A DNA stretch of 64,000 nt, from the NCBI RefSeq assembly GCF_002863005.1, contig NZ_PKDG01000013.1:1-64000 (forward strand). The letters run 5' to 3'. This document shows, piece by piece, positions 1 through 64,000 of the stretch; position 1 is the stretch's first letter, and the number at the start of each line of letters is the position of its first letter. Position numbers and translations under genes: made by a program. The notes beneath the pieces were generated by a model. It did not search any database and had not been told where the DNA came from. It saw only the letters and a list, made by a program, of their open reading frames with translations. This DNA comes from Pseudoxanthomonas sp. GTDB taxonomy: Bacteria > Pseudomonadota > Gammaproteobacteria > Xanthomonadales > Xanthomonadaceae.

Positions 1-92
1 GCATTGCTGTAGCGATGGGTGGTTCTGGGGCCCGGCTTTGGCATGGGGACACTCCTGAGGGTTAGGTCAAGGTGTCCACTAAACCGTAGGAA

Positions 93-311
93 CTACCGGT
101 TCGGCTTGAATGAATTGTTAGGCTGCGGGTCAGGGCATCTTGGCTCGCTGTTCTCCGAGGTCACCTTTGGCTTGATGCAAGGATCGCAACAAGTCTTTGG
201 GTCATCAATCAAGATTGCGGGTTGCTCGGGAGGCGGAGGAAGCTCGGATCGCTTAATGGCACAGGCAGAAAGAAACAACGCGAGAAGAACGAACACTGCT
301 CTGGCTGCCAT
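93..311 (-). CDS. Cassette 20: small Cys-rich lipoprotein
   Basis: This 72-residue product starts MAARAVFVLLALFLSAC: a charged N-terminus, a hydrophobic stretch and an LSAC lipobox, so the mature protein should be lipidated at Cys17. Beyond that come a short Pro-rich stretch and a CCDPC cluster; I recognise no family. The reading frame runs into the half attC site and ends there with the attC-encoded tail NNSFKPN followed by R and a stop lying in the non-attC sequence to its left. The ATG at 311 was chosen because the signal peptide begins there. Confidence 0.6.
   Translation of the reverse strand: MAARAVFVLLALFLSACAIKRSELPPPPEQPAILIDDPKTCCDPCIKPKVTSENSEPRCPDPQPNNSFKPNR
97..123 (-). repeat. 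attC 20, right half only
   Basis: Positions 97-123 match the R''-L'' arm of the other sites (GCCTAACAATTCATTCAAGC and on to CCGAACC on the minus strand). Left of 97 the matching L'-R' arm is absent and replaced by unrelated DNA. This is either an insertion into the site or the end of the array. Confidence 0.75.
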
Positions 312-326
312 TTTGGTTCCCCCGCC

Positions 327-387
327 GCCTAACACCTTGAGTTAAGCCGACCCGCGAAGCGGGTTCGGCTTGAACGAATAGTTATGC
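327..387 (-). repeat. attC 19
   Basis: A 61-bp site with minus-strand cores GCATAAC and GTTAGGC. The left arm carries AACTCAAGG, like the aadA-type sites, and the hairpin tip is CCGCTTCGCGG. Confidence 0.9.
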
Positions 388-689
388 GCCAAGGTAAGCC
401 CGAAGCCTGCGGCCTGCAACGGGCCCGGAGCATCCGGGAGCAGGAAATCACTCGCCGCCAGCCCGTAGCAGGGTGGGGCCCGTAAAGACCGAAGCCGACA
501 GCGACGCCGGTCCGCAAGTCGGAAGATCATCCGGAGGCCGTGCGGCGCGAAAACGATGCGTCCGAAGCCGAGTGAAGCGAAGCCAGAAGAGCGCGCCCGG
601 CCGACTTGTATCAACAATCGATCAGCACCGAAGCCGCAGCCACCGCATGATCGAGTGGCAACCGAAGCCGACAACGACCAAAGCCCCAC
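342..689 (-). CDS. Cassette 19: doubtful ORF, probably a non-coding cassette
   Basis: A GTG-initiated frame of 115 codons fills this cassette and ends in the attC-encoded tail YSFKPNPLRGSA. The translation is rich in Arg, Gly, Leu and Cys, has no recognisable motif, and comes largely from repeats of CCGAAGCCGA-like DNA. Other frames are equally open. The cassette may encode no protein. It is recorded because it is the only extended minus-strand frame starting inside the cassette. Confidence 0.2.
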   Translation of the reverse strand: MGLWSLSASVATRSCGGCGFGADRLLIQVGRARSSGFASLGFGRIVFAPHGLRMIFRLADRRRCRLRSLRAPPCYGLAASDFLLPDAPGPLQAAGFGLTLAHNYSFKPNPLRGSA

Positions 690-693
690 CCAC

Positions 694-753
694 GTATAAC
701 ACCGGAATTAAGCCGACCCGCGAAGCGGGTTCGGCTTGAATGAATTGTTAGGC
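694..753 (-). repeat. attC 18
   Basis: A 60-bp site with minus-strand cores GCCTAAC and a variant GTTATAC; the L boxes and hairpin tip are consensus. Confidence 0.9.
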
Positions 754-1019
754 CGCTCCCAGCGAGCCCTGGCAGCTAAGCCCGAGATGCGCTCTGCGGC
801 ACTCAGCAGAACTGACAAGTCCTCTGCAGGTTGCTCGTAAGGATTGCCAATAGTGCCGCACTTGTCATTTCCGATTGAGGCGGATTGCCTGAGATCAAGA
901 AGCCTCTCCACAAAATCTTGGGCGGAGCCAACCACGGGCTCAAGGTGATCAGCCACACGACTAGCCCGATCGGGATACTCGATTCTCAGTTGTTCCCAAA
1001 TTGGCAATGCATCTTGCAT
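708..1019 (-). CDS. Cassette 18: hypothetical protein
   Basis: A 103-residue acidic soluble protein begins MQDALPIWEQL and shows no signal peptide or membrane segment. I recognise no family. The frame passes through the R'' core of its attC and ends after the attC-coded tail PNNSFKPNPLRGSA, so the last 14 residues come from the recombination site. The native protein therefore probably ends near Trp-Glu-Arg. The R'' core of its attC (GCCTAAC) does not match the upstream core (GTTAGAC), unlike most cassettes here. Confidence 0.65.
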   Translation of the reverse strand: MQDALPIWEQLRIEYPDRASRVADHLEPVVGSAQDFVERLLDLRQSASIGNDKCGTIGNPYEQPAEDLSVLLSAAERISGLAARARWERPNNSFKPNPLRGSA

Positions 1020-1023
1020 AGCG

Positions 1024-1083
1024 GTCTAACGCCTGAATTAAGCCGACCCGCGAAGCGGGTTCGGCTTGAATGAATTGTTAGAC
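1024..1083 (-). repeat. attC 17
   Basis: A 60-bp site with matching minus-strand cores GTCTAAC and GTTAGAC; the arms are consensus. Confidence 0.93.
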
Positions 1084-1088
1084 GGCAA

Positions 1089-1670
1089 CTACGTGTACCA
1101 CACAACAACTGCTTGCCCTGCGCTAGCGGCCGCAGCGTAGAGCACACGGAGTTTGCGTAGATTCGGAAGAATGTACGTATCTAGCAAGTCGGTCTCCTCC
1201 ATCCAGTAACCGGGGAACACTTGCATCTCATCCATGAGTTCGGGATCGAGTGCATTCCGAAGGTCGTCATCCTGCAGGGTATGCAAGGCTGCAGAAAGCT
1301 CCTGGACCTGTGCTGGATCAAACACTGCGGCGGGGCCCATGCCGCTGTCGATCACATCTATACGCTTTTCCGATCTGCCCTCAATTGCGACTAAAGGTAG
1401 GTCGACTGGGGCCGCGTCCAATCTAGCGTTGCTCTCAGCAATGAACGCATCATCTAGATCAGGGTCCGACATCACCCGCCAGTTGTGCTCGTCCTCCAGT
1501 CGCTTTGTGCTTGAAGCTAGCCAAGCAATTGGCTCCCATGCCTGATCAACGTCAATCACCTCGGCGCCAGGAAGGCTAGAGATGACTGCACTTGGATCAG
1601 AGCCAGCTCGAACGCTCAGCTGGGAAACTTGTGCAGGTGCAAGCCTTGCGTAGTTTGCAACGATGCTCAC
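1089..1670 (-). CDS. Cassette 17: DUF1877 (YfbM-like) protein
   Basis: This 193-residue protein has the DUF1877/YfbM pattern: an N-terminal MSIVANYARL strand, the VDQAW helix near residue 40, the Asp/Glu-rich middle, an FDPAQVQELSAAL helix, and a C-terminal PNLRKLRVLYAAAASAG helix followed by a VVVWYT strand. The family has no established biochemical role and is common in mobile and toxin-immunity-like settings. The start is GTG, chosen for the AAGGAG sequence 6 nt upstream and the family N-terminus. The stop lies just before the attC, so no attC tail is added. Confidence 0.85.
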   Translation of the reverse strand: MSIVANYARLAPAQVSQLSVRAGSDPSAVISSLPGAEVIDVDQAWEPIAWLASSTKRLEDEHNWRVMSDPDLDDAFIAESNARLDAAPVDLPLVAIEGRSEKRIDVIDSGMGPAAVFDPAQVQELSAALHTLQDDDLRNALDPELMDEMQVFPGYWMEETDLLDTYILPNLRKLRVLYAAAASAGQAVVVWYT

Positions 1671-1684
1671 GAACTCTCCTTGCC

Positions 1685-1744
1685 GTCTAACACCGGAATT
1701 AAGCCGACCCGCGAAGCGGGTTCGGCTTGAATGATTTGTTAGGC
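1685..1744 (-). repeat. attC 16
   Basis: A 60-bp site with minus-strand cores GCCTAAC and GTTAGAC. One arm base differs (AAATCATTC instead of AATTCATTC). Confidence 0.93.
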
Positions 1745-2023
1745 GTCATCGCCGCCCGCGGGATTCTTGTCATACCAAGACTCAGAGTGAACTTCACGCT
1801 TGGCGTCCGCAATCAAAGACTCAAGCTGCGCCACAGGGACTCGAACGCTACTGCCTGATACCGCCATCTCAAAGAACAGTGTGTCATCTGCCTCATCGGC
1901 CAAAAAGCTTGCGAAGTAGCGTTCTTGGCCTTCGATCTCGCACGAGAGCTCAAGCCTCATGCCTTCACCGTGCAGTGCAGCCCAAGTAGCCTTGATCTCT
2001 TTCACGCAAGACGATGCCTCCAT
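1739..2023 (-). CDS. Cassette 16: hypothetical protein
   Basis: A 94-residue acidic cytosolic protein begins MEASSCVKEIKATW. Its pattern of short strands (RLELSCEIEGQERYFASFL) and a C-terminal helix suggests a small alpha/beta fold; no family is recognised. The stop codon TAA is the TAA within the R'' core GCCTAAC of its own attC, so gene end and recombination site overlap by design. Confidence 0.65.
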   Translation of the reverse strand: MEASSCVKEIKATWAALHGEGMRLELSCEIEGQERYFASFLADEADDTLFFEMAVSGSSVRVPVAQLESLIADAKREVHSESWYDKNPAGGDDA

Positions 2024-2026
2024 GAC

Positions 2027-2086
2027 GCCTAACCCCTGAATTAAGCCGACCCGCGAAGCGGGTTCGGCTTGAATGAATTGTTAGCC
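2027..2086 (-). repeat. attC 15
   Basis: A 60-bp site with minus-strand cores GGCTAAC and GTTAGGC; the arms are consensus apart from a CAGGG variant near R'. Confidence 0.93.
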
Positions 2087-2511
2087 CCAACCTCATGTGG
2101 CCAAGTTGGCTCGCGCTGGATTGGAAAGACGATCTCTAGCAAAGGAACATCAACCTGTGACTTGGAATCGATATCCAGAATCAGGGGCCATGATCGCTCC
2201 GAATCAGTGTAAGCGGATACGGACACTCTCTTAAGAACACCTTTGCAGCTGTCGCCTCGTAAAGCAGAATGGCCCGAGTATGTGTTAAAGCTGATAGGAA
2301 TGGAGTAGCGGCCTGCTGAATCCGTGAGCGACATGGCGGGACCACTTGGCATGGAGTTCTCCGACCAAGCAACGCCCACTAGTGCAGATTTGACAGGATT
2401 GCCTTGCTTGTCTGCGACAGATCCAGAAAAGACAAGGAATCTATCGCCACACTTTGCAGCCAAGGGCGCGATAGGCGCCCAGAAAAGCATCAGAAGGACG
2501 ATAACTTTCAT
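2041..2511 (-). CDS. Cassette 15: exported protein with carboxypeptidase-regulatory-like domain
   Basis: The 156-residue product starts MKVIVLLMLFWAPIAPLAAKC, a signal peptide probably cleaved after ALA (a Cys soon follows but there is no clean lipobox). Residues 30-90 carry the signature of a carboxypeptidase-regulatory-like beta sandwich: FSGSVADKQGNPVKSALVGV, then SLTDSAGRYSIPI. Such domains usually sit on surface or periplasmic proteins. An in-frame upstream start (4 codons) lies within the preceding core site and is less likely. The C-terminus reads into the attC and ends NNSFKPNPLRGSA. Confidence 0.75.
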   Translation of the reverse strand: MKVIVLLMLFWAPIAPLAAKCGDRFLVFSGSVADKQGNPVKSALVGVAWSENSMPSGPAMSLTDSAGRYSIPISFNTYSGHSALRGDSCKGVLKRVSVSAYTDSERSWPLILDIDSKSQVDVPLLEIVFPIQREPTWPHEVGANNSFKPNPLRGSA

Positions 2512-2514
2512 TGG

Positions 2515-2574
2515 GGCTAACACCGGAATTAAGCCGACCCGCGAAGCGGGTTCGGCTTGAATGAATTGTTAGGC
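2515..2574 (-). repeat. attC 14
   Basis: A 60-bp site with minus-strand cores GCCTAAC and GTTAGCC; the arms are consensus. Confidence 0.93.
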
Positions 2575-2799
2575 CGACCAGTCGATCTGCCAGCCCGACT
2601 CCGCAAAGAACTGTTGCAGATCATTGCGGCTATCAACCCACGAATCAAAGCCTCGACGCTCGTTGGGGCCCTCTGAGCCATCCCACCACTCGTGAATCAG
2701 AAAGCCACCGGTGTCGTCCGCGTCATCAGCGACCCTGACTCGGTGAGCCACTTTGCCGCTGTTGAGGATGCTGCCGACAACGTTGATGGGGATCTTCAT
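2569..2799 (-). CDS. Cassette 14: hypothetical protein
   Basis: A 76-residue acidic, Trp-rich soluble protein starts MKIPINVVGSILNSGKVAHR. Features visible are the GGFLIHEWWDG segment near residue 35 and two closing Trp residues. I recognise no family. The stop is the TAA inside the attC R'' core, the commonest arrangement in this array. Confidence 0.65.
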   Translation of the reverse strand: MKIPINVVGSILNSGKVAHRVRVADDADDTGGFLIHEWWDGSEGPNERRGFDSWVDSRNDLQQFFAESGWQIDWSA

Positions 2800-2803
2800 G
2801 GCG

Positions 2804-2863
2804 GCCTAACACCAGAATTAAGCCGACCCGCGAAGCGGGTTCGGCTTGAATGAATTGTTAGGC
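2804..2863 (-). repeat. attC 13
   Basis: A 60-bp site with minus-strand cores GCCTAAC and GTTAGGC; the arms are consensus. Confidence 0.93.
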
Positions 2864-3142
2864 CGCAACCGACAAAACGCGACCTATCCCTTTGTTACCA
2901 TTCTCCCAGACTGTGAAATTAGAACCCACAGGAAAGTGCTTAAGTGCATCTGGAACTAGTAGCTGCACCGTGGCATGAAAGGTATCGCCGGGTCCAGGAC
3001 TGTCCGCAAAAGTAAGGCGGGCAGACCAGTGCTCGTTGCCGATGCCAAGAATGGTGCGCCACTTACCAGATGCCAACGGAGTTGATCGACTACCGGTCTC
3101 AATCGGAAGAAGATGGATCTCGGCAACAAAGTGAGCTTTCAT
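2858..3142 (-). CDS. Cassette 13: stand-alone EF-Tu domain III-like protein
   Basis: The 94-residue protein matches the third (C-terminal beta-barrel) domain of elongation factor Tu almost end to end. It has FVAEIHLLPIETGSRSTPL where EF-Tu has F-x-A/S-E-V-x-x-L-x-x-x-E-G-G-R-x-T-P. It then has PGDTFHATVQLLVPDAL (EF-Tu: PGDN, then a TV-L-x-x-P-I-A strand) and NFTVWENGNKGIGRVLSV (EF-Tu: FAIREGGRTVGAGVV). No GTPase domain is present. In EF-Tu this barrel contacts tRNA and EF-Ts; what a free copy does is unknown. The stop codon is the TAA of the attC core. Confidence 0.75.
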   Translation of the reverse strand: MKAHFVAEIHLLPIETGSRSTPLASGKWRTILGIGNEHWSARLTFADSPGPGDTFHATVQLLVPDALKHFPVGSNFTVWENGNKGIGRVLSVAA

Positions 3143-3146
3143 TGCG

Positions 3147-3206
3147 GCCTAACACCAGAATTAAGCCGACCCGCGAAGCGGGTTCGGCTTGAATGAATTG
3201 TTAGAC
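3147..3206 (-). repeat. attC 12
   Basis: A 60-bp site with minus-strand cores GTCTAAC and GTTAGGC; the arms are consensus. Confidence 0.93.
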
Positions 3207-3210
3207 CGCA

Positions 3211-3483
3211 TCATGACCACCACCGACGGTCCTCTGGATACTCAGCCCTGACATCCACATCCGAAGGGCCGTGACACTTTATATCCCAAGCCTCTTCAGG
3301 AGTCAGGATCCGCACGCCACACATGCGTAGATCACAAGAGCGGGGCTGAGAGCCGTCTATAAGCGATATACCCCAGACCTCGCCGTCGCCGCTGCCCACA
3401 CAAAGGCACGGATGAAAAGCGCAGTCCTCGTAGATCTCGCCGGGAGAGATGATGAGATCACCGAATTTGTCCCGATCTTCCAT
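3211..3483 (-). CDS. Cassette 12: Cys-containing hypothetical protein
   Basis: A 90-residue protein from MEDRDKFGDLIISPGEIY has five Cys residues in DCAFHPCLC, SCDLRMC and KC contexts, plus a GISLIDGSQPR segment. The spacing could bind a metal or form disulphides, but there is no signal peptide. I know similar sequences only as unnamed cassette-type proteins. The ATG at 3483 was preferred over one four codons upstream that falls inside the core site. The stop is a few bases before the attC. Confidence 0.65.
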   Translation of the reverse strand: MEDRDKFGDLIISPGEIYEDCAFHPCLCVGSGDGEVWGISLIDGSQPRSCDLRMCGVRILTPEEAWDIKCHGPSDVDVRAEYPEDRRWWS

Positions 3484-3486
3484 GCG

Positions 3487-3546
3487 GTCTAACACCAGAA
3501 TTAAGCCAACCCGCGAAGCGGGTTCGGCTTGAATGAATTGTTAGCG
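3487..3546 (-). repeat. attC 11
   Basis: A 60-bp site with minus-strand cores CGCTAAC and GTTAGAC. One L-box base differs (GCCAACC instead of GCCGACC on the plus strand), which introduces a mismatch in the stem. Confidence 0.92.
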
Positions 3547-3547
3547 C

Positions 3548-3964
3548 TCAAGGCGAAATCCTTGCGTCAACAAAGAAGACTGCTCTCAGTCTCTCGCTGC
3601 ACTCAGCTTTGTCAGCCTTAATGGTATCGGCCTGCCATTGAGGGCTGACCGGAGTAATGGCCACAATCTGAGAAGGATTGACTCCGTGCTGGAGTAGGAA
3701 CGTCCTGGCCGCGATTGCTCTCTGGAACCATAGCTCGTTAGCTCCTTCCTCAGTTGTGCACGCGCTACCCTCTATCCGCGCCCGAATCTCGGGGTTGCGC
3801 AACATCAGATCTGCACCTTCGTGGAGGATTGCTATTGAGTCGGGCCTCAATGTCGCACTGTTAGGGTCAAAGTTTATCCGATGAAATCTAATCTCACCCT
3901 CCGCTTCCACAGAAGAAGCGAGCGCAAGTACAGCCAAAGTCCATTTTGTTGCTCTCAGACCCAT
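3548..3964 (-). CDS. Cassette 11: exported OmpA-like domain protein
   Basis: The 138-residue product has an N-terminal signal peptide (MGLRATKWTLAVLALASSVEA) and then an OmpA C-terminal, peptidoglycan-binding type domain. It shows HRINFDPNSATLRPDSIAIL, then a helix with LMLRNPEIRARIEGSACTTE, then the RAIAARTFLLQHGVNPSQIV helix-strand unit. In the family an Asp and an Arg in these positions hold diaminopimelate. The protein is barely longer than the domain, so it would be a free periplasmic OmpA-like module. The stop lies just outside the attC. Confidence 0.8.
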   Translation of the reverse strand: MGLRATKWTLAVLALASSVEAEGEIRFHRINFDPNSATLRPDSIAILHEGADLMLRNPEIRARIEGSACTTEEGANELWFQRAIAARTFLLQHGVNPSQIVAITPVSPQWQADTIKADKAECSERLRAVFFVDARISP

Positions 3965-3981
3965 CTGAAATCTCCATTGAG

Positions 3982-4096
3982 CGCTAACGCCTGAATTAAG
4001 CCGACCCGCACTGGGTTGGCACCGAAGCCGATATTACCCAGAACGAACCGAAGTTAGGAAACCTGATGCGGGTTCGGCTTGAATGAATTGTTAGCC
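3982..4096 (-). repeat. attC 10, long variant (115 bp)
   Basis: The outer arms and cores (minus strand GGCTAAC and GTTAGCG) match the other sites. The usual CCGCTTCGCGG tip is replaced by about 60 bp of extra sequence that contains its own hairpin (CTGGGT at 4011-4016 with ACCCAG at 4036-4041). This is an enlarged variable terminal structure. Confidence 0.88.
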
Positions 4097-4097
4097 G

Positions 4098-4634
4098 TCA
4101 TTGGCCCACCCTTTTCCATTCCGAAGACATGCGCTGGCTATGTAAGAGCTCCTCTAGCGCCCACACTTGGTAAGGCGCTACTTGGCCATAGTCCCTGACA
4201 GTCCAGCGGCCGTCTTTACCTGTCACGGTAATCTCGGCTGAGTAGTCATCTCTCCACTGGCCTGCGTACTCGGATTGGTCCGATGCGGACTGGGCTGCGT
4301 GCACCAACTGTGCAAGTCGAGCAAAGTCTCTCAAGTTGATATGCGCCGAGTATTTAATGGATTTTTCTGGTAACAGATAATCGTCGGTCAGAAATGCCTC
4401 TCCATTACGGTAGAAGGTCACTGAGTACACAGGACATCCTCCTAAGCATGGGCCGCGCTCTAGCTTGATGCTGTCGTACGGGATGAGGCTGGTCACATGT
4501 TGCGTATCCAGAATCGCGGGAGTCGACGAGATTGCTTGTTGCAGTTCGCTCCATGATGTAGTGGAAGGAGGTGCAGGTTCCTTCTGGCAGCCGGCCAGGA
4601 GCGCCGATACTAGGATTACAAGGAGTTTTTGCAT
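4098..4634 (-). CDS. Cassette 10: DUF6438 lipoprotein
   Basis: The 178-residue product begins MQKLLVILVSALLAGC, a lipoprotein signal with an LLAGC lipobox (Cys16). The body has the DUF6438 hallmark ERGPCLGGCPVYSVTFYRNG (C-x-G-x-CPVY) followed by an acidic beta-rich region. Members are exported proteins of unknown role. An in-frame start four codons upstream is possible, but the lipobox fixes the mature N-terminus. The stop is immediately before the long 115-bp attC. Confidence 0.8.
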   Translation of the reverse strand: MQKLLVILVSALLAGCQKEPAPPSTTSWSELQQAISSTPAILDTQHVTSLIPYDSIKLERGPCLGGCPVYSVTFYRNGEAFLTDDYLLPEKSIKYSAHINLRDFARLAQLVHAAQSASDQSEYAGQWRDDYSAEITVTGKDGRWTVRDYGQVAPYQVWALEELLHSQRMSSEWKRVGQ

Positions 4635-4637
4635 GAC

Positions 4638-4697
4638 GGCTAACACCAGAATTAAGCCGACCCGCGAAGCGGGTTCGGCTTGAATGAATTGTTAGCG
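4638..4697 (-). repeat. attC 9
   Basis: A 60-bp site with minus-strand cores CGCTAAC and GTTAGCC; the arms are consensus. Confidence 0.93.
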
Positions 4698-5063
4698 CCC
4701 ATGACAGGGAACTGCGTGCGTGGTCTCAATATAGCCAATTTCACTGCGGTAGTTGCCCAGCCCGACTCGGTCCGGTCCAAATGCAATGAACTTGCCAGAT
4801 ACTGCAATGCAATGGGTGGCGGAGTTGCGCAATTTGGCCACGAGCGTAACTGGGGCAACGACGTCGAGGCAGCTGCCTGTCGGGTCGCCGGCGTGACCGG
4901 CTGGACAGAGGTATAGAAGCGACTCTCCGAGGTCACTGAAGATCGGTGTGCCGGAAATCTGCAAGGTGCTGTCGTCACGCGCGCTTAAATCTGTATCCAA
5001 TGAGGCTGGCGCGTAGCTGGTACATCCGGCTGGCAACATCAGTAGCAGAAGAGCTCGCTTCAT
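4692..5063 (-). CDS. Cassette 9: lipoprotein
   Basis: A 123-residue product starts MKRALLLLMLPAGCTSYAPA, with a short lipoprotein signal and a PAGC lipobox. The mature part has four more Cys (YLCPAGHAG, GSCLDVV, THCIAV, VPCHGR), probably paired in the periplasm. No family is recognised. Its stop is the TAA in the CGCTAAC core of its attC. Confidence 0.7.
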   Translation of the reverse strand: MKRALLLLMLPAGCTSYAPASLDTDLSARDDSTLQISGTPIFSDLGESLLYLCPAGHAGDPTGSCLDVVAPVTLVAKLRNSATHCIAVSGKFIAFGPDRVGLGNYRSEIGYIETTHAVPCHGR

Positions 5064-5066
5064 GGG

Positions 5067-5127
5067 CGCTAACACCTTGAGTTAAGCCGACCCGCGGAGC
5101 GGGTTCGGCTTGAATGATTTGTTAGGC
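5067..5127 (-). repeat. attC 8
   Basis: A 61-bp site with minus-strand cores GCCTAAC and GTTAGCG. The hairpin tip is CCGCTCCGCGG and the left arm carries AACTCAAGG. Confidence 0.92.
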
Positions 5128-5520
5128 CTCTCCCGCGGTACGTGCACTGTACTCGCGCCATGACCTAATGCCTGAGAAAGGATCTTTGTCTAGGAATTCT
5201 GCAGTTGACATATCAATTGCCCGCCAGCCATTAGTGCTGCAAAACGATAGTATCTTGGGAACAATCTGATCTGACGCACGCACGTGGAGCATAAGACTCT
5301 CCGCTGGGTCCGAGTCACCCAGGTTGAACTCAACTGATCCGGCGCTACTGTCAAAGACGCCCCATGCGGGATCTGACCAGTCTGCTCCAGGGAAACTCGA
5401 TGAGATGGCATCCCGCACTGCCAGGAGAGGTCCGAGCGGAAGGCTATCTCCGTCATCGGGTACATCCGATATATCGTCGTACCGACGGCTAAAGCGCTGC
5501 ACCAATACATCCCAACTCAC
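5122..5520 (-). CDS. Cassette 8: MSWD-type hypothetical protein
   Basis: A 132-residue soluble acidic protein starts (GTG) MSWDVLVQRF and contains FPGADWSDPAWGVFDSSAGS, a stretch ending VEFNLGDSDP, and a VRASDQIVPKILSFCSTNGW helix. It resembles a widespread but unnamed bacterial family beginning MSWD that I know only as hypothetical. A GGAGA sequence 5-6 nt before the GTG supports the start. The stop is the TAA in the attC core. Confidence 0.7.
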   Translation of the reverse strand: MSWDVLVQRFSRRYDDISDVPDDGDSLPLGPLLAVRDAISSSFPGADWSDPAWGVFDSSAGSVEFNLGDSDPAESLMLHVRASDQIVPKILSFCSTNGWRAIDMSTAEFLDKDPFSGIRSWREYSARTAGEA

Positions 5521-5536
5521 GGTTGTCTCCAGAGAG

Positions 5537-5596
5537 GCCTAACACCGGAATTAAGCCGACCCGCGAAGCGGGTTCGGCTTGAATGAATTGTTAGGT
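5537..5596 (-). repeat. attC 7
   Basis: A 60-bp site with minus-strand cores ACCTAAC and GTTAGGC; the arms are consensus. Confidence 0.93.
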
Positions 5597-5626
5597 GTGC
5601 TTTGTCCGCAAGTCATGAACTCAGCC

Positions 5627-5845
5627 TCACCCTGCCCGGAATGCCCGCTGCTTTGCCGGAATGCCATGAACCTTCTCCCTAATCCCCTCTAGGATTACCA
5701 ATCGTTTGAAAAACGACTTGCGGCCTTGAGATGTTTCGCCGTTCTCGTAACCCCAGAGGCAGCGTCCAATCTCATGATTGAGATCGCTCAACGGCAAAGC
5801 TGCCAGCACGTCCGGATCTTGCTCCTTGATGGTTGGGGTTGCCAT
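5627..5845 (-). CDS. Cassette 7: small basic helical protein
   Basis: A 72-residue protein begins MATPTIKEQDPDVLAALPL, continues through LSDLNHEIGRCLWGYENG, and ends in a basic helix (KSFFKRLVILEGIREKVHGI). It looks wholly helical and soluble. I recognise no named family. This cassette's attC R'' core (ACCTAAC) does not match the core upstream (GTTAGGC), so it may have been joined by an imprecise event. Confidence 0.65.
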   Translation of the reverse strand: MATPTIKEQDPDVLAALPLSDLNHEIGRCLWGYENGETSQGRKSFFKRLVILEGIREKVHGIPAKQRAFRAG

Positions 5846-5850
5846 TGCAC

Positions 5851-5910
5851 GCCTAACACCGGAATTAAGCCGACCCGCGAAGCGGGTTCGGCTTGAATGA
5901 ATTGTTAGGT
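5851..5910 (-). repeat. attC 6
   Basis: A 60-bp site with minus-strand cores ACCTAAC and GTTAGGC; the arms are consensus. Confidence 0.93.
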
Positions 5911-6381
5911 GCCGCCCGCGACCTGTCCAAGGACTGGTTGGGCTGCACGAAACTCTGAGGTTGCCTGATGATGCCAGGGAAACAAGCCGGAACGAGATGG
6001 CCAAACAATCTGATAGAGCGGGAAGTTGTTGCCCAAGTAGTACCAGCGGGCATAACCGACGTGCTCGCGGTACTCTGAGAACGGGACCTCAGCAAAACAG
6101 CAGGAATACTGGTTGAGAAGGGCATCAGTTGGTTTGGACAAGTCGAGTGGAGCCCCAGCCTTTGCAGCGTCAGCGGCGATCGCGAGGATCTGGTGTGAGA
6201 CTTTTGAAGGCAAGCCAAAGATGATGAGCTCGGGATGCCCGTAAGTTTGATGCAGGCCAATCGTAAAAGAGTACTCGACGTGCTCGCCCTCGGCCACGAT
6301 GTTGACGCAGTGCCATCCATGCTCGGCAATGTCGTCAATGACTTTCTGCTCGCTTTTGTCCTCGCCAACTGTGCGAACCAT
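5905..6381 (-). CDS. Cassette 6: DUF4262 protein
   Basis: The 158-residue protein has the DUF4262 signature: a helix (KVIDDIAEHGWHCVNIV), then EYSFTIGLHQTYGHPELIIF with GLPSKVSHQIL, and a closing aromatic strand region (YARWYYLGNNFPLYQIVW). DUF4262 proteins have no proven function; the H-P-E-L motif is invariant. The ATG at 6381 is preferred over an in-frame GTG three codons upstream that overlaps the core site. The stop is the TAA of the attC core. Confidence 0.85.
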   Translation of the reverse strand: MVRTVGEDKSEQKVIDDIAEHGWHCVNIVAEGEHVEYSFTIGLHQTYGHPELIIFGLPSKVSHQILAIAADAAKAGAPLDLSKPTDALLNQYSCCFAEVPFSEYREHVGYARWYYLGNNFPLYQIVWPSRSGLFPWHHQATSEFRAAQPVLGQVAGGT

Positions 6382-6388
6382 GTGCGGC

Positions 6389-6448
6389 ACCTAACACCAG
6401 AATTAAGCCGACCCGCGAAGCGGGTTCGGCTTGAATGAATTGTTAGGC
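6389..6448 (-). repeat. attC 5
   Basis: A 60-bp site with minus-strand cores GCCTAAC and GTTAGGT; the arms are consensus. Confidence 0.93.
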
Positions 6449-6793
6449 TGCAGCGCCATGTAACGTTGCAACCAGCTCGCCAGCAGATTGCCTTGTGAGT
6501 GGGCGGGTGAGCAAGGGGTTGGCTAGCTCCCAGATTGCCTCAGCGACCGGCGAGAGCTGGGGAAAGCCGATGTCCTCACGGCACTCAATAGCATTGGCCC
6601 AGGCCTCTACGTCAGCATCTGAAATATCACCCGCTAGGAACCGACCGAGAATGGCCGAGATGTGCCCCGACTCCAAGGTGACCAAGTCCTCCTCCGAGTC
6701 CCAGGAAAAGGCCGATAGATCATGGGTCACGTCGGCGAGAGGGCGGCTGAAGTGAAGAAGGTCTTCTAGGTGTGATGTGCGCGTCACTGTCAC
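6443..6793 (-). CDS. Cassette 5: hypothetical acidic helical protein
   Basis: A 116-residue, strongly acidic protein (GTG start; another GTG two codons on) contains ILGRFLAGDISDADVEAWAN followed by AIECREDIGF. This helix-turn-helix-like pattern is seen in unnamed small proteins of Proteobacteria. There is no signal peptide. The stop is the TAA of the attC R'' core. Confidence 0.6.
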   Translation of the reverse strand: MTVTRTSHLEDLLHFSRPLADVTHDLSAFSWDSEEDLVTLESGHISAILGRFLAGDISDADVEAWANAIECREDIGFPQLSPVAEAIWELANPLLTRPLTRQSAGELVATLHGAAA

Positions 6794-6797
6794 TGCA

Positions 6798-6857
6798 GCC
6801 TAACACCAGAATTAAGCCGACCCGCGAAGCGGGTTCGGCTTGAATGAATCGTTAGGT
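6798..6857 (-). repeat. attC 4
   Basis: A 60-bp site with minus-strand cores ACCTAAC and GTTAGGC. GATTCATTC replaces AATTCATTC next to the R'' core. Confidence 0.93.
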
Positions 6858-7231
6858 GGGGAGCCGGTGAGGTCTTGCAACTGAGCTGGCTTAAGCGGCA
6901 TGCCCTCGGGTTGCTCGTCCACAGCTTTAATCCAGAGCTGTCCGTCTGAGCGAGCCTCAACCTCAACCGGGCGTGAGGCCGAACAAAGAACGAGCATCGC
7001 TGTAGAAACCAAGAAGCGGTGGTTGACGGCGCCAAAATCGAGTGAAGACAGCGAAGTGACCGGGACAGCCGCACTATCGCTCGGCTCTAGTACAAGATCA
7101 CGACCCTCCATAGGGACAGATACGTCCACCCCGGAGGAATTGAACAAGGTGACGGCACAAGCCGGATCGCCCGTGGTGGTGAGCAGGAATGCAACTAAGC
7201 CTAGAGCTACCGCCACTTTTGGCCTCCCCAC
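6812..7231 (-). CDS. Cassette 4: exported hypothetical protein
   Basis: A 139-residue product begins (GTG) MGRPKVAVALGLVAFLLTTT, with signal-peptide character and likely cleavage after ACA near residue 26. The mature part is beta-rich (VTLFNSSGVDVSVPMEGRDL). The C-terminus reads through the attC and ends NDSFKPNPLRGSA. Asp replaces the usual second Asn because this attC has GATTC where others have AATTC. No family is recognised. Confidence 0.6.
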   Translation of the reverse strand: MGRPKVAVALGLVAFLLTTTGDPACAVTLFNSSGVDVSVPMEGRDLVLEPSDSAAVPVTSLSSLDFGAVNHRFLVSTAMLVLCSASRPVEVEARSDGQLWIKAVDEQPEGMPLKPAQLQDLTGSPPNDSFKPNPLRGSA

Positions 7232-7289
7232 CTAACACCGGAATTAAGCCGACCCGCGAAGCGGGTTCGGCTTGAATGAATTGTTAGGC
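7230..7289 (-). repeat. attC 3
   Basis: A 60-bp site with minus-strand cores GCCTAAC and GTTAGGT; the arms are consensus. Confidence 0.93.
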
Positions 7290-7538
7290 CCCGATCCGTT
7301 TGCTGGATTTGCGAGCCTTGTTGTGTGAGCGAATTGCTTCAGCGCAATCAGCCTCTGTCGGAAGAGTGCGATCAGTTTCGATTGCATGCCAGCCCCCACA
7401 GTCTGGATCAGGGCAGCCGCAAGTAATAAAGCGAACCGGGTGCTTGGATAGCCCATCCCGCTTTTGGATGGCATTGGTGCGCTCCTGGCTCTTGATCACG
7501 TCAACGATCGCGCCACGTTTCAAGAATTTTCCGACCAT
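7284..7538 (-). CDS. Cassette 3: small basic protein with CxC-x4-C cluster
   Basis: An 84-residue basic protein has the central motif FITCGCPDPDCGGWH (C-x-C-x4-C plus His), which could bind one metal ion. It has Lys/Arg-rich ends (VGKFLKRGAIVDVIK; SHNKARKSSKRIG). A nucleic-acid-binding role is conceivable but not shown. The stop is the TAA of its attC core. Confidence 0.65.
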   Translation of the reverse strand: MVGKFLKRGAIVDVIKSQERTNAIQKRDGLSKHPVRFITCGCPDPDCGGWHAIETDRTLPTEADCAEAIRSHNKARKSSKRIGA

Positions 7539-7557
7539 CTTAGATGTCTCTTTCGGG

Positions 7558-7617
7558 GCCTAACACCAGAATTAAGCCGACCCGCGAAGCGGGTTCGGCT
7601 TGAATGAATTGTTAGGC
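7558..7617 (-). repeat. attC 2
   Basis: A 60-bp site with minus-strand cores GCCTAAC and GTTAGGC; the arms are consensus. Confidence 0.93.
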
Positions 7618-7623
7618 CATCGC

Positions 7624-7968
7624 CTAGTGAGGGCGCAGCCGCGAATCAACCGAGGCGTCCAAGTCAGGCGTGACCACTGCGCTGACAGCATAGCTGTCGC
7701 CACCCTCAAAGTATCCATAGGGCGGCAAGACGACGCTCTTGCCCGAGGCCACAAAGGAAAGGGCAAGGCCGGACTTCCCGCGTGGCCGAATTTTTGCTGT
7801 AGCAGTGGCGCCTGGCTCGAGATTGCCCAAGGACTGTGTGAAGCCTGATCCAGATACAACGACAGACTGGAGCAAAACCCCAGAACGATTCTCCACGGAC
7901 AGTGGGGTGGAATCGCTGCAGCCAGTAATCCCAAGGAGTGCAATTCCGAGTAGCAGCAGATGCCTCAT
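7624..7968 (-). CDS. Cassette 2: lipoprotein
   Basis: A 114-residue product starts MRHLLLLGIALLGITGC, a lipoprotein signal with an ITGC lipobox (Cys17), and continues as a beta-rich domain (LSVENRSGVLLQSVVVSGSG). The opening of the mature part weakly recalls that of cassette 4, but I would not call them homologous. The stop falls just before the attC. Confidence 0.7.
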   Translation of the reverse strand: MRHLLLLGIALLGITGCSDSTPLSVENRSGVLLQSVVVSGSGFTQSLGNLEPGATATAKIRPRGKSGLALSFVASGKSVVLPPYGYFEGGDSYAVSAVVTPDLDASVDSRLRPH

Positions 7969-7973
7969 AGATG

Positions 7974-8033
7974 GCCTAACACCAGAATTAAGCCGACCCG
8001 CGAAGCGGGTTCGGCTTGAATGAATTGTTAGGT
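7974..8033 (-). repeat. attC 1
   Basis: A 60-bp site with minus-strand cores ACCTAAC and GTTAGGC. Its R'' core matches the GTTAGGT core at 8435-8441 that bounds the first cassette on its other side. Confidence 0.93.
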
Positions 8034-8431
8034 GCCATGGCCGAGATCACTGAGCGGAGATCCTCCACAGCACGTTGTCGAATCTTGGGAGACTTTATAT
8101 GGCCTGGCAAGCGGCTAAGCCAATGACTGTTGGGCCCATGCCCGCCACCACGAACAGCGGATAGGCGGCGCGACGTAGGAAGGGGCTTGCGCCGAAGGAC
8201 ATCTACACACTCGGCAAGCTGTGCGGCGGAAGAGAAGCGAAAAGTGAAGCCCTGTGACTCGATGCAAAGTACAGGATAGCCGCTGCGGCCCTCGGCCCTA
8301 GGTGCCGGTGGGCTGTATGACTCGGACGCGCGCCATGCGGCACCGTCTAGTTCCAGGTGAACCCAGTAGGCCATCGGCTCGTCGCGCCAGTCCTGGGTGT
8401 GCTCAATCCAGTTGCGGGCAACCTTTCCCAT
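7988..8431 (-). CDS. Cassette 1: hypothetical protein, first in the array
   Basis: A 147-residue protein begins MGKVARNWIEHTQDWRDEPM; an internal Met at 8374 (MAYWVHLELDG) is an alternative start that gives a more protein-like N-terminus. It contains IESQGFTFRFSSAAQL and a basic C-terminal half. No family is recognised. The frame ends with the attC-coded tail NNSFKPNPLRGSA. As the cassette nearest the putative Pc promoter it should be the best expressed. Confidence 0.6.
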   Translation of the reverse strand: MGKVARNWIEHTQDWRDEPMAYWVHLELDGAAWRASESYSPPAPRAEGRSGYPVLCIESQGFTFRFSSAAQLAECVDVLRRKPLPTSRRLSAVRGGGHGPNSHWLSRLPGHIKSPKIRQRAVEDLRSVISAMAPNNSFKPNPLRGSA

Positions 8432-8434
8432 GGC

Positions 8435-8465
8435 ACCTAACACCTAGTAGACCCCATTCCGGGGT
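8435..8465 (-). other. Putative attI core and flank
   Basis: GTTAGGT at 8441-8435 (minus strand) is the last core site of the array, with no attC arms on its high-coordinate side, as expected for attI. A short inverted repeat (ACCCC at 8451-8455 with GGGGT at 8461-8465) lies directly beside it. The rest of 8442-8742 holds no credible gene and no recognisable integrase remnant on either strand. Confidence 0.55.
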
Positions 8466-8475
8466 AATAGCGCCG

Positions 8476-8504
8476 AGTATTCAGCCAAGCGGAATGGTCG
8501 TCAA
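8476..8504 (-). promoter_or_regulatory. Candidate cassette promoter Pc
   Basis: On the minus strand TTGACG (8504-8499) is followed after exactly 17 nt by AATACT (8481-8476). This matches sigma70 at 5 of 6 and 4 of 6 positions. It would start transcription near 8469, run through the attI core and read all cassettes. This is where Pc sits when it lies in attI rather than in intI. Confidence 0.55.
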
Positions 8505-8742
8505 CGAGGGCTGGGGTTTGCCGGACAAGCGCTTCGCCGCCTTTGCAGCGAGAACCGCATCCCTGAGGCACCCGTGTTATCAGGCAGAAGCGAGGAGGTT
8601 CGGGATTATCAGGGCCTCCATCTGGTGATAGCAGGCTGGATGAATGCATGAGGCGACCGGCGGGGGACGGTGTAGATCGCGTGCTGACTGTCATCCGTGC
8701 GTTCCACGTGTCGATTCATGGTCACCATTCGCATGAGTCGAT

Positions 8743-11700
8743 TCAGTTATCGGGCGAGGGCGGTGCATCCGGTACGTGGTGGGCGGCGAGGAAGGCGCGC
8801 AGGGAGGCGGGCTTCACGGGTTTGGTCAGCAGGCGGTAGCCGCGTTCGCGGGCTTCGCGCTTGAGTTCGTCGCGGCCGTCGGCGGTGAGCAGGGCGCCGG
8901 CGATGGGGCCGGGGCTGGCGGCGCGCAGGGCGTCGAGGGTGGCCAGGCCGTCGAGGCGGTCGTGCAGGTGGTAGTCCACCAGCATCACGGTCGGGCCTTC
9001 GGCGATCTTCTGCAAGGCTTCGTCGACGGTCGTTGCGGTGATGACCTCTGCCTGCCAGCGGCCGAGCAGGGCCTGCATGCCGTCGATGATCTCGCGGTCG
9101 TTGTCGACGCAGAGCACGCGCAGTCCGGCGAGCGAATCGCTGCCCAAGGCAGCGCGTCGTGTGCTGCGACGTTCGACGACGTGCGCGCCGCGGGGGACGA
9201 TGATCGAGAACATGCTGCCGCGATCCACGGTGCTGCGCGCGTCCAGTTCGTGCTGCAGCAGGCGTGAGATGCGCTGGCAGATCGACAGGCCCAGTCCCAG
9301 TCCGCGCTCACCCCAGTCGAAGGGTTGCTGGTAGCGGTGGAACTCGTCGTAGATCTGCCGCATGTGGTTCTCGGGGATGCCGGGTCCCGTGTCCCACACC
9401 TGCAACGCGATGCGGTCGCCACGAGCGCGCATGCCGATAACGATGCGGCCAGCACGGGTATAGCGCAGGGCGTTGGCGAGGAAATTCTGCAGCACGCGGC
9501 GCAACAGGCGTCGGTCGCTGCGCACGGGAATCGCGCGCGCGTGGACGCGGAGCGCCAGTCCGCGCCCGGCGGCGACCGGGGCGTACTGCGCCGCGAGTTC
9601 ACGCAGCAGTTCGCCGGCGTCGAAATCGGTGATCTGCGTGTGCAGGCCGCCGGCATCGAGGCGGGAGACATCCAGCAGGCCATCCAGCAGTTCCTCGGCG
9701 GCGCGCAGCGATGCATCCACGCGCTCGGCCAGGTGCTGCCGCTCCTGTGCCTGCGCGTCGCTGCCCTGTTCGCTGTCGCGCAGGGCGCTGACGAACAGGC
9801 GCGCGGCGTTCAGCGGTTGCAGCACGTCGTGGCTGATCGCGGCCAGGAAGCGCGTGCGGGATTGCTGAGCATGTTCGGCCGCCTCGCTACGCTCGGCGAC
9901 ACGCTGCTCGAGGGTTTCGTTGGTCTCCAGCAGCAGCGCTTCGGCATGCTTGAAGTCGGTGATGTCGTTGTAGCTGGTCACGTAGCCGCCACCCGGCAGC
10001 GGCTGGCCGCGCATCTCGATGACCTGGCCATCGGCGCGCACGCGCTCGAAGATGTGCGGGGAACCGGCGCGCATGTAGCGGATGCGCTTGTTGATCTGCG
10101 CGTCGATATCGCCATCGCCCAGCTCGCCGCGCTCGGCGTTGTAGCGGATCAGGTCGGCGACGGGACGGCCAACGTAGAGCATGCCATCGGGGTAGCCAAA
10201 CATCTGCTGGTAGCGGCGGTTCCAGGCCACCAGCCGCATGTCGGGGTCGACGACGCTCACGCCTGCGCTGATGTTCTCCAGCGTGGTCGACAGGATTTCA
10301 CGGTTGAAGCGCAGTTCCTGTCCGGCCTGGTCGAGGACCGCCACCACTTCGCCCAGTTCCATGCCCGATCCGCGCAGCACGCTGGTCAGCACGATGCGCG
10401 CCGACGCCGCGCCGATGGCGGCCGCGAGCAGGCGTTCGGTGAACTGCACCCAGGCACGGTCCGCGGGGGCGTTGGGTTGCAGGTCGCGATCGAGCAGGTG
10501 CGCCTGTTCCGCGAACGCACGGCGCGCATGGCGTTCGCCGACGACGCGCTCGGCCAGTGTGCGCAGGTCGCCGATGCGCACGCTGCCCGGCCACTCGCCG
10601 GCCACCAGGGCGGGGCGTTGCGCGTAGGGGTCGAGGAAGGGCGCGGCGCGCAGGCGCTCGTCCACCCCGGGGCGCGAGCGCGCGGAGACGATCATCATCG
10701 CGCCGGTGTTGACCAGCAGCGACCAGAACGTCCCGTGCGTCAGCGTGTCCCAGCCGCTCAGGCCGAACAGTTGTTGCGGGCGCAGCCAGCGGATGCCGAA
10801 CGGACCGTCGTGCAGCCAGAGCACATCGAACCAACCGGCTTGCGTCATCGTCGGCAGCAGCAGGGTGTAGATCCACGTGGCGAAGCCGAGCACCATGCCG
10901 ACTTCCACGCCGCGGCGGCTGGCACCGCGCCAGTACAGCCCGCCGATCAGGCCCGGCGCGAACTGCGCGACGGCGGCGAAGGCCATCAGGCCATACGACG
11001 CCAGCGTGCTGTCGTTGCTGCTGCTGCGGTAGTACGAATACGCCGTCAGCGCGAGCAGCAGGATCGTCACGCGGCGGATCCACAGCACGCGCGAGGCGAC
11101 GTCGGCTTCGGCATGGTGGTCCGCCCAGCCGCGCCGCAGCAGCACGGGCATGATCAGGTCGTTGCTGACCATCGTCGCGAGCGCGATGCTCGCCACGATC
11201 ACCATGCCCGTGGCCGCCGAGAAGCCGCCCACGTACGCGATGATCGCCAGCGCGGTGCGGCCTTCCGCCAGCGGCAGCGCCAGCACGTAGCTGTCGTCGG
11301 CCACGCTGGTGCCGCCGAAAAGCGAGGCTCCGGCGGCCGCCACCGGAATGACCATCAGCGAGAACAGCACCAGGTAGGCACCGAACAGCCAGCGGGCCTT
11401 GCGGATGTCGCCCACGTCGCTGCATTCCACCACCGCCACGTGGAACTGGCGCGGCAGGCAGACGATGGCGAGGAAGCCGAGCAGCGTCTGCGCGATGAAG
11501 CCCACCGGCGGCGCATTCTCGAACAGCGTGCGTGCCGAATTGGTGACACGGAAGGCGTTGTCGTCCAGCCACAGATAGGCGAACACGCCGACGGAGATCA
11601 TCGCCACCAGCTTGACCACCGATTCCAGCGAGATCGCCAGCATCATGCCGTGGTGATGTTCGGTGGCATCGACCTGGCGCGTGCCGAACAGGGCGGCGAA

Positions 11701-12213
11701 CAGCGCCATCAACAGTGCGACGTACAGCGCGGGGTCGGTGAAGAAGCCATGCGCACTGTCGCCGCCTTCGCCGCTCAGCACGCTCAGGCTCATCGCGACG
11801 GCCTTGTACTGCAGCGCGAGGTAAGGCACCACGCCGATCAGCGCGATCACCGTGACCAGCGCGGCCAGCCGGCGCGAGCGGCCGTAGCGGGAGGAAATGA
11901 AGTCCGCGATGGAGACGGTGTTCTCGCTGCGCGCGATCAGCGCCAGCCGCTCGATGATGCGCCAGCCGAACAGCAGCAGCAGGATCGGGCCCAGGTAGAT
12001 CGGCAGGTAGCCCAGACCATTGCGCACCGCGCTGCCGACCGCGCCGTAGAAGGTCCATGACGAGCAGTAGACCGCCAGCGCCAGGCTGTAGACCACCGGG
12101 CGCAGCCACGGGCGGTCCGGGTACATCGGGCGGCGGTCGCCCCACCACGCCACGCCGAACAGCAGCGCGGCATAGCCGATCGACACCAACAGCAGGATCC
12201 AGCTGGAAACCAA
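8743..12213 (-). CDS. CrbS/MxtR-type hybrid sensor kinase with SLC5 symporter domain
   Basis: This 1156-residue protein has an N-terminal sodium:solute symporter (SLC5) domain of about 500 residues with many membrane segments. A linker, a PAS domain around residues 640-750, and a HisKA domain with His795 (AAISHDVLQPLN) come next. A HATPase domain (WDTGPGIPE, GLGLGLSI) follows, and then a C-terminal receiver domain with phospho-acceptor Asp1080 (VMLVDYHL). CrbS/MxtR kinases of this build work with a LuxR-type regulator to control acetate use; no such regulator gene is adjacent. The start is a TTG behind GGGAGAGG. It is the last gene of a minus-strand group with the next two genes (gaps of 63 and 41 bp) and its 3' end faces the cassette array. 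Confidence 0.9.
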   Translation of the reverse strand: MVSSWILLLVSIGYAALLFGVAWWGDRRPMYPDRPWLRPVVYSLALAVYCSSWTFYGAVGSAVRNGLGYLPIYLGPILLLLFGWRIIERLALIARSENTVSIADFISSRYGRSRRLAALVTVIALIGVVPYLALQYKAVAMSLSVLSGEGGDSAHGFFTDPALYVALLMALFAALFGTRQVDATEHHHGMMLAISLESVVKLVAMISVGVFAYLWLDDNAFRVTNSARTLFENAPPVGFIAQTLLGFLAIVCLPRQFHVAVVECSDVGDIRKARWLFGAYLVLFSLMVIPVAAAGASLFGGTSVADDSYVLALPLAEGRTALAIIAYVGGFSAATGMVIVASIALATMVSNDLIMPVLLRRGWADHHAEADVASRVLWIRRVTILLLALTAYSYYRSSSNDSTLASYGLMAFAAVAQFAPGLIGGLYWRGASRRGVEVGMVLGFATWIYTLLLPTMTQAGWFDVLWLHDGPFGIRWLRPQQLFGLSGWDTLTHGTFWSLLVNTGAMMIVSARSRPGVDERLRAAPFLDPYAQRPALVAGEWPGSVRIGDLRTLAERVVGERHARRAFAEQAHLLDRDLQPNAPADRAWVQFTERLLAAAIGAASARIVLTSVLRGSGMELGEVVAVLDQAGQELRFNREILSTTLENISAGVSVVDPDMRLVAWNRRYQQMFGYPDGMLYVGRPVADLIRYNAERGELGDGDIDAQINKRIRYMRAGSPHIFERVRADGQVIEMRGQPLPGGGYVTSYNDITDFKHAEALLLETNETLEQRVAERSEAAEHAQQSRTRFLAAISHDVLQPLNAARLFVSALRDSEQGSDAQAQERQHLAERVDASLRAAEELLDGLLDVSRLDAGGLHTQITDFDAGELLRELAAQYAPVAAGRGLALRVHARAIPVRSDRRLLRRVLQNFLANALRYTRAGRIVIGMRARGDRIALQVWDTGPGIPENHMRQIYDEFHRYQQPFDWGERGLGLGLSICQRISRLLQHELDARSTVDRGSMFSIIVPRGAHVVERRSTRRAALGSDSLAGLRVLCVDNDREIIDGMQALLGRWQAEVITATTVDEALQKIAEGPTVMLVDYHLHDRLDGLATLDALRAASPGPIAGALLTADGRDELKREARERGYRLLTKPVKPASLRAFLAAHHVPDAPPSPDN

Positions 12214-12276
12214 CGCCCTCTCCCGGCGCTCAACCCGCCGCCGAGTGTACCGGCTGCCGGGTGGCGCGGCGGCGGA

Positions 12277-13674
12277 TCAGGATGCTGTCGGCGACAGCAG
12301 TTCGCGCACGGCGGTCTCGGCCTGCCCGCGCAGTTCGGGGATGGCGATGCTTTCCCAGACGCAGCCGATACGCAGGCTGCCGAGTATGAAGATGCGCGGC
12401 TGCACGTGGCCGTCGGCGTCCACCATGCGGCCGTCGCGCGCCGCTTTCAGCCCGATGCCGTGCGGCCCCGGCTGCGCATGGCCCTTGCCGAGCAGGTCGT
12501 GCAGCAGGGGATTGCGCATGGTCTGGGCGCGCATCTCCACGCCGGTGGCGTTGACGACGTAGTCGACATCGAATTCGTCGGTGCGGCCGTCGCGGGTGTG
12601 CGTGGTCACGCGCAGCCGGCGGCCTTCGTTCATCACCGTGTCCAACCGTCCGCGGTGGAGACGCAGCTGGCCGCGGTCGAGCAGCGCCTGCAGCATGGCG
12701 TGCACCTCCGGCGCGATGCGATGGCGGTGCACGTCCCACTGGCGCACCACGTGGCGCAGGAAACGCCGCTGGTCGTCCGTGGACATCGATTGCCACAGCG
12801 CCTGGCCATGGGGGCGGATGCGCTCCATCACGGCCTGCCAGGGCAGGCCATCGGCGACAGCCTGTCGCGCGGCCTGGCGCAGGAAGCGCAGGCGGCCACG
12901 CAGGTCGAGGGCCTGCAGCGGGGCGGGGTCGAACGTCGCCGCCCCGCCATGGCAGTGCGGCAGCGGCAGCAGCGCATGCCGGGACAGCACGTGGACCGGT
13001 CCCGCGTGGCCGTTGTCGGCCAGGCTCAGCACGGTGTCCACCATGCTCAGGCCGGAACCGATGATGCAGACCTCGGCATCGGTCGGAAGGGCCTTCACCG
13101 CGTCGAAGTCCCACGCCGCCAGCGAGCGACCTTCCGGCAGCTGCGGTGCACCGCGCGCCGGCAGCGGCTTGGGCGTGTTGCCGACCGCCATCACCACGCC
13201 GCGGGCCAGCAGGGCGCCATGTGCCGCCAGATGCAGCGTCGCGCCGTCGGCGCGTGCGTCGAGCTCGGACACGATGTCCCGCACGATCTGCAGCGACGCC
13301 GGACTGGCGGCGATCATCTCGTGCAGGCGCGTGCGCAGGTAGTCGCCGTAGCGGCGCCGTTCGATGAACGCGTGCGCCAGGTCATGGCGACCGGGGCCGC
13401 CGGCAGGCGTGGTGGCGACGACATGGTCGAGGAAATCCTCGGGGCGGTCGTCGAAGGCACTCATGCGCGCCGCAGGTACGTTGAGGACATGCTCGCCATG
13501 CGTCGTCGCATAGGCCACGCCCTGCGCCAGCACGTCGCGCGGTTCGATCATCACGATGCGCAGCGGCGTGGTCGCCTGCCGTAGCGCCTGCATCGCCGCC
13601 AGCACGCCACCCGCGCCACCGCCGATGATGGCCAGGTCGCAGGGCGGCAGGGGAAGGTTCGTCTCGGATGCCAT
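12277..13674 (-). CDS. FAD/NAD(P)-binding oxidoreductase-like protein
   Basis: A 465-residue protein has a dinucleotide-binding motif at its N-terminus (DLAIIGGGAGGVLAAMQAL, residues ~12-30) and a second one mid-protein (CIIGSGLSMVDTVLSL). That is the FAD/NAD(P)-binding domain 9 (HpnW/amino-acid N-hydroxylase-like) organisation. The substrate is unknown. A TACAAT hexamer lies at 13686-13681 on the minus strand, six bases before the ATG, with no Shine-Dalgarno, suggesting its own leaderless mRNA despite the upstream cardiolipin synthase gene 41 bp away. Confidence 0.8.
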   Translation of the reverse strand: MASETNLPLPPCDLAIIGGGAGGVLAAMQALRQATTPLRIVMIEPRDVLAQGVAYATTHGEHVLNVPAARMSAFDDRPEDFLDHVVATTPAGGPGRHDLAHAFIERRRYGDYLRTRLHEMIAASPASLQIVRDIVSELDARADGATLHLAAHGALLARGVVMAVGNTPKPLPARGAPQLPEGRSLAAWDFDAVKALPTDAEVCIIGSGLSMVDTVLSLADNGHAGPVHVLSRHALLPLPHCHGGAATFDPAPLQALDLRGRLRFLRQAARQAVADGLPWQAVMERIRPHGQALWQSMSTDDQRRFLRHVVRQWDVHRHRIAPEVHAMLQALLDRGQLRLHRGRLDTVMNEGRRLRVTTHTRDGRTDEFDVDYVVNATGVEMRAQTMRNPLLHDLLGKGHAQPGPHGIGLKAARDGRMVDADGHVQPRIFILGSLRIGCVWESIAIPELRGQAETAVRELLSPTAS

Positions 13675-13715
13675 GCCGTCATTGTAGGCGAACGGTCGAT
13701 GACGTCCGCGCGCCG

Positions 13716-15125
13716 CTACATCAGCGAGTCCGCCAGCCGCGCGATGCCTTCTCGACTGCGCTGCCAACCGGGACGACGGCGCCAGGCATCGCGGTCGACC
13801 GCGTCCGCCTGCGCCAGGTACTCGGCCTCGATCGCGCGGATGCGCGCAACCACGCCTGCGTCATAGCAGACCAGGCCGATCTCCGCGTTGAGCGCGAACG
13901 AACGGATATCGAGATTGATCGAGCCGACCAGCGCGATGTCGTCGTCCACCGTCAGGTGCTTGGCATGCAGGAAGTGCGGGCGATACAGCGCGATCTTCAC
14001 TCCGCAGGCGAGTAGTTCCTCGTAGTACGACTGCTGCGCCCACGCGGTCAGCGTCTGGTTGTTGGTGGCCGACAGCACCAGCTGTACGTCCACGCCGGAC
14101 AGCGCCGCGATGCGCAGGGCGCTGAGGGTCGCGTCGTCGGGAACGAAGTACGGCGTGGTCAGGACCACCTGCCGACGCGCGAGGTGGATCAATGCGTTGA
14201 CGGTGTCGCGCGCATTCTCGAACGGGTACGCCGGGCCGCTGGGCAGCAGCTGCGTCGATACGTCCTCGGACTGCACCGACAGGTCGGGCTGGACGGCCAG
14301 GCGCTCGCCCGTTTCGATGTACCAGTCGCTGGCGAACACCCCTTCCAGGTGCGACACCACGGGCCCCTGCACGCGCGCCACCAGTTCGCGGTTCGGGTGG
14401 CCGGCGACGAACACGGCATCGGCGAGGTTCTGCGAACCCACGTAGCCGATGCCGTTGTCGATCACCGCCACCTTGCGATGGTTGCGCAGGTCCATGCGGC
14501 CACTGCGGCGCCATTGCAGGCCGCCGGGCAGCATGGCGTGCACCTGCACGCCGGCCGTGCGCAGGCGCGCGGCGTAGGCACGCAGGCCGCGCTTGGCACC
14601 GACGGCATCGAGCAACAGGCGACAGGTCACGCCACGCCCGGCGGCGCGGCACAGTGCATCGGTCACCGCTTCGCCCACTGCGTCGTCGAACATCAGGTAG
14701 TACAGCAGGTGCACCTGCTGCGTGGCGGAATCGATGTCGTCCAGCAGGGCGCGCAGCGAAGCGTCGTAGTCGTCGAGCAGCGCGACCGCATTGCCGTGCG
14801 TGGGCATGAACGCGCCCTGGCGTTCGATGAGGGGCGCCATTTCGGCGGCGGCGCCTTCGCGCGGAGTCCAGCGCAGGGCGCTGAGGGGGCGCTGTTCTTC
14901 GCGGATCACGTCCGATGCGCGCGCCTGCCGCTCGATGCGTTCCCGCGAAAGCCACGGGTGGCCGAGCAGCAGGTACAGCGGCAGGCCGAGCAGCGGCACG
15001 AAGCCGACCAGCAGCAGCCAGCTGCGCGCGGCGGCCGGGGTGGTGCGGCTGGGAATCCACCACAGCGCCGCCAGGCGGATCAGCCAGTCGAGGATCAGCA
15101 GCGCGGTGCCGTAGGACCAGTCCAT
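13716..15125 (-). CDS. cls: Cardiolipin synthase (phospholipase D family)
   Basis: The 469-residue protein has two N-terminal membrane segments (ALLILDWLIRLAALWW; WLLLVGFVPLLGLPLYLLLG) and two HKD phosphatidyltransferase motifs: HRKVAVID (His216, Lys218, Asp223) and HAKHLTVDD (His387, Lys389, Asp394), each followed by a GS-N segment. This is the ClsA architecture, which makes cardiolipin from phosphatidylglycerol at the inner membrane. The start MDWSYGTALL was preferred over a longer frame without family support. ClsA, ClsB and ClsC types cannot be fully separated by eye, but the N-terminal membrane pair favours ClsA. Confidence 0.9.
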   Translation of the reverse strand: MDWSYGTALLILDWLIRLAALWWIPSRTTPAAARSWLLLVGFVPLLGLPLYLLLGHPWLSRERIERQARASDVIREEQRPLSALRWTPREGAAAEMAPLIERQGAFMPTHGNAVALLDDYDASLRALLDDIDSATQQVHLLYYLMFDDAVGEAVTDALCRAAGRGVTCRLLLDAVGAKRGLRAYAARLRTAGVQVHAMLPGGLQWRRSGRMDLRNHRKVAVIDNGIGYVGSQNLADAVFVAGHPNRELVARVQGPVVSHLEGVFASDWYIETGERLAVQPDLSVQSEDVSTQLLPSGPAYPFENARDTVNALIHLARRQVVLTTPYFVPDDATLSALRIAALSGVDVQLVLSATNNQTLTAWAQQSYYEELLACGVKIALYRPHFLHAKHLTVDDDIALVGSINLDIRSFALNAEIGLVCYDAGVVARIRAIEAEYLAQADAVDRDAWRRRPGWQRSREGIARLADSLM

Positions 15126-15199
15126 GGGGGGCGGGTGTCCGTGGAGGGGATGCCTGATTCTGGGCAGGCAGACGGCTAAAAGAAAACCCGCCACGGAAT

Positions 15200-15335
15200 C
15201 CTTCTCCCCGCATGCGGGGAGAAGGTGCCCGAAGGACGGATGAGGGGCAGCTTTTGGCTCGCCGAAGCCGGAAAACAGAAAACCCCGCCGAGGCGGGGTT
15301 TCCTGAGAGGCACTGGACCCCGGCCTTCGCCGGGG
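15200..15335. repeat. Intergenic repeat block
   Basis: A palindrome (CTTCTCCCCGCATGCGG and its mirror, 15201-15224) is followed by GTGCCCGAAGGACGGATGAG. This sequence type recurs between genes in many Xanthomonadaceae. A second short hairpin (CCCCGGCCTTCGCCGGGG) lies at about 15318-15335. Neither codes for protein. Confidence 0.6.
15281..15300 (-). terminator. Rho-independent terminator after rpmG
   Basis: A perfect 9-bp stem with a 2-nt loop (AACCCCGCC-ga-GGCGGGGTT) is followed on the minus strand by TTCTGTTTTC. It terminates rpmB-rpmG transcription about 80 bp downstream of the rpmG stop. Confidence 0.7.
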
Positions 15336-15336
15336 T

Positions 15337-15381
15337 GAAATAGCGGCATAGGCGCATGCAGAGCATGCGCGCCGCTATTTC
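15337..15381. repeat. Long inverted repeat overlapping the rpmG stop
   Basis: GAAATAGCGGC at 15337-15347 pairs with GCCGCTATTTC at 15371-15381, and an inner GCGCATGC/GCATGCGC pair extends the stem. Two bases of the rpmG TGA stop are inside the right arm. It may protect the mRNA 3' end or act as a first terminator. Confidence 0.65.
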
Positions 15382-15544
15382 ACTTGATCTTGCCTTCCTT
15401 GTAGATCACGTGCTTGCGCACGACCGGGTCGTACTTCTTGATTTCCATCTTGCCCGGGGTGTTCTTCTTGTTCTTGTCCGTCGTGTAGAAGTGGCCGGTG
15501 TTGGCCGAGGAGATCAGACGGATCTTGTCGCGCTTGGATGCCAT
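15380..15544 (-). CDS. rpmG: 50S ribosomal protein L33
   Basis: 54 residues, [20 protein letters not shown] and so on to [10 protein letters not shown]: complete L33 of the gammaproteobacterial, Cys-free type. A GAGGAG Shine-Dalgarno lies 9 nt upstream. It is the second gene of the rpmB-rpmG operon, 13 bp after rpmB, the usual order. Confidence 0.97.
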
Positions 15545-15557
15545 GTGTAGTTACTCC

Positions 15558-15794
15558 TCAGACCTTTTCGCCGCGGGCACGCAGCTCGGCCAGAACGGAA
15601 TCGATGCCGTTCTTGTCGATGGTGCGCAGCGCGTGCGCGGAAACCTTCAGCTTGACCCAGCGGTTCTCGCTGGCGACCCAGAAGCGGCGCTCGTGCAGGT
15701 TGGGCAGGAAACGACGACGGGTCTTGTTGTTGGCGTGGCTGACGTTGTTACCCGTCATCACACGCTTGCCGGTCACTTGGCATACGCGGGACAT
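15558..15794 (-). CDS. rpmB: 50S ribosomal protein L28
   Basis: 78 residues starting [20 protein letters not shown] and ending [14 protein letters not shown], a full-length L28. A GAGG sequence 6 nt upstream supports the start. The longer in-frame extension upstream has no ribosomal-protein similarity and was left out. Confidence 0.97.
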
Positions 15795-16143
15795 ACGCAC
15801 CTCGATAAGTAATTGTGTCGCCCATAGCCCGGGAGACGGCGGCCCGGCGGACGGCCTGCAGGGCAGGACGGACACCACGCGATACGGCATGAAAACCGCT
15901 GCTGACCCAAGCCGGAATCGCGTTTCCGGCCGCAGATCCGGACATGCCGGACGCAGCGAGCCGCGCATTATGCGTGGGTTCTCCTTTGCGCGCAAGCACT
16001 TACGGCGGTCCGCCGGCTCGCATAGCCGGCCTGCCGACCCCAACCAGGGGTTATGGACCCCGCGCGGTTTTCGATTGGCCGCCCCTGGCGCCCTTGGCTA
16101 CGGTGTCGGGGCCGGAAGCCGCCGGTGTCCAGGAGCAATGAGC
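15795..16143. other. Divergent intergenic region rpmB / DUF1611 gene
   Basis: About 350 bp without a credible gene. It must hold the promoters of the rpmB-rpmG operon (minus) and the DgcN-like gene (plus). I see no clear -35/-10 pair, riboswitch or repeat. Confidence 0.5.
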
Positions 16144-17172
16144 ATGTCCGAGTCTGCCAGCTGGGGACCCCCTTACCTGCTCTACTTGGGTAACGCACAG
16201 GACGATCTGGCCGCCAAGACCGCCCGTGGCCTGGCCTACTGGCGGCCGGAATGGTGCGTGGGCCAGGTCCGCGGGCCGCACTGCAAGACCAGCGTCGGGC
16301 TGCCTGACCTGGATGTCGGGCAGGCGCAGGCCGCCGGCGCCCGGACGCTGCTGGTCGGCGTGGCCAATGCCGGCGGTGTGATGGATGGCGATACCGTGGC
16401 GGCCGTGCTGGCCGCGATGGAGGCGGGACTTCATGTGGCCTCGGGCCTGCACCAGCGCCTGGCCGAAGAACCGCGCATCCGGGAGGCGGCCGACAGATTG
16501 GGCCGCGTGCTGTTCGATGCCCGTCGCCCGCCGGCACTCGAGGTGGGCAAGGCCGTGCCGCGTGCCGGGAAGCGCCTGCTCACCGTCGGCACCGACTGCT
16601 CGGTGGGCAAGATGTACACCACGCTGGCGCTCGAGCGCGAACTCCGGTTGCGCAACATCGCGGCGGACTTCCGCGCCACAGGGCAGACCGGCATCTTCAT
16701 TGCCGGCGGGCGTGGGGTGCCGATCGACGCGGTCGTCGCCGACTTCATTTCCGGCGGCGCGGAATGGGTCTCCCCCGCACGCGACGATGGTGGCTGGGAT
16801 CTCATCGAAGGGCAGGGTTCGCTCTTCCACCCGTCGTTCGCTGGTGTTTCGCTGGGCCTGCTGCATGGCGCGCAGCCGCATGCGCTGGTGCTCTGCCACG
16901 AGCCGACGCGCCAGCACATGCGCGGCCTGCCCCACTACGCGCTGCCTGCGCTGGAGGAGTGCCTCGCCGCGAACCTGCAAGCGGCGCGCCTGACCTCGCC
17001 GGGCGTGCAGGTGGCGGGTATCGCGGTGGACACGTCGCGGCTGTCGCGCGAACACGCGGCCAGCCTGTGTTCCCACGTCGAGAAGCGCTTCGGCCTGCCA
17101 TGCCAGGACCCTGTCGCCGACGGCGTGGCGCGCATCGCGGACCGGTTGCTGGAGCTCTATCCGCCCGCCTGA
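16144..17172 (+). CDS. DUF1611 protein, DgcN-like (D-glutamate N-acetyltransferase family)
   Basis: A 342-residue protein with an N-terminal DUF1611 Rossmann-like part (YLLYLGNAQDDLAAKTARGL) and a C-terminal P-loop domain whose loop is TVGTDCSVGKMYTTLALER. It also has TGQTGIFIAGGRGVPIDAVV and IEGQGSLFHPSF, all DgcN hallmarks. DgcN acetylates D-glutamate before DgcA racemises it. No DgcA gene is adjacent, so the pathway assignment is by family only. The ATG at 16144 is preferred because AGGAG is 8 nt upstream; the ATG two codons earlier would be only 2 nt from it. The LysR gene follows after 57 bp on the same strand. Confidence 0.75.
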   Translation: MSESASWGPPYLLYLGNAQDDLAAKTARGLAYWRPEWCVGQVRGPHCKTSVGLPDLDVGQAQAAGARTLLVGVANAGGVMDGDTVAAVLAAMEAGLHVASGLHQRLAEEPRIREAADRLGRVLFDARRPPALEVGKAVPRAGKRLLTVGTDCSVGKMYTTLALERELRLRNIAADFRATGQTGIFIAGGRGVPIDAVVADFISGGAEWVSPARDDGGWDLIEGQGSLFHPSFAGVSLGLLHGAQPHALVLCHEPTRQHMRGLPHYALPALEECLAANLQAARLTSPGVQVAGIAVDTSRLSREHAASLCSHVEKRFGLPCQDPVADGVARIADRLLELYPPA

Positions 17173-17229
17173 TCGCCGGGGAGGCGGGTCGGGGCTACGT
17201 ATGATGGGAGCCACCGGGAAGGGGACTGC

Positions 17230-18120
17230 ATGCGCCTGCGCCATATCGAACTGTTCCAGGCGCTGCTGCAGGCGGGCACCCTGACCGGCGCCGCGCGCCT
17301 GCTGCACATCTCGCAGCCGGCGGCCAGCAAGTTGCTCCAGCACGCCGAAACGGGATTGGGCTTCGCGTTGTTCGAACGCGTGAACGGACGCCTGGTGCTG
17401 ACGCCGCAGGGCCGAATGATGCGCGAGCACATCGAGCGTGTCGGCGACGAACTGGCCGATCTCGACCGCCTGGCCCGCAATGTGGTCGCGCCGGGCGGTA
17501 CGGCGTTGCGGGTGGTGGCCACGCCGACGCTGGCCGGGGCGCTGCTGCCGTCTGCGCTGCGCCCATTGTCGGCGCGCTATGCCGATGCCCAGGTGCAACT
17601 GCTGACGCAGCACACGCGGGAGATCGTCGATGCACTGCGGTTGCGCGATGCGGACATCGGCCTGACGTTGCAGGCGGTGCATGTTCCCGGCATCCGCCAG
17701 CTCGTATTGGGCGAAAGCCGCGCGCATGCGATCGCACCGCCCGGCTACTGGAGTGATGACGCCATGCGCGAACCACTGCCGCGGTCGGCCCTGGCCGGCC
17801 AGGTGATGGTCGGCCTGGACGTGAGGGACGCCCTGGGGCGTGCCGTACGCCAGCATCTGCAGGATCTCGCACCGCCGCCGCGCATGCGCATCCTCGTGCA
17901 GACGTACCCGCTGGCGCGCGCGCTGGTCGCCGATGGGCATGGCGTGGCCGTGGTGGACGCCTTCACCGCGCGAACGGCGGGGCCCGCCGTGCAGGTCCGC
18001 CCGCTCGATCCGCCGCTGGCGGTAACGCTGCACGCGCTGCTGCGCGACGGCGAGCCGCCGATGCCGGTGCAGCGGCACTTCATCGACAGCGTGAAGCGGC
18101 TGGCGCGCGATTACGGGTGA
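17230..18120 (+). CDS. LysR-family transcriptional regulator
   Basis: A 296-residue LysR protein with an N-terminal winged helix (MRLRHIELFQALLQAGTLTG, then ARLLHISQPAASKLLQHAE) and a periplasmic-binding-protein-type effector domain. It probably regulates the DUF1611 gene just upstream, an arrangement seen where such regulators control D-amino-acid or opine use, but that is inference. An AAGGGG sequence 6 nt upstream supports the ATG. Its last 10 bp overlap the end of the convergent DUF885 gene. Confidence 0.9.
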   Translation: MRLRHIELFQALLQAGTLTGAARLLHISQPAASKLLQHAETGLGFALFERVNGRLVLTPQGRMMREHIERVGDELADLDRLARNVVAPGGTALRVVATPTLAGALLPSALRPLSARYADAQVQLLTQHTREIVDALRLRDADIGLTLQAVHVPGIRQLVLGESRAHAIAPPGYWSDDAMREPLPRSALAGQVMVGLDVRDALGRAVRQHLQDLAPPPRMRILVQTYPLARALVADGHGVAVVDAFTARTAGPAVQVRPLDPPLAVTLHALLRDGEPPMPVQRHFIDSVKRLARDYG

Positions 18121-19871
18121 GCGGCGAGCGCCTGCTTGCGTTCGCGCGTCCAGGCACGGATCTGCTCCTCCAGCACCGGCAGCGTCACCGATCCCTGCTT
18201 CAGCACGGCGTCGTGGAAGGCCTTGATGTCGAACGCCGGTCCCAGCGCCTGCTCGGCTTCGCCGCGCAGGCGGACGATGGTGATCTCGCCCAGCTTGTAG
18301 CTCAGCGCCTGCGCGGGCCAGGAGATGTAGCGGTCGACCTCGGTGGTGACTTCGTGCTCGGACAGGGCGGTGTGGTCGCGCAGGTAGGCCAGGGCCTGCT
18401 CACGCGTCCAGCCCTTGTGGTGCACGCCGGTGTCGATGACCAGGCGAGCGGCGCGCCACATCTCGTAGGTCAGGCGCCCGAAATCCTCGTACGGCGTTTC
18501 GTAGATGCCCATCTCCTTGCCCAGCTTCTCGGTGTACAGCGCCCAGCCTTCGCCGTAGGCGGAGATGTAGTTGTCGCGCCGGAATGCGGGCTGCTCGCCC
18601 TGTTCCTGCGCCAGCGCCGCCTGCAGCGAGTGGCCGGGCGAGGATTCGTGCAGCGTGAGCGCCGGCAGGTTGTAGAGCGGGCGCGAGGGCAGGTCGTAGG
18701 TGTTGAGCCAGTAGGTACCCAGGCCGCCGCGGCCGGCGGTCCAGAACGGAGCGATGTCGGCCGGCACTTCGACGATGGTGAAGCGCCCGCGCGGCAGCGT
18801 GCCGATGAACTTGCCGACTTCACCGTCCACGCGCTTGGAAATCCACGCCGCGCGGTCTAGCAGCTGCTGCGGCGTTTTCGCGTAGAACTGCGGATCGGTG
18901 CGCAGGAAAGTCAGGAATTCGGCGAACGTGCCCTTGAAACCGGTCTGCTTGATCACCGCCTGCATCTCGGCCTGGATGCGCGCGACTTCCTCCAGGCCGA
19001 TCGCGTGGATCTGTTCGGCGGTCAGGTCCAGCGTGGTGTATTCGCGGATCTGCTGCGCGTAGAAATCCTTGCCGCCCGGCATCGCTTCCGCCGCCAGCGT
19101 GGTGCGCGCTTTCGGGACGTATTCGGTACGGAAGAACGTCAGCAGCGTGCCGAACGCGGGCACGACCTGTTCGCTGATCGCCGCGCGCGCTTCCTTGCGC
19201 AACGCTTCCTGCTCGGCCGCGGGAATGCTGGCTGGCATCTTCCTGTAGGGCGCGTAGAAGGTGGACTGTTCGGGGTCGCGTTGTTCGGCGACCGCGGCAA
19301 TCGACACGTCGCGCCCCTCCAGCACCGCGCGCGGCACGGTGAAGCCGCGCTTCAGTCCGCTGCGCATGTTGGCGATGTGCTGGTCGAAATGGCGCGGCAC
19401 ATCGCGCAGCCGCGCGGCGTAGGCGCGGTAGTCGTCGGCGGACTTCATCTGCCGGCGCGCCATGAAGGACAGGTTCGACCAGAACGACGAGTCGGAATTG
19501 AACGGCATCTCGTACGCCCGCAGCCGCACCTCCGCCGCCAGGTTCTCCACCTGCGGGCGGTAGATCGCGAGGTTGATGCGGTTGTCGGCGGACAGCGCCC
19601 CCGCGTCGAGACCGTCCAGGTCCTTCAGCACCTGCTCCCACACCTTCAGGCGTGCCTGCTGCGTCGGGGCGTCGACATCCGGCAGGCGACGCTTGTCGCC
19701 ACTGGTGTCGGTGTCTTCGTCGGCCTGGCCGGTCTGTTCCTGGCGCCATGCCCACTCCTTCTCGTAGATCGCCTGGAAGCGCTTGTCGGCGTCGGAGGGA
19801 GCGAAGGCGAGCGCGTGCAGGGGCATGCAGGCGAGCAGCAGGGCGGCGGTACGGAATTTCAAGGCGGACAT
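18111..19871 (-). CDS. DUF885 family exported peptidase-like protein
   Basis: A 586-residue protein with a signal peptide (MSALKFRTAALLLACMPLHA). It has the DUF885 zinc-site motif HESSPGHSL near residue 400, preceded by LPALTL and followed by the AYGEGWALYTEKLGKEMG motif. DUF885 proteins are thought to be metallo-carboxypeptidases; no substrate is known here. The start was set at the signal peptide, 13 codons inside the longest frame. It is convergent with, and overlaps by 10 bp, the LysR gene. Confidence 0.88.
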   Translation of the reverse strand: MSALKFRTAALLLACMPLHALAFAPSDADKRFQAIYEKEWAWRQEQTGQADEDTDTSGDKRRLPDVDAPTQQARLKVWEQVLKDLDGLDAGALSADNRINLAIYRPQVENLAAEVRLRAYEMPFNSDSSFWSNLSFMARRQMKSADDYRAYAARLRDVPRHFDQHIANMRSGLKRGFTVPRAVLEGRDVSIAAVAEQRDPEQSTFYAPYRKMPASIPAAEQEALRKEARAAISEQVVPAFGTLLTFFRTEYVPKARTTLAAEAMPGGKDFYAQQIREYTTLDLTAEQIHAIGLEEVARIQAEMQAVIKQTGFKGTFAEFLTFLRTDPQFYAKTPQQLLDRAAWISKRVDGEVGKFIGTLPRGRFTIVEVPADIAPFWTAGRGGLGTYWLNTYDLPSRPLYNLPALTLHESSPGHSLQAALAQEQGEQPAFRRDNYISAYGEGWALYTEKLGKEMGIYETPYEDFGRLTYEMWRAARLVIDTGVHHKGWTREQALAYLRDHTALSEHEVTTEVDRYISWPAQALSYKLGEITIVRLRGEAEQALGPAFDIKAFHDAVLKQGSVTLPVLEEQIRAWTRERKQALAAHP

Positions 19872-19940
19872 CCGGTGGAAGCGGAAACCGGATGGTAATG
19901 CAGGGGCCATCTGCTCGTCCGGAGCGCATGGCCTGCGGTT

Positions 19941-20019
19941 GTGGGAGCGACGTAAGTCGCGGGCTTCTTGCTTGTCGGTGAATCAGGCTCAGCGCTATCG
20001 CGACTTACGTCGCTCCCAC
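19941..20019. repeat. Inverted pair of GGGAGCGACGTAAGTCGCG repeats, copy 1
   Basis: A 21-bp arm (19941-19961) and its exact reverse complement (19999-20019) flank 37 bp, between the 3' end of parB and the 5' end of the DUF885 gene. The same unit occurs again at 56636-56694. This is REP-like intergenic DNA of the kind spread through Xanthomonadaceae. Confidence 0.8.
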
Positions 20020-20047
20020 ATGCCACCTTCCCACAACAGCCTGAGCC

Positions 20048-20944
20048 TCAACCCTTCGGGCGCAGCCGTTCCAGCACGCCGTCCAGCGTGTCCAGGTCGG
20101 TGTACTGGATGATCAGCTTGCCCTTGCCGCCGCGACCGTGCGCGATGGTCACGCGCGTGCCGAGGCTTTCGGACAGCTCGGTTTCCAGCGAGGCGATGTC
20201 CGGCTGCGGCGCGGCCTTGGCGGGCTTGGCCTTCTTGCCGCTCACCGGCACCTTGCCGGCGGCGAACTGCTGCGCGCGGTGTTCGACTTCGCGTACCGAC
20301 CAGCCCTGTTCGGCGGCGTCGGAAGCCAGCTTGCTGGCCAGGTCCGGCGACAGCGTCAGCAGGGCGCGTGCGTGGCCCATTTCCAGGCGACGGGCTTCGA
20401 GCAGGGCGCGGATGGCCGGGGGCAGTTCCAGCAGGCGCAGCAGGTTGGAGACCGCGGCGCGCGAACGGCCGACGGCTTCGGCGGCCTCGGCGTGGGTCAG
20501 CGAGAATTCGTTGATCAGGCGCTGCAGCGATTGCGCCTCTTCCAGCGGATTGAGGTCTTCGCGCTGGATGTTCTCGATCAGCGCCATCGCGATGACGGTG
20601 CGGTCGTCGAGCTCGCGCACGACCACCGGCACTTCCGCCAGCCCGGCTTCCTGCGAGGCGCGCCAACGGCGTTCGCCGGCGACGATCTCGAACTTGCCCG
20701 CCGAAATCTCGCGCACGACGATCGGCTGGATGACGCCCTGCGCCTTGATCGACTCGGCCAGCTCGGTGAGCTTGGCGGCGTCCATCTGCATGCGCGGCTG
20801 GTACTTGCCCGGTTGCAGCTGCTGCACGGGGAGCGTGCGCAATGCTTCGCCCGGCTGCGCTTCCGGCGGGGGCGTCTCGGCGGCCTTCGGGCCGAGCAGG
20901 GCTTCCAGTCCGCGACCCAGGCCGCGCTTCTTCGGGGCGCTCAT
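20048..20944 (-). CDS. parB: Chromosome partitioning protein ParB (CTPase/DNA clamp)
   Basis: 298 residues beginning MSAPKKRGLGRGLEALLG, the standard ParB N-terminus that stimulates ParA. A ParB/Srx CTPase domain with the GERR motif at residues 90-93 and ENIQREDLNPLEEA, then a helix-turn-helix (LTHAEAAEAVGRSRAAVSNL) for parS, and a C-terminal dimerisation domain follow. The ATG overlaps the parA stop by one base (TGATG), so the two are translated together. No parS site was spotted in the window. Confidence 0.96.
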   Translation of the reverse strand: MSAPKKRGLGRGLEALLGPKAAETPPPEAQPGEALRTLPVQQLQPGKYQPRMQMDAAKLTELAESIKAQGVIQPIVVREISAGKFEIVAGERRWRASQEAGLAEVPVVVRELDDRTVIAMALIENIQREDLNPLEEAQSLQRLINEFSLTHAEAAEAVGRSRAAVSNLLRLLELPPAIRALLEARRLEMGHARALLTLSPDLASKLASDAAEQGWSVREVEHRAQQFAAGKVPVSGKKAKPAKAAPQPDIASLETELSESLGTRVTIAHGRGGKGKLIIQYTDLDTLDGVLERLRPKG

Positions 20945-21741
20945 CACGCGTGCTCCATGTGCTGCTGTTGCTTCTTGCGGTCGGCCGCGCGGCGCAGGAT
21001 CTCGCCGGCCAGGCCCAGGTAGGCCACGCCACCGCGCGAGGCGCGGTCGTAGCCGACGATGCTCTGTCCGTGGCTGGGGGCCTCGGCCACGCGCACGTTG
21101 CGCGGCACGATGGTGCGGAACACCTTGTCGCCGAAATGGGTGGTCAGTTCGCCGGACACGGCATTGGCCAGGTTGTTGCGGATGTCGAACATCGTGCGCA
21201 GCACGCCTTCGATCTCCAGGCCCGGGTTCAGGCGCGCGCGCAGCGCCTCGATGGTTTCCATCAGCGCGGACAGGCCTTCCAGCGCGTAGTACTCGCACTG
21301 CATCGGCACCAGCACGGAGTCGGCGGCGGTCAGCGCATTGAGCGTCAGAAGCGACAGCGCGGGCGGGCAGTCGATGATGATGAAGTCGTAGTCGCCGCGG
21401 ATGGGCTGCAGCGCGCTCTTGAGGCGCTGCTCGCGGCCATCGGCATCCATCAGCTGGATTTCCGCCGCGGTCAGGTCGATGTTGCCCGGCATCAGGTCGA
21501 AGCCTTCGGCCGTGGTGACCACCGCTGCCTTGGCATCGACCTCGCCCAGCAGCACGTCGCAGGTGGATGCTTCCACCTCGCGCTTGTCCACCCCGCTGCC
21601 CATCGTCGCGTTGCCTTGCGCATCCAGGTCGACCAGCAGCACCCGCTGCGGCGCGCGGGCGAGCGCGGCGGCGAGGTTCACGGCGGTGGTGGTCTTGCCG
21701 ACTCCGCCTTTCTGGTTGGCGACGGCGATGATGCGGGCCAT
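20944..21741 (-). CDS. parA: Chromosome partitioning ATPase ParA
   Basis: 265 residues with the deviant Walker A motif KGGVGKTTTAVNLAAAL (residues 11-27), a Walker A' segment LLVDLDAQGNAT and Walker B FIIIDCPP. This chromosomal (Soj-type) ParA drives origin segregation with ParB. It is the first gene of parAB; rsmG lies 185 bp upstream on the same strand, the common rsmG-parA-parB order. Confidence 0.97.
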   Translation of the reverse strand: MARIIAVANQKGGVGKTTTAVNLAAALARAPQRVLLVDLDAQGNATMGSGVDKREVEASTCDVLLGEVDAKAAVVTTAEGFDLMPGNIDLTAAEIQLMDADGREQRLKSALQPIRGDYDFIIIDCPPALSLLTLNALTAADSVLVPMQCEYYALEGLSALMETIEALRARLNPGLEIEGVLRTMFDIRNNLANAVSGELTTHFGDKVFRTIVPRNVRVAEAPSHGQSIVGYDRASRGGVAYLGLAGEILRRAADRKKQQQHMEHA

Positions 21742-21926
21742 GCGAGGGCGCCTTGGTCAGGTCCGGGGTGAGGGGGGATTATGCGGGCTGGGGCGGGGCC
21801 GTGCGAAATCAGGAGTACGGGCAACACGGCGGCAGCCGGTCACCGTGTCCGAAGATCCCCACGGATCCCGAACCGGGCGCCAGTCTTTTCAACGGCTTAG
21901 GTCGCGCGGGCGCATGCCCGAGGCGC

Positions 21927-22583
21927 TCAGTCGCGACGCACGACCACCATGTGGCGCTCGCCGACCAGGCCGGGCACGGTCAATGGCTGGATCGTGTCCA
22001 CCGACCAGCCGCCCGGCAGGGCGGCGATCTCGTCGTCCGGGCGCACGCCCTTCATCGCTAGCAGCGCGCCGCCGGGCTTCAGCAGGTGGCCACCGACGGC
22101 GATGATGCCGGCCAGCACGTCGAGCGCGCGCGCGGTAAGTGCGTCGTAGGCCTGCGGTTCGTCGAGCGCTTCGGCGCGCGATTCGGCCACGCGCGCGTTG
22201 TCGAGTTTCAGCGTGCGCACGGCTTCGCGCAGGAAGCGCGCCTTCTTGCCGTTGCTCTCCACCAGGGTCACCCGCAGACCGGGCTTGGCGATGGCCAGCG
22301 GGATGCCGGGCAGGCCGGGGCCGGTGCCCAGGTCGGCCAGCACGCCGCCGCGCGCGGCGAGATCGTCCACGAACGGATGCATCGCCAGCGAGTCCAGCAG
22401 GTGGCGGGTGACCATCTCGCGCGGGTCGCGGATGGCGGTGAGGTTGTAGGTCTTGTTCCAGCGATCGAGCAGGGCCAGGTAGGCCAGCAGGCGCGGCGCC
22501 AGTGCCTCGGCGTCGAGGCCCAGCGACACCAGGCCGCGGTGGAGGTCGTCGCGCTGGTCGGCGGGAAAGGCAGTGTCGTTCAT
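21927..22583 (-). CDS. rsmG: 16S rRNA (guanine527-N7)-methyltransferase
   Basis: 218 residues with the RsmG signature: [20 protein letters not shown], then LLDSLAM, and the SAM motif [17 protein letters not shown], followed by [16 protein letters not shown]. It methylates G527 of 16S rRNA with SAM. The ATG overlaps the TGA of the upstream phosphopantetheinyl transferase gene (ATGA), implying translational coupling. Confidence 0.96.
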
Positions 22584-23209
22584 CGCGGCATTATCGCAGG
22601 CCGCCATGCCGCACCGCGCGGATGCCAGGCCAGCGCGGCGCGGTAGCCGGGTGCGGGGGACCATTCGTGCAGGCGCCAGTCGTTGGCCTTGCCGAGCGCG
22701 GGATCGCACGCGGCCAGGCGCGCGCCCTCGTCGTCGAGGTCCACGTGGAAGCGATGCAGGCCGAAGGAAATCCCCTGGCCATGCGTCTTGAGCACGGCTT
22801 CCTTGACGCACCACAGTCGCACGAACGCGAGCAGGCGGACCTCATCGTCCTCGATGGCGTGCAGCCAGCGAGTTTCCTCGGGGTGGTAGAAGCGGTGCGC
22901 CAGTTCCATCGCGCGCGGACGCGGGCGGAGGTGTTCAACGTCAACGCCCAGCTCGACGTCTTCGCCCAGTGCCAGCAACAGCGCGTCGCCACTGTGACTC
23001 CAGCCGGTCTCCAGGTGGTGCAGCGGCGCGATGAAGTGTGGCCGACCCTGTGCATCACGAGTGATCGGTAGCGCCTGCGGCGGCATGTCCAGCGCACGCG
23101 CGAGATGCGCGCGCGCAGCGGGCTCGCCGCGTTGCCGTGGCGTATGCGGCAGCAGCCACAGCGCGATCCCGTCGCGTCGCCAGTCCGCCGGCATGTCGCG
23201 CCAACTCAC
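22580..23209 (-). CDS. 4'-phosphopantetheinyl transferase (Sfp/HetI type)
   Basis: About 209 residues with the two transferase motifs: [20 protein letters not shown] (Mg-binding Asp-Val-Glu) and [18 protein letters not shown] (W-x-x-K-E-A). It loads phosphopantetheine from CoA onto carrier proteins of fatty-acid, polyketide or peptide synthesis. In xanthomonads such an enzyme serves the xanthomonadin pigment pathway, and a XanB2-type chorismatase gene sits elsewhere in this window. The start is GTG at 23209 or ATG at 23194; neither has a clear ribosome site. The stop overlaps the rsmG start. Confidence 0.88.
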
Positions 23210-23383
23210 GTTAGCGACGCTGCGTCGTGGTGCGGCACAGCGTGCAAGCCTGGGGTGATGGCGCTATCAAGCACGGGCACGGAAGCTTCCCCCACGGAGT
23301 TAACGACGGTTTCACGCAGTGCGTTGGAAATTGAAGCGTGCCCCGCGCCAAGGGGTCCTGTCCATCGAGGGAGAAGCAACGCA

Positions 23384-23641
23384 ATGAATTTTCTCATCTA
23401 TCTGATCGTGGGTGGTATCGCCGGCTGGCTCGCCAGCATCGTCATGAAGCGCGACGGTTCCCAGGGCATCATCCTGAATGTCGTGGTCGGCATCATCGGC
23501 GGCTTCCTGGGCGGCTGGCTGCTGCCGACGCTGGGCCTGGGCCTGGGCGGCGGCTGGGTCGGCTTCCTGCTCACCGCCTTCATCGGTGCGGTGGTGCTGC
23601 TGCTGATCGTGAACCTGTTCACGCGAGGCCGCGCGAGGTAA
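23384..23641 (+). CDS. GlsB/YeaQ/YmgE (transglycosylase-associated) family membrane protein
   Basis: 85 residues with three hydrophobic segments and the family's Gly-rich pattern (LIVGGIAGWLASIVMKRDG, then NVVVGIIGGFLGGWLLP). These small inner-membrane proteins respond to stress in enterics; the mechanism is unknown. A GGGAGAA ribosome site lies 8 nt before the ATG at 23384. It ends before the bidirectional terminator shared with xth. Confidence 0.9.
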   Translation: MNFLIYLIVGGIAGWLASIVMKRDGSQGIILNVVVGIIGGFLGGWLLPTLGLGLGGGWVGFLLTAFIGAVVLLLIVNLFTRGRAR

Positions 23642-23694
23642 CGGTTCCGCTGCGGCCGCGTGCGCGTTCGAGACGCACCCAAGGCCCGTGGCAC

Positions 23695-23726
23695 GAAGAA
23701 GGCCCGGCATCCGCCGGGCCTTCTTC
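23695..23726. terminator. Bidirectional terminator
   Basis: A 14-bp stem GAAGAAGGCCCGGC with its complement GCCGGGCCTTCTTC, and a 4-nt loop, sits between two convergent genes. The A-rich and T-rich ends allow it to work in both directions. Confidence 0.8.
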
Positions 23727-23737
23727 ATGTCCGTGGT

Positions 23738-24508
23738 TCATCCGCCCAGCCGCACCCACGCAGGCGCATGGTCGCTCGGTCGCTCCCAGGTACGCGGCTC
23801 GCGATCGATGCCGGATTCCACCGCATGCGCGCGCAGCGCGTCGGAGACCAGCGTCAGGTCAATGCGCAGGCCCAGGTTCCGGCGCAGACCGCCCATCCGG
23901 TAATCCCACCAGCTGTAGACGTTCGCTTCGTCGCTGCGCAGGCGGAAGGCATCGTGCAGGCCCAACGCATAGAGGCGCTGGAGTGCGGCGCGCTCTGCGG
24001 TCGAGGTCAGGATGTGGTCGTCGTTCCAGACCTTGGGGTCGAACACGTCGCGATCGTCCGGCGCGATGTTGAAGTCGCCCATTACCACCAGCTTCGGATG
24101 CGCCTGCCGTTCGGCGGCGATCCAGTCGTGCACCGCGTCCAGCCAGCGCAGCTTGTAGGCGTACTTGTCGGTGCCCACGTCCTGGCCGTTGACCACGTAG
24201 AGGTTGATGATGCGCACGTCGCCGACGGTCGCGGCGATCACGCGCTTCTGTTCGTCCTCGAACCCGGGAATGCCCACCTGCACGTCGCCGATCGGCTCGC
24301 GCGACAGCAGCGCCACGCCGTTGTAGGTCTTCTGCCCGGCGAACACGCTGCGGTAGCCCGCCTCCGCCAGCGCGGTGTCGGGAAACTTGTGATCCTCCAG
24401 CTTGGTTTCCTGCAGGCCCACCACATCCGGCGCGAACGCACCGAGCCATTGCGTGAGGTGCGGCAGGCGCACGTTGAGCGAATTGACATTCCAGCTGGCG
24501 ATTTTCAT
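23738..24508 (-). CDS. xth: Exodeoxyribonuclease III
   Basis: 256 residues starting MKIASWNVNSLNVRLPHLTQ, with the EEP-superfamily catalytic segments: LQETKLED (Mg-binding Glu), VVMGDFNIAPDDRD, and RPSDHAPAWV at the end (Ser-Asp-His). This AP endonuclease and 3'-exonuclease acts in base excision repair. TAGAAT lies at 24520-24515 on the minus strand, six bases before the ATG, with no Shine-Dalgarno, so the mRNA is probably leaderless. Confidence 0.95.
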   Translation of the reverse strand: MKIASWNVNSLNVRLPHLTQWLGAFAPDVVGLQETKLEDHKFPDTALAEAGYRSVFAGQKTYNGVALLSREPIGDVQVGIPGFEDEQKRVIAATVGDVRIINLYVVNGQDVGTDKYAYKLRWLDAVHDWIAAERQAHPKLVVMGDFNIAPDDRDVFDPKVWNDDHILTSTAERAALQRLYALGLHDAFRLRSDEANVYSWWDYRMGGLRRNLGLRIDLTLVSDALRAHAVESGIDREPRTWERPSDHAPAWVRLGG

Positions 24509-24534
24509 GGCGGGATTCTAAGCGAGGAAGCGGG

Positions 24535-26094
24535 TCAGGCGTCCGTCGGGACGTGGGCGGTCGTTGCGGCATGCCCCGCGCCTTCGCCATCGCGCATCAG
24601 GCGAGCGGCCATCCACGCGGCGAGCAACATCATCGTCATGCCGAACACGGCAATGGCGCGCATCGCGTCGGTGAAGGCGATGCGTGCGGTGTCGCCGATC
24701 GTCGTTCCCGCCGTTCCGCCGACTTCGTGCGCGACGGTCACTGCGCCACCCAGCGTCGACAGCGCGCGTGTCGCGTCCGCATCGGCCAGCGTCGGTGGCA
24801 AGGCGGGGTCCAGCCACAGACGGTAGGCCAGCATGCCGAGGCTGCCCAGGATCGCGATGCCCAGCGCGCCGCTGAGTTCGGCACTCGTCTCCGCGAGCGC
24901 GGACGCGGCGCCCGCGCGTTCCGGCGGCGCTGTGGTGATGATCAGTTCGTTGCCCACGGTGAACACCGGTGCCATGCCCAGGCTCATCGCCAGCATGCCG
25001 GCGATCAGGATCCACAACCCGTAGGGTGGCATGACCAGTCCGGTGATGCCGAAGCCCACCGCGGCCAGCAGCAGCCCGCGCACCATCACCCGCCGTGCAC
25101 CCCAGTGGCGCGCCAGCTTCGGTGCCAGCAGCGAGCCGACGGTGAAGCACAACGACCATGGCACCGTCGCGATGCCGGCCTGCAGTGGCGTCAAGCCGAG
25201 CACCAGCTGCAGGTACTGGGTCATGAAGATGTAGACGCCCATCATCGACAGGCCGGCCAGCGCGTACGCCACGATGGCGGCGGAGAAGGCCGGGCGCTGG
25301 AACAGCGTCACGTCCAGGAACGGATACGCAAGATGCTTCTGCCGACGGACGAACAGCACGCCCAGGATCATGCCGGCCACCAGCACGAGGATGCCTCGCG
25401 GATCGATGCCGTACTCGGCGATGCGCTTCAATCCGTAGACCACCGCCAGCACGGCGAACAGGGATTGGACCATGCTGGCCGGATCCAGCTTGCCCGCCTC
25501 GGGGTCGCGGTACTCGGGCAGCAGCTTCGGCCCCAGCAGCAACAGCAGCACCATCACTGGCACCGCGGCGAGGAACGCCGCGCCCCACCACCACCATTGC
25601 AGCAACAGGCCGCCGACCAGCGGGCCGATCGCGCCGCCGACCGAGAACGCCGCGATCCACACGCCGATGGCGAACTGGCGCTCGTGTTCGTCATGGAACA
25701 TGTTGCGGATCAGCGACATCGTCGAGGGCGCCAATGTTGCGCCCGCCACGCCAAGCAACGCGCGCATCGCGATCAGCATCTCCGCGCTGCGCGAGAACGC
25801 GGCGATCACCGAGGCCGCCGCGAACGCCGCCGCGCCGATCAGCAGCAGCTTGCGACGGCCGATCCGGTCGCCCAGCGTGCCCATCGTGATCAGGAAGCCG
25901 GCGACCAGGAAGCCGTACACATCGACGATCCACAGCAACTGGCTGGCGCTGGGGTCCAGCTCGGCGCTGATGGCCGGCAGTGCGAGGTTCAGCACGGTCA
26001 GGTCCATCGCATAGACCATGCAGGGCAGGGCGATGATGGCCAACCCGATCCATTCGCGGCGGGTGGCTTTGGCGGGTACGGCGGTCGTCGACAT
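24535..26094 (-). CDS. MFS transporter, DHA2 family (drug:H+ antiporter)
   Basis: 519 residues with 14 predicted membrane segments. The family motifs are visible: YAMDLTVLNLALPAISAEL near residue 30 (DHA2 motif D1), GTLGDRIGRRKLLLIGA (motif A) and the GGAIGPLVGGLLLQ motif C. It is most like SmvA/QacA-type exporters of cationic biocides and dyes; the substrate cannot be told. The start MSTTAVPAKATRREW follows a non-conserved 48-codon extension that was excluded. Confidence 0.88.
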   Translation of the reverse strand: MSTTAVPAKATRREWIGLAIIALPCMVYAMDLTVLNLALPAISAELDPSASQLLWIVDVYGFLVAGFLITMGTLGDRIGRRKLLLIGAAAFAAASVIAAFSRSAEMLIAMRALLGVAGATLAPSTMSLIRNMFHDEHERQFAIGVWIAAFSVGGAIGPLVGGLLLQWWWWGAAFLAAVPVMVLLLLLGPKLLPEYRDPEAGKLDPASMVQSLFAVLAVVYGLKRIAEYGIDPRGILVLVAGMILGVLFVRRQKHLAYPFLDVTLFQRPAFSAAIVAYALAGLSMMGVYIFMTQYLQLVLGLTPLQAGIATVPWSLCFTVGSLLAPKLARHWGARRVMVRGLLLAAVGFGITGLVMPPYGLWILIAGMLAMSLGMAPVFTVGNELIITTAPPERAGAASALAETSAELSGALGIAILGSLGMLAYRLWLDPALPPTLADADATRALSTLGGAVTVAHEVGGTAGTTIGDTARIAFTDAMRAIAVFGMTMMLLAAWMAARLMRDGEGAGHAATTAHVPTDA

Positions 26095-26177
26095 GGCGGT
26101 CCGGCAGGGGGTGTCATCCCGTTCGACGAACGGGCATGCCGATTCTCGACCAGGGCCGGCCTGCCGGCCAGCCGGCG

Positions 26178-26669
26178 TCAGTCGCCTTCCACGTCCACCG
26201 TGATGTGGGGAAAGTGCCTGGCCAGGTCCCGTGCCCATTGCGCGGCGTCATAGGGAATGCCGCGTTCCGATGGGAAGCGCAGGCTTTCTCCGTCATGACC
26301 GTACAGGAAGACGCGGTCCTCGCTTTCCTCCGGACGCTGCACGCGGATGCGCGCCACGTCGCCCAGCGCGATCGCGTGCTCGCCCGGGCCCACCGCGTTG
26401 TCCCACCACCACAGCGTGCGCGTCTCGAGGTCCAGCCGGCTGCCCCAGCGTCGTGCATGCACCAGCATCGCCAGTGCCGATCCGGCCAGCACGACACCCA
26501 TCGCGAACGCGATGGGCACCAGCCACGGTGCGCACTCGCGTCCGCTCGCATCGCAGTTGCTGGCAGGGTCCACGACCAGGCCCGCGTAAACGAACATGGC
26601 GCCGACCAGCAGCATGCCGTACACGCGGAGATCGCGACGGCTGTTGCTGGCTTGTCGGAGCTTGCGCAT
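26178..26669 (-). CDS. Two-TM membrane protein of unknown function
   Basis: 163 residues: a basic start (MRKLRQASNSRRDLR), two membrane helices (VYGMLLVGAMFVYAGLVV; WLVPIAFAMGVVLAGSALAM) joined by a short CDASGRECAP loop, then a soluble beta-rich tail of PH-like look (LDLETRTLWWWDNAVGPGEH). No family is recognised with certainty. It begins 6 bp after the aldehyde dehydrogenase gene on the same strand, so the two are probably co-transcribed. Confidence 0.7.
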   Translation of the reverse strand: MRKLRQASNSRRDLRVYGMLLVGAMFVYAGLVVDPASNCDASGRECAPWLVPIAFAMGVVLAGSALAMLVHARRWGSRLDLETRTLWWWDNAVGPGEHAIALGDVARIRVQRPEESEDRVFLYGHDGESLRFPSERGIPYDAAQWARDLARHFPHITVDVEGD

Positions 26670-26675
26670 GCGGGA

Positions 26676-28202
26676 CTAGCGGATGATGAAGTCGATGAAC
26701 TTCGCCACCCTGGAATAAGGCGGCTTCAGCAGGTCGCTGCCCGCGCGGCGCGGCTGCCACAGCACCGGCAGCGCCTTGCTCATGGCATCGAAGCCGGCGC
26801 GGCCGTGGTACGCGCCCATGCCACTGGGCCCGATGCCGCCGAACGGTAGTGCGTTGATGCCGAAATGCAGCACGGTGTCGTTGACGGTGACGCCGCCTGC
26901 CAGCGTGGCGCCCAGGATCTTCTCCACCCGGGCACGGTCGTGGCTGAAGGGATACAGCGCGAGCGGCCGGTCGTGCGCGTTGACATAGGCCAGCGCCTCG
27001 TCGAGCGAGCCGACGGTGCGGATCGGCAGGATGGGGCCGAAGATCTCGTCCTGCATCACCTTCGCGTCGTCGCCCGGTTCGATCACGACCGTGGGCGCGA
27101 ACAGGCGCTGCGTGCGGTCATGCTTCGCTGCCAGCGGGATGACCTCGTGGCCACGCTGGCGCGCGTCGTCCAGGTAGCCGTCCAGCCGTGCGAACTGGCC
27201 GTCGTTGATGATGCGGGTGAAGTCGCCGGCATCGGACAGGTCGCCGTAGCGCGCGGCGACCTGCTCACGCAACGCCTGCACCAGCGCGTCGCGTCGCTCG
27301 CGGCCGACCAGCAGCACGTAGTCCGGCGCGATGCAGGTCTGCCCGCCGTTGAACCACTTGCCGGTGGCCAGGCGCGCGGCGGCCTGGTCCACCGGAAAGT
27401 CGTCGCAGACGATGGCCGGCGACTTGCCGCCGAGTTCCAGCGTCAGCGGCGTCAGGTTCGGCGCGGCGGCAGCCATCACCTTGCGGCCCACGGCGGTGGA
27501 GCCGGTGAACACCAGATGGTCGAACGGCAGCGCGGCGAATGCGCCCGCCACGTCGGCACCGCCGGCGGCGACGCTGACGCGCTCCGGCGGGAACACCTCC
27601 GCCAGCAGCGAACGCAGGAAGGCGGTGGTGCGCGGCGTGTGCTCCGAGGGTTTCAGGTAGACATGGTTGCCGGCGGCGATGGCGGTTGCCAGCGGGATCA
27701 GCGCCAGGTTGACCGGGTAGTTCCAAGGCGAAATCACGCCCACCACGCCAACGGGTTCCTGACGGATCTCCGCCCGGGCTGGCCAGAAGCGCCAGCCCAC
27801 GCCGACGCGCTTCGGCTTCATCCAGCGGCGCAGGTGCGAGGCGAGGTGGTCGATCTCGTTGAGCACGGTCATGCCGTCGGCGATCAGCGATTCATGCCGT
27901 GAGCGATGGCCGAAGTCGGCGGCGATCGTGTCCGCCATTTCCGGCAGCCGCCGCTTCAGTGCATCGCGCAGCCGCTGCAGGTCGTCGCGCCGCTGCGCAC
28001 GGTCCGGCTTGCGCTGCTGCCATGCGCCGCGCAACCGTTGCAGCGTCGGCGCGAGGTCGTCGAGCGGCGTATCGCCGTCGGGGATGCGGGCGCCGGCGCC
28101 GGCGGCGGGCGCGGCGTCCGCCGAGGCGGCCGTGATCGCGGCGTTGGCGGCGGTGATGGCCGCGTTCGCGGCAGTGGTGGCGGCATGCGGGAAGGTGGTC
28201 AT
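26676..28202 (-). CDS. Coniferyl-aldehyde-dehydrogenase-type aldehyde dehydrogenase
   Basis: 508 residues of the aldehyde dehydrogenase superfamily: GVISPWNYPVNLALIPLATA cofactor segment, general base Glu256 in LELGGKSPAIV, nucleophile Cys290 in GGQTCIAPDY. Length and the extended helical N-terminus match CalB-like enzymes that oxidise aryl or fatty aldehydes. The first 30 residues hold an Ala-Asn repeat (AANAAIT twice) that is not part of the fold. TACACT at 28214-28209 (minus strand) is six bases before the ATG, suggesting a leaderless mRNA. It is divergent from the gamma-carbonic anhydrase gene across 49 bp. Confidence 0.88.
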   Translation of the reverse strand: MTTFPHAATTAANAAITAANAAITAASADAAPAAGAGARIPDGDTPLDDLAPTLQRLRGAWQQRKPDRAQRRDDLQRLRDALKRRLPEMADTIAADFGHRSRHESLIADGMTVLNEIDHLASHLRRWMKPKRVGVGWRFWPARAEIRQEPVGVVGVISPWNYPVNLALIPLATAIAAGNHVYLKPSEHTPRTTAFLRSLLAEVFPPERVSVAAGGADVAGAFAALPFDHLVFTGSTAVGRKVMAAAAPNLTPLTLELGGKSPAIVCDDFPVDQAAARLATGKWFNGGQTCIAPDYVLLVGRERRDALVQALREQVAARYGDLSDAGDFTRIINDGQFARLDGYLDDARQRGHEVIPLAAKHDRTQRLFAPTVVIEPGDDAKVMQDEIFGPILPIRTVGSLDEALAYVNAHDRPLALYPFSHDRARVEKILGATLAGGVTVNDTVLHFGINALPFGGIGPSGMGAYHGRAGFDAMSKALPVLWQPRRAGSDLLKPPYSRVAKFIDFIIR

Positions 28203-28251
28203 CGGCCGAGTGTATGCCGTCGTTCCGGAGCCGGCGCACTACAATCCCGGC

Positions 28252-28812
28252 ATGGACCCGAATCTGACCGCCCTGCGCCCCTACCTTGACCGCTTTCCCG
28301 TCCTCGGGCCGCGCGTCTACGTCGACCCGGCCGCCACGGTCATCGGCGACGTGGAACTGGCCGAGGACGTGTCCGTCTGGCCGGGCACCATCCTGCGCGG
28401 CGACGTCAATCACATCCGGGTCGGCGCGCGCACCAACGTGCAGGACGGCACCATCGTCCACGTCAGCCACCACAGCCCGTACAACAAGGCCGGCCATCCG
28501 ACGCTGATCGGCGCCGACGTCACCATCGGCCACGGCACCATCATCCACGCGTGCACGATCGAGGACCTGTGCCTGATCGGCATGGGCGCGTGCATCCTGG
28601 ACGGTGCGACCGTGAAGAAGTACGGCTTCCTGGGCGCCGGTGCGATCCTCGGCCCCGGCAAGGTGGTCGGCGAGGCCGAACTGTGGCTGGGCAATCCGGC
28701 CCGTTTCGCCCGGGCGCTCACCGACCGGGAAATCGAAAGCCTGCATTATTCCGCCGGGCACTACGTGAAGCTGAAGGACCGTTACCTGCAGGCGACGGCG
28801 CCTGCGGCATGA
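28252..28812 (+). CDS. Gamma-class carbonic anhydrase-like protein
   Basis: 186 residues of left-handed beta helix (VIGDVELAEDVSVWPGTIL, then RGDVNHIRVGARTNVQDG). The metal-binding His residues appear in IVHVSHHSPYNKAGHP and IGHGTIIHACTI. This is the YrdA/CaiE/gamma-CA family; some members are inactive as anhydrases. TACAAT (28240-28245) is six bases before the ATG with no ribosome site, indicating a leaderless mRNA. The VOC gene follows after 38 bp. Confidence 0.9.
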   Translation: MDPNLTALRPYLDRFPVLGPRVYVDPAATVIGDVELAEDVSVWPGTILRGDVNHIRVGARTNVQDGTIVHVSHHSPYNKAGHPTLIGADVTIGHGTIIHACTIEDLCLIGMGACILDGATVKKYGFLGAGAILGPGKVVGEAELWLGNPARFARALTDREIESLHYSAGHYVKLKDRYLQATAPAA

Positions 28813-28850
28813 TGGCCGGCGGCGCGTCCGCGTCGCCCTGGGAGAACCGC

Positions 28851-29228
28851 ATGGCCTGGAAACCGGAGGGCTACACCTCGGTGGCCCCGTACCTCGTCGT
28901 CGATGGCGCGCAGCGCACGATCGACTTCCTCGTCGCCGTGTTCGACGCGCACCCGCTGCGCATGCATCCCCTGGGCGACCGCCTGGGCCATGCCGAAGTC
29001 CGCATCGACGACACGGTGCTGATGCTCGCCGATGGCATGGAGGGCTGGCCACCCATCGCCAGCCACGTGCACCTCTATGTGCCGGACGTGGAAGCCACCT
29101 GGTCGCGCGCGCTGGCTGCCGGTGCCGAGCCGGTACAGGCGCCCGCGGAAAAAGGCGATGGCGACCGCCGGGGCGGCTTCCGCGATGCCGGCGGCACTAC
29201 CTGGTGGATCTCCACGCAGGTGGCATGA
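28851..29228 (+). CDS. VOC/glyoxalase-fold protein (PhnB-like)
   Basis: 125 residues beginning MAWKPEGYTSVAPYLVVDGA, with the VOC pattern (IDFLVAVFDAHPLRMHPLGD, then HVHLYVPDVEATWSRALAAG) and GGFRDAGGTTWWI at the end. It resembles the PhnB/3-demethylubiquinone group without a known substrate. GGGAG 7-8 nt upstream supports the ATG at 28851, although in-frame ATGs at 28809 and 28812 overlap the previous stop. Confidence 0.85.
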   Translation: MAWKPEGYTSVAPYLVVDGAQRTIDFLVAVFDAHPLRMHPLGDRLGHAEVRIDDTVLMLADGMEGWPPIASHVHLYVPDVEATWSRALAAGAEPVQAPAEKGDGDRRGGFRDAGGTTWWISTQVA

Positions 29229-29241
29229 CCGCCGCGCGGCC

Positions 29242-29508
29242 TCAGGGTGCCGTCGCGAGTTCCAGCGCCGCCAGCAAGGCCATCGCCTCGGTGCGGCTGG
29301 CACCGCACATGTCCGCGCCGGGTTTCAGCGTGGCGCAGAACGCGGGTCGCTCGGGCTGGCCGAACAGGCGGCAGCGCAGCGCGTCGTCCAGGTGCACGCA
29401 CGGCACGCCCGCCGGCTTGCCCTGCGGCATGCCCGGGATCGGCGAAGTGATCGACGGCGCGGTGCAGCAGGCGGCGCAGCCGGAACGGCAAGGGAAGGCG
29501 GTGTCCAC
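29242..29508 (-). CDS. YkgJ-family Cys-cluster protein
   Basis: 88 residues starting (GTG) [20 protein letters not shown], then [16 protein letters not shown] and [14 protein letters not shown], ending with [10 protein letters not shown]. The C-x3-C-x2-CC cluster and the later Cys residues define the family, thought to bind iron or zinc. A TACACT hexamer lies at 29524-29519 (minus strand), 10 nt before the GTG. It is convergent with the VOC gene, 13 bp apart. Confidence 0.85.
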
Positions 29509-29676
29509 GATGGCGCGCAGTGTAGGGTGTGCCGCGGCTGGGCAAGCACCGCGTTCGCGGCTAAAGTCGCCGGGCAGGGGGAAAGCGCATGGACAGCGGG
29601 ACACGCAGGCTCCACCACATCGATCAGGTCGCGGCCGCCACGCCGCCAGGGGACTGTTGCCCGTGGTGAGTGCGTG

Positions 29677-30357
29677 ATGCTGGACACCTACCGCGAAGTC
29701 GTCACCCCCGAGGGCGTGGGCCTGCATCTTCCGGCGGCCGGTCCGGTGCCGCGCGCGCTGGCGTGGGGGATCGACCTGGTGATCCGGCTCGGCATCGTGA
29801 TGGTGATGGCCATGCTGCTCGCCCTGCTCGGCAAGGTGGGAGACGGGCTGTATCTGATCGTGGTGTTCCTGGTGTTCTGGGCCTATCCGATCGTGCTGGA
29901 GTCCGCGTGGCGCGGGCAGACGCCGGGGAAGAAGGCGCTGGGCCTGCGGGTGGTGGCGGCCGATGGCGCGCCGGTCGGCTGGCTGGCGGCGATCACCCGC
30001 AACCTGTTGCGCACCGTGGACATGCTGCCGTTCGGCTATGCGGTGGGCCTGGTCGCGAGCCTGGTCGATCCGCATGCGCGCCGTCTCGGCGACATGGTCG
30101 CGGGCACGCTGGTGGTGCATGCCGGGCGCGAGCGCAGCCACGCGCCGGCGCCGGTCAACACGGTCTTCGTACCCCCGGCGCAGCTGCTGCCGGAAGAACA
30201 GGGCGCGATCGTCGCGTTCGGCGAACGTGCGCCCCAGCTGACATCCTCGCGCCAGGAAGAACTGGCCAACCTCGCCCAGCCGATCACCGCCGCGCAGGGA
30301 CAGGCCGGCGTGCAGCGGCTCTATGGCATGGCCAACTGGCTGTTGGGGCGGCGATGA
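29677..30357 (+). CDS. RDD-family membrane protein
   Basis: 226 residues: an N-terminal soluble strand, then the RDD domain with the Arg/Asp signature ([54 protein letters not shown]) and three membrane helices, and a long polar C-terminal tail. The function is unknown. It is the first gene of the MoxR operon: its TGA overlaps the next ATG (ATGA). Confidence 0.9.
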
Positions 30358-31352
30358 GGCAGGAACAGTTCGTCGCCCGCCACCAGGCCGAATGGCAGGC
30401 CTTCGAATCCTGGCTGCATGCGCGCGGCGAGAGCGCGCGCCAGGCGCGCCGCGAGCGCAACAACGGCGAGCTGACCGACGAGGACGTCCCGGCCCGCTAC
30501 CGCCGCATCTGCCAGCACCTCGCACTGGCGCGCCGGCGCGGCTACAGCCCGGTGGTCGTGGAGCGCCTGCAGGGGCTGATGCAGCAGGGGCACGGCGTGC
30601 TGTACCGCACGCCGCCGCCGCGCTGGCAGCGTGCGGTGCGCTTCCTGCTGGCGGACTTCCCGCGGCTGGTGCGCAGCGAGGCCGGCTGCATGTGGGTGGC
30701 GGCAGCGGTGTTCGTGGTCCCGCTGGTGCTGATGTTCGTCCTGCTGCAGGTGCGCCCAGAGCTGGTCTACAGCATCGTGTCGCCCGAACAGGTGGCGATG
30801 TACGAGCGCATGTACGACCCCACCGACCCTAGCCACGCCCTGGGCCGCGAAAGCGGCACCGACTGGCAGATGTTCGGCCACTACATCTGGAACAACATCA
30901 GCATCGGCCTGCGCACGTTCGCGGGCGGCTTGCTGGCCGGCGTCGGCGCGCTGTTCGTGCTGGTCGTCAACGGCGTCGGCATCGGCACGGTGTTCGGCCA
31001 CCTGCAGCAGATCGGTTATGGCGACCCGTTGTGGCGTTTCGTCTGCGGGCACGCGCCGTTCGAGCTGACCGGGATCGTCCTGGCCGGCGGCGCCGGCCTG
31101 CGCCTTGGGCTGGGTCTGGTGGCGCCCGGCCGGCACCGCCGCATCGATGCGCTCGCGATCGCCGGGAGGAAAGGGGCGCGGCTGTGCCTGGGGGTGGCGT
31201 TCATGCTGCTGGTGGCGGCCTTCATCGAAGCGTTCTGGTCGTCGACGCAGTCCATTCCCGCAGCCGTGAAGTACAGCGTGTCCGGCGTGCTGTGGACACT
31301 GGTCGCACTGTGGCTCGGCCTCGGCGGACGCGGGGTGGCCGATGAGGATTGA
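30354..31352 (+). CDS. SpoIIM/DUF95-family membrane protein
   Basis: 332 residues: a basic, helical N-terminal third ([20 protein letters not shown]) and about six membrane segments including [20 protein letters not shown] and [20 protein letters not shown], typical of stage II sporulation protein M homologues. In non-sporulating bacteria the family accompanies MoxR and DUF58 genes; its role there is not known. It overlaps both neighbours (4 bp and 11 bp). Confidence 0.9.
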
Positions 31353-32907
31353 AGACCTGACGGTCCGTCTGCGCGCGCGTTCGGACTGGGAAGCCGTCGA
31401 ACTGGGCATGGCACTGGTACGGCGGCATGCCGGGGCGGTCTGGAGGCCGTGGCTGTGGCTGACCCTGCCGGTGTTCGCGCTGCTCAACCTCGGTGCCTGG
31501 TGGATCGACCGCATCTGGCTGGCTGCGGTGGTGATGTGGTGGCTGAAGCCCGCGTTCGACCGCATTCCGCTGTACGTGGTCTCGCGCGCCGTGTTCGGCA
31601 GCGTGCCCGGCACGCGCGCGACCCTGCGGGCGCAGTTGGGCTGGGGCACGCGCATGCTGCCGCACCTGCTCACGTGGCGCCGCTTCAGTCCGGTGCGTTC
31701 GCTGTACATGCCGATCGACCTGCTGGAGGGCGTGCAGGGCGAACGCCTGCGCCAGCGTCGCCGCGTGCTGGGCGGCGATGCGTACAGCACCGGCATCCTG
31801 CTGACCTGGATCTGCCTGCTGTTCCAGGGGGTGCTGATGCTGGGCGGGGCCATGGCCGTGGTCATGTACCTGCCGCAGGACCTGTTGCCGGACAGCGTGC
31901 AGGCGGCGTTCCGCGTGGCCGCGCTGGAGTGGCCGGTATGGTTCCAGCTGGCCTGGAACGCGCTGGCGTGGGCGGCGATCAGCGTGGTCGAACCGTTCTA
32001 CGTAGGCGCCGGCTTCGGCCTGTACCTCAACCGGCGCACGCAGATCGAGGCCTGGGACCTGGAGATCGTGTTCCGCAAGCTGCGCGCGCGCCTGGCGGCG
32101 GCCGCACCGCTGGTCCTGGTCGCGGCGCTGTGGATGGGCATGGCCGGCGGCGCCGACGCGCAGGAGCGCCATGGCGCGCCGGATACAGCGCCCGTGCCCG
32201 AGGCCACTGCGCCCGACGCGGCGCCGACGCCGCCCACCCTGCCCATCGTGTTCGGCGAACAGCGGGTCGATGACAGCGCCTTCCGCAAGGCGGCCGACCA
32301 GGCCTACCGCGATCCAGACCTCGACCGCACGCTCGTGCAGTCCAACTGGGAGCGCCGCAACGCCGGGCAGGAAGCGCCCGAGGAAGCGCCCGATCGCGAC
32401 AACGCGTTGCTGGCCGGCATCGGCAACGTGCTGGCCTTCGTCGGCGAGTGGGGACTCTGGCTGGTCGTGGGCGTACTGGTGGCGGTGCTGCTCGCGACGG
32501 TGCGCCACTGGTGGCCGTGGATGCGCGGCATCGCGCGCGGCCCGGTCGCCGCGCCCGACGCACCGCAGACGGATGCGCTGGTGCTGCCCGAGGCGCTGCC
32601 CGACGACATCGCCACGGCCGCGCGCCGGCTGTGGCGCGAAGGTCGCCCGCGCCACGCGCTTGCGCTGCTCTACCGCGCCAGCGTGGACAGCATGAGCCAG
32701 CGCGCCGACATCGTGCTGCCGCCCGGGGCCACCGAGGCCGAATGCCTGCGTGCCTCGCGCCGCATGCCGCAGGCGGAAGACCGGCAGAGTTTCGCGCGCA
32801 TGGTGCGGACGTGGCAGTACGCCGCCTACGCGGAACGCCTGCCGGCCGAAGACGAGTTCGACGCGCTGGTGGGCGAACTGCAGCAACGCTACGGGTGGGC
32901 GACATGA
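31342..32907 (+). CDS. DUF4129-domain membrane protein
   Basis: 521 residues: an amino-terminal half with several membrane segments (WRPWLWLTLPVFALLNLGAW; YSTGILLTWICLLFQGVLML), then a periplasmic linker, another helix (WGLWLVVGVLVAVLLATV), and a C-terminal DUF4129 domain (AARRLWREGRPRHALALLYR, SMSQRADIVLPPGATEAECL, EFDALVGELQQRY). DUF4129 occurs with MoxR/DUF58 and in some transglutaminase fusions. No transglutaminase is present here. Confidence 0.88.
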   Translation: MRIEDLTVRLRARSDWEAVELGMALVRRHAGAVWRPWLWLTLPVFALLNLGAWWIDRIWLAAVVMWWLKPAFDRIPLYVVSRAVFGSVPGTRATLRAQLGWGTRMLPHLLTWRRFSPVRSLYMPIDLLEGVQGERLRQRRRVLGGDAYSTGILLTWICLLFQGVLMLGGAMAVVMYLPQDLLPDSVQAAFRVAALEWPVWFQLAWNALAWAAISVVEPFYVGAGFGLYLNRRTQIEAWDLEIVFRKLRARLAAAAPLVLVAALWMGMAGGADAQERHGAPDTAPVPEATAPDAAPTPPTLPIVFGEQRVDDSAFRKAADQAYRDPDLDRTLVQSNWERRNAGQEAPEEAPDRDNALLAGIGNVLAFVGEWGLWLVVGVLVAVLLATVRHWWPWMRGIARGPVAAPDAPQTDALVLPEALPDDIATAARRLWREGRPRHALALLYRASVDSMSQRADIVLPPGATEAECLRASRRMPQAEDRQSFARMVRTWQYAAYAERLPAEDEFDALVGELQQRYGWAT

Positions 32908-34103
32908 CCTCCGCACGCCACAAGGGCCGGTGGGTGGGCGCGGGCCTGATGGTCCTGCTGCTCGTGGCGGTGCTGCTGGTGCTGTGGTTCCGCCACACGT
33001 TCCATCGGGTCGAGAAGACGTTGTACCTGCCGCCCTCCGGAGAGGCCGCCTACAACCCGCTGTATGCGCTGGCGAAGACACTGGAAGCGGACGGCGTGAA
33101 GGTCAACGCGCGCCAGCGCCTGATGCTTGACGACAACATGCTCGCCCCCGGCGACACGCTGCTGCTGTTCAACGATCCGCGCGCGCTGTCGCCGCCGGAG
33201 GCCGAACGCCTGCTGGAGTGGGTGGAAGGAGGCGGCCACCTGCTGATCCGCACGCCCTTGTATTCGCCGGGCGAAGACCTGTCCGGACGGGACGCGACGC
33301 CGCCCGCGATGCTGGACCTGCTGTCGGCGTGGCTGGTGGACGAGGGCCCCCGATGCGAAGACCTCCAGGTGGAGGGCGAAGGCCACCACGTCGAGTTCTG
33401 CCGCGGCCGCCGCTTCGTCTTTGACGACGTGGTGCCCGAGCTGGCCTGGGGTGACCTGCAGGCCGGCTACGTCTATGCGCGCCTGGCGGTGGGCAAGGGC
33501 CATGTCGACGTGCTGGCCGACTTCGACTTCCTCGCCAACACCGCCGCGCGCGGCTTCCTGCAGGACACGCCGGATGTCGCGCCGTCCGGCGGCCTGCGCG
33601 ACGGTCCGCACCGCGCGCTGGCGCGGCAGGTGCTGGCGCCCAACTATGGCCAGGGCACGATGCACCTGGTCTACGCGGCGGAAATGCCATCGTTGTGGCG
33701 CACCCTCTACCTGCAGGGCTGGATGGTGTGGGCGCCGTTGCTGCTCGCCCTGCTGGCCTGGCTGTGGATGCGCATGCAGCGCTTTGGTCCACCGGTGCCG
33801 TCGCCAGCCGGCGAGCGACGCTCGTTGCTCGAACATGTCCGCGCCAGCGGCGAACATCTCTATCGCTACGGTCGCGGCGTGATGCTCTATTCCGCCGTCC
33901 GGCAGGCGTTCCTGGCGCGCCTGCGTCGGCGCGATCCGGTCGCCGCCGCGCTCGCCGGCGAGCCGCAGGTCGCGGCCATCGCCGAACGTACCGGCCAGCC
34001 CGCCGACCGTGTCCGCACCGCCCTCAACGTCCCTGCCTCGCACGACCGGCAGGCTTTCCGCGACCGCATCGCCCTGTTGATCCAACTGAGAAACCGCCTA
34101 TGA
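32904..34103 (+). CDS. DUF4350-domain membrane protein
   Basis: 399 residues: an N-terminal helix (VGAGLMVLLLVAVLLVLWFR), a periplasmic DUF4350 (GldG-like) domain (YNPLYALAKTLEADGVKVNA; GDTLLLFNDPRALSPPEAER; GGGHLLIRTPLYSP), and a second helix near residue 280 (LYLQGWMVWAPLLLALLAWL) with a cytoplasmic helical tail. It is the standard partner between DUF4129 and MoxR. ATGA overlaps occur at both ends. Confidence 0.88.
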   Translation: MTSARHKGRWVGAGLMVLLLVAVLLVLWFRHTFHRVEKTLYLPPSGEAAYNPLYALAKTLEADGVKVNARQRLMLDDNMLAPGDTLLLFNDPRALSPPEAERLLEWVEGGGHLLIRTPLYSPGEDLSGRDATPPAMLDLLSAWLVDEGPRCEDLQVEGEGHHVEFCRGRRFVFDDVVPELAWGDLQAGYVYARLAVGKGHVDVLADFDFLANTAARGFLQDTPDVAPSGGLRDGPHRALARQVLAPNYGQGTMHLVYAAEMPSLWRTLYLQGWMVWAPLLLALLAWLWMRMQRFGPPVPSPAGERRSLLEHVRASGEHLYRYGRGVMLYSAVRQAFLARLRRRDPVAAALAGEPQVAAIAERTGQPADRVRTALNVPASHDRQAFRDRIALLIQLRNRL

Positions 34104-35101
34104 ACGACGAGACCGCCGCCGCGCCGCCCGCGCTTCCGCCGATGCCCGGCAACGCGCTGTCCCAGCGCGTCGAAGCCGTGCGCGACGAAGTGTCCAAGGC
34201 CTTCATCGGACAGCCCGACGTGCTGGACCAGATCCTGATCGCGCTGCTTGCCGGCGGCCACGTGCTGATCGAAGGCGTACCCGGCCTCGGCAAGACGCTG
34301 CTGGTGCGTGCGCTGTCGCAGGCGCTGGAGCTGACCTACGCGCGCGTGCAGTTCACGCCCGACCTGATGCCCAGCGACGTCAGCGGCCATGCCGTCTACG
34401 ACCCGAAGACGGAGAGCTTCCAGATCCGCCGCGGTCCGGTGTTCACCAACATCCTGCTGGCCGACGAGATCAACCGCGCGCCGGCCAAGACCCAGTCCGC
34501 CCTGCTGGAAGTGATGCAGGAAGGGCAGGTCACGATCGAAGGCACGTCGTTCGCGCTGTCGCCACCGTTCATCGCACTGGCCACGCAGAACCCGGTGGAG
34601 CAGGAAGGCACGTATCCGCTGCCGGAAGCGCAGCTGGACCGCTTCCTGCTGAAGGTGCTGATCGACTACCCGGCGCTGGAAGACGAGAAGCGCATGGTCG
34701 ATGCCATCACCACGGGTCGCACCGCCGCCGACTTCGATCTGTCGCAGGTGAAGCGCGTCGTCGGTGCGGCCGACATCGCTGCGATGCAGCGGGAGACCGC
34801 TGCGATCCGTGTGGATCCGGAAGTCATCGACTACGCCGTGCGCATCGTCGCCGCCACCCGCAAATGGCCAGGCATTTCGCTCGGCGCGGGGCCGCGCGGC
34901 AGCATCGCCCTGGTACGCGCGGCGCGTGCGCAGGCCGTGCTGCAGGGACGCGATTTCGTCACGCCCGACGACGTGCGCGACATCGCCCGCCCCGCATTGC
35001 GCCACCGCATCACCCTCGCCCCCGAACTGCAGATCGAAGGACAGTCGCCGGACGATGCGCTGCGTGCGCTGCTGGCGAAGGTGGACGCGCCCCGCAAATG
35101 A
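34100..35101 (+). CDS. MoxR-family AAA+ ATPase
   Basis: 333 residues with Walker A EGVPGLGKTLL (Lys65), Walker B NILLADEINRAPAKTQSALL, the MoxR segment ALATQNPVEQEGTYPLPEAQ and an AAA-lid domain at the C-terminus. MoxR ATPases act as chaperones or metal inserters together with DUF58/VWA proteins, here probably the next gene. It overlaps both neighbours by ATGA. Confidence 0.95.
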   Translation: MNDETAAAPPALPPMPGNALSQRVEAVRDEVSKAFIGQPDVLDQILIALLAGGHVLIEGVPGLGKTLLVRALSQALELTYARVQFTPDLMPSDVSGHAVYDPKTESFQIRRGPVFTNILLADEINRAPAKTQSALLEVMQEGQVTIEGTSFALSPPFIALATQNPVEQEGTYPLPEAQLDRFLLKVLIDYPALEDEKRMVDAITTGRTAADFDLSQVKRVVGAADIAAMQRETAAIRVDPEVIDYAVRIVAATRKWPGISLGAGPRGSIALVRAARAQAVLQGRDFVTPDDVRDIARPALRHRITLAPELQIEGQSPDDALRALLAKVDAPRK

Positions 35102-36396
35102 GGCCGGCGCCGCTGCTCATCGCCCTGATCGCAGGCTGGGGACTGGCCGGCCTGGCCGTGCCTTTCCTCGGCTGGCCGTTGTGGCAGTGGCAGCTGGCCG
35201 GCGCGGCGGTGCTGGTGGTCGCCGCGCTCGATGCCTGGGGGCTGCGCGCCCGTCCCACGCCCGAGGCCACGCGCGAGATTCCTGATGCGCTGCCGCTGGG
35301 CATCGAGCGCGATGTCGCGCTGGGCTTCGAGTCGCGGGTGCGCCAGCGGCTGGATGTGTTCGACCTGCATCCGGGCGGCTGGGCATCGACAGGCCTGCCG
35401 CGCCGGCTGGCACTGGCGCCCATGTCGGCGACCCGCATCACCTATCGCCTGCGTCCTGCCGCGCGCGGCGATGCCCACTTCGACGGCGTGCAGCTGCGCC
35501 TGCATTCCCGGCTGGCGTTGTGGCGGCAATCGCGGGTCGCCGGCATGCCGCAGCGGGTACGCGTGTATCCGAACTTCGCACCGCTGACGCGTTTCGCACT
35601 CTTCAGCGCGGAGCAGGCCTCCCGCCTGGTGGGCGCGCACCTCAAGCGGCGCCGTGGCGAAGGCACCGACTTCCACCAGATGCGCGAGTACCGCGTCGGC
35701 GACAGCCTGCGCCAGGTCGACTGGAAGGCCACCGCGCGCTCGCGCAAGCTGATCTCGCGCGAGTACCAGGACGAGAAGAACCAGCAGCTGGTCATGCTGA
35801 TCGACACCGGTCGCCGGATGATGGCGCGCGAGGACGAACTGGGCCATTTCGACCACGTGCTCAATGCGTCGCTCGTCGTGTCCTACCTGGCGTTGCGCCA
35901 GGGCGATGGCGTGGGGCTGTTCGCCGCCGGCGGCGACAGCCGCTGGGTCGCGCCGCAACGCGGCATGGCCGCCATCGATACGCTGCTGCGCGCCAGCTAC
36001 GACCTGCAACCGCGCCCCGTGGCCACCGATTACCTGGCCGCCGCCACCGAACTGAGCCTGCGGCAGCGTCGTCGTGCCTTGGTGATGCTGGTCACCAATG
36101 TCCGCGACGAGGATATCGACGACCTGCTCGCCGCGGTGCGCCTGCTGCAGAAGCGGCACCTGGTCTGCGTGGCCAGCCTGCGCGAAACGTCGCTGGACGA
36201 GGCGCTGGACGACGACGTGCGCGATCTGCAGGGCGCGATCCATGCCGGCGCGGTCGCGCGATACCTCGAGCAGCGCACGGCCGCGCACGAGGCGCTTCGC
36301 AGCCATCGCGTCATGGTGCTGGACGTCACCGCCGACGAACTCCCCGCGGCGCTGGTGGAACGCTATCTGGCCGTCAAGCGGGACGGGGTGCTGTAG
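35098..36396 (+). CDS. DUF58 (VWA-like) protein
   Basis: 432 residues: two N-terminal membrane helices (PLLIALIAGWGLAGLAVPFL and the next 20 residues), a periplasmic stretch, then the DUF58 motif GTDFHQMREYRVGDSLRQVD with WKATARSRKL, and a von Willebrand-like region (VMLIDTGRRMMAREDELGHF). DUF58 proteins are the binding partners of MoxR ATPases. It is the sixth gene of the operon; the next begins 7 bp later. Confidence 0.93.
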   Translation: MRPAPLLIALIAGWGLAGLAVPFLGWPLWQWQLAGAAVLVVAALDAWGLRARPTPEATREIPDALPLGIERDVALGFESRVRQRLDVFDLHPGGWASTGLPRRLALAPMSATRITYRLRPAARGDAHFDGVQLRLHSRLALWRQSRVAGMPQRVRVYPNFAPLTRFALFSAEQASRLVGAHLKRRRGEGTDFHQMREYRVGDSLRQVDWKATARSRKLISREYQDEKNQQLVMLIDTGRRMMAREDELGHFDHVLNASLVVSYLALRQGDGVGLFAAGGDSRWVAPQRGMAAIDTLLRASYDLQPRPVATDYLAAATELSLRQRRRALVMLVTNVRDEDIDDLLAAVRLLQKRHLVCVASLRETSLDEALDDDVRDLQGAIHAGAVARYLEQRTAAHEALRSHRVMVLDVTADELPAALVERYLAVKRDGVL

Positions 36397-36403
36397 CGTG
36401 GGC

Positions 36404-37426
36404 ATGCGGGCGCTCGCTGCGTGTCTGCTGCTGGGGGCGACCGGCCTGTCCGGCGCAGGCGAAGACGCGGCCGGCGTCGAACGCATCCGGCTGCAATCGG
36501 ATGCGGTGGTCGTCGAGATCACGCCATCGCTCGGCGGCCGCGTTCTGCACGTGAGCCGCGTCGGGCGCCGCAACCTGATCAAGATCGGCGAGCCGGTCGC
36601 CTCGCAACCAACGCCACGGGTGGCTGCGGATGCGGACGACATCGGCTATCTCGGCCACGATGTCTGGATGGGTCCGCAGCGCGGCTGGTGGTCCGACCAG
36701 GATGCGAATCCGTCGCGGCGCGACGAGAAAGCGGTCTGGCCGCCGGATCCCTACCTGGCATTCGCGCGGACGCGGGTGATCGCGCGCTCACCGGACCGGC
36801 TCGTGCTCGAGGGCGTCGACAGCCCGGTCACCGGCGTGCGCTTGCTGAAATCGTTCGCGTTCGATCCTGCGGATCCCGCCACCGTCGTGGTGACGGCGAC
36901 CGCCCGCAACATCCGCGACCGTCCTCTCGCCCGTGACCTGTGGTTCAACACGCGCACGTCCGCCGCGACGCGCGTCTACGTGCCGGTCGCCGATGCGCGC
37001 GACGTGCGGGTGGAGGGCGCAGTGGACGCCGTGCCCGCCTGGCGGATCGACGCGGGCGTGTTCGCGTTCCTGCCCCCGCCACCGGCCACGGCGATGCGTC
37101 GCGGCAAGGTGTTACTGCAGCCGTCGGCGGGCTGGATGGCCGGCTTCGCGCAGGGCCAGGCGTTCGTGATCCGTTTCGACCTGCAACCGTGCGAGGCCAT
37201 CCATCCCGACCATGGCCAGGTCGAGCTGTATCTCGACCACGCCCGCGACCTCCGCGCCGGACTGCTGGAAATGGAAATGCACGCGCCGTTCCGCACGCTC
37301 GCCCCGGGCGCGGCGATGCAGGCGCGCGAGCGCTGGACCGTCCTGCCCTACGAAGGGCCGGAGACGCAGGACGCGCAGGTCGCGTTCCTGTGCCAACGCC
37401 TGGACCTTTGCGCCGTCGCCGAGTGA
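36404..37426 (+). CDS. DUF4380-family exported protein
   Basis: 340 residues with a signal peptide (MRALAACLLLGATGLSGAG). The body is a beta sandwich of aldose-epimerase-like look: VVEITPSLGGRVLHVSRVGR, then GYLGHDVWMGPQRGWW, the family's metabolite-binding type start. DUF4380 proteins are probably carbohydrate-related; no activity is known. An ATG at 36404 and a GTG at 36398 are both in frame; the signal peptide starts at the ATG. Its position at the end of a MoxR operon is unusual. Confidence 0.7.
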   Translation: MRALAACLLLGATGLSGAGEDAAGVERIRLQSDAVVVEITPSLGGRVLHVSRVGRRNLIKIGEPVASQPTPRVAADADDIGYLGHDVWMGPQRGWWSDQDANPSRRDEKAVWPPDPYLAFARTRVIARSPDRLVLEGVDSPVTGVRLLKSFAFDPADPATVVVTATARNIRDRPLARDLWFNTRTSAATRVYVPVADARDVRVEGAVDAVPAWRIDAGVFAFLPPPPATAMRRGKVLLQPSAGWMAGFAQGQAFVIRFDLQPCEAIHPDHGQVELYLDHARDLRAGLLEMEMHAPFRTLAPGAAMQARERWTVLPYEGPETQDAQVAFLCQRLDLCAVAE

Positions 37427-37439
37427 GGCCTGGCGCGCG

Positions 37440-38213
37440 TCAGCGCCGGTCGTCGATGCCCCTGCCCGTCGCGGTCCACCACAGACCGCCGTAAAGATGC
37501 GCCAGATAGGCGGGATCGTCGTACAGCGCCGGCGTGTGTCCGAGTGCCGTGACGAAGACGCGGCCACCGTCGTAAGCGTGGTACCAGGCGACGGGATGAT
37601 CCTTGCCCATGCCCCGCGCCACCTGCCCGGGCCAGATGCGGGTCGGGTCGTAGGTGGACTCGTCCACGCTCAACACCGTCCGCAGGCCGGGCACGAGCGG
37701 GTCATGGAATTCGTACCACTCGTCCGTCCAGATCCAGCGCGACGGCAGGTTGAATGTCGCCGGGAACGAGGGATCGTCCACGCGCACCGTCGCCGTCTGC
37801 ACCATCGGGTGGACCCGGAACGAGCGGCCGATCAGTTTCTCGAACCAGGGCCACTCGCCGGGCGGGTTGAAGATCAGTGCGCGATGCACCGCCATCACGC
37901 CGCCCCCCGCGCGGACGTAGGCCTCGAGCCTGCCGCGCTGTGCCCCCTTCAGTTCATCGCCCGGCGTGTTGAGGAGCACCACGGCCGCATACGGCGAGAG
38001 GTCGCCGTCGAACGGCGTGCTGTTCCACGACCAGGTCAGGTCGAAGCCGTGCACCTGCGCCATGCGTTCGAACTGCGGCTTGGCGACCACGGCGTAGTCA
38101 TGGTGATAACGGTTGGGGATGGCGACGACCAGCAGCTTGAAAGCGCCCTGTGCGAACGCCGGCACGGCGAAGCAGGCAAGGCACACGAGCACCGACAACA
38201 GGAAGCGTTTCAT
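37440..38213 (-). CDS. ThuA-like domain protein, exported
   Basis: 257 residues with a signal peptide (MKRFLLSVLVCLACFAVPAF, then AQG). The ThuA (class I glutamine amidotransferase-like) fold shows VVLLNTPGDELKGAQRGRLE, then AYVRAGGGVMAVHRALI and WYHAYDGGRVFVTALGHTP. ThuA proteins take part in trehalose or disaccharide use; exported members are common in xanthomonads. TAGCAT at 38225-38220 (minus strand) is six bases before the ATG, again suggesting a leaderless mRNA. It is convergent with the DUF4380 gene, 13 bp apart. Confidence 0.88.
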   Translation of the reverse strand: MKRFLLSVLVCLACFAVPAFAQGAFKLLVVAIPNRYHHDYAVVAKPQFERMAQVHGFDLTWSWNSTPFDGDLSPYAAVVLLNTPGDELKGAQRGRLEAYVRAGGGVMAVHRALIFNPPGEWPWFEKLIGRSFRVHPMVQTATVRVDDPSFPATFNLPSRWIWTDEWYEFHDPLVPGLRTVLSVDESTYDPTRIWPGQVARGMGKDHPVAWYHAYDGGRVFVTALGHTPALYDDPAYLAHLYGGLWWTATGRGIDDRR

Positions 38214-38292
38214 GCCGCCATGCTAGCCCGACGACGAAGCGCGCGGCATCGCGGCGCTATTCCGTTTGCGGTGCCGCCTATGCGGATATCGC

Positions 38293-38643
38293 CTACGCAG
38301 CGTGCGTGGCCTGCATCGCCTTGCAGGCACCCCAGGCCAGCATGACCAGGCCAACGGCGGAGACGAGGCCGATCAGCATGCCGAGGGCACTGAACAGACC
38401 CATCATGCCGCTCACCGATGCATAGCCATCGGTCGCGTGGTTGATCACCCAGGCCTGCCACACGCTCATCGCGCCGCGCAGCAGGGTGGTGAGCAGCATC
38501 AGCGAGATGCCGGCCAGCGCCAGTTTGCGACCGGGTACCGGTGGCGCCCACATCGCCAGCATCGCGGTACCGGCCACGCAGGCCAGCAGGTCGGGCAACT
38601 GGTAGCCGAGCATCGTCAGCAATTGGGTGAGGAATCCGTCCAT
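38293..38643 (-). CDS. Small membrane protein
   Basis: 116 residues, mostly hydrophobic, with three or four membrane helices (LGYQLPDLLACVAGTAMLAM; LALAGISLMLLTTLLRGAMS; MMGLFSALGMLIGLVSAVGL). No family is recognised. GGAGACATGC before the ATG at 38643 supports the start. A TATACA-like -10 lies about 30 nt upstream. Confidence 0.7.
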   Translation of the reverse strand: MDGFLTQLLTMLGYQLPDLLACVAGTAMLAMWAPPVPGRKLALAGISLMLLTTLLRGAMSVWQAWVINHATDGYASVSGMMGLFSALGMLIGLVSAVGLVMLAWGACKAMQATHAA

Positions 38644-38709
38644 GCATGTCTCCGTGCCGATGGACATCCAATGTATAGCAAAGCCAGGCACGGCTTCACC
38701 CTGCCGGGT

Positions 38710-39591
38710 TCATTCGTCTGTCGTCTGTCGTGCCTGGCGGCGGATGCGAGGTTCTTCGTCGGGCGTGAGGTGGTGGATAGCCGAGGGCGAAGGCGCCAGC
38801 ATCGTCAGCGTCGAGGTCGCCGGTTCGTAACGCGCCACGTACTGCCGCATGCCGATGTACAGCATGCCCGCGCGCTCGTTCCAGGCCGAAGAACGGGGGT
38901 GGAAAAAGCGCCAGGGTGCCTTGGGCAGAACCACACGCAGGCCGGACGTTGCGTCGACACGCACCAAGGCGTCGTGCAGGGCGATCAGCAGGTCGTCGCG
39001 TTCGGTAACGGAGACGGTCAGGGGAGCACCGGGCAGGTGCATGAGCGTCGTGGCTTGCCACCTGTCCAGGGACTTGTCGAGCGCGACCACAGTGCCTCGC
39101 GACGATCCCAGGTGCGCAAGGCCTTCGATGGCATGCCATCGGTCCTTCCATTCGAAGAACGCCACGACATGGTCGGAGGACACGGGATAACGCGTCGCCC
39201 CATCGACGCTGTACCAGTACAGCACGGCGCCGAACTCCCCGTTGTTGAAGGCCACCAGCCAACCATCGTCGACACGCTGGACGATGACGCCGTCATCGTA
39301 CTGGCCGGGCGAAGGCAGGAACGAGGGCCGGCCGGCCGCCGGGCTGGAGCGGGACAGGCGGATGGCGACAATGGCGTCGTCGCGCTGGTCCACCCGCCAG
39401 GACACGGGCGAATAGTTACCCGCGTACTCCCAGACAAGACGATCTTCGTGCGATGCCTCCGGCGGAACGGGAATCTCGACCCACGCGTTCAGTGGGGGAG
39501 CGAGGGTGGAGGCGCCGTCGTCCGCCGACGCAGCGAACGAGAGCGCGAACAGCCCTCCGCATGCGAGTCCGCGTAGCAGGCCAGCCTTCAA
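38710..39591 (-). CDS. Exported beta-rich hypothetical protein
   Basis: 293 residues starting at a TTG whose bases overlap the aroE stop (TTGA). The N-terminus is a signal peptide ([20 protein letters not shown], then SADD). The mature part has repeated short strands with aromatic and Asp residues ([51 protein letters not shown]), suggesting a beta-propeller, but no named repeat. The TTG start is supported by position of the signal peptide and by coupling to aroE. Confidence 0.7.
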
Positions 39592-40436
39592 TCCGCCGTC
39601 ACCAGCACCTTGTCTTTGTCGCGCAGCGCGGCATAGACCGCATCGGTCTCCGGGCGCACGCCGTGCCAGTGCTCGAACGCTTCGGCCGCCTGCTCCACCA
39701 GCATGCCGAGCCCGTCCACCGCATCGTGGCAACCGGCCGCGCGGGCCCAGGCAAGGAACGGGATCGCGGCCTCGCCATAGTTGAGGTCGACCGCCAGCGT
39801 GCGCGGGGTGGCCAGGGTGAACGGCAGGGAGAACGCACCCTGGTCCTGGCGCGCGGCGGAGGTCGCATTGACGATCAGCGAGAAGTCGCCGAGATCGCGC
39901 AGGTCGTTCCAGTAGCGGGAGTGCGCGCGATCCGGTTCGCCCAGCGCATCGGCCAAGGCATCGGCCCGTTCCGCGGTCCGGTTGACGATGATCAGTTCGC
40001 TGATGCCGGCATCCAGCAAGGCGGGCGCGACGCCGCGTGCCGCACCACCGGCGCCGAGCAGCAGCGCGCGCCGCGCGCGCAGGTCCAGTCCGTGGCGGCC
40101 GGTCAGGTCGCGCACCAGGCCGGCGCCGTCGGTGTTGTCGCCGTTCCATTGGCCGTCGTGGTGGGTCAGCGTGTTCACCGCACCGGCGCGCCGCGCGCGA
40201 TCGCTGGTCTGCGCGCAGATCGCGAAAGCGGCTTCCTTCAACGGCAGGGTGACGTTCGCACCCACGCCGCCGTCGCCCGCGAACCGGTCGAGCGTCGCGA
40301 CGAAATCGTGCGGTGCGGTGTCGATGGCGGTGTAGTCCAGCGCGATGCCGACCTGCTGCGCGAATGCGGCGTGGATGCGCGGCGACAGCGAGTGGGCGAC
40401 GGGATGGCCGAAGACGGCGTAGCGCTGGCTGGTCAT
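39588..40436 (-). CDS. aroE: Shikimate dehydrogenase
   Basis: 282 residues starting [20 protein letters not shown], with shikimate-binding [13 protein letters not shown] (catalytic Lys), GAVNTL and [10 protein letters not shown], the NADP-binding loop [20 protein letters not shown] for NADP specificity, and a C-terminal [18 protein letters not shown]. It reduces 3-dehydroshikimate to shikimate with NADPH. The downstream gene overlaps its stop codon. Confidence 0.96.
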
Positions 40437-40745
40437 GGTGCGGATCCCCGTCTGCAGTCGTTGTCCGCAGTCTACGCGCGCCCGCGTCGGCTTGACAGGC
40501 GCGACGGTGCGCCGCACTGTGCCGCCGCCGAAGAGGGCGCGCCAGGGATCGAGGCGACGGCAGGCCGGACGGGGAGTACCGGTCGCCTCCCATCGAAACG
40601 CTGTCACTGCGGGCCTTGCGTCGACCGACGACGGAGCGCGCAGTCCGCGCGCAAGCTTCCGGCAAGGATGCTCACGATTCACCGATCCGCCCCGCCGGTA
40701 CCGCAAGGACGCGGGGATTCCACCACCACCGAAAGGGGAAACCTC
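40437..40745. other. Divergent intergenic region aroE / outer-membrane protein gene
   Basis: About 310 bp without a credible gene. A consensus TTGACA stands at 40492-40497 (plus strand) but has no good -10 partner at 16-18 bp. On the minus strand a TAGACT lies about 40 nt before aroE. Confidence 0.4.
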
Positions 40746-41493
40746 ATGAAGCCTCTGCTCCGCTGCCTGCCGCTCGCGCTGGCGGCCTTCGCCCTGCACG
40801 CGCAAGCGCAATCGATCTCGCCGGCCTACGATGCGTTCCGGAAAAAGGAAACGCCGCCGCCTGCACCCGCCCAGCCCGTGACGCCGACCACCCCGGCGCC
40901 TGCCACGCCCGTGGTGCCCGCAGCACCGCCTCCGGCGCCTGCCCATGCCGCGCCCGCACCGTACGCGCGCACCCGCGCCTGTCCGCGAGGAGCGGGACAA
41001 CGGCGGGTTCTTCATCGGCGCCCAGGCGGGCCAGGGATGGATCTACGAGGATGTCGAGCAGGATGCGCTGGCGATGAGCGCGGGCTACCGCTGGCAGGCA
41101 GGTCCCTGGACCCAGGTAGGCGTCGAGCTGTCGGCGGGCCGCCTGGACGAAACCACCGACGGCGGTTGGCGCTACCCGAAGGCCACGTACAAGGCGCTGG
41201 GCGCCAACGCCCGCATGAGCTTCGGCGACAGCCCGTGGTTCATGATGGTCCGGGGCGGCTATTTCGATGCGGAACAGGACGTTCCGGGCGGCGGTGACTT
41301 CTCCACCGATGGCGGCTATGCCGGCCTGGCGGTGGGCGTGGACATCAACCGCCACCTCAACCTGACGCTGGGCTACACCGCGTTCGTCTACGCGGACGAC
41401 TACTACGACAGCGACTGCGACGAGGACTACACCTACTACTGCGACTTCAACCGCGCCGACACGGTGACGTTGGGCGTCGAAGCGCGGTTCTGA
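40746..41493 (+). pseudogene. Outer-membrane beta-barrel protein gene with a frameshift
   Basis: The first frame encodes a signal peptide ([20 protein letters not shown], then AQS) and a Pro/Ala-rich spacer to about 40985. The barrel ([20 protein letters not shown], down to ADTVTLGVEARF with the terminal aromatic Phe) continues in another frame, +1 relative to the first. The change falls in GC-repeat DNA (TACGCGCGCACCCGCGCC, ~40965-40982). Neither half alone would give an exported barrel. It is either a true frameshift or phase switch, or a sequencing error. A GGGGAAA ribosome site precedes the ATG. Confidence 0.7.
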
Positions 41494-41514
41494 TCCGGAA
41501 ACAGAAAACAGAAA

Positions 41515-41541
41515 CGGGAGCCGGCAGGCTCCCGTTTTTTT
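41515..41541. terminator. Rho-independent terminator, bidirectional
   Basis: An 8-bp stem CGGGAGCC-ggca-GGCTCCCG is followed by TTTTTTT on the plus strand. It ends the outer-membrane protein gene and, read the other way, the GNAT gene, whose stop codon lies in the T run. Confidence 0.85.
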
Positions 41542-42001
41542 ATGCCCCGACGGATGTCTCCAGCTGCCGCACGTAGACATGCTGCGTCTTGGCAAGCGCG
41601 AAGCCAGCGGACGGATAGAACGCATGCGACTCCGGGCGCAGGATGTTCGAGCGGACGAAGACATCCTTGCCGCCCTGACGTCGTATCCACTCGCAGGCCG
41701 CGTCCACCAGCCGTCGTGCCAGTCCTGAACGCCTCACCTGCGTGTCCACGATCAGCGCCGTGATTTCTGCGCGCATGCCGAACTCGATCATCAGGCGCCA
41801 CTCCGCCGCCACCATGCCGTGCAGGCGACGGTCGTTGTCCGGCGATGCAGCGACCCTCACGGCATGTGTCGGCGATGCCAGCAGGCTGTCCAGTCGCTTC
41901 GCCATGGCAGCGACGTCGACCGGATAAGCGAGCAGCGTGCACAGGCGTGCCAGTTCGGCCGCATCGTCATGCCGCGCATCGCGGATGACGACAGAGATCA
42001 T
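41540..42001 (-). CDS. GNAT-family N-acetyltransferase
   Basis: 153 residues with the GNAT core: ISVVIRDARHDDAAELARLC at the start, ITALIVDTQVRRSGLARRLV (acetyl-CoA loop R-x-x-G-x-A) and the closing AFYPSAGFALAKTQHVYVR. The substrate is unknown. The ATG at 42001 is one base from the hemB stop, so it is probably co-transcribed with and coupled to hemB. Confidence 0.88.
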   Translation of the reverse strand: MISVVIRDARHDDAAELARLCTLLAYPVDVAAMAKRLDSLLASPTHAVRVAASPDNDRRLHGMVAAEWRLMIEFGMRAEITALIVDTQVRRSGLARRLVDAACEWIRRQGGKDVFVRSNILRPESHAFYPSAGFALAKTQHVYVRQLETSVGA

Positions 42002-42002
42002 G

Positions 42003-43338
<1,336 letters not shown>

Positions 43339-43410
43339 CGCACATGCTCCCCGACACGGCGCGCGACGTGGCGCCTCATGGACCCACTATGCGGACGGGC
43401 AACGACGGCT

Positions 43411-44430
43411 TCAACCCGTCACGCCATGCATGCCTTCGATCTCGACCAGCAGTTCCCGCCGGCAGACGTCGGCGTGCAGCATCAGCCACGGCACGCGCGT
43501 ACCGAGGCGAGCTTCCAGCTGGGCGGCCACCGCCTCGGCGTCGCCGGCATCGCTCACGTAGACCTTCAGCCGCGAACTCGCATCCATGTGCGCCGGCAGT
43601 GACGGCGCATGCTCGCGCGCCGCACCGAGCAGGCTGTCGAGGTTGGTCAGGGTTTCATCCAGTTGCGCGCGCAGGGAATCGGCATGCTGCGAGGCGTGGC
43701 CGACGATGCTGGCCGTACCCGACAGCAGCAGAGGCACGCGCGGCGACGGTGGCAGCAGCGCACGCGCGAAGGTTGGCGATTGCGGGCCGTATTCCCGCGG
43801 ATAGCGATACGCGCTGACCTGCCGGGGATTTTCCAGCGGCAGGCCGGGCTCGCGCGCCGCCAGCCAGTAGACCTGCAGGACGCGCCGGCCATCGCGGCTG
43901 CCGATCGCGGTCGCCGCTGGCAGCACGCGCGTGTCGACCTCGCCCAGGCCCTGCACGCGGCCGACGCAGAACTGCCGGTAGCGCTCGGCATCGCCGTCGC
44001 CGTCGGTGATGGCGTCGAAGTAGTTCCAGATGCGCAGCAGGTGCGGATAGCCGCTCTGGCGCCAGAACGCCGCTATCGCCGCATAGGCATGGGCGCTGGC
44101 CTGCAGGATGCCGCCCGCAGGCTCTTCCCACTCCACCGCGCCGAACATCAGGGTTCCATCGTGGCTGTAGCGCACCGCGCCGTCCCGGCCCGTGGCCACG
44201 GGTCCGGCCGCGCGCCACACCTCGAAGGGCGCGGCGGCTTCGCGCAGCGGCGACAGCGGCACGCGCAGGTAACGGGGATCGTCGATAGCCGACGTCATCG
44301 GCGCCAGGGCGCCGAAACCGAACACGGCGAGCGTTTCCTGCAGGCCCAGCAATGCATGGGGTGTCGGCGCGTGGATGTAGTCGACGGCCAACCGCTGCGG
44401 CGCGGAGGGACGGTCGGGAGCGGAGCTCAT
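43411..44430 (-). CDS. xanB2: XanB2-type chorismatase (3-/4-hydroxybenzoate synthase)
   Basis: 339 residues of the chorismatase (FkbO/Hyg5/XanB2) family with a RidA-like double fold. The conserved pieces are ERYRQFCVGRVQGLGEVDTR near residue 150, the substrate-site segment NPRQVSAYRYPREYGPQSPT with FARAL, and a terminal WLMLHADVCRRELLVEIEG. In xanthomonads XanB2 turns chorismate into 3- and 4-hydroxybenzoate for xanthomonadin pigment and ubiquinone and influences DSF signalling. aroE, further up the same pathway, lies 3 kb away. No pigment cluster is in view. Confidence 0.82.
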   Translation of the reverse strand: MSSAPDRPSAPQRLAVDYIHAPTPHALLGLQETLAVFGFGALAPMTSAIDDPRYLRVPLSPLREAAAPFEVWRAAGPVATGRDGAVRYSHDGTLMFGAVEWEEPAGGILQASAHAYAAIAAFWRQSGYPHLLRIWNYFDAITDGDGDAERYRQFCVGRVQGLGEVDTRVLPAATAIGSRDGRRVLQVYWLAAREPGLPLENPRQVSAYRYPREYGPQSPTFARALLPPSPRVPLLLSGTASIVGHASQHADSLRAQLDETLTNLDSLLGAAREHAPSLPAHMDASSRLKVYVSDAGDAEAVAAQLEARLGTRVPWLMLHADVCRRELLVEIEGMHGVTG

Positions 44431-44561
44431 CGTGCGGGAAACAGGGGCATGTCGGGGCGAAATGATAACCCGCCCATCCCGTCACGCCCGGCAGGCGCAG
44501 GCTGTGCCAACATTCAGGGCATGCGGCGGAAGATCGCCGGGGTTCCCAGGGAGAAGCCGTC

Positions 44562-45023
44562 ATGACGTTCCGCACCATCCCCGTCGTGTTCGCCATGCTG
44601 CTGGCCGCCGGGTGCGCCAGCAGTTCCAAGGTCATGCTGGGGCAGGCACGCCCTGCCATCGATCCGTCGCAGGTCCAGGTTTACCGCACGGCACCGGCCG
44701 GCGCACTGGAGATCGCGCAGCTGGAATCGAAGAGCGCGGTCGGTTTCGGTACCCAGGGCCAGACCGACGCCGCCGTGGCGCGCCTCAAGCGCGAAGCCGC
44801 CGCCCTCGGCGCCAACGGTGTGGTGCTGATCGGCGTGGGCTCGAGTGGCTCGCCGGTCGGCATGTCGGTGGGCGCCGGCAGTTACGGCCGCCACTCCGGC
44901 GGCGGCGTCAGCATGGGCATTCCCACCACGCAGAAACAGGCCGCGGGCGTCGCGATCTACGTGCCGCCGGGGACGCCGGTGGATGCGTCGATCGTGGTGC
45001 CGGAGCCGGCGGCGAAGCGCTAG
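44562..45023 (+). CDS. Lipoprotein
   Basis: 153 residues starting MTFRTIPVVFAMLLAAGCAS (lipobox LAAGC, Cys18). The mature part has VYRTAPAGALEIAQLESKSA, an Ala-rich helix (VARLKREAAALGANGVVLIG) and a Gly/Ser-rich stretch, the outline of YbjQ/DUF4156-like lipoproteins that help shape the envelope. The family call is tentative. GGGAGAAG 7 nt upstream supports the start. Confidence 0.75.
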   Translation: MTFRTIPVVFAMLLAAGCASSSKVMLGQARPAIDPSQVQVYRTAPAGALEIAQLESKSAVGFGTQGQTDAAVARLKREAAALGANGVVLIGVGSSGSPVGMSVGAGSYGRHSGGGVSMGIPTTQKQAAGVAIYVPPGTPVDASIVVPEPAAKR

Positions 45024-45044
45024 TCGGAGCCAGAACGCCCGAAC

Positions 45045-45070
45045 GAAGGCGGCGGACGGCCGCCTTCTTC
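45045..45070. terminator. Terminator between convergent genes
   Basis: A 9-bp stem GAAGGCGGC with GCCGCCTTC and a 5-nt loop, followed by TTCATTTC. It serves the lipoprotein gene on the left and perhaps the convergent Coa1-like gene. Confidence 0.6.
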
Positions 45071-45080
45071 ATTTCAGGGA

Positions 45081-45512
45081 TCAGGGCGACGTGGCCGACT
45101 CGCCCTCCAGCACGATCCGCTCGCCGCCGTCCACGTTCACTGCCAGCGTCTCGTAGCGCCATTCGCCTGCGCGTTTTTCGGCCACCACGTATAGCGTGCC
45201 ATCCGCGCGCGGGCCGTCGAGGGGAATCGCTAGGTCGGCGTCACCGCTGGCTCCGCTGGTGCTGATGTTTCCCTGCACGAACCAGCCCGCATGGATCGGC
45301 TCGCCGAGCGCAGCGATGACGGCAGGATCAGACTGTGCCCGCGCGAGCGCATGCTGATAGGCGCCCGAGGACTTGATCGCTCCCAGCAGCAGCGCCACGC
45401 CGCCGAGGACGACCGCGACAAACAGCGCCAGCAGCAGCGCGCCTAGCACGGGCACGCACCATTTCCAGTTGCGTTGCCACCAGCCGGGCTGGGCGGGGAC
45501 GGGCGTCGACAT
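45081..45512 (-). CDS. Coa1-family membrane protein
   Basis: 143 residues: a Trp-rich N-terminus (QPGWWQRNWKWCVPVLGALL) with one membrane helix, then a domain of the cytochrome-oxidase assembly factor Coa1 type (SGAYQHALARAQSDPAVIAA, LGEPIHAGWFVQGNIS, DLAIPLDGPRADGTLYVVAE). Bacterial Coa1 homologues exist in many Proteobacteria; their link to oxidase assembly is inferred from mitochondria. No oxidase genes are near. It lies 25 bp after the S9 peptidase gene on the same strand. Confidence 0.8.
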   Translation of the reverse strand: MSTPVPAQPGWWQRNWKWCVPVLGALLLALFVAVVLGGVALLLGAIKSSGAYQHALARAQSDPAVIAALGEPIHAGWFVQGNISTSGASGDADLAIPLDGPRADGTLYVVAEKRAGEWRYETLAVNVDGGERIVLEGESATSP

Positions 45513-45537
45513 CGCAGTGCTCCTGGGGTGAGTGGAA

Positions 45538-47799
<2,262 letters not shown>

Positions 47800-47817
47800 T
47801 TATTGCACCCGCGAACC

Positions 47818-47883
47818 GTAGCGTGCGCCATGCGCACGACCTCTGGATCCGGCACCGCGCATCGTGCGCACGGCGCACGCTAC
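47818..47883. repeat. Inverted pair of GTAG-type REP sequences
   Basis: GTAGCGTGCGCC and on to TGCGCACGA (47818-47839) pairs with its complement at 47862-47883 with one mismatch. GTAG-headed REPs of this type are known in Stenotrophomonas and Xanthomonas. The first bases of the second unit (read on the minus strand) form the TAG stop codon of the glutathione transferase gene. Confidence 0.75.
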
Positions 47884-48581
47884 CTTCCGAACAGGTGCTT
47901 GCGCTCCTCGTCGATCAGCGGCTTGCCCGCATCGGGATTCACCTGCGTCTTCAGCGCGTACGCGCGCTGCACGGCAGGGCGCGCGGCGATCTCCGCATGC
48001 CAGCGCTGCAGGGTGGGATAGGGCGACATATCCAACGGCGCCTTGTCGTAAGCGTTGATCCACGGATGGATCGCCATGTCGGCGATGCTGTAATCCTCGC
48101 CGGCCACGTACGCATGCTTCGCCAACTGCGTGTCCAGCACGCCGAGCAAACGCTGCACTTCGCGGGTGTAGCGGTCGATGGCGTAGGGAATCTTTTCGGG
48201 CGCATACACCGTGAAGTGGCCGTACTGCCCGCTCATCGGCCCCAGGCCGCCCATCTGCCACATCAACCACTGGTTCACCGCCACCTTCTGCCGCGTGTTG
48301 CTGCCGAAGAAGCGGTTGGTCTTGTTGGCCAGGTACACCAGGATGGCACCGGACTCGAACACGCTGATCGGCTCGCCACCGTCGGCCGGCGCATGGTCGA
48401 TGATCGCCGGCATCTTGTTGTTGGGAGAGAAGGCGAGGTATTCGGGCTTGAACTGGTCGCCCTTGCCGATGTTCACCGGCACGATGCGATAGTCCAGCTT
48501 CGCGCCGGCCTCGGCCAGCTCTTCCAGCAGCAGCGTGATCTTGTGGCCGTTCGGGGTAGGCCAGTAGTACAGGTCGATCAT
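47880..48581 (-). CDS. Nu-class glutathione transferase (YfcG-like disulfide-bond oxidoreductase)
   Basis: 233 residues: a thioredoxin-like N-domain starting MIDLYYWPTPNGHKITLLLE (Thr-Pro-Asn-Gly-x-Lys motif of the Nu class), LAFSPNNKMPAIID (cis-Pro), FESGAILVYLANKT (Glu-Ser glutathione contact), then a helical C-domain (ADMAIHPWINAYDK). YfcG-type enzymes reduce disulfides with glutathione disulfide bound. The TAG stop comes from a REP unit that abuts the gene. Confidence 0.9.
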   Translation of the reverse strand: MIDLYYWPTPNGHKITLLLEELAEAGAKLDYRIVPVNIGKGDQFKPEYLAFSPNNKMPAIIDHAPADGGEPISVFESGAILVYLANKTNRFFGSNTRQKVAVNQWLMWQMGGLGPMSGQYGHFTVYAPEKIPYAIDRYTREVQRLLGVLDTQLAKHAYVAGEDYSIADMAIHPWINAYDKAPLDMSPYPTLQRWHAEIAARPAVQRAYALKTQVNPDAGKPLIDEERKHLFGR

Positions 48582-48689
48582 GGCGGGGTCCGCGGGGTGG
48601 GGAGGCCTCCGAGTCTAGACCGGCCTGCAGACTTGGCAGCGTCAAATCCGGCCGCTACCCTGCCGCATCCTTGGAAAGTACTGTTCCCC

Positions 48690-49310
48690 ATGACGCTCCC
48701 GGCCAGTCCCCGCCCCAGTTTCCTGCCCAACCTGATCTTCGCGTCGCGATGGCTGCAGCTTCCTCTGTACTTGGGCCTGATCATTGCCCAGTGCGTCTAC
48801 GTTTTCCTGTTCGGCAAGGAGTTGTGGCATCTGATCCACCGCGCGCCGGGGCTTGGCGAGCAGGAAATCATGCTGATCGTGCTGGGCCTGATCGACGTGG
48901 TGATGATCTCCAACCTGCTGGTCATGGTGATCGTCGGCGGTTACGAGACGTTCGTCTCGCGTCTGCGCCTGGAGGGTCATCCGGACCAGCCCGAGTGGCT
49001 CAGCCACGTCAATGCGTCGGTGCTGAAGGTGAAGCTGGCGATGGCGATCATCGGCATCTCCTCGATCCACCTGCTCAAGACCTTCATCGCTGCTGGCGCC
49101 CTGACCGGGCTGCCGTTCTGCAAACCCGAGCAACTGGCCCAAATGAAGGCCGAGATGGCCATCACCAGTACGCAGTGCACACAGCTGACCCCGGACGGGG
49201 TGCTCTGGCAAACCATCATCCATTGCGTCTTCATCCTGTCGGCGATCGGCATCGCATGGACGGACAAGCTCATGAATGGCGGTGCTCCTTCCAGGCACGC
49301 CGCGCATTGA
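48690..49310 (+). CDS. YqhA/UPF0114 membrane protein
   Basis: 206 residues with four membrane segments. The UPF0114 pattern is clear: NLIFASRWLQLPLYLGLIIA, then IMLIVLGLIDVVMISNLLVM, GGYETFVSRLRLEGHPDQPE and LKVKLAMAIIGISSIHLLKT. The function is unknown. The next gene's start overlaps its last 35 bp. A TACTGT hexamer ends 5 nt before the ATG; no ribosome site is seen. Confidence 0.9.
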   Translation: MTLPASPRPSFLPNLIFASRWLQLPLYLGLIIAQCVYVFLFGKELWHLIHRAPGLGEQEIMLIVLGLIDVVMISNLLVMVIVGGYETFVSRLRLEGHPDQPEWLSHVNASVLKVKLAMAIIGISSIHLLKTFIAAGALTGLPFCKPEQLAQMKAEMAITSTQCTQLTPDGVLWQTIIHCVFILSAIGIAWTDKLMNGGAPSRHAAH

Positions 49311-49815
49311 TGCCTTGGTGGCCGGGCTCCTGATCCGCGACGCGACCGAGGCCGACTACGACGCCATCGTCGCGCTGAATGTCGCCGAGGTCCGTCACAC
49401 CAGCGCCATGGATGTGGACAGGTTGCGCCACCTGGCGTCCCTGTCCGACTGTCTCCGCGTAGCGACGCTCGACGGCCGCGTGGTCGCCTTCCTGCTGGCA
49501 ATGCGTGCCGGTGCGGATTACCGCAACGACAACTTCGGGTGGTTCGCCGGACGCTATCCGGATTTCCTCTACGTCGACCGCATCGTGGTGGATGCGGCCG
49601 CGCAGGGGCACGGCCTGGGGTCGCGGCTCTATGCCGACCTGTTCGCCTTCGCCCGTGAACGCGGCATCCCGCGCGTCACCTGCGAGTTCAACGTGGTGCC
49701 GCCGAACGAGCCTTCGCGTCTGTTCCATGCGCGCCACGGCTTCGTCGAAGCCGGTCGCCAGTGGCTGGACAACGGTCGCAAGCAGGTCTCCATGCAGGTC
49801 GCCGAACTGGCCTGA
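49276..49815 (+). CDS. GNAT-family acetyltransferase
   Basis: 179 residues with a GNAT fold: LLIRDATEADYDAIVALNVA, FLYVDRIVVDAAAQGHGLGS (acetyl-CoA loop Q-G-x-G-x-G) and NEPSRLFHARHGFVEAGRQW at the end. The ATG at 49276 overlaps yqhA; a GTG at about 49319 would give a start nearer the conserved region. The substrate is unknown. Confidence 0.85.
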   Translation: MAVLLPGTPRIDALVAGLLIRDATEADYDAIVALNVAEVRHTSAMDVDRLRHLASLSDCLRVATLDGRVVAFLLAMRAGADYRNDNFGWFAGRYPDFLYVDRIVVDAAAQGHGLGSRLYADLFAFARERGIPRVTCEFNVVPPNEPSRLFHARHGFVEAGRQWLDNGRKQVSMQVAELA

Positions 49816-49863
49816 ACGCCTTCGTCTCAGGGTTTGGGCCGCCGCAGGCCGTAAAATGCGCGG

Positions 49864-52065
49864 ATGGATGTTTCCCACCTGCTCGAAGACCTGAATCCCG
49901 CCCAGCGCGACGCCGTTTCCGCCGAACCCGGGCATTACCTGGTCCTGGCCGGCGCCGGCTCCGGCAAGACCCGCGTGCTGACCCACCGCATCGCCTGGCT
50001 CAATGAAGTCCATGGCGTGCCCACGCACGGGATCCTCGCGGTCACCTTCACCAACAAGGCTGCGGGGGAGATGCGCGCGCGCGCCGACGTGCAGCTGCGC
50101 AATGGCAGCCGGGGCATGTGGATCGGCACCTTCCACGGTCTCGCGCATCGCCTGCTGCGGTTGCACTGGCAGGAAGCGAAGCTGCCGGAGACCTTCCAGG
50201 TACTGGACAGCGACGATCAGCAGCGCCTGGTCAAGCGGGTCGTCCAGGCGATGGAGCTGGACGAAGGCAAGTATCCGCCCAAGCAGATCACCTGGTGGAT
50301 CAACGAGCAGAAGGACGAAGGCCGCCGGCCAGAACACATCCAGCCGGCGCCGAACGACGACTGGCTGGATGTGCGCCGGCAGGTCTATGCCGGCTACCAG
50401 GAACGCTGCGACCGCGCCGGCCTGGTCGACTTCGCCGAACTGCTGCTGCGTGCGCACGAGCTGCTGCGCGATACGCCGGCATTGCTGGCGCATTACCGCA
50501 CGCGCTTCCGGCAGATCCTGGTGGACGAATTCCAGGACACCAACGCCATCCAGTATGCGTTCGTCCGCGTGCTCGCCGGCGATACGGGGCACGTGTTCGT
50601 GGTCGGCGACGATGACCAGAGCATCTACGGGTGGCGCGGCGCGAAAGTCGAGAACATGCAGCAGTTCCTGCGCGACTATCCTTCTGCCCGGACCATCCGG
50701 CTGGAACAGAACTACCGCTCCAGCGCGAACATCCTGGGCGCCGCCAATGCGGTGATTGCGCACAATCCGGGCCGCATCGGCAAGCAGTTGTGGACCGACA
50801 CCGGCGACGGCGAGCCGATCGACCTGTACGCCGCCTACAACGAGATGGACGAAGCCCGCTTCGTGGTCGAGCGCATCCGCCAATGGGTGCGCGACGGCGG
50901 CAGCCTCGGCGATGCCGCCATCCTCTATCGCAGCAATGCGCAATCGCGTGCCTTCGAAGAAGCGCTGCTGTCCGAACAGGTGCCGTATCGCGTATATGGC
51001 GGCATGCGCTTCTTCGAGCGCGCCGAAATCAAGGACGCGCTCGCCTACCTGCGCCTGATGGCCAACCGTGCCGACGACGCGGCGTTCGAGCGCGTGGTGA
51101 ATACGCCGACGCGCGGCATCGGCGAGCGCACGCTGGACGAGGTTCGCCGTCTGGCACGCGGCGCCCGCGTGTCGCTGTGGGGCGCGGCGGTGCTCGCGGC
51201 CCAGGGCAGCGACCTCGCCGGCCGCGCACGCAACGCGCTGGCGGCGTTCGCGTCGCTGGTCGACCAGCTGGCCGAGGAAACCGCCGAGATGACGCTGGCC
51301 GAGCGCGTCGACCACGTGCTTGCGCGCTCCGGCCTGCGCGAGCACTGGGCACGCGAAAGCCGCGGCGGCCTCGATTCCGAATCGCGTACCGAGAACCTCG
51401 ACGAACTGGTGTCGGTCGCCTCCCGCTTCGTGCGCCGCGAGGACGTCGCCGTCGAGGAAGACGTGCAGGAGGGCATGAGCGAACTGGTCGCCTTCCTGTC
51501 CTATGCCGCGCTGGAGGCCGGCGAGGGCCAGGTGGACGCCGGTGAGGACGGCGTGCAGTTGATGACGCTGCACTCGGCCAAGGGCCTGGAGTTCCCGCTG
51601 GTGTTCCTGGCAGGGCTGGAAGAGGGCCTGTTCCCCAGCAACCGTTCGCTGGACGAAAGCGGGCGGCTGGAAGAAGAGCGGCGGCTTGCCTACGTGGGCA
51701 TCACCCGCGCACGCCAGAAGCTGGTGCTGAGCTATGCCGAAGCGCGTCGCCTGCACGGGCAGGACATGTACGGCATCCCGTCGCGTTTCCTGCGCGAAAT
51801 CCCCGCGAGCCTGTTGAACGAAGTCCGCCCGCGCGTGCAGGTCAGCCGTGCCGCCCCGGGTTTTGCTTCACGGCCGGTGGCCGGCCACGCGTCCATCGAG
51901 TCGCCTTCCATGAAGCTCGGGCAGATGGTGACGCACGCCAAGTTCGGTCAGGGCGTGGTTACCGATTACGAGGGCAGCGGGGCGCATACGCTGGTACACG
52001 TGAACTTCGCCGAGGTCGGTCCCAAGGTGCTGGTGCTCGCCTACGCCAACCTGCAGGCGGTCTAG
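49864..52065 (+). CDS. uvrD: DNA helicase II
   Basis: 733 residues of superfamily 1A: Q motif LNPAQRDAV, Walker A LAGAGSGKTR (Lys35), motif II VDEFQDT (residues 220-226), QSIYGWRGA (III), LEQNYRSS (IV), TLHSAKGLEFPLVFLAGLEE (V) and EERRLAYVGITRARQKL (VI). It ends with a Tudor-like C-terminal domain (GQMVTHAKFGQGVVTDYEGS), which UvrD uses to reach RNA polymerase. It works in nucleotide-excision and mismatch repair. TAAAAT at 49852-49857 is six bases before the ATG with no ribosome site: probably leaderless. Confidence 0.96.
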   Translation: MDVSHLLEDLNPAQRDAVSAEPGHYLVLAGAGSGKTRVLTHRIAWLNEVHGVPTHGILAVTFTNKAAGEMRARADVQLRNGSRGMWIGTFHGLAHRLLRLHWQEAKLPETFQVLDSDDQQRLVKRVVQAMELDEGKYPPKQITWWINEQKDEGRRPEHIQPAPNDDWLDVRRQVYAGYQERCDRAGLVDFAELLLRAHELLRDTPALLAHYRTRFRQILVDEFQDTNAIQYAFVRVLAGDTGHVFVVGDDDQSIYGWRGAKVENMQQFLRDYPSARTIRLEQNYRSSANILGAANAVIAHNPGRIGKQLWTDTGDGEPIDLYAAYNEMDEARFVVERIRQWVRDGGSLGDAAILYRSNAQSRAFEEALLSEQVPYRVYGGMRFFERAEIKDALAYLRLMANRADDAAFERVVNTPTRGIGERTLDEVRRLARGARVSLWGAAVLAAQGSDLAGRARNALAAFASLVDQLAEETAEMTLAERVDHVLARSGLREHWARESRGGLDSESRTENLDELVSVASRFVRREDVAVEEDVQEGMSELVAFLSYAALEAGEGQVDAGEDGVQLMTLHSAKGLEFPLVFLAGLEEGLFPSNRSLDESGRLEEERRLAYVGITRARQKLVLSYAEARRLHGQDMYGIPSRFLREIPASLLNEVRPRVQVSRAAPGFASRPVAGHASIESPSMKLGQMVTHAKFGQGVVTDYEGSGAHTLVHVNFAEVGPKVLVLAYANLQAV

Positions 52066-52069
52066 GCGA

Positions 52070-52111
52070 TTGATCCAGATCACGGCGCGTGGCGCCGGCA
52101 GGGCTTCTAAT
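52070..52111 (+). promoter_or_regulatory. FNR/Anr-type class II promoter of the usp gene
   Basis: TTGATccagATCAC (52070-52083) matches the FNR/Anr palindrome TTGAT-N4-ATCAA at 9 of 10 positions. A -10 element TCTAAT stands at 52106-52111. The predicted start at about 52118 puts the box centre at -41.5, the classic activating position. This implies induction at low oxygen. Confidence 0.65.
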
Positions 52112-52143
52112 GGCCGCACTCCATCACCTCGAGGTGCGGCCAT
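52109..52143 (+). promoter_or_regulatory. Hairpin over the usp ribosome-binding site
   Basis: GGCCGCAC and GTGCGGCC form an 8-bp stem, with an inner CCTCGAGG palindrome, immediately before the ATG. The GAGG ribosome site lies within it, so translation may depend on melting of this structure. Part of the left arm may lie upstream of the transcription start (~52118), which would weaken the hairpin in the mRNA. Confidence 0.35.
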
Positions 52144-52588
52144 GTACCGGCATATCCTGATCGCGACCGACGGTTCCGAGCTGGCAGGCAAGGGCGTGCA
52201 GCATGGCCTTGCCCTGGCCTTGCAGCTGCAGGCCAGGGCGACGGTCCTCACGGTGAGCGAACCCATCAGCACCGGCTTCGATGATGCGCTGGGCTGGAGC
52301 GCGGTGGCGACTTCGCTGCCGGACTTCCAGAAAGCGCGCGAGGAGGCCGCCCGCAAGGTCCTCGATGGCGTCACCGCGCAGGCGCAGGCGGCCGGCGTCG
52401 ACCCGCACCTGCTGCACGTGGCCGACCGCTATGCGGCCGAGGCCATCGTGGACACCGCCGAACGCGAAGGCTGCGACCTGATCGTCATGGCTTCGCATGG
52501 GCGCCGCGCGCTGGGCCGCCTGCTGCTGGGCAGCCAGACCAGCGAGGTGCTGGCCCGCTGCGGCGTGCCGGTGCTCGTCATCCGCTGA
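52142..52588 (+). CDS. Universal stress protein, UspA family
   Basis: 148 residues of one Usp domain: MYRHILIATDGSELAGKGVQ at the start, and the nucleotide-binding motif G-x2-G-x8-G-S (SHGRRALGRLLLGSQTSEVL) that marks ATP-binding members, ending CGVPVLVIR. Single-domain Usps with Anr-controlled promoters support survival without oxygen in Pseudomonas. The FNR-type box upstream fits that. Confidence 0.93.
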   Translation: MYRHILIATDGSELAGKGVQHGLALALQLQARATVLTVSEPISTGFDDALGWSAVATSLPDFQKAREEAARKVLDGVTAQAQAAGVDPHLLHVADRYAAEAIVDTAEREGCDLIVMASHGRRALGRLLLGSQTSEVLARCGVPVLVIR

Positions 52589-52598
52589 ACGCGGCGGC

Positions 52599-52904
52599 TC
52601 ACCAGCCGTAGAGCTTCCAGTACACCGGCGAGATGTCGCTGTTGTCCTTGCTCTTGTCCAGGCGGCCGTCGCCGTCGGAGTCGTACAGGTAATAGGGCGC
52701 GCCACGCGATGGCGTGACCTTGACCATGCGCAGGTTGCCCGCCACGCGGTATTCCTCGATGGTGTCGCCGTTCTTTTCCGTGCGCACCGCCACCTGCGCG
52801 TTGGCCAGGTCGATGTCGGACGGGTTGCCGCCGCCTGTCGAGGCGCAACCGGCCATGGCCAGCAGGCAGGACAACGGCAGGGCGAGGCTCGTCATGCGGT
52901 TCAT
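52599..52904 (-). CDS. DUF2782 lipoprotein
   Basis: 101 residues with a lipoprotein signal (MNRMTSLALPLSCLLAMAGC, lipobox LAMAGC). DUF2782 core: VAVRTEKNGDTIEEYRVAGN, then LRMVKVTPSRGAPYYLYDSD and a final ISPVYWKLYGW. Function unknown; it is usually found beside polA in Xanthomonadaceae, divergent as here. The ATG at 52904 starts the signal; a longer frame upstream has no support. Confidence 0.85.
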   Translation of the reverse strand: MNRMTSLALPLSCLLAMAGCASTGGGNPSDIDLANAQVAVRTEKNGDTIEEYRVAGNLRMVKVTPSRGAPYYLYDSDGDGRLDKSKDNSDISPVYWKLYGW

Positions 52905-53001
52905 GGTGGCGTCCGGTCGGGGGAATGACGTCCCGATTATGCGCCCAATGCGAGGGTGGGCGCGTGACGCCGCGCGCAAGGGCGGGGCGTAGAATGCCGG
53001 C

Positions 53002-55767
53002 ATGACACGACTCGTACTGATCGACGGCTCCAGCTACCTGTTCCGCGCGTTCCATGCGCTGCCTCCGCTGACCAACGCACAGGGTGAGCCTACCGGCGCG
53101 CTGTTCGGCGTGGTGAACATGCTGCGCGCCACGCTGAAGGAAAAACCGGACTACGTGGCCTTCGTGCTCGACGCCAGCGGCCCGACGTTCCGCGACGAAC
53201 TCTATCCCGACTACAAGGCCAATCGCCCGCCCATGCCGGAAGAGTTGCGCGCGCAGGTCGAACCGATGATCCGCATCGTCCAGGCGCTGGGCTTCCCCTT
53301 GCTGCGCGTCGACGGCGTGGAGGCGGATGACGTGATCGGCACGCTGGCGCTGCAGGGTGCGGCGCAGGGCATGGAGGTCACCATCTCCACCAGCGACAAG
53401 GATTTCGCGCAGCTGGTCCGTCCGGGCGTGGCGCTGGTCAACACGATGAGCGGCAGCCGCCTGGATTCCGTGGATGCCGTGGTGGAGAAGTTCGGTGTGC
53501 GGCCGGAGCAGATCGTCGACTTCCTGGCGCTGATGGGCGACGCCATCGACAACGTGCCCGGTGTCGAGAAGTGCGGGCCCAAGACGGCGGCGAAGTGGTT
53601 GGGCGAGTACGGTACGCTGGACGCGCTCATCGAGCGGTCCGGCGAGATCAAGGGCAAGATCGGCGACAACCTGCGCGCCGCGCTGTCGCGCCTGCCGTTG
53701 AACCGCACCCTGGTGACCATCAAGACCGACGTGGCGCTGGAAGGCGGCCCGGACACGCTGCCGCTGCGCGACCGCCACGTCGACGAACTCCGCGAGCTGT
53801 ACGCACGTTACGGTTTCAACCAGGCCCTCAAGGAGCTGGAAGGCGGCGCCCTTGATGCGGCCTCCGTCGCCGAGAAGGAACCGGGCCGCGCGCGCGGCAC
53901 CGGTCGCGTGGCGGCTGCCGCCGTCGACGAAACACCCCTCGATCCCGCGCTGGGCATGGCCGGCGACTATGCCGCCGTCACCGAGCCGGCGCAGCTCGAT
54001 GCGCTGGTGGCCGAGCTGCAGCGGGCCGACGCGTTCGCGTTCGATACCGAGACCAACAGTCTCGACCCGATGCGTGCCACCCTGGTGGGGCTGAGTTTCG
54101 CCACCGAGCCGGGCAAGGCTGTCTACGTGCCCGTCGGCCACGACTATCCCGGTGCGCCGCCGCAGCTCGACCGTGCGGGCGTGCTGGCGGCGCTGCGGCC
54201 GGTGTTGGCCGATCCCGGCAAGCGCAAGCTGGGCCAGCACGGGAAATACGACCTGCACGTGCTTCGCCGCCACGGCGTGGAGGTGCAGGGCTACGCCGAC
54301 GACACGATGCTTGAGAGCTTCGTGCTGAACTCGGGCAGCAACCGCCACGACATGGACAGCCTGGCCAAGCGCTTCCTCGGCTACGACACGATCAAGTACG
54401 AAGACGTGGCCGGCAAGGGCGCCAAGCAGATTCCGTTCTCCCAGGTGGCGGTCGATGACGCGACCCGCTATGCCGCCGAGGACGCCGACATCACCCTGCG
54501 GCTGCATCACGCGATCGCGCCGAGACTGATGGCCGAGCCCGGGCTGGAACGCGTGTACCGCGACATCGAAATGCCGCTGGTGCCCGTGTTGGCGCGCATC
54601 GAGGCCAACGGCGTGATGATCGACGCCGACGAACTGCGCCGGCAGAGCGGCGACCTCTCCAAGCGCATGCTGGCTGCACAGCAGAAGGCGACCGAGCTTG
54701 CCGGCCGCACGTTCAATCTCGATTCGCCGAAGCAACTGCAGGCGCTGCTGTTCGACGAACTGAAGCTGCCCGTACTGGTGAAGACGCCGACCGGCCAGCC
54801 CAGTACCAACGAAGAAGCGCTCGAAGCCATCGCCGACCAGCACGAACTGCCGCGCGTGATCCTGGAGTACCGCGGCCTGGCGAAGCTGCGCAGCACCTAT
54901 ACCGACAAACTGCCGGAGATGGTGAATCCCGACACCGGTCGCGTGCACACCAGCTACCACCAGGCCGGTGCCGCGACGGGGCGGCTGTCGTCCACCGATC
55001 CGAACCTGCAGAACATCCCGATCCGCACCGAGGATGGCCGGCGCATCCGCAAGGCCTTCGTGGCGCCGCCGGGGCGCAAGCTGGTCGCCTGCGACTACTC
55101 GCAGATCGAGTTGCGCATCATGGCCCACCTGTCGCAGGACCCGGGACTGGTGCGCGCCTTCGAGTCCGGCGCCGACATCCACAAGGCGACGGCGGCGGAA
55201 GTGTTCGGCCGCAAGCTCGAGGACGTGACCGGCAACGAGCGCCGCGCCGCGAAGGCGATCAACTTCGGCCTGATGTACGGCATGAGCGCGTTCGGCCTGG
55301 CGCGGCAGCTGGGCATCGGCCGCGGCGAGGCGCAGGACTACATCGCGCTGTACTTCAGCCGGTATCCGGGCGTACGCGACTACATGGAGCGCACGCGGCA
55401 GCAGGCGCGCGAGCTCGGCTACGTCGAGACGGTCTTCGGTCGCCGCCTGTACCTGGAATACATCAACAAGGGAACGCAGGGGCAGCGCGCCGGCGCCGAG
55501 CGCGCGGCGATCAACGCGCCGATGCAGGGCACGGCGGCGGACATCATCAAGCGCGCGATGATCGGCGTCGACGCATGGCTGGCGGATCACCGCGGACAGG
55601 CGCTCATGATCCTGCAGGTGCACGACGAACTGGTGTTCGAAGCCGATGCCGGTTTTGTCCCCGAGCTGCTGCAGGAAGCGACGGCTCGCATGGCGGCGGC
55701 CGCGCAACTGAGCGTTCCGCTGGTCGTCGACAGCGGCGTCGGCGACAACTGGGAAGAGGCGCATTAG
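53002..55767 (+). CDS. polA: DNA polymerase I
   Basis: 921 residues, all three domains present: 5'-nuclease (LVLIDGSSYLFRAFHALPPL; STSDKDFAQLV; GDAIDNVPGV), 3'-5' exonuclease with intact Asp348 and Glu350 (FAFDTETNSLDP), and polymerase with Asp698 (VACDYSQIELR), the O-helix RRAAKAINFGLMYGMSAFGL and VHDELVFEADAG (His874, Asp875). It fills repair gaps and removes Okazaki primers. TAGAAT (52990-52995) six bases before the ATG and the lack of a ribosome site suggest a leaderless mRNA. Confidence 0.98.
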   Translation: MTRLVLIDGSSYLFRAFHALPPLTNAQGEPTGALFGVVNMLRATLKEKPDYVAFVLDASGPTFRDELYPDYKANRPPMPEELRAQVEPMIRIVQALGFPLLRVDGVEADDVIGTLALQGAAQGMEVTISTSDKDFAQLVRPGVALVNTMSGSRLDSVDAVVEKFGVRPEQIVDFLALMGDAIDNVPGVEKCGPKTAAKWLGEYGTLDALIERSGEIKGKIGDNLRAALSRLPLNRTLVTIKTDVALEGGPDTLPLRDRHVDELRELYARYGFNQALKELEGGALDAASVAEKEPGRARGTGRVAAAAVDETPLDPALGMAGDYAAVTEPAQLDALVAELQRADAFAFDTETNSLDPMRATLVGLSFATEPGKAVYVPVGHDYPGAPPQLDRAGVLAALRPVLADPGKRKLGQHGKYDLHVLRRHGVEVQGYADDTMLESFVLNSGSNRHDMDSLAKRFLGYDTIKYEDVAGKGAKQIPFSQVAVDDATRYAAEDADITLRLHHAIAPRLMAEPGLERVYRDIEMPLVPVLARIEANGVMIDADELRRQSGDLSKRMLAAQQKATELAGRTFNLDSPKQLQALLFDELKLPVLVKTPTGQPSTNEEALEAIADQHELPRVILEYRGLAKLRSTYTDKLPEMVNPDTGRVHTSYHQAGAATGRLSSTDPNLQNIPIRTEDGRRIRKAFVAPPGRKLVACDYSQIELRIMAHLSQDPGLVRAFESGADIHKATAAEVFGRKLEDVTGNERRAAKAINFGLMYGMSAFGLARQLGIGRGEAQDYIALYFSRYPGVRDYMERTRQQARELGYVETVFGRRLYLEYINKGTQGQRAGAERAAINAPMQGTAADIIKRAMIGVDAWLADHRGQALMILQVHDELVFEADAGFVPELLQEATARMAAAAQLSVPLVVDSGVGDNWEEAH

Positions 55768-55832
55768 CCCGGCCTGGAAACGCTTTCCCTTCCGGAACAT
55801 GCACTTGCGGAAAGTTCAGGAAAACCCTGTCA

Positions 55833-55848
55833 GGTATATTTGTATACC
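55833..55848. promoter_or_regulatory. Perfect short palindrome, possible operator
   Basis: GGTATA-tttg-TATACC lies in an AT-rich island (about 55825-55905) between polA and the small RNA. The shape fits a dimeric repressor site; no regulator can be named. Confidence 0.3.
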
Positions 55849-55942
55849 GACCAGTTCAATAAAATGAATTACTCCTGAATCTTACGGTTTTTTAACCGGA
55901 ATCTTCACGAACCATCCATGTCCGGAGTGGTCATATAGCCCC

Positions 55943-56070
55943 GTGACAGATGCAACGTCTGTCACTGATCTCTCCCTTCCCCTGGAGCGATCTCCCCCGG
56001 AGCGACGACCCCTCCCCAGGTCCCGCTCCCCTGGCCCCGCCGACCCCCCCCTGGTCTGCGGGGCTTTTTA
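55943..56070 (+). ncRNA. sX13-like small RNA downstream of polA
   Basis: The roughly 370-bp gap after polA has the order AT-rich promoter region (TATAGC -10-like at 55934-55939), a strong hairpin (GTGACAGA/TCTGTCAC, 55943-55965), several C-rich stretches including a hairpin with loop TCCCGCTCC (56016-56034), and a terminator GCCCCGC/GCGGGGC plus T5 ending at 56069. Length (~127 nt), place after polA and C-rich loops match sX13 of Xanthomonas, an abundant Hfq-independent RNA that pairs with G-rich ribosome sites. The identification is from memory of sX13 and not from an alignment. Confidence 0.6.
56034..56070 (+). terminator. Terminator of the sX13-like RNA
   Basis: GCCCCGC (56034-56040) pairs with GCGGGGC (56058-56064), followed by TTTTTA. 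Confidence 0.75.
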
Positions 56071-56135
56071 TTGCCCGTCGTCCGCTGCGCCCGCGTGCGC
56101 TACCGTGCGCGCAACCTTCCGCCACCGGGTGATGC

Positions 56136-56648
56136 ATGAGCGCGACGTTCGCCGAGATGTTCCACATGGCTATGCCCTGGTGGGCCTTCGTGCTGCGGGC
56201 ATGCGTCGTGTACTTCATCCTGCTGTCGATGATCCGCATGACCGGCAAGCGCACGATGGGCCAGTTCACGCCCTTCGACATGCTGCTGGTGGTGCTGCTC
56301 GGCAATGCCGTCCAGAACGCGCTGCTTGGCGATGACACATCGGTGGGCGGCGGCCTGCTGCTGGCCGCCACGTTGATCGCGCTGAACTGGATCGTGGGCC
56401 TGGCCTCCGCGCGATCGGCGAAGGTGGAGCGCTGGGTCGAAGGATCGCCGGTGCTGCTCGCACGCGACGGACAGGTCTATCGGAACGTCCTGCGCCGCGA
56501 GCTCATAAGCCGGGAGGATTTCGAGAAAGCGATGCGCGAAGCGGGTTGCCTGGACATGGCCGACATCCGCTTGGCGGTGCTGGAGAACAACGGGCATATC
56601 ACGGTGGTGGGCCGGCAGCCGGAGATCCCCGGTGCGGGAGCGACGTAA
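56136..56648 (+). CDS. DUF421 / YetF-like membrane protein
   Basis: 170 residues: three membrane helices (WWAFVLRACVVYFILLSMIR; LLVVLLGNAVQNALLGDD; LLLAATLIALNWIVGLASAR) and a cytosolic YetF C-domain (GSPVLLARDGQVYRNVLRRE, LDMADIRLAVLENNGHITVV). The role is unknown. The last residues (GAGAT) and the TAA stop are encoded by the GGGAGCGACGTAAGTCGCG repeat that begins inside the gene, so the natural C-terminus may have been trimmed or replaced. Confidence 0.88.
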   Translation: MSATFAEMFHMAMPWWAFVLRACVVYFILLSMIRMTGKRTMGQFTPFDMLLVVLLGNAVQNALLGDDTSVGGGLLLAATLIALNWIVGLASARSAKVERWVEGSPVLLARDGQVYRNVLRRELISREDFEKAMREAGCLDMADIRLAVLENNGHITVVGRQPEIPGAGAT

Positions 56649-56694
56649 GTCGCGATCGCGATCCCGGCAAACCTTCGCGACTTACGTCGCTCCC
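56636..56694. repeat. Inverted pair of GGGAGCGACGTAAGTCGCG repeats, copy 2
   Basis: Left arm 56636-56655 and its reverse complement 56675-56694, spaced by 19 bp; the same unit as at 19941-20019 but with a different spacer. It overlaps the 3' end of the YetF-like gene and lies 12 bp before the hemF stop. Confidence 0.82.
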
Positions 56695-56706
56695 ACAAGA
56701 ACAAGC

Positions 56707-57636
56707 TCAGGCGAGTTCGTTCAGCCAGTCGCGCGGGCGCAGGTAGTCGAGCAGCCGCTGCTCATCGCTACCGTCCTCGGGCGTGTAGCCATATTCCCAA
56801 CGTACCAGCGGCGGCAGGCTCATGAGGATCGATTCGGCCCGCCCGCCGCTCTGCAGGCCGAACAGCGTGCCTCGGTCGTAGACCAGGTTGAATTCGACGT
56901 AGCGGCCGCGCCGGTACAGCTGGAAGGCTCGCTCGCGTTCGCCGTAGGGGACGTCCTTGCGCGAGGCGACGATCGGCAGGTAGGCATCGAGGAAACCGTC
57001 GCCCACCGCGCGCAGGTAACCGAAGTCGCGCTCCTGATCCTCGCCCAGGTCGTCGAAGAACAACCCGCCCACGCCGCGCGTCTCGTTGCGGTGCTTGAGG
57101 AAGAAGTACTCGTCGCACCAGCGCTTGTGCGCGTCGTAGCGGGCCTGCCCGCCGAACGGTTCGCACAGCTCGCGAGCGGTCCGGTGCCAGTGGCGCACGT
57201 CTTCGTCGACTGGATAGAAGGGGGTGAGGTCGAAGCCGCCGCCGAACCACCACGCTACCGTTTCGCCATCGCGCTCGGCGCGGAAGTGGCGCACGTTGGC
57301 GTGCGTGGTCGGCACGTGCGGGTTGCGCGGATGGAAGACCAGCGACACGCCCACTGCGCGCCAGGACGCGCCTGCGAGTTCAGGGCGATGTGCCGACGCC
57401 GACGGAGGCAGCCGGTCGCCCGACACATCGGAGAATCCGATGCCGGCCTGCTCGAACACGGCGCCGTCGCGCAGGATTCGCGTGCGGCCACCGCCGCGGA
57501 TGGGCGATGCGTCGCCGGGTGGCCGCGACCATGCGTCTTCGTGGAATCGCGCTTGGCCATCGGCCGCTTCGATGGCGGCGCAGATACGGTCCTGCAAGTC
57601 GGTCAGGTAATCGCGGACAGGCGAAAGATCGTTCAT
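56707..57636 (-). CDS. hemF: Oxygen-dependent coproporphyrinogen III oxidase
   Basis: 309 residues with HemF landmarks: [20 protein letters not shown], then [40 protein letters not shown] and [20 protein letters not shown]. It decarboxylates coproporphyrinogen III with O2. TAGAAT at 57649-57644 (minus strand) lies seven bases before the ATG at 57636, and there is no ribosome site, which supports this start over the ATG at 57645 and suggests a leaderless mRNA. Confidence 0.96.
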
Positions 57637-57646
57637 GGCCCGCATT

Positions 57647-58216
57647 CTACCGGGGTGGTCGCAGCATCCCGAATTCCGCGCGCACATCGGGCCTGCACAG
57701 CTGCCAGACGAGCAGGCCATGCAGGGCCGCGAACACGACGGCACTGACCCACAGCGTGGCCAGCGAGACCACGCGCAGCGCGGCGAGTTCGGCCCGCATC
57801 CGTTCCATCTCCGGCTGCGGCGGCAACGCCTGCACCCAGGCGAACACGGCCTCGAGGGCGGCAATGCCGGCGAAATTGAGTGCGGCACCGGCCACCATGA
57901 AGGCCACGAAGCCCCACCAGCCCCATGCGCGGCGGCGAAGCAAGCCGAAGGACACGGCCAGGAAAGCCGCTGAGGCCGCCAGGAATCCGGCGGCGATCGC
58001 GGTGAGGTGGGTGAGTATCCACACCGCGGCGGCGGGGACCGATCGCGTCGCCAGGAAGCCGCGCACCGCCTCCGTATCCACCGGCCCCAGCAGGACCAGC
58101 GCCGCGATCAGTTGCGCCACGGCGTACAGGGTGGCGGCGATGCCGATGACGATCGATACCTTCGCCGTGACAGTGACGAAGGGCGAGCCTGTCGCGTGGG
58201 CCGGGTCAGGTCGCAT
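57647..58216 (-). CDS. Four-TM membrane protein of unknown function
   Basis: 189 residues, four membrane helices ([80 protein letters not shown]). No family recognised. It starts two bases after the stop of the S9 peptidase gene and is likely co-transcribed with it. Confidence 0.72.
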
Positions 58217-58218
58217 CG

Positions 58219-60585
58219 CTATTTGAGCGTCTGTTCGAACAGTTTGAGTACGCGCTTGTACTCGTCCAGCCACGAATCGGATCGCGTGAATCCGTGGCGT
58301 TCCAGCGGATAGGCCGCCAGTTCCCAGTTGTCCTTGCGCAGTTCGATCAGCTTCTGCGTCAGCACCACCGAATCCTTGAAAAACACGTTGTCGTCGATCA
58401 TGCCGTGAGCGATCAGCAGGTGGTCCTGCAGGCCGTCGGCATACTCGATCGGCGACGAGGTGCGATACGCCTCCGGATCCAGCTCTGGCGTGTTGAGGAT
58501 GTTGCTGGTGTACTCGTGGTTGTACTGCGTCCAGTCGACCACCGGGCGCAGCGCGGCGCCGGCCTTGAAGGTACCGGGTTCGCGGAACAGCGCCATGAAC
58601 GTCATGAAGCCGCCGTAGCTGCCGCCGTAGATGCCGGCGCGATCACGGTCGCCCTGCTTCTGCGCGACCAGCCAGTCGAGGCCGTCGAGGTAATCCTCGA
58701 GTTCGGGATGGCCCATGTTGCGGTAGATCGCGGTGCGCCAGTCGCGGCCGTAGCCCTCGCTGGCCCGGTAGTCCAGGTCGAGCACGATGTAGCCGCGCTC
58801 CACCAGCAGGTGATGGAACATCTGCTCGCGGAAATAGTTCGGATAGCGGGCGGTGACGTTCTGCAGGTAGCCCGCGCCGTGCACGAACATCACTATGGGA
58901 TAGCGCTTGCCCGGCTCCATGGTCTTCGGGCCGTAGTATTTGCCCCATACCACGCCGGCGCCATGCTTCGACGGGACCTGCACGTATTCCGGCTCGATCC
59001 ACGTACGGGCCTTGAAGGCGAACGTGCGGGTGTCGGTGAGCGGCTTCGCCTGGCCGCCGTCGATGCCGACCACGGACAGTTGCGCCGGCGTATAGCTGCG
59101 CGAGTGGCGGACCAGCAGCCGGCGCCCGTCCGGCGACGCGCTGAAGCTCTCCACTCCATCGAGCGCGGTCACCTCGCGCACCTGGTTGCTGGCGAGGTCG
59201 AGCTTGCAGACTTCGTAGTCGCCCGGCCAGGCGCGGTTGCACAGGAACAGGAAGCCGTTGCCGTCCGGTGCGATTTCCGGCTCGGAGACCTCCCACCTGC
59301 CCGACGTGCGTGCGCGGAACTTTTCGGAACCCGTCGCCGTGTAGAGGTGCGAGTAGCCGGACTCTTCCGACAGCAGCCACAGCGTGCGGTTGTCCGGCAG
59401 CCAGCCGAACTGGTTGAAGCCCCAGTTGATCCAGGCCTCGTCGCTCAGGCGATGGCGTGGCAGCAGGCGGGCACCCGCCAGGTCGACGGTGGCGATCCAG
59501 CGGTCCTTGTTGTCGACCGCATGGATCTGCACGGCGGCCTGGGTGCCATCGTTCGTCCAGGCAATGGCGCCGCCGTCGCTGTCGTTCTCCACGCGCACGT
59601 CGCGGTTGCCCTTCAGCGGCTCCTGGCCGGCCTTCTTGCGCAGCGCGGCGAGCGGATCCCTGTCGATGCCGGGCAGCGGATCGAACGCGAGCGGCTTCAC
59701 GCTGCCGTCGGCCAGGTCCACGCGCCACAGCGCATGCGGCAGGGGCGCGTTGCGTCCCACGCGGGTGCGCACGTCCTGGAACTCCTCGTAGCCGGATTCG
59801 GTCACGTACTTGGGCATCTTGCCGGCCTGTCCCGGGTCGGCCCCCTTCTTGCGGGTCACCACCAGTAGCCAGCGGCCATTCGGCGACAGCGAGCTCGCTT
59901 CGATCTCCACGTCGTTGCCGAGGTACACCGGTGCGGGCGCGCGGGTCGGGTCGGCCTTGCGCCACGCCTCCGCCTGCTTCTGCGCGTCTTCGCGCTGGGC
60001 ACGGTCGTCGGCCAGCGTGCGGAGGGTGCGCAGCTGCTGCGCGCGCAGGGCGTCGGCCTTCGGCGGCGCCAGCGGATCGCGCTCGGCCTTGAGTTCGGCG
60101 AAGGTCGTGGTGCCGGCGCCGGCCGTCCAGCGGTACCAGGTGGAGCCCGCCCGCCAGATCACCGCGCCGTCGTGGGCAAAACGTGCCTGCTGCTCGGCGT
60201 CGTTGGTGCGGGTGACCTGGGTCAATGCACCGCTGCGCAGGTCGCGCACGAACAGGTCGCCGTTGCGCGACAGCAGCATGCGCTGGCGATGGACGTCGTA
60301 CACCGGGCTGGCGGCATCCAGACCGGCGCGCCGGTCATCGCCGACGCGATGCGCGGCGCCGCCATCGAGCGCTTGTTCGAAGGTATCGCGCACGAGGCTG
60401 CTGTCGCGCTTGAGGTCGTACTGGACCTGCTTGCCGTCCCACGACCACCAGGCGCGCTCGACCGGCGGGCCGATCCAGTCCGGCTCCGCCATCGCCTGTT
60501 CCAGCGTGAAGGGTGCGGTGGTCTGTGCGCGTGCGGACGGCGCGAGGGCGAGCGGCAGCAGCAGGGCGAGCAGTACGGGGCGCAT
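58219..60585 (-). CDS. S9 family prolyl oligopeptidase-like exported peptidase
   Basis: 788 residues with a signal peptide ([20 protein letters not shown]), a beta-propeller half, and an alpha/beta hydrolase half with [11 protein letters not shown] (Ser656), [12 protein letters not shown] (Asp) and [11 protein letters not shown] (His). Closest in layout to xanthomonad acylaminoacyl/prolyl oligopeptidase-like enzymes. It cleaves small peptides in the periplasm by family. The ATG at 60585 begins the signal peptide; a 25-codon extension upstream was excluded. Confidence 0.93.
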
Positions 60586-60748
60586 CGGGCATCCGTTAGT
60601 GCGAGGTGAAGGGCGCAAGATTACCAGCCCCGTCGTGCGGTTCCGGCCGCCGATGGTCATGCGCGGGCGTCAACGCGCGCGGGTTTCGCGCCTACCGCAT
60701 TTCCCGCACAATCTCCGCTTGTCCATACGCGGGGCGCGACACGCGCGC

Positions 60749-61006
60749 ATGCAAGCCTACGTCTACAAGAGCCAGCGCAAGGCCGACACGTTCGTCTACC
60801 TGGCCACGCGCGATGGATTCACCCTCGTGCCGGAACCGCTGCGCACTCAGTTGGGCGATCTGTCGTTCGTGCTCGAAGTGGCCCTGACCCCGGACCGGAA
60901 ACTGGCGCGCGAGGATGCCGCCGTCGTCCGCGAGAACCTGGCAGCGCGCGGATTCCATGTGCAGTTTCCGCCGCCGTCCGATCCGCGCGTCCGTGCCGAT
61001 GCCTGA
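60749..61006 (+). CDS. YcgL-domain protein
   Basis: 85 residues starting [20 protein letters not shown] with the YcgL (DUF709) pattern, [20 protein letters not shown], and [13 protein letters not shown]. YcgL has been linked to RNA degradation (RNase D regulation) in Pseudomonas; I know no activity here. The following ankyrin gene overlaps it by 8 bp. Confidence 0.93.
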
Positions 61007-64000
61007 GTCGCGCCTGCAGACCCGTCCCGTCGCCGTCGCTGCCCTGCTGGCGGGCGTGCTGCTGGCGGCGTTAGGGGGATGGACCGGTGGCGTGGTGGCG
61101 GCCATCGCGGCCTGCCTCGCACAACCGGCGATCGCCCTGGCCGTGTCGTGGCTGCGCGGCACGCGCGTGCTGGCACCGGCCCGTGCCTGGCGGGAAGACC
61201 TGCCCGCGCTGCTGCTGGCCTGGGGCATCGCGTTCGCCGCCAGCGCCGCGTTGCTGGCCTGGCCGCTGGCCTCGCTGCACGACAGCGGCAGCCTGCCGGC
61301 GGCGCTGGGCGTCAGTGCGGTGGTCGGCGCGGTGATCGTGGGACTCTGGCGCACGTGGCCACTGTGGCACGGGCTGGAGCGCGACGGCGGTGCTCTGTCG
61401 GCCCACTGGCGCGGGCTGGTCGAGCGCGACTTCCATGCCTGGCGTGGGCTCGCCGTGGCGACGCTGCTGGCGCTCGCCGTCGGCGGCGGGTTGTGCCTGG
61501 CGTGGCCCGGCCTGGTGCCCGATGCGGCGCGCGTGGTGGCGGCCATCGTCTACGCCGTGTCCCTGCCGCTCCTGCACCTGGGCGTGCAACGGCTGCAGGG
61601 GGCAGGCGTCCTGCCGGTGGTGGAGATGCCCGACGGCGATGTCGACGTCGAGGCCTTCGCGGAGGTTCCGCTGTCCGCCGGACCGGTGACCGACCTGGAG
61701 CAGGCGCTGTTCGACGCCGCGCGGACCGGCCGAGTCGAGCGCGCGCTGGAATTGATCGACGCCGGCGCTGACCCGCATGCGCTGCCGGCAGAAGGCGCGC
61801 GCGACCAGCGCAGCCTCGGCGCCCTCGCTGCGGTACTGCCCGACCTCCGGCTGCTGCGCACGCTGATCGCCCACGGGGTCGACCTCAACCACGCGCATGC
61901 CGGCGTCACTCCGCTGCTGGCGGCGACGCGCGACAGCTGGCATGGCCGCCCCGATGCTGTCACGACCCTGCTGGCCAACGGTGCCGACCCGCGCATTGCC
62001 GACGGCGATGGCAACACGCCGCTGCACCACGCTGCCCGCAGTTCCGACCCCGGCGTGGTGGCACTGCTGCGCGACGCGGCGGCGGAACTGGATGCACTGA
62101 ACCACGATGGACTGACGCCGCTCGGCGTCGCCTGCGTGGCCGGCAACTGGCGGCTGGCGAAGTTCCTGCTCGAACGCGGTGCGCGCCCCGACCCGCAGGG
62201 CGGGCAGCCGGTGCTGCTGGCCGCTGCGTCCACCGAAGAGGACGACCCGGCGGGCGTCCAGTTGCTGCTCAAGCACAAGGCCAAGGTCGACGCGCGCGAC
62301 GCGCAGCGCCGTAGCGCCCTGCACGAAGCTGCCTTCGCCGGCCACGCCGAGATCGCCGCAACCTTGCTGGCGGCGGGTGCCGACGTGCATGCGCGCGACA
62401 GCCAGCAGCGCACGCCGTGGCTGGAAGCCGCCTGCGGCGGGCATCTGGCCATGCTGGAAAAGCTGGCCGACGCGGGCGCCGATCGCGCCGCCGTCGACGC
62501 CGGGCATCGCAACGCCCTGATGCTGGCGTGCACCGCGGACCATGCATCGCCCGCGCTGGTGAGGCGCTTGCTGGAGTGGGGCGTCGATCCTGCCGCTGCC
62601 GATGCGGAAGGCCGGCGCGCGGTCGATGCCGCGGCCGAAGCCGGACGCTGGGCGCTGGTGTCGGCCCTCGATCCCGGTTACGCGTTGCCCACCGCCGTCG
62701 CTGCGGCCGACGACGAAACGCCGCCCGACCGTGCCCCCTCGGCGCTGCTGCGCGACGGCTTGGCGAGCGGGCAGTTCGATGGTCTGGATGCGCTGGCGCG
62801 GCTGTGCTCCCGCGACGAACTGGGTGCACTGCTGCACGACGCCGACATGCAGCGGCCCGCGCGCCTGGCGTGGCTGCTGCGCCACGGCGCCGACCCCGAC
62901 ACCCGCAATGAACGTGGCGACAGTCTGGTCTTCGCCTTGCTGGCACAGGGCGTCGCTGGCCAGCCTGCGCTGACCACCCTGCTGGCACGCGGGGTATCGC
63001 CTTCCGGCGCCGGCGGTCTTGCGCGTTTCATGGCGGCCTGCGCGGCGGACGACCAGGCGGCGCGCGCACTCGAATCCTGTGCCCTGGACCTGCTGGAACG
63101 GGGCGCCGATCCGTTCGCGCCGTCGGGGCAGGGCGATCCGGCGTTGTCCCTGGCGGTGCGCCTGGGGTGGCAGCGCGTGCTCGACCGCCTGCTCGACATC
63201 GGCGTGGACCGCGAAGCGCGCGACAGCCACGGCATGACGGCGCTGCATCTGGCCGCCGTGCTGGGCCGCGAGACGGCGCTCAAGCACCTGGTCGCGAAGG
63301 GGGCCTCGCCGGATGCGCGTGCAGCCGATGGCCAGACCCCGCTGGGCGTCGCCCTGGCGTGCGGGCGTCGCGACCTGGCCGACTGGCTCGACTGGCGCAT
63401 CTGGCCGCTGCCGCGCCGCGCGCTGCGTCCCGCCGACCTGCCGGCGGCGGCGATGGCCGGTGATCGCGATGCCGTGCGACGCCTGCTGGATCTCGGCTTC
63501 GATGTCGATTCGCCCGATGCGCAAGGCTGCACGGCGCTGCTGCGCGCCGCGGGGGGCGGCTTCACGGCCGTCGTCGAGCTGCTGCTCGCGCGCGGCGCCG
63601 ACGCGCAGCGTGCCGCCCATACCGGCGCCACGCCGCTGTCGGCTGCGGTGAGCATGCGCCAGGTCGAGATCGTCGGCGCGCTGCTCGCGGCCGGCGCCGA
63701 CATCGAATACCGCCTGCCCGGTGGCGTGACCGTGCTGATGCTGGCCGCGGCGCTCGGCCTGCCGGAGATCGCCGCCCGCCTGATCACCGCCGGCGCCAAC
63801 GTGCAGGCCGGCGATGCGCAGGGCCTCACGCCGCTGCACTGCGCCGCGCTCTACGGATTCACCGCCCGCGAGAAGCCGCGGTTGCTGGCGCTGCTGGATA
63901 CGCTGCTGTTGTCCGGTGCGGAATCCGAAGCGATGGCGGCAGGCGCGGTGACGCCGCTGCTGCTGTTGCTGGGCGCGCGCGCCGAACCGGGGACCGCGTG
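60999..64000 (+). CDS. Membrane-anchored ankyrin-repeat protein, cut by the window edge
   Basis: The open frame runs over 1000 codons from the ATG at 60999 past the right edge. Residues ~10-200 hold about five membrane helices ([60 protein letters not shown]). Thereafter come at least 15 ankyrin repeats with the G-x-TPLHxAA pattern ([60 protein letters not shown]). Ankyrin repeats bind proteins; partner and role are unknown. The membrane end puts the repeats on one side of the inner membrane. It is coupled to ycgL. Confidence 0.9.

Follow-up and report, generated by a model that had tools for sequence, protein, structure and literature searches.

The window, that is, the whole 64,000-nt stretch of DNA analysed here, comprises bases 1-64000 of contig C8 in a draft Pseudoxanthomonas genome of 3.96 Mb and 63 contigs (G000, the window's own genome). 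Its left end is occupied by an array of gene cassettes, headed by an attI and a promoter-like site and adjoined by a hybrid sensor kinase gene. The features are as follows:

1-97, minus strand: end of an IS element (IS end at 73-97) inserted in an attC; contig end
98-326, minus strand: cassette 20, its attC interrupted by the IS element (half attC at about 98-128, then the IS end)
327-7973, minus strand: cassettes 2 to 19, with an attC at the end of each (model R1; attC first bases 7558, 7230, 6798, 6389, 5851, 5537, 5067, 4638, 3982, 3487, 3147, 2804, 2515, 2027, 1685, 1024, 694 and 327)
1089-1670, minus strand: cassette ORF, DUF1877 (Pfam PF08974, E 9.3e-20)
3548-3964, minus strand: cassette ORF, OmpA-like (Pfam PF00691, E 5e-9)
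4098-4646, minus strand: cassette ORF, DUF6438, lipoprotein-like by reading of the sequence (Pfam PF20033, E 1.8e-18)
5905-6390, minus strand: cassette ORF, DUF4262 (Pfam PF14081, E 1.2e-38)
7974-8441, minus strand: cassette 1, with attC at 7974-8033 and an ORF from the ATG at 8431 that falls in no family (R1; Pfam scan)
8436-8504, minus strand: integrase-less platform of 69 nt, promoter-like site plus attI (model R2, 81.9 bits, E 5.1e-15; this site is among the 27 used to build R2)
8451-8465, minus strand: attI inverted repeat ACCCC-GGAAT-GGGGT (arms nearly invariant and loops variable in 27 sites)
8476-8504, minus strand: promoter-like TTGACG-17-AATACT, candidate cassette promoter Pc (consensus match)
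8743-12213, minus strand: hybrid sensor kinase with PAS, HisKA, HATPase and receiver domains, a conserved neighbour (Pfam)

The attC sites were identified with a covariance model (R1) trained on 30 attC from intI-adjacent arrays, those of the own genome's contig C15 and of relatives, with none taken from the window. The model returned 19 complete attC, all on the minus strand from 327 to 8033 (70-93 bits, E 8.8e-16 to 1.1e-21), and for 18 of the 19 a mirror match on the opposite strand reached only 24-33 bits. The twentieth is a half site at about 98-128, split by the IS end at junction 97/98, and one variant at 3982-4096 has a long centre and a total length of 115 nt. The arms were almost identical to one another, and the fold of the attC at 2804-2863 lay 5.9-6.5 SD below dinucleotide shuffles. 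The first-pass annotation, which had seen 20 attC of one family in 8.4 kb, in one orientation and with near-identical arms, was borne out by this search, which it had itself proposed: 19 complete minus-strand sites and one split by an IS element. With at least two attC and no nearby intI, the array has the defining features of a CALIN, and its one-orientation series of attC-bounded cassettes is that of a complete sedentary chromosomal integron.

The right edge of the array, at 8441, is the attI crossover, and the left edge is the contig end within the IS element. The left neighbour, which had also been suggested for inspection, is contig C54, placed by synteny as the far side of this edge; on it a 21st cassette was read, followed by a second IS end and an apparently truncated IS. 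Five IS ends like 73-97 (at most one mismatch) occur in the genome, all of them inside attC sites. The cargo scan covered 19 chosen ORFs, one per cassette, with cassette 19 left out. Four of the 19 passed the Pfam cut-off (DUF4262, DUF6438, OmpA and DUF1877), fewer than the roughly six products initially assigned to named families; among the same 19 ORFs, none passed the NCBIfam cut-off and none had a PADLOC match at E 0.01. The initial description of a sedentary attC array with mostly unnamed cargo agreed with both the R1 attC set and the Pfam scan. Cassette 19 seemingly lacks a convincing ORF, and numerous cassettes related to it occur in other arrays.

At the head of the array, a 47-nt attI core (8436-8482, minus strand) occurs in exactly two copies in the genome, one in the window and one at C15:87574-87620. 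The latter is the main integron's attI; it adjoins a ComEC-like gene (by reading of the sequence) and lies beside the sole integrase match above the family cut-off. The intI ORF on C15 is open across 354 codons, and its product contains R, HxxR and Y, which we take to be the catalytic residues. In the window, the attI copy leads directly into cassette 1, at GTTAGG, so that the array is headed by an attI, in the form of a 47-nt exact copy, as a complete sedentary chromosomal integron would be. The other mark of such an integron, an intI adjacent to the attI, is missing: no IntI piece was found in window positions 1-12000 at E 0.05. An ordinary integron with intI beside the array was ruled out on this basis, the only match above the cut-off being on C15. 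Off-target insertion at an attG is contradicted by the array head, a 47-nt exact attI copy; an attG junction would be unlike attI and attC, whereas the window junction is attI. The motif TTGACG-17-AATACT was the sole promoter-like match in 8300-8800 (501 bases; shuffle mean 0.2), and the Pc at the head of the array is a prediction by match to the promoter consensus only. The attI hairpin at 8451-8465 folds weakly (z -1.5), and its inverted-repeat arms change together in G203 and in G004/G037. No pair was altered on both sides among 27 sites, and support for the hairpin therefore consists of conserved arms and a few other genomes. An attI and promoter-like site at the array start, without an integrase, had not been part of the first-pass annotation; nor had the copying of the attI from the main integron or the conserved place with variable cargo.

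The position of this platform beside the kinase gene recurred within the genus. A kinase gene match at E 1e-90 or better was present in 37 of 38 genus genomes, and the sequence downstream was read in 30 of the 37, over ~1.5 kb or to the contig end. Fifteen species, among them that of the window, have a kinase C-terminus at least 90% identical. In 14 of them the kinase is followed by an attI-like module, at a distance within 0.32 kb in 13 species and of about 1 kb in G018; in the fifteenth, G021, no attI was seen downstream of the kinase. Among 15 more distant species read, no platform was found within about 1.5 kb downstream. Behind 13 of the 14 kinase-locus platforms there were attC, and in G016 the contig ends just past the attI. 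In the single-contig genomes the intI and kinase platforms are 1.5 Mb (G027) and 2.1 Mb (G023) apart. G012 has a kinase-locus platform, and an integrase was not found in this genome at the threshold used. When 14 kinase-locus and 13 intI-locus sites were aligned, the 27 had in common TTGACG, the inverted-repeat arms and the GTT crossover, a conservation that derives partly from selection, the sites having been gathered by a pattern requiring TTGACG and part of the arms. In an earlier search that did not require TTGACG, this motif stood at the corresponding place in 14/14 kinase-locus sites.

The cargo behind the platform differed from species to species. Position-1 cassettes of the kinase locus were extracted from 12 species, and no two match. 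Arrays, many of them partial, from 13 other genomes contained relatives of 9 of 19 window cassettes, and in these arrays no two neighbouring window cassettes had neighbouring relatives. The same 20 units in the same order in all related species, the pattern named in advance as contrary to strain-specific cargo, did not appear in the arrays compared. The expectation that cassette contents vary between strains held at the level compared here, between species, both for the position-1 cassettes and for the relatives of the window cassettes.

Likeness between the two attI of a genome was assessed in 12 genomes with both sites by permuting partners over six overlapping segments; the pattern failed to fit G017, which was left out, as it did G004 and G037, which are outside the pairs. 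From after the -10 box to the crossover, identity was 0.877 within genomes vs 0.818 in permuted pairs (p 5e-5; 1e-4 without G028), and single segments gave p values of 0.004 (pre-arm), 0.011 (loop) and 0.0004 (tail), all indicative only, since the species are related, the six segments overlap and G017 was left out. For the 17-nt promoter spacer a within-genome effect was not clear (p 0.17; 0.54 without G028). The two attI were identical over 47 nt in G000 and close to identical in G007, G009 and G016. In G013, G018, G023, G030 and G032 they were no more alike than average (0.70-0.82), which counts against service of the second array in trans by the integrase of the first. The kinase-locus attI thus appears to resemble its own genome's intI-attI on average, not in every genome; such likeness would be expected if the attI coevolve with the IntI of their genome, or if local conversion takes place.

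Cassettes were compared in 10 genomes with both arrays, which were often partial. Identity of at least 97% was found in 20/4103 same-genome cross-array pairs vs 5/27412 cross-genome pairs, and cassettes at this level were common to both arrays in five of the 10 genomes, G023 (8 pairs), G019 (6), G027 (3), G013 (2) and G018 (1). Two results here also count against service in trans: the own genome had no cassette common to both arrays among the 19, 8 and 3 compared, and 8 of the 20 shared pairs came from G023, which carries a second, different IntI. Sixteen pairs (15 same-genome and one cross-genome) were inspected with their surroundings. Cassette bodies were 97.6-100% identical in 15 of them, one G013 pair matching partly, and the attC of the 15 matching pairs had 96-100% identity, save for two pairs at about 88-89%. 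For 13 of the 15, identity dropped to 0.49-0.59 in both 120-nt neighbours; the remaining two pairs involve cassettes that lie side by side and form one two-cassette block in G023. The G027 position-1 cassette was 98.8-99.2% identical to a G023 cassette, with the kinase at only 88.1% over 904 nt, and the window position-1 cassette matched cassette 34 in the kinase-locus array of G019 at 95.6% DNA identity, with the kinase at 85.8% over 900 nt. Position-1 identities above those of the kinase suggest possible recent capture at the platform.

Traces of the origin of the kinase-locus head were sought with a profile of 13 intI-locus upstream regions, scored against 14 kinase-locus upstream regions. 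Nine of the 14 reached at least 8.8 bits, a score reached as well by 29 of 3000 segments of 250 nt drawn at random, real intI loci among them; for the nine positive regions, 0 to 9 of 200 shuffles equalled the score in a weak block-swap shuffle. The promoter distance, taken from a comparison of match ends, agreed within 4 nt in eight of the nine, and the similarity extends to the intI start codon region. No upstream similarity to the profile was found in the own genome, G012 or G023, G016 reached only 3.5 bits, and G017 offered only 52 nt of sequence to score. The simplest reading of these regions would be that the integron head was copied once in an ancestor and that the remainder of intI was lost or left out.

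Similar platforms occurred across the family. The model R2, which describes the 69-nt platform and was built from the 27 Pseudoxanthomonas sites, matched at E 1e-4 in 86/395 family genomes and 19/54 genera, with at least two matches in 40 genomes and none in any genome of genera g7 and g17; in these counts a single match is often the intI-adjacent site, and not all weak matches were checked. Forty stretches around the stronger matches in multi-match genomes, a chosen rather than random set, were read. An integrase is present in 11, in one case broken into two frames, and no full-length integrase was found in the other 29 within the sequence examined. An R1 attC match on the right strand accompanied 24 of these 29 integrase-less sites (weak in L236 and 3.5 kb off in L224). 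Among the remaining five, three have less than 500 nt of sequence, L255 has an attC by a looser pattern only, and L253 showed no attC in 3.9 kb. Six of the 29 retain an N-terminal intI piece only (at most to model position 117 of 335) and a seventh has a doubtful one, with none in the rest at E 0.05. G029 has four platforms, and an integrase was not found in it. For 72 sites, identity was 0.904 within a genome vs 0.745 across genomes, with genera mixed in this comparison, and the best match lay in the own genome for 34 of 65 sites, with 12 ties.

G011 has four copies of the 69-nt site besides its intI locus, three identical to the intI copy and one with one difference. Upstream, three of them share 197-199 nt with the intI copy, with TTTATC at the left end, and the fourth shares 372 nt; two of the three share ~100 nt more flank with each other, and the third has another flank. 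That a head of roughly 200 bp (first intI codons, promoter and attI) is a spreading unit, seeding new arrays that answer to one integrase and perhaps copied by IntI between a GTT early in intI and the attI crossover, is an idea we hold to be quite unlikely.

We consider it probable (about 0.74), on the strength of sequence comparison, that the integron of this genome is a distributed one, with the window array as its second store of cassettes, on which the IntI from the other locus acts in trans. The head, a promoter-like site plus attI, would have been copied from the main integron, with intI lost or left out. The intact IntI from the C15 locus would act in trans and insert circular cassettes at the window attI crossover (8441), to be transcribed there from the promoter of the platform itself; later shuffling of cassettes may proceed via their attC sites. 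The signs that point to this arrangement are the attI copy, the promoter-like site, the lack of an adjacent intI, the fixed place in 14 species, the changing cargo, the average attI likeness and the cassette-precise sharing in some relatives. The platforms in G012 and G029 persist with no intI found, and persistence is therefore not proof of use.

A relic of a second integron, left after loss of intI and with an array that only decays, would account for the weak likeness, in collinear order, that 9/14 kinase-locus upstream regions bear to the start region of intI, for the 5' pieces of intI kept at other orphan platforms, and for G012 and G029, which have platforms with no intI found. We regard such a fossil as unlikely, as the promoter-like site and attI are conserved in 14 species, position 1 differs across the 12 extracted species, and in two cases the position-1 cassette is more similar to a cassette of another species than the kinase genes are to each other. 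An origin by intI loss would, moreover, be compatible with present use in trans. Homologous recombination could account for some cassette movement, which counts against service in trans, and the parts of the attI that are alike are short blocks, with one shared block covering two cassettes. As the general explanation, in which recombination or gene conversion rather than IntI keeps the attI alike and moves the cassettes, it seems improbable to us: 13 of 15 matching pairs stop at the cassette edges with unrelated neighbours, and the promoter spacer does not track the attI core.

Fixed-place CALINs away from intI have been described in Xanthomonas (PMC12444791) and would lend some plausibility to an ordinary CALIN formed by off-target cassette insertion at an attG site; an array that begins with a 47-nt exact attI copy and a promoter-like site makes this very improbable. 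To a misassembly, with one integron wrongly joined to the kinase, we give next to no weight: the draft genome does have contig breaks at IS ends, but two genomes assembled as single contigs have the same arrangement, as do 12 other species, and C54 and C33 each match a different flank.

A CALIN with an attI at its head has been published before. From the accessible text of PMC9892861, the CALIN of Shewanella prophage M16-3 has its own attI without intI, like the window array; it is a single case, in a prophage, and that text is silent on promoters, on a conserved location, on movement of cassettes and on genomes with many platforms. With a sedentary chromosomal integron the window array has in common the attI, the promoter-like site and the one-direction attC array, and differs by having no adjacent intI. 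With CALINs, in the sections available of PMC9024848, PMC12444791 and PMC8618304, it has in common an attC array without a neighbouring intI, and differs in that an attI heads it and its place is conserved. The same sections state that CALINs may be mobilised in trans (PMC12444791), that attI outside class 1 go undetected by IntegronFinder (PMC9024848) and that CALINs have three proposed origins (PMC8618304); the available part of PMC12690207 describes Vibrio CALINs with the first cassette behind a putative promoter. As in the window, attG insertions place cassettes away from the main integron, although attG targets differ from attI and attC (PMC12444791, PMC12901181, both in part). Delta-attI-type cassettes resemble the window in carrying attI pieces away from home, but there the pieces replace the cassette attC, whereas in the window a full head starts the array (PMC12901181, in part). 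Further literature compared, also as partial text, was PMC11089894, PMC7148499, PMC9229058 and PMC7923331. In the portions available of this literature on integrons and CALINs, mostly without subscription journals, we found no platform kept at one chromosomal place across species, no likeness to the resident attI or cassette-precise sharing with the main array, and no several platforms per genome across a family.

The arrangement in the window occupies one chromosomal place across species and recurs within the family, in contrast to the one published prophage case. Annotation that ignores attI outside class 1 would overlook such heads. CALINs are often taken for arrays in decay or inserted off target; should an attI copy with a promoter stand at the head of many of them, they may be working expression sites. 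In that case the integron would be a system in which a single integrase serves many platforms, and it would offer more first-position slots than has been assumed.

All five ends of an insertion sequence (IS) element found in the draft genome lay within attC sites, at an almost identical position within the site, as listed here for the window and three further stretches of that genome:

Window, 73-97: IS end in attC
L011, near its end: IS end in attC
L012, 70-94: IS end in attC
L098, 70-94: IS end in attC
L098, 512-536: IS end in attC

Judged from its C-terminal peptide, the element of the window genome appears to be IS3-like, and it is possibly an insertion sequence that targets attC. A single attC-like site outside any array was also observed in this genome (L014, G000:C3:141499-141520). 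Within the array, cassette 19 (window 388-693) was without a convincing ORF and had numerous relatives in the arrays of other species, at a DNA identity of about 67-91%. Elsewhere in the window, the Xanthomonadaceae sRNA sX13 was matched by Rfam at 55954-56070.

In G203, the hairpin arms were altered to CCGCG..CGCGG in both attI copies (L254, L255), a hint from the sequence that the inverted repeat matters. In G152 (L236) and G055 (L242), the platform was followed by near-identical sequence (GTTAGCCGGACAAAGC..) and an obvious first cassette was absent; attI at these two loci is perhaps nearly empty.

A third platform was present in three of the kinase-locus species (L231-L233):

G017:C4:1085585: third platform, attC behind
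G018:C6:226382: third platform, attC behind
G019:C7:230130: third platform, attC behind

Genomes G005 and G029 each held four platform matches, with the attI core almost identical among them (L223-L230). One intI was found in G005 and none in G029; G029 may have lost the integrase while retaining the storehouses.
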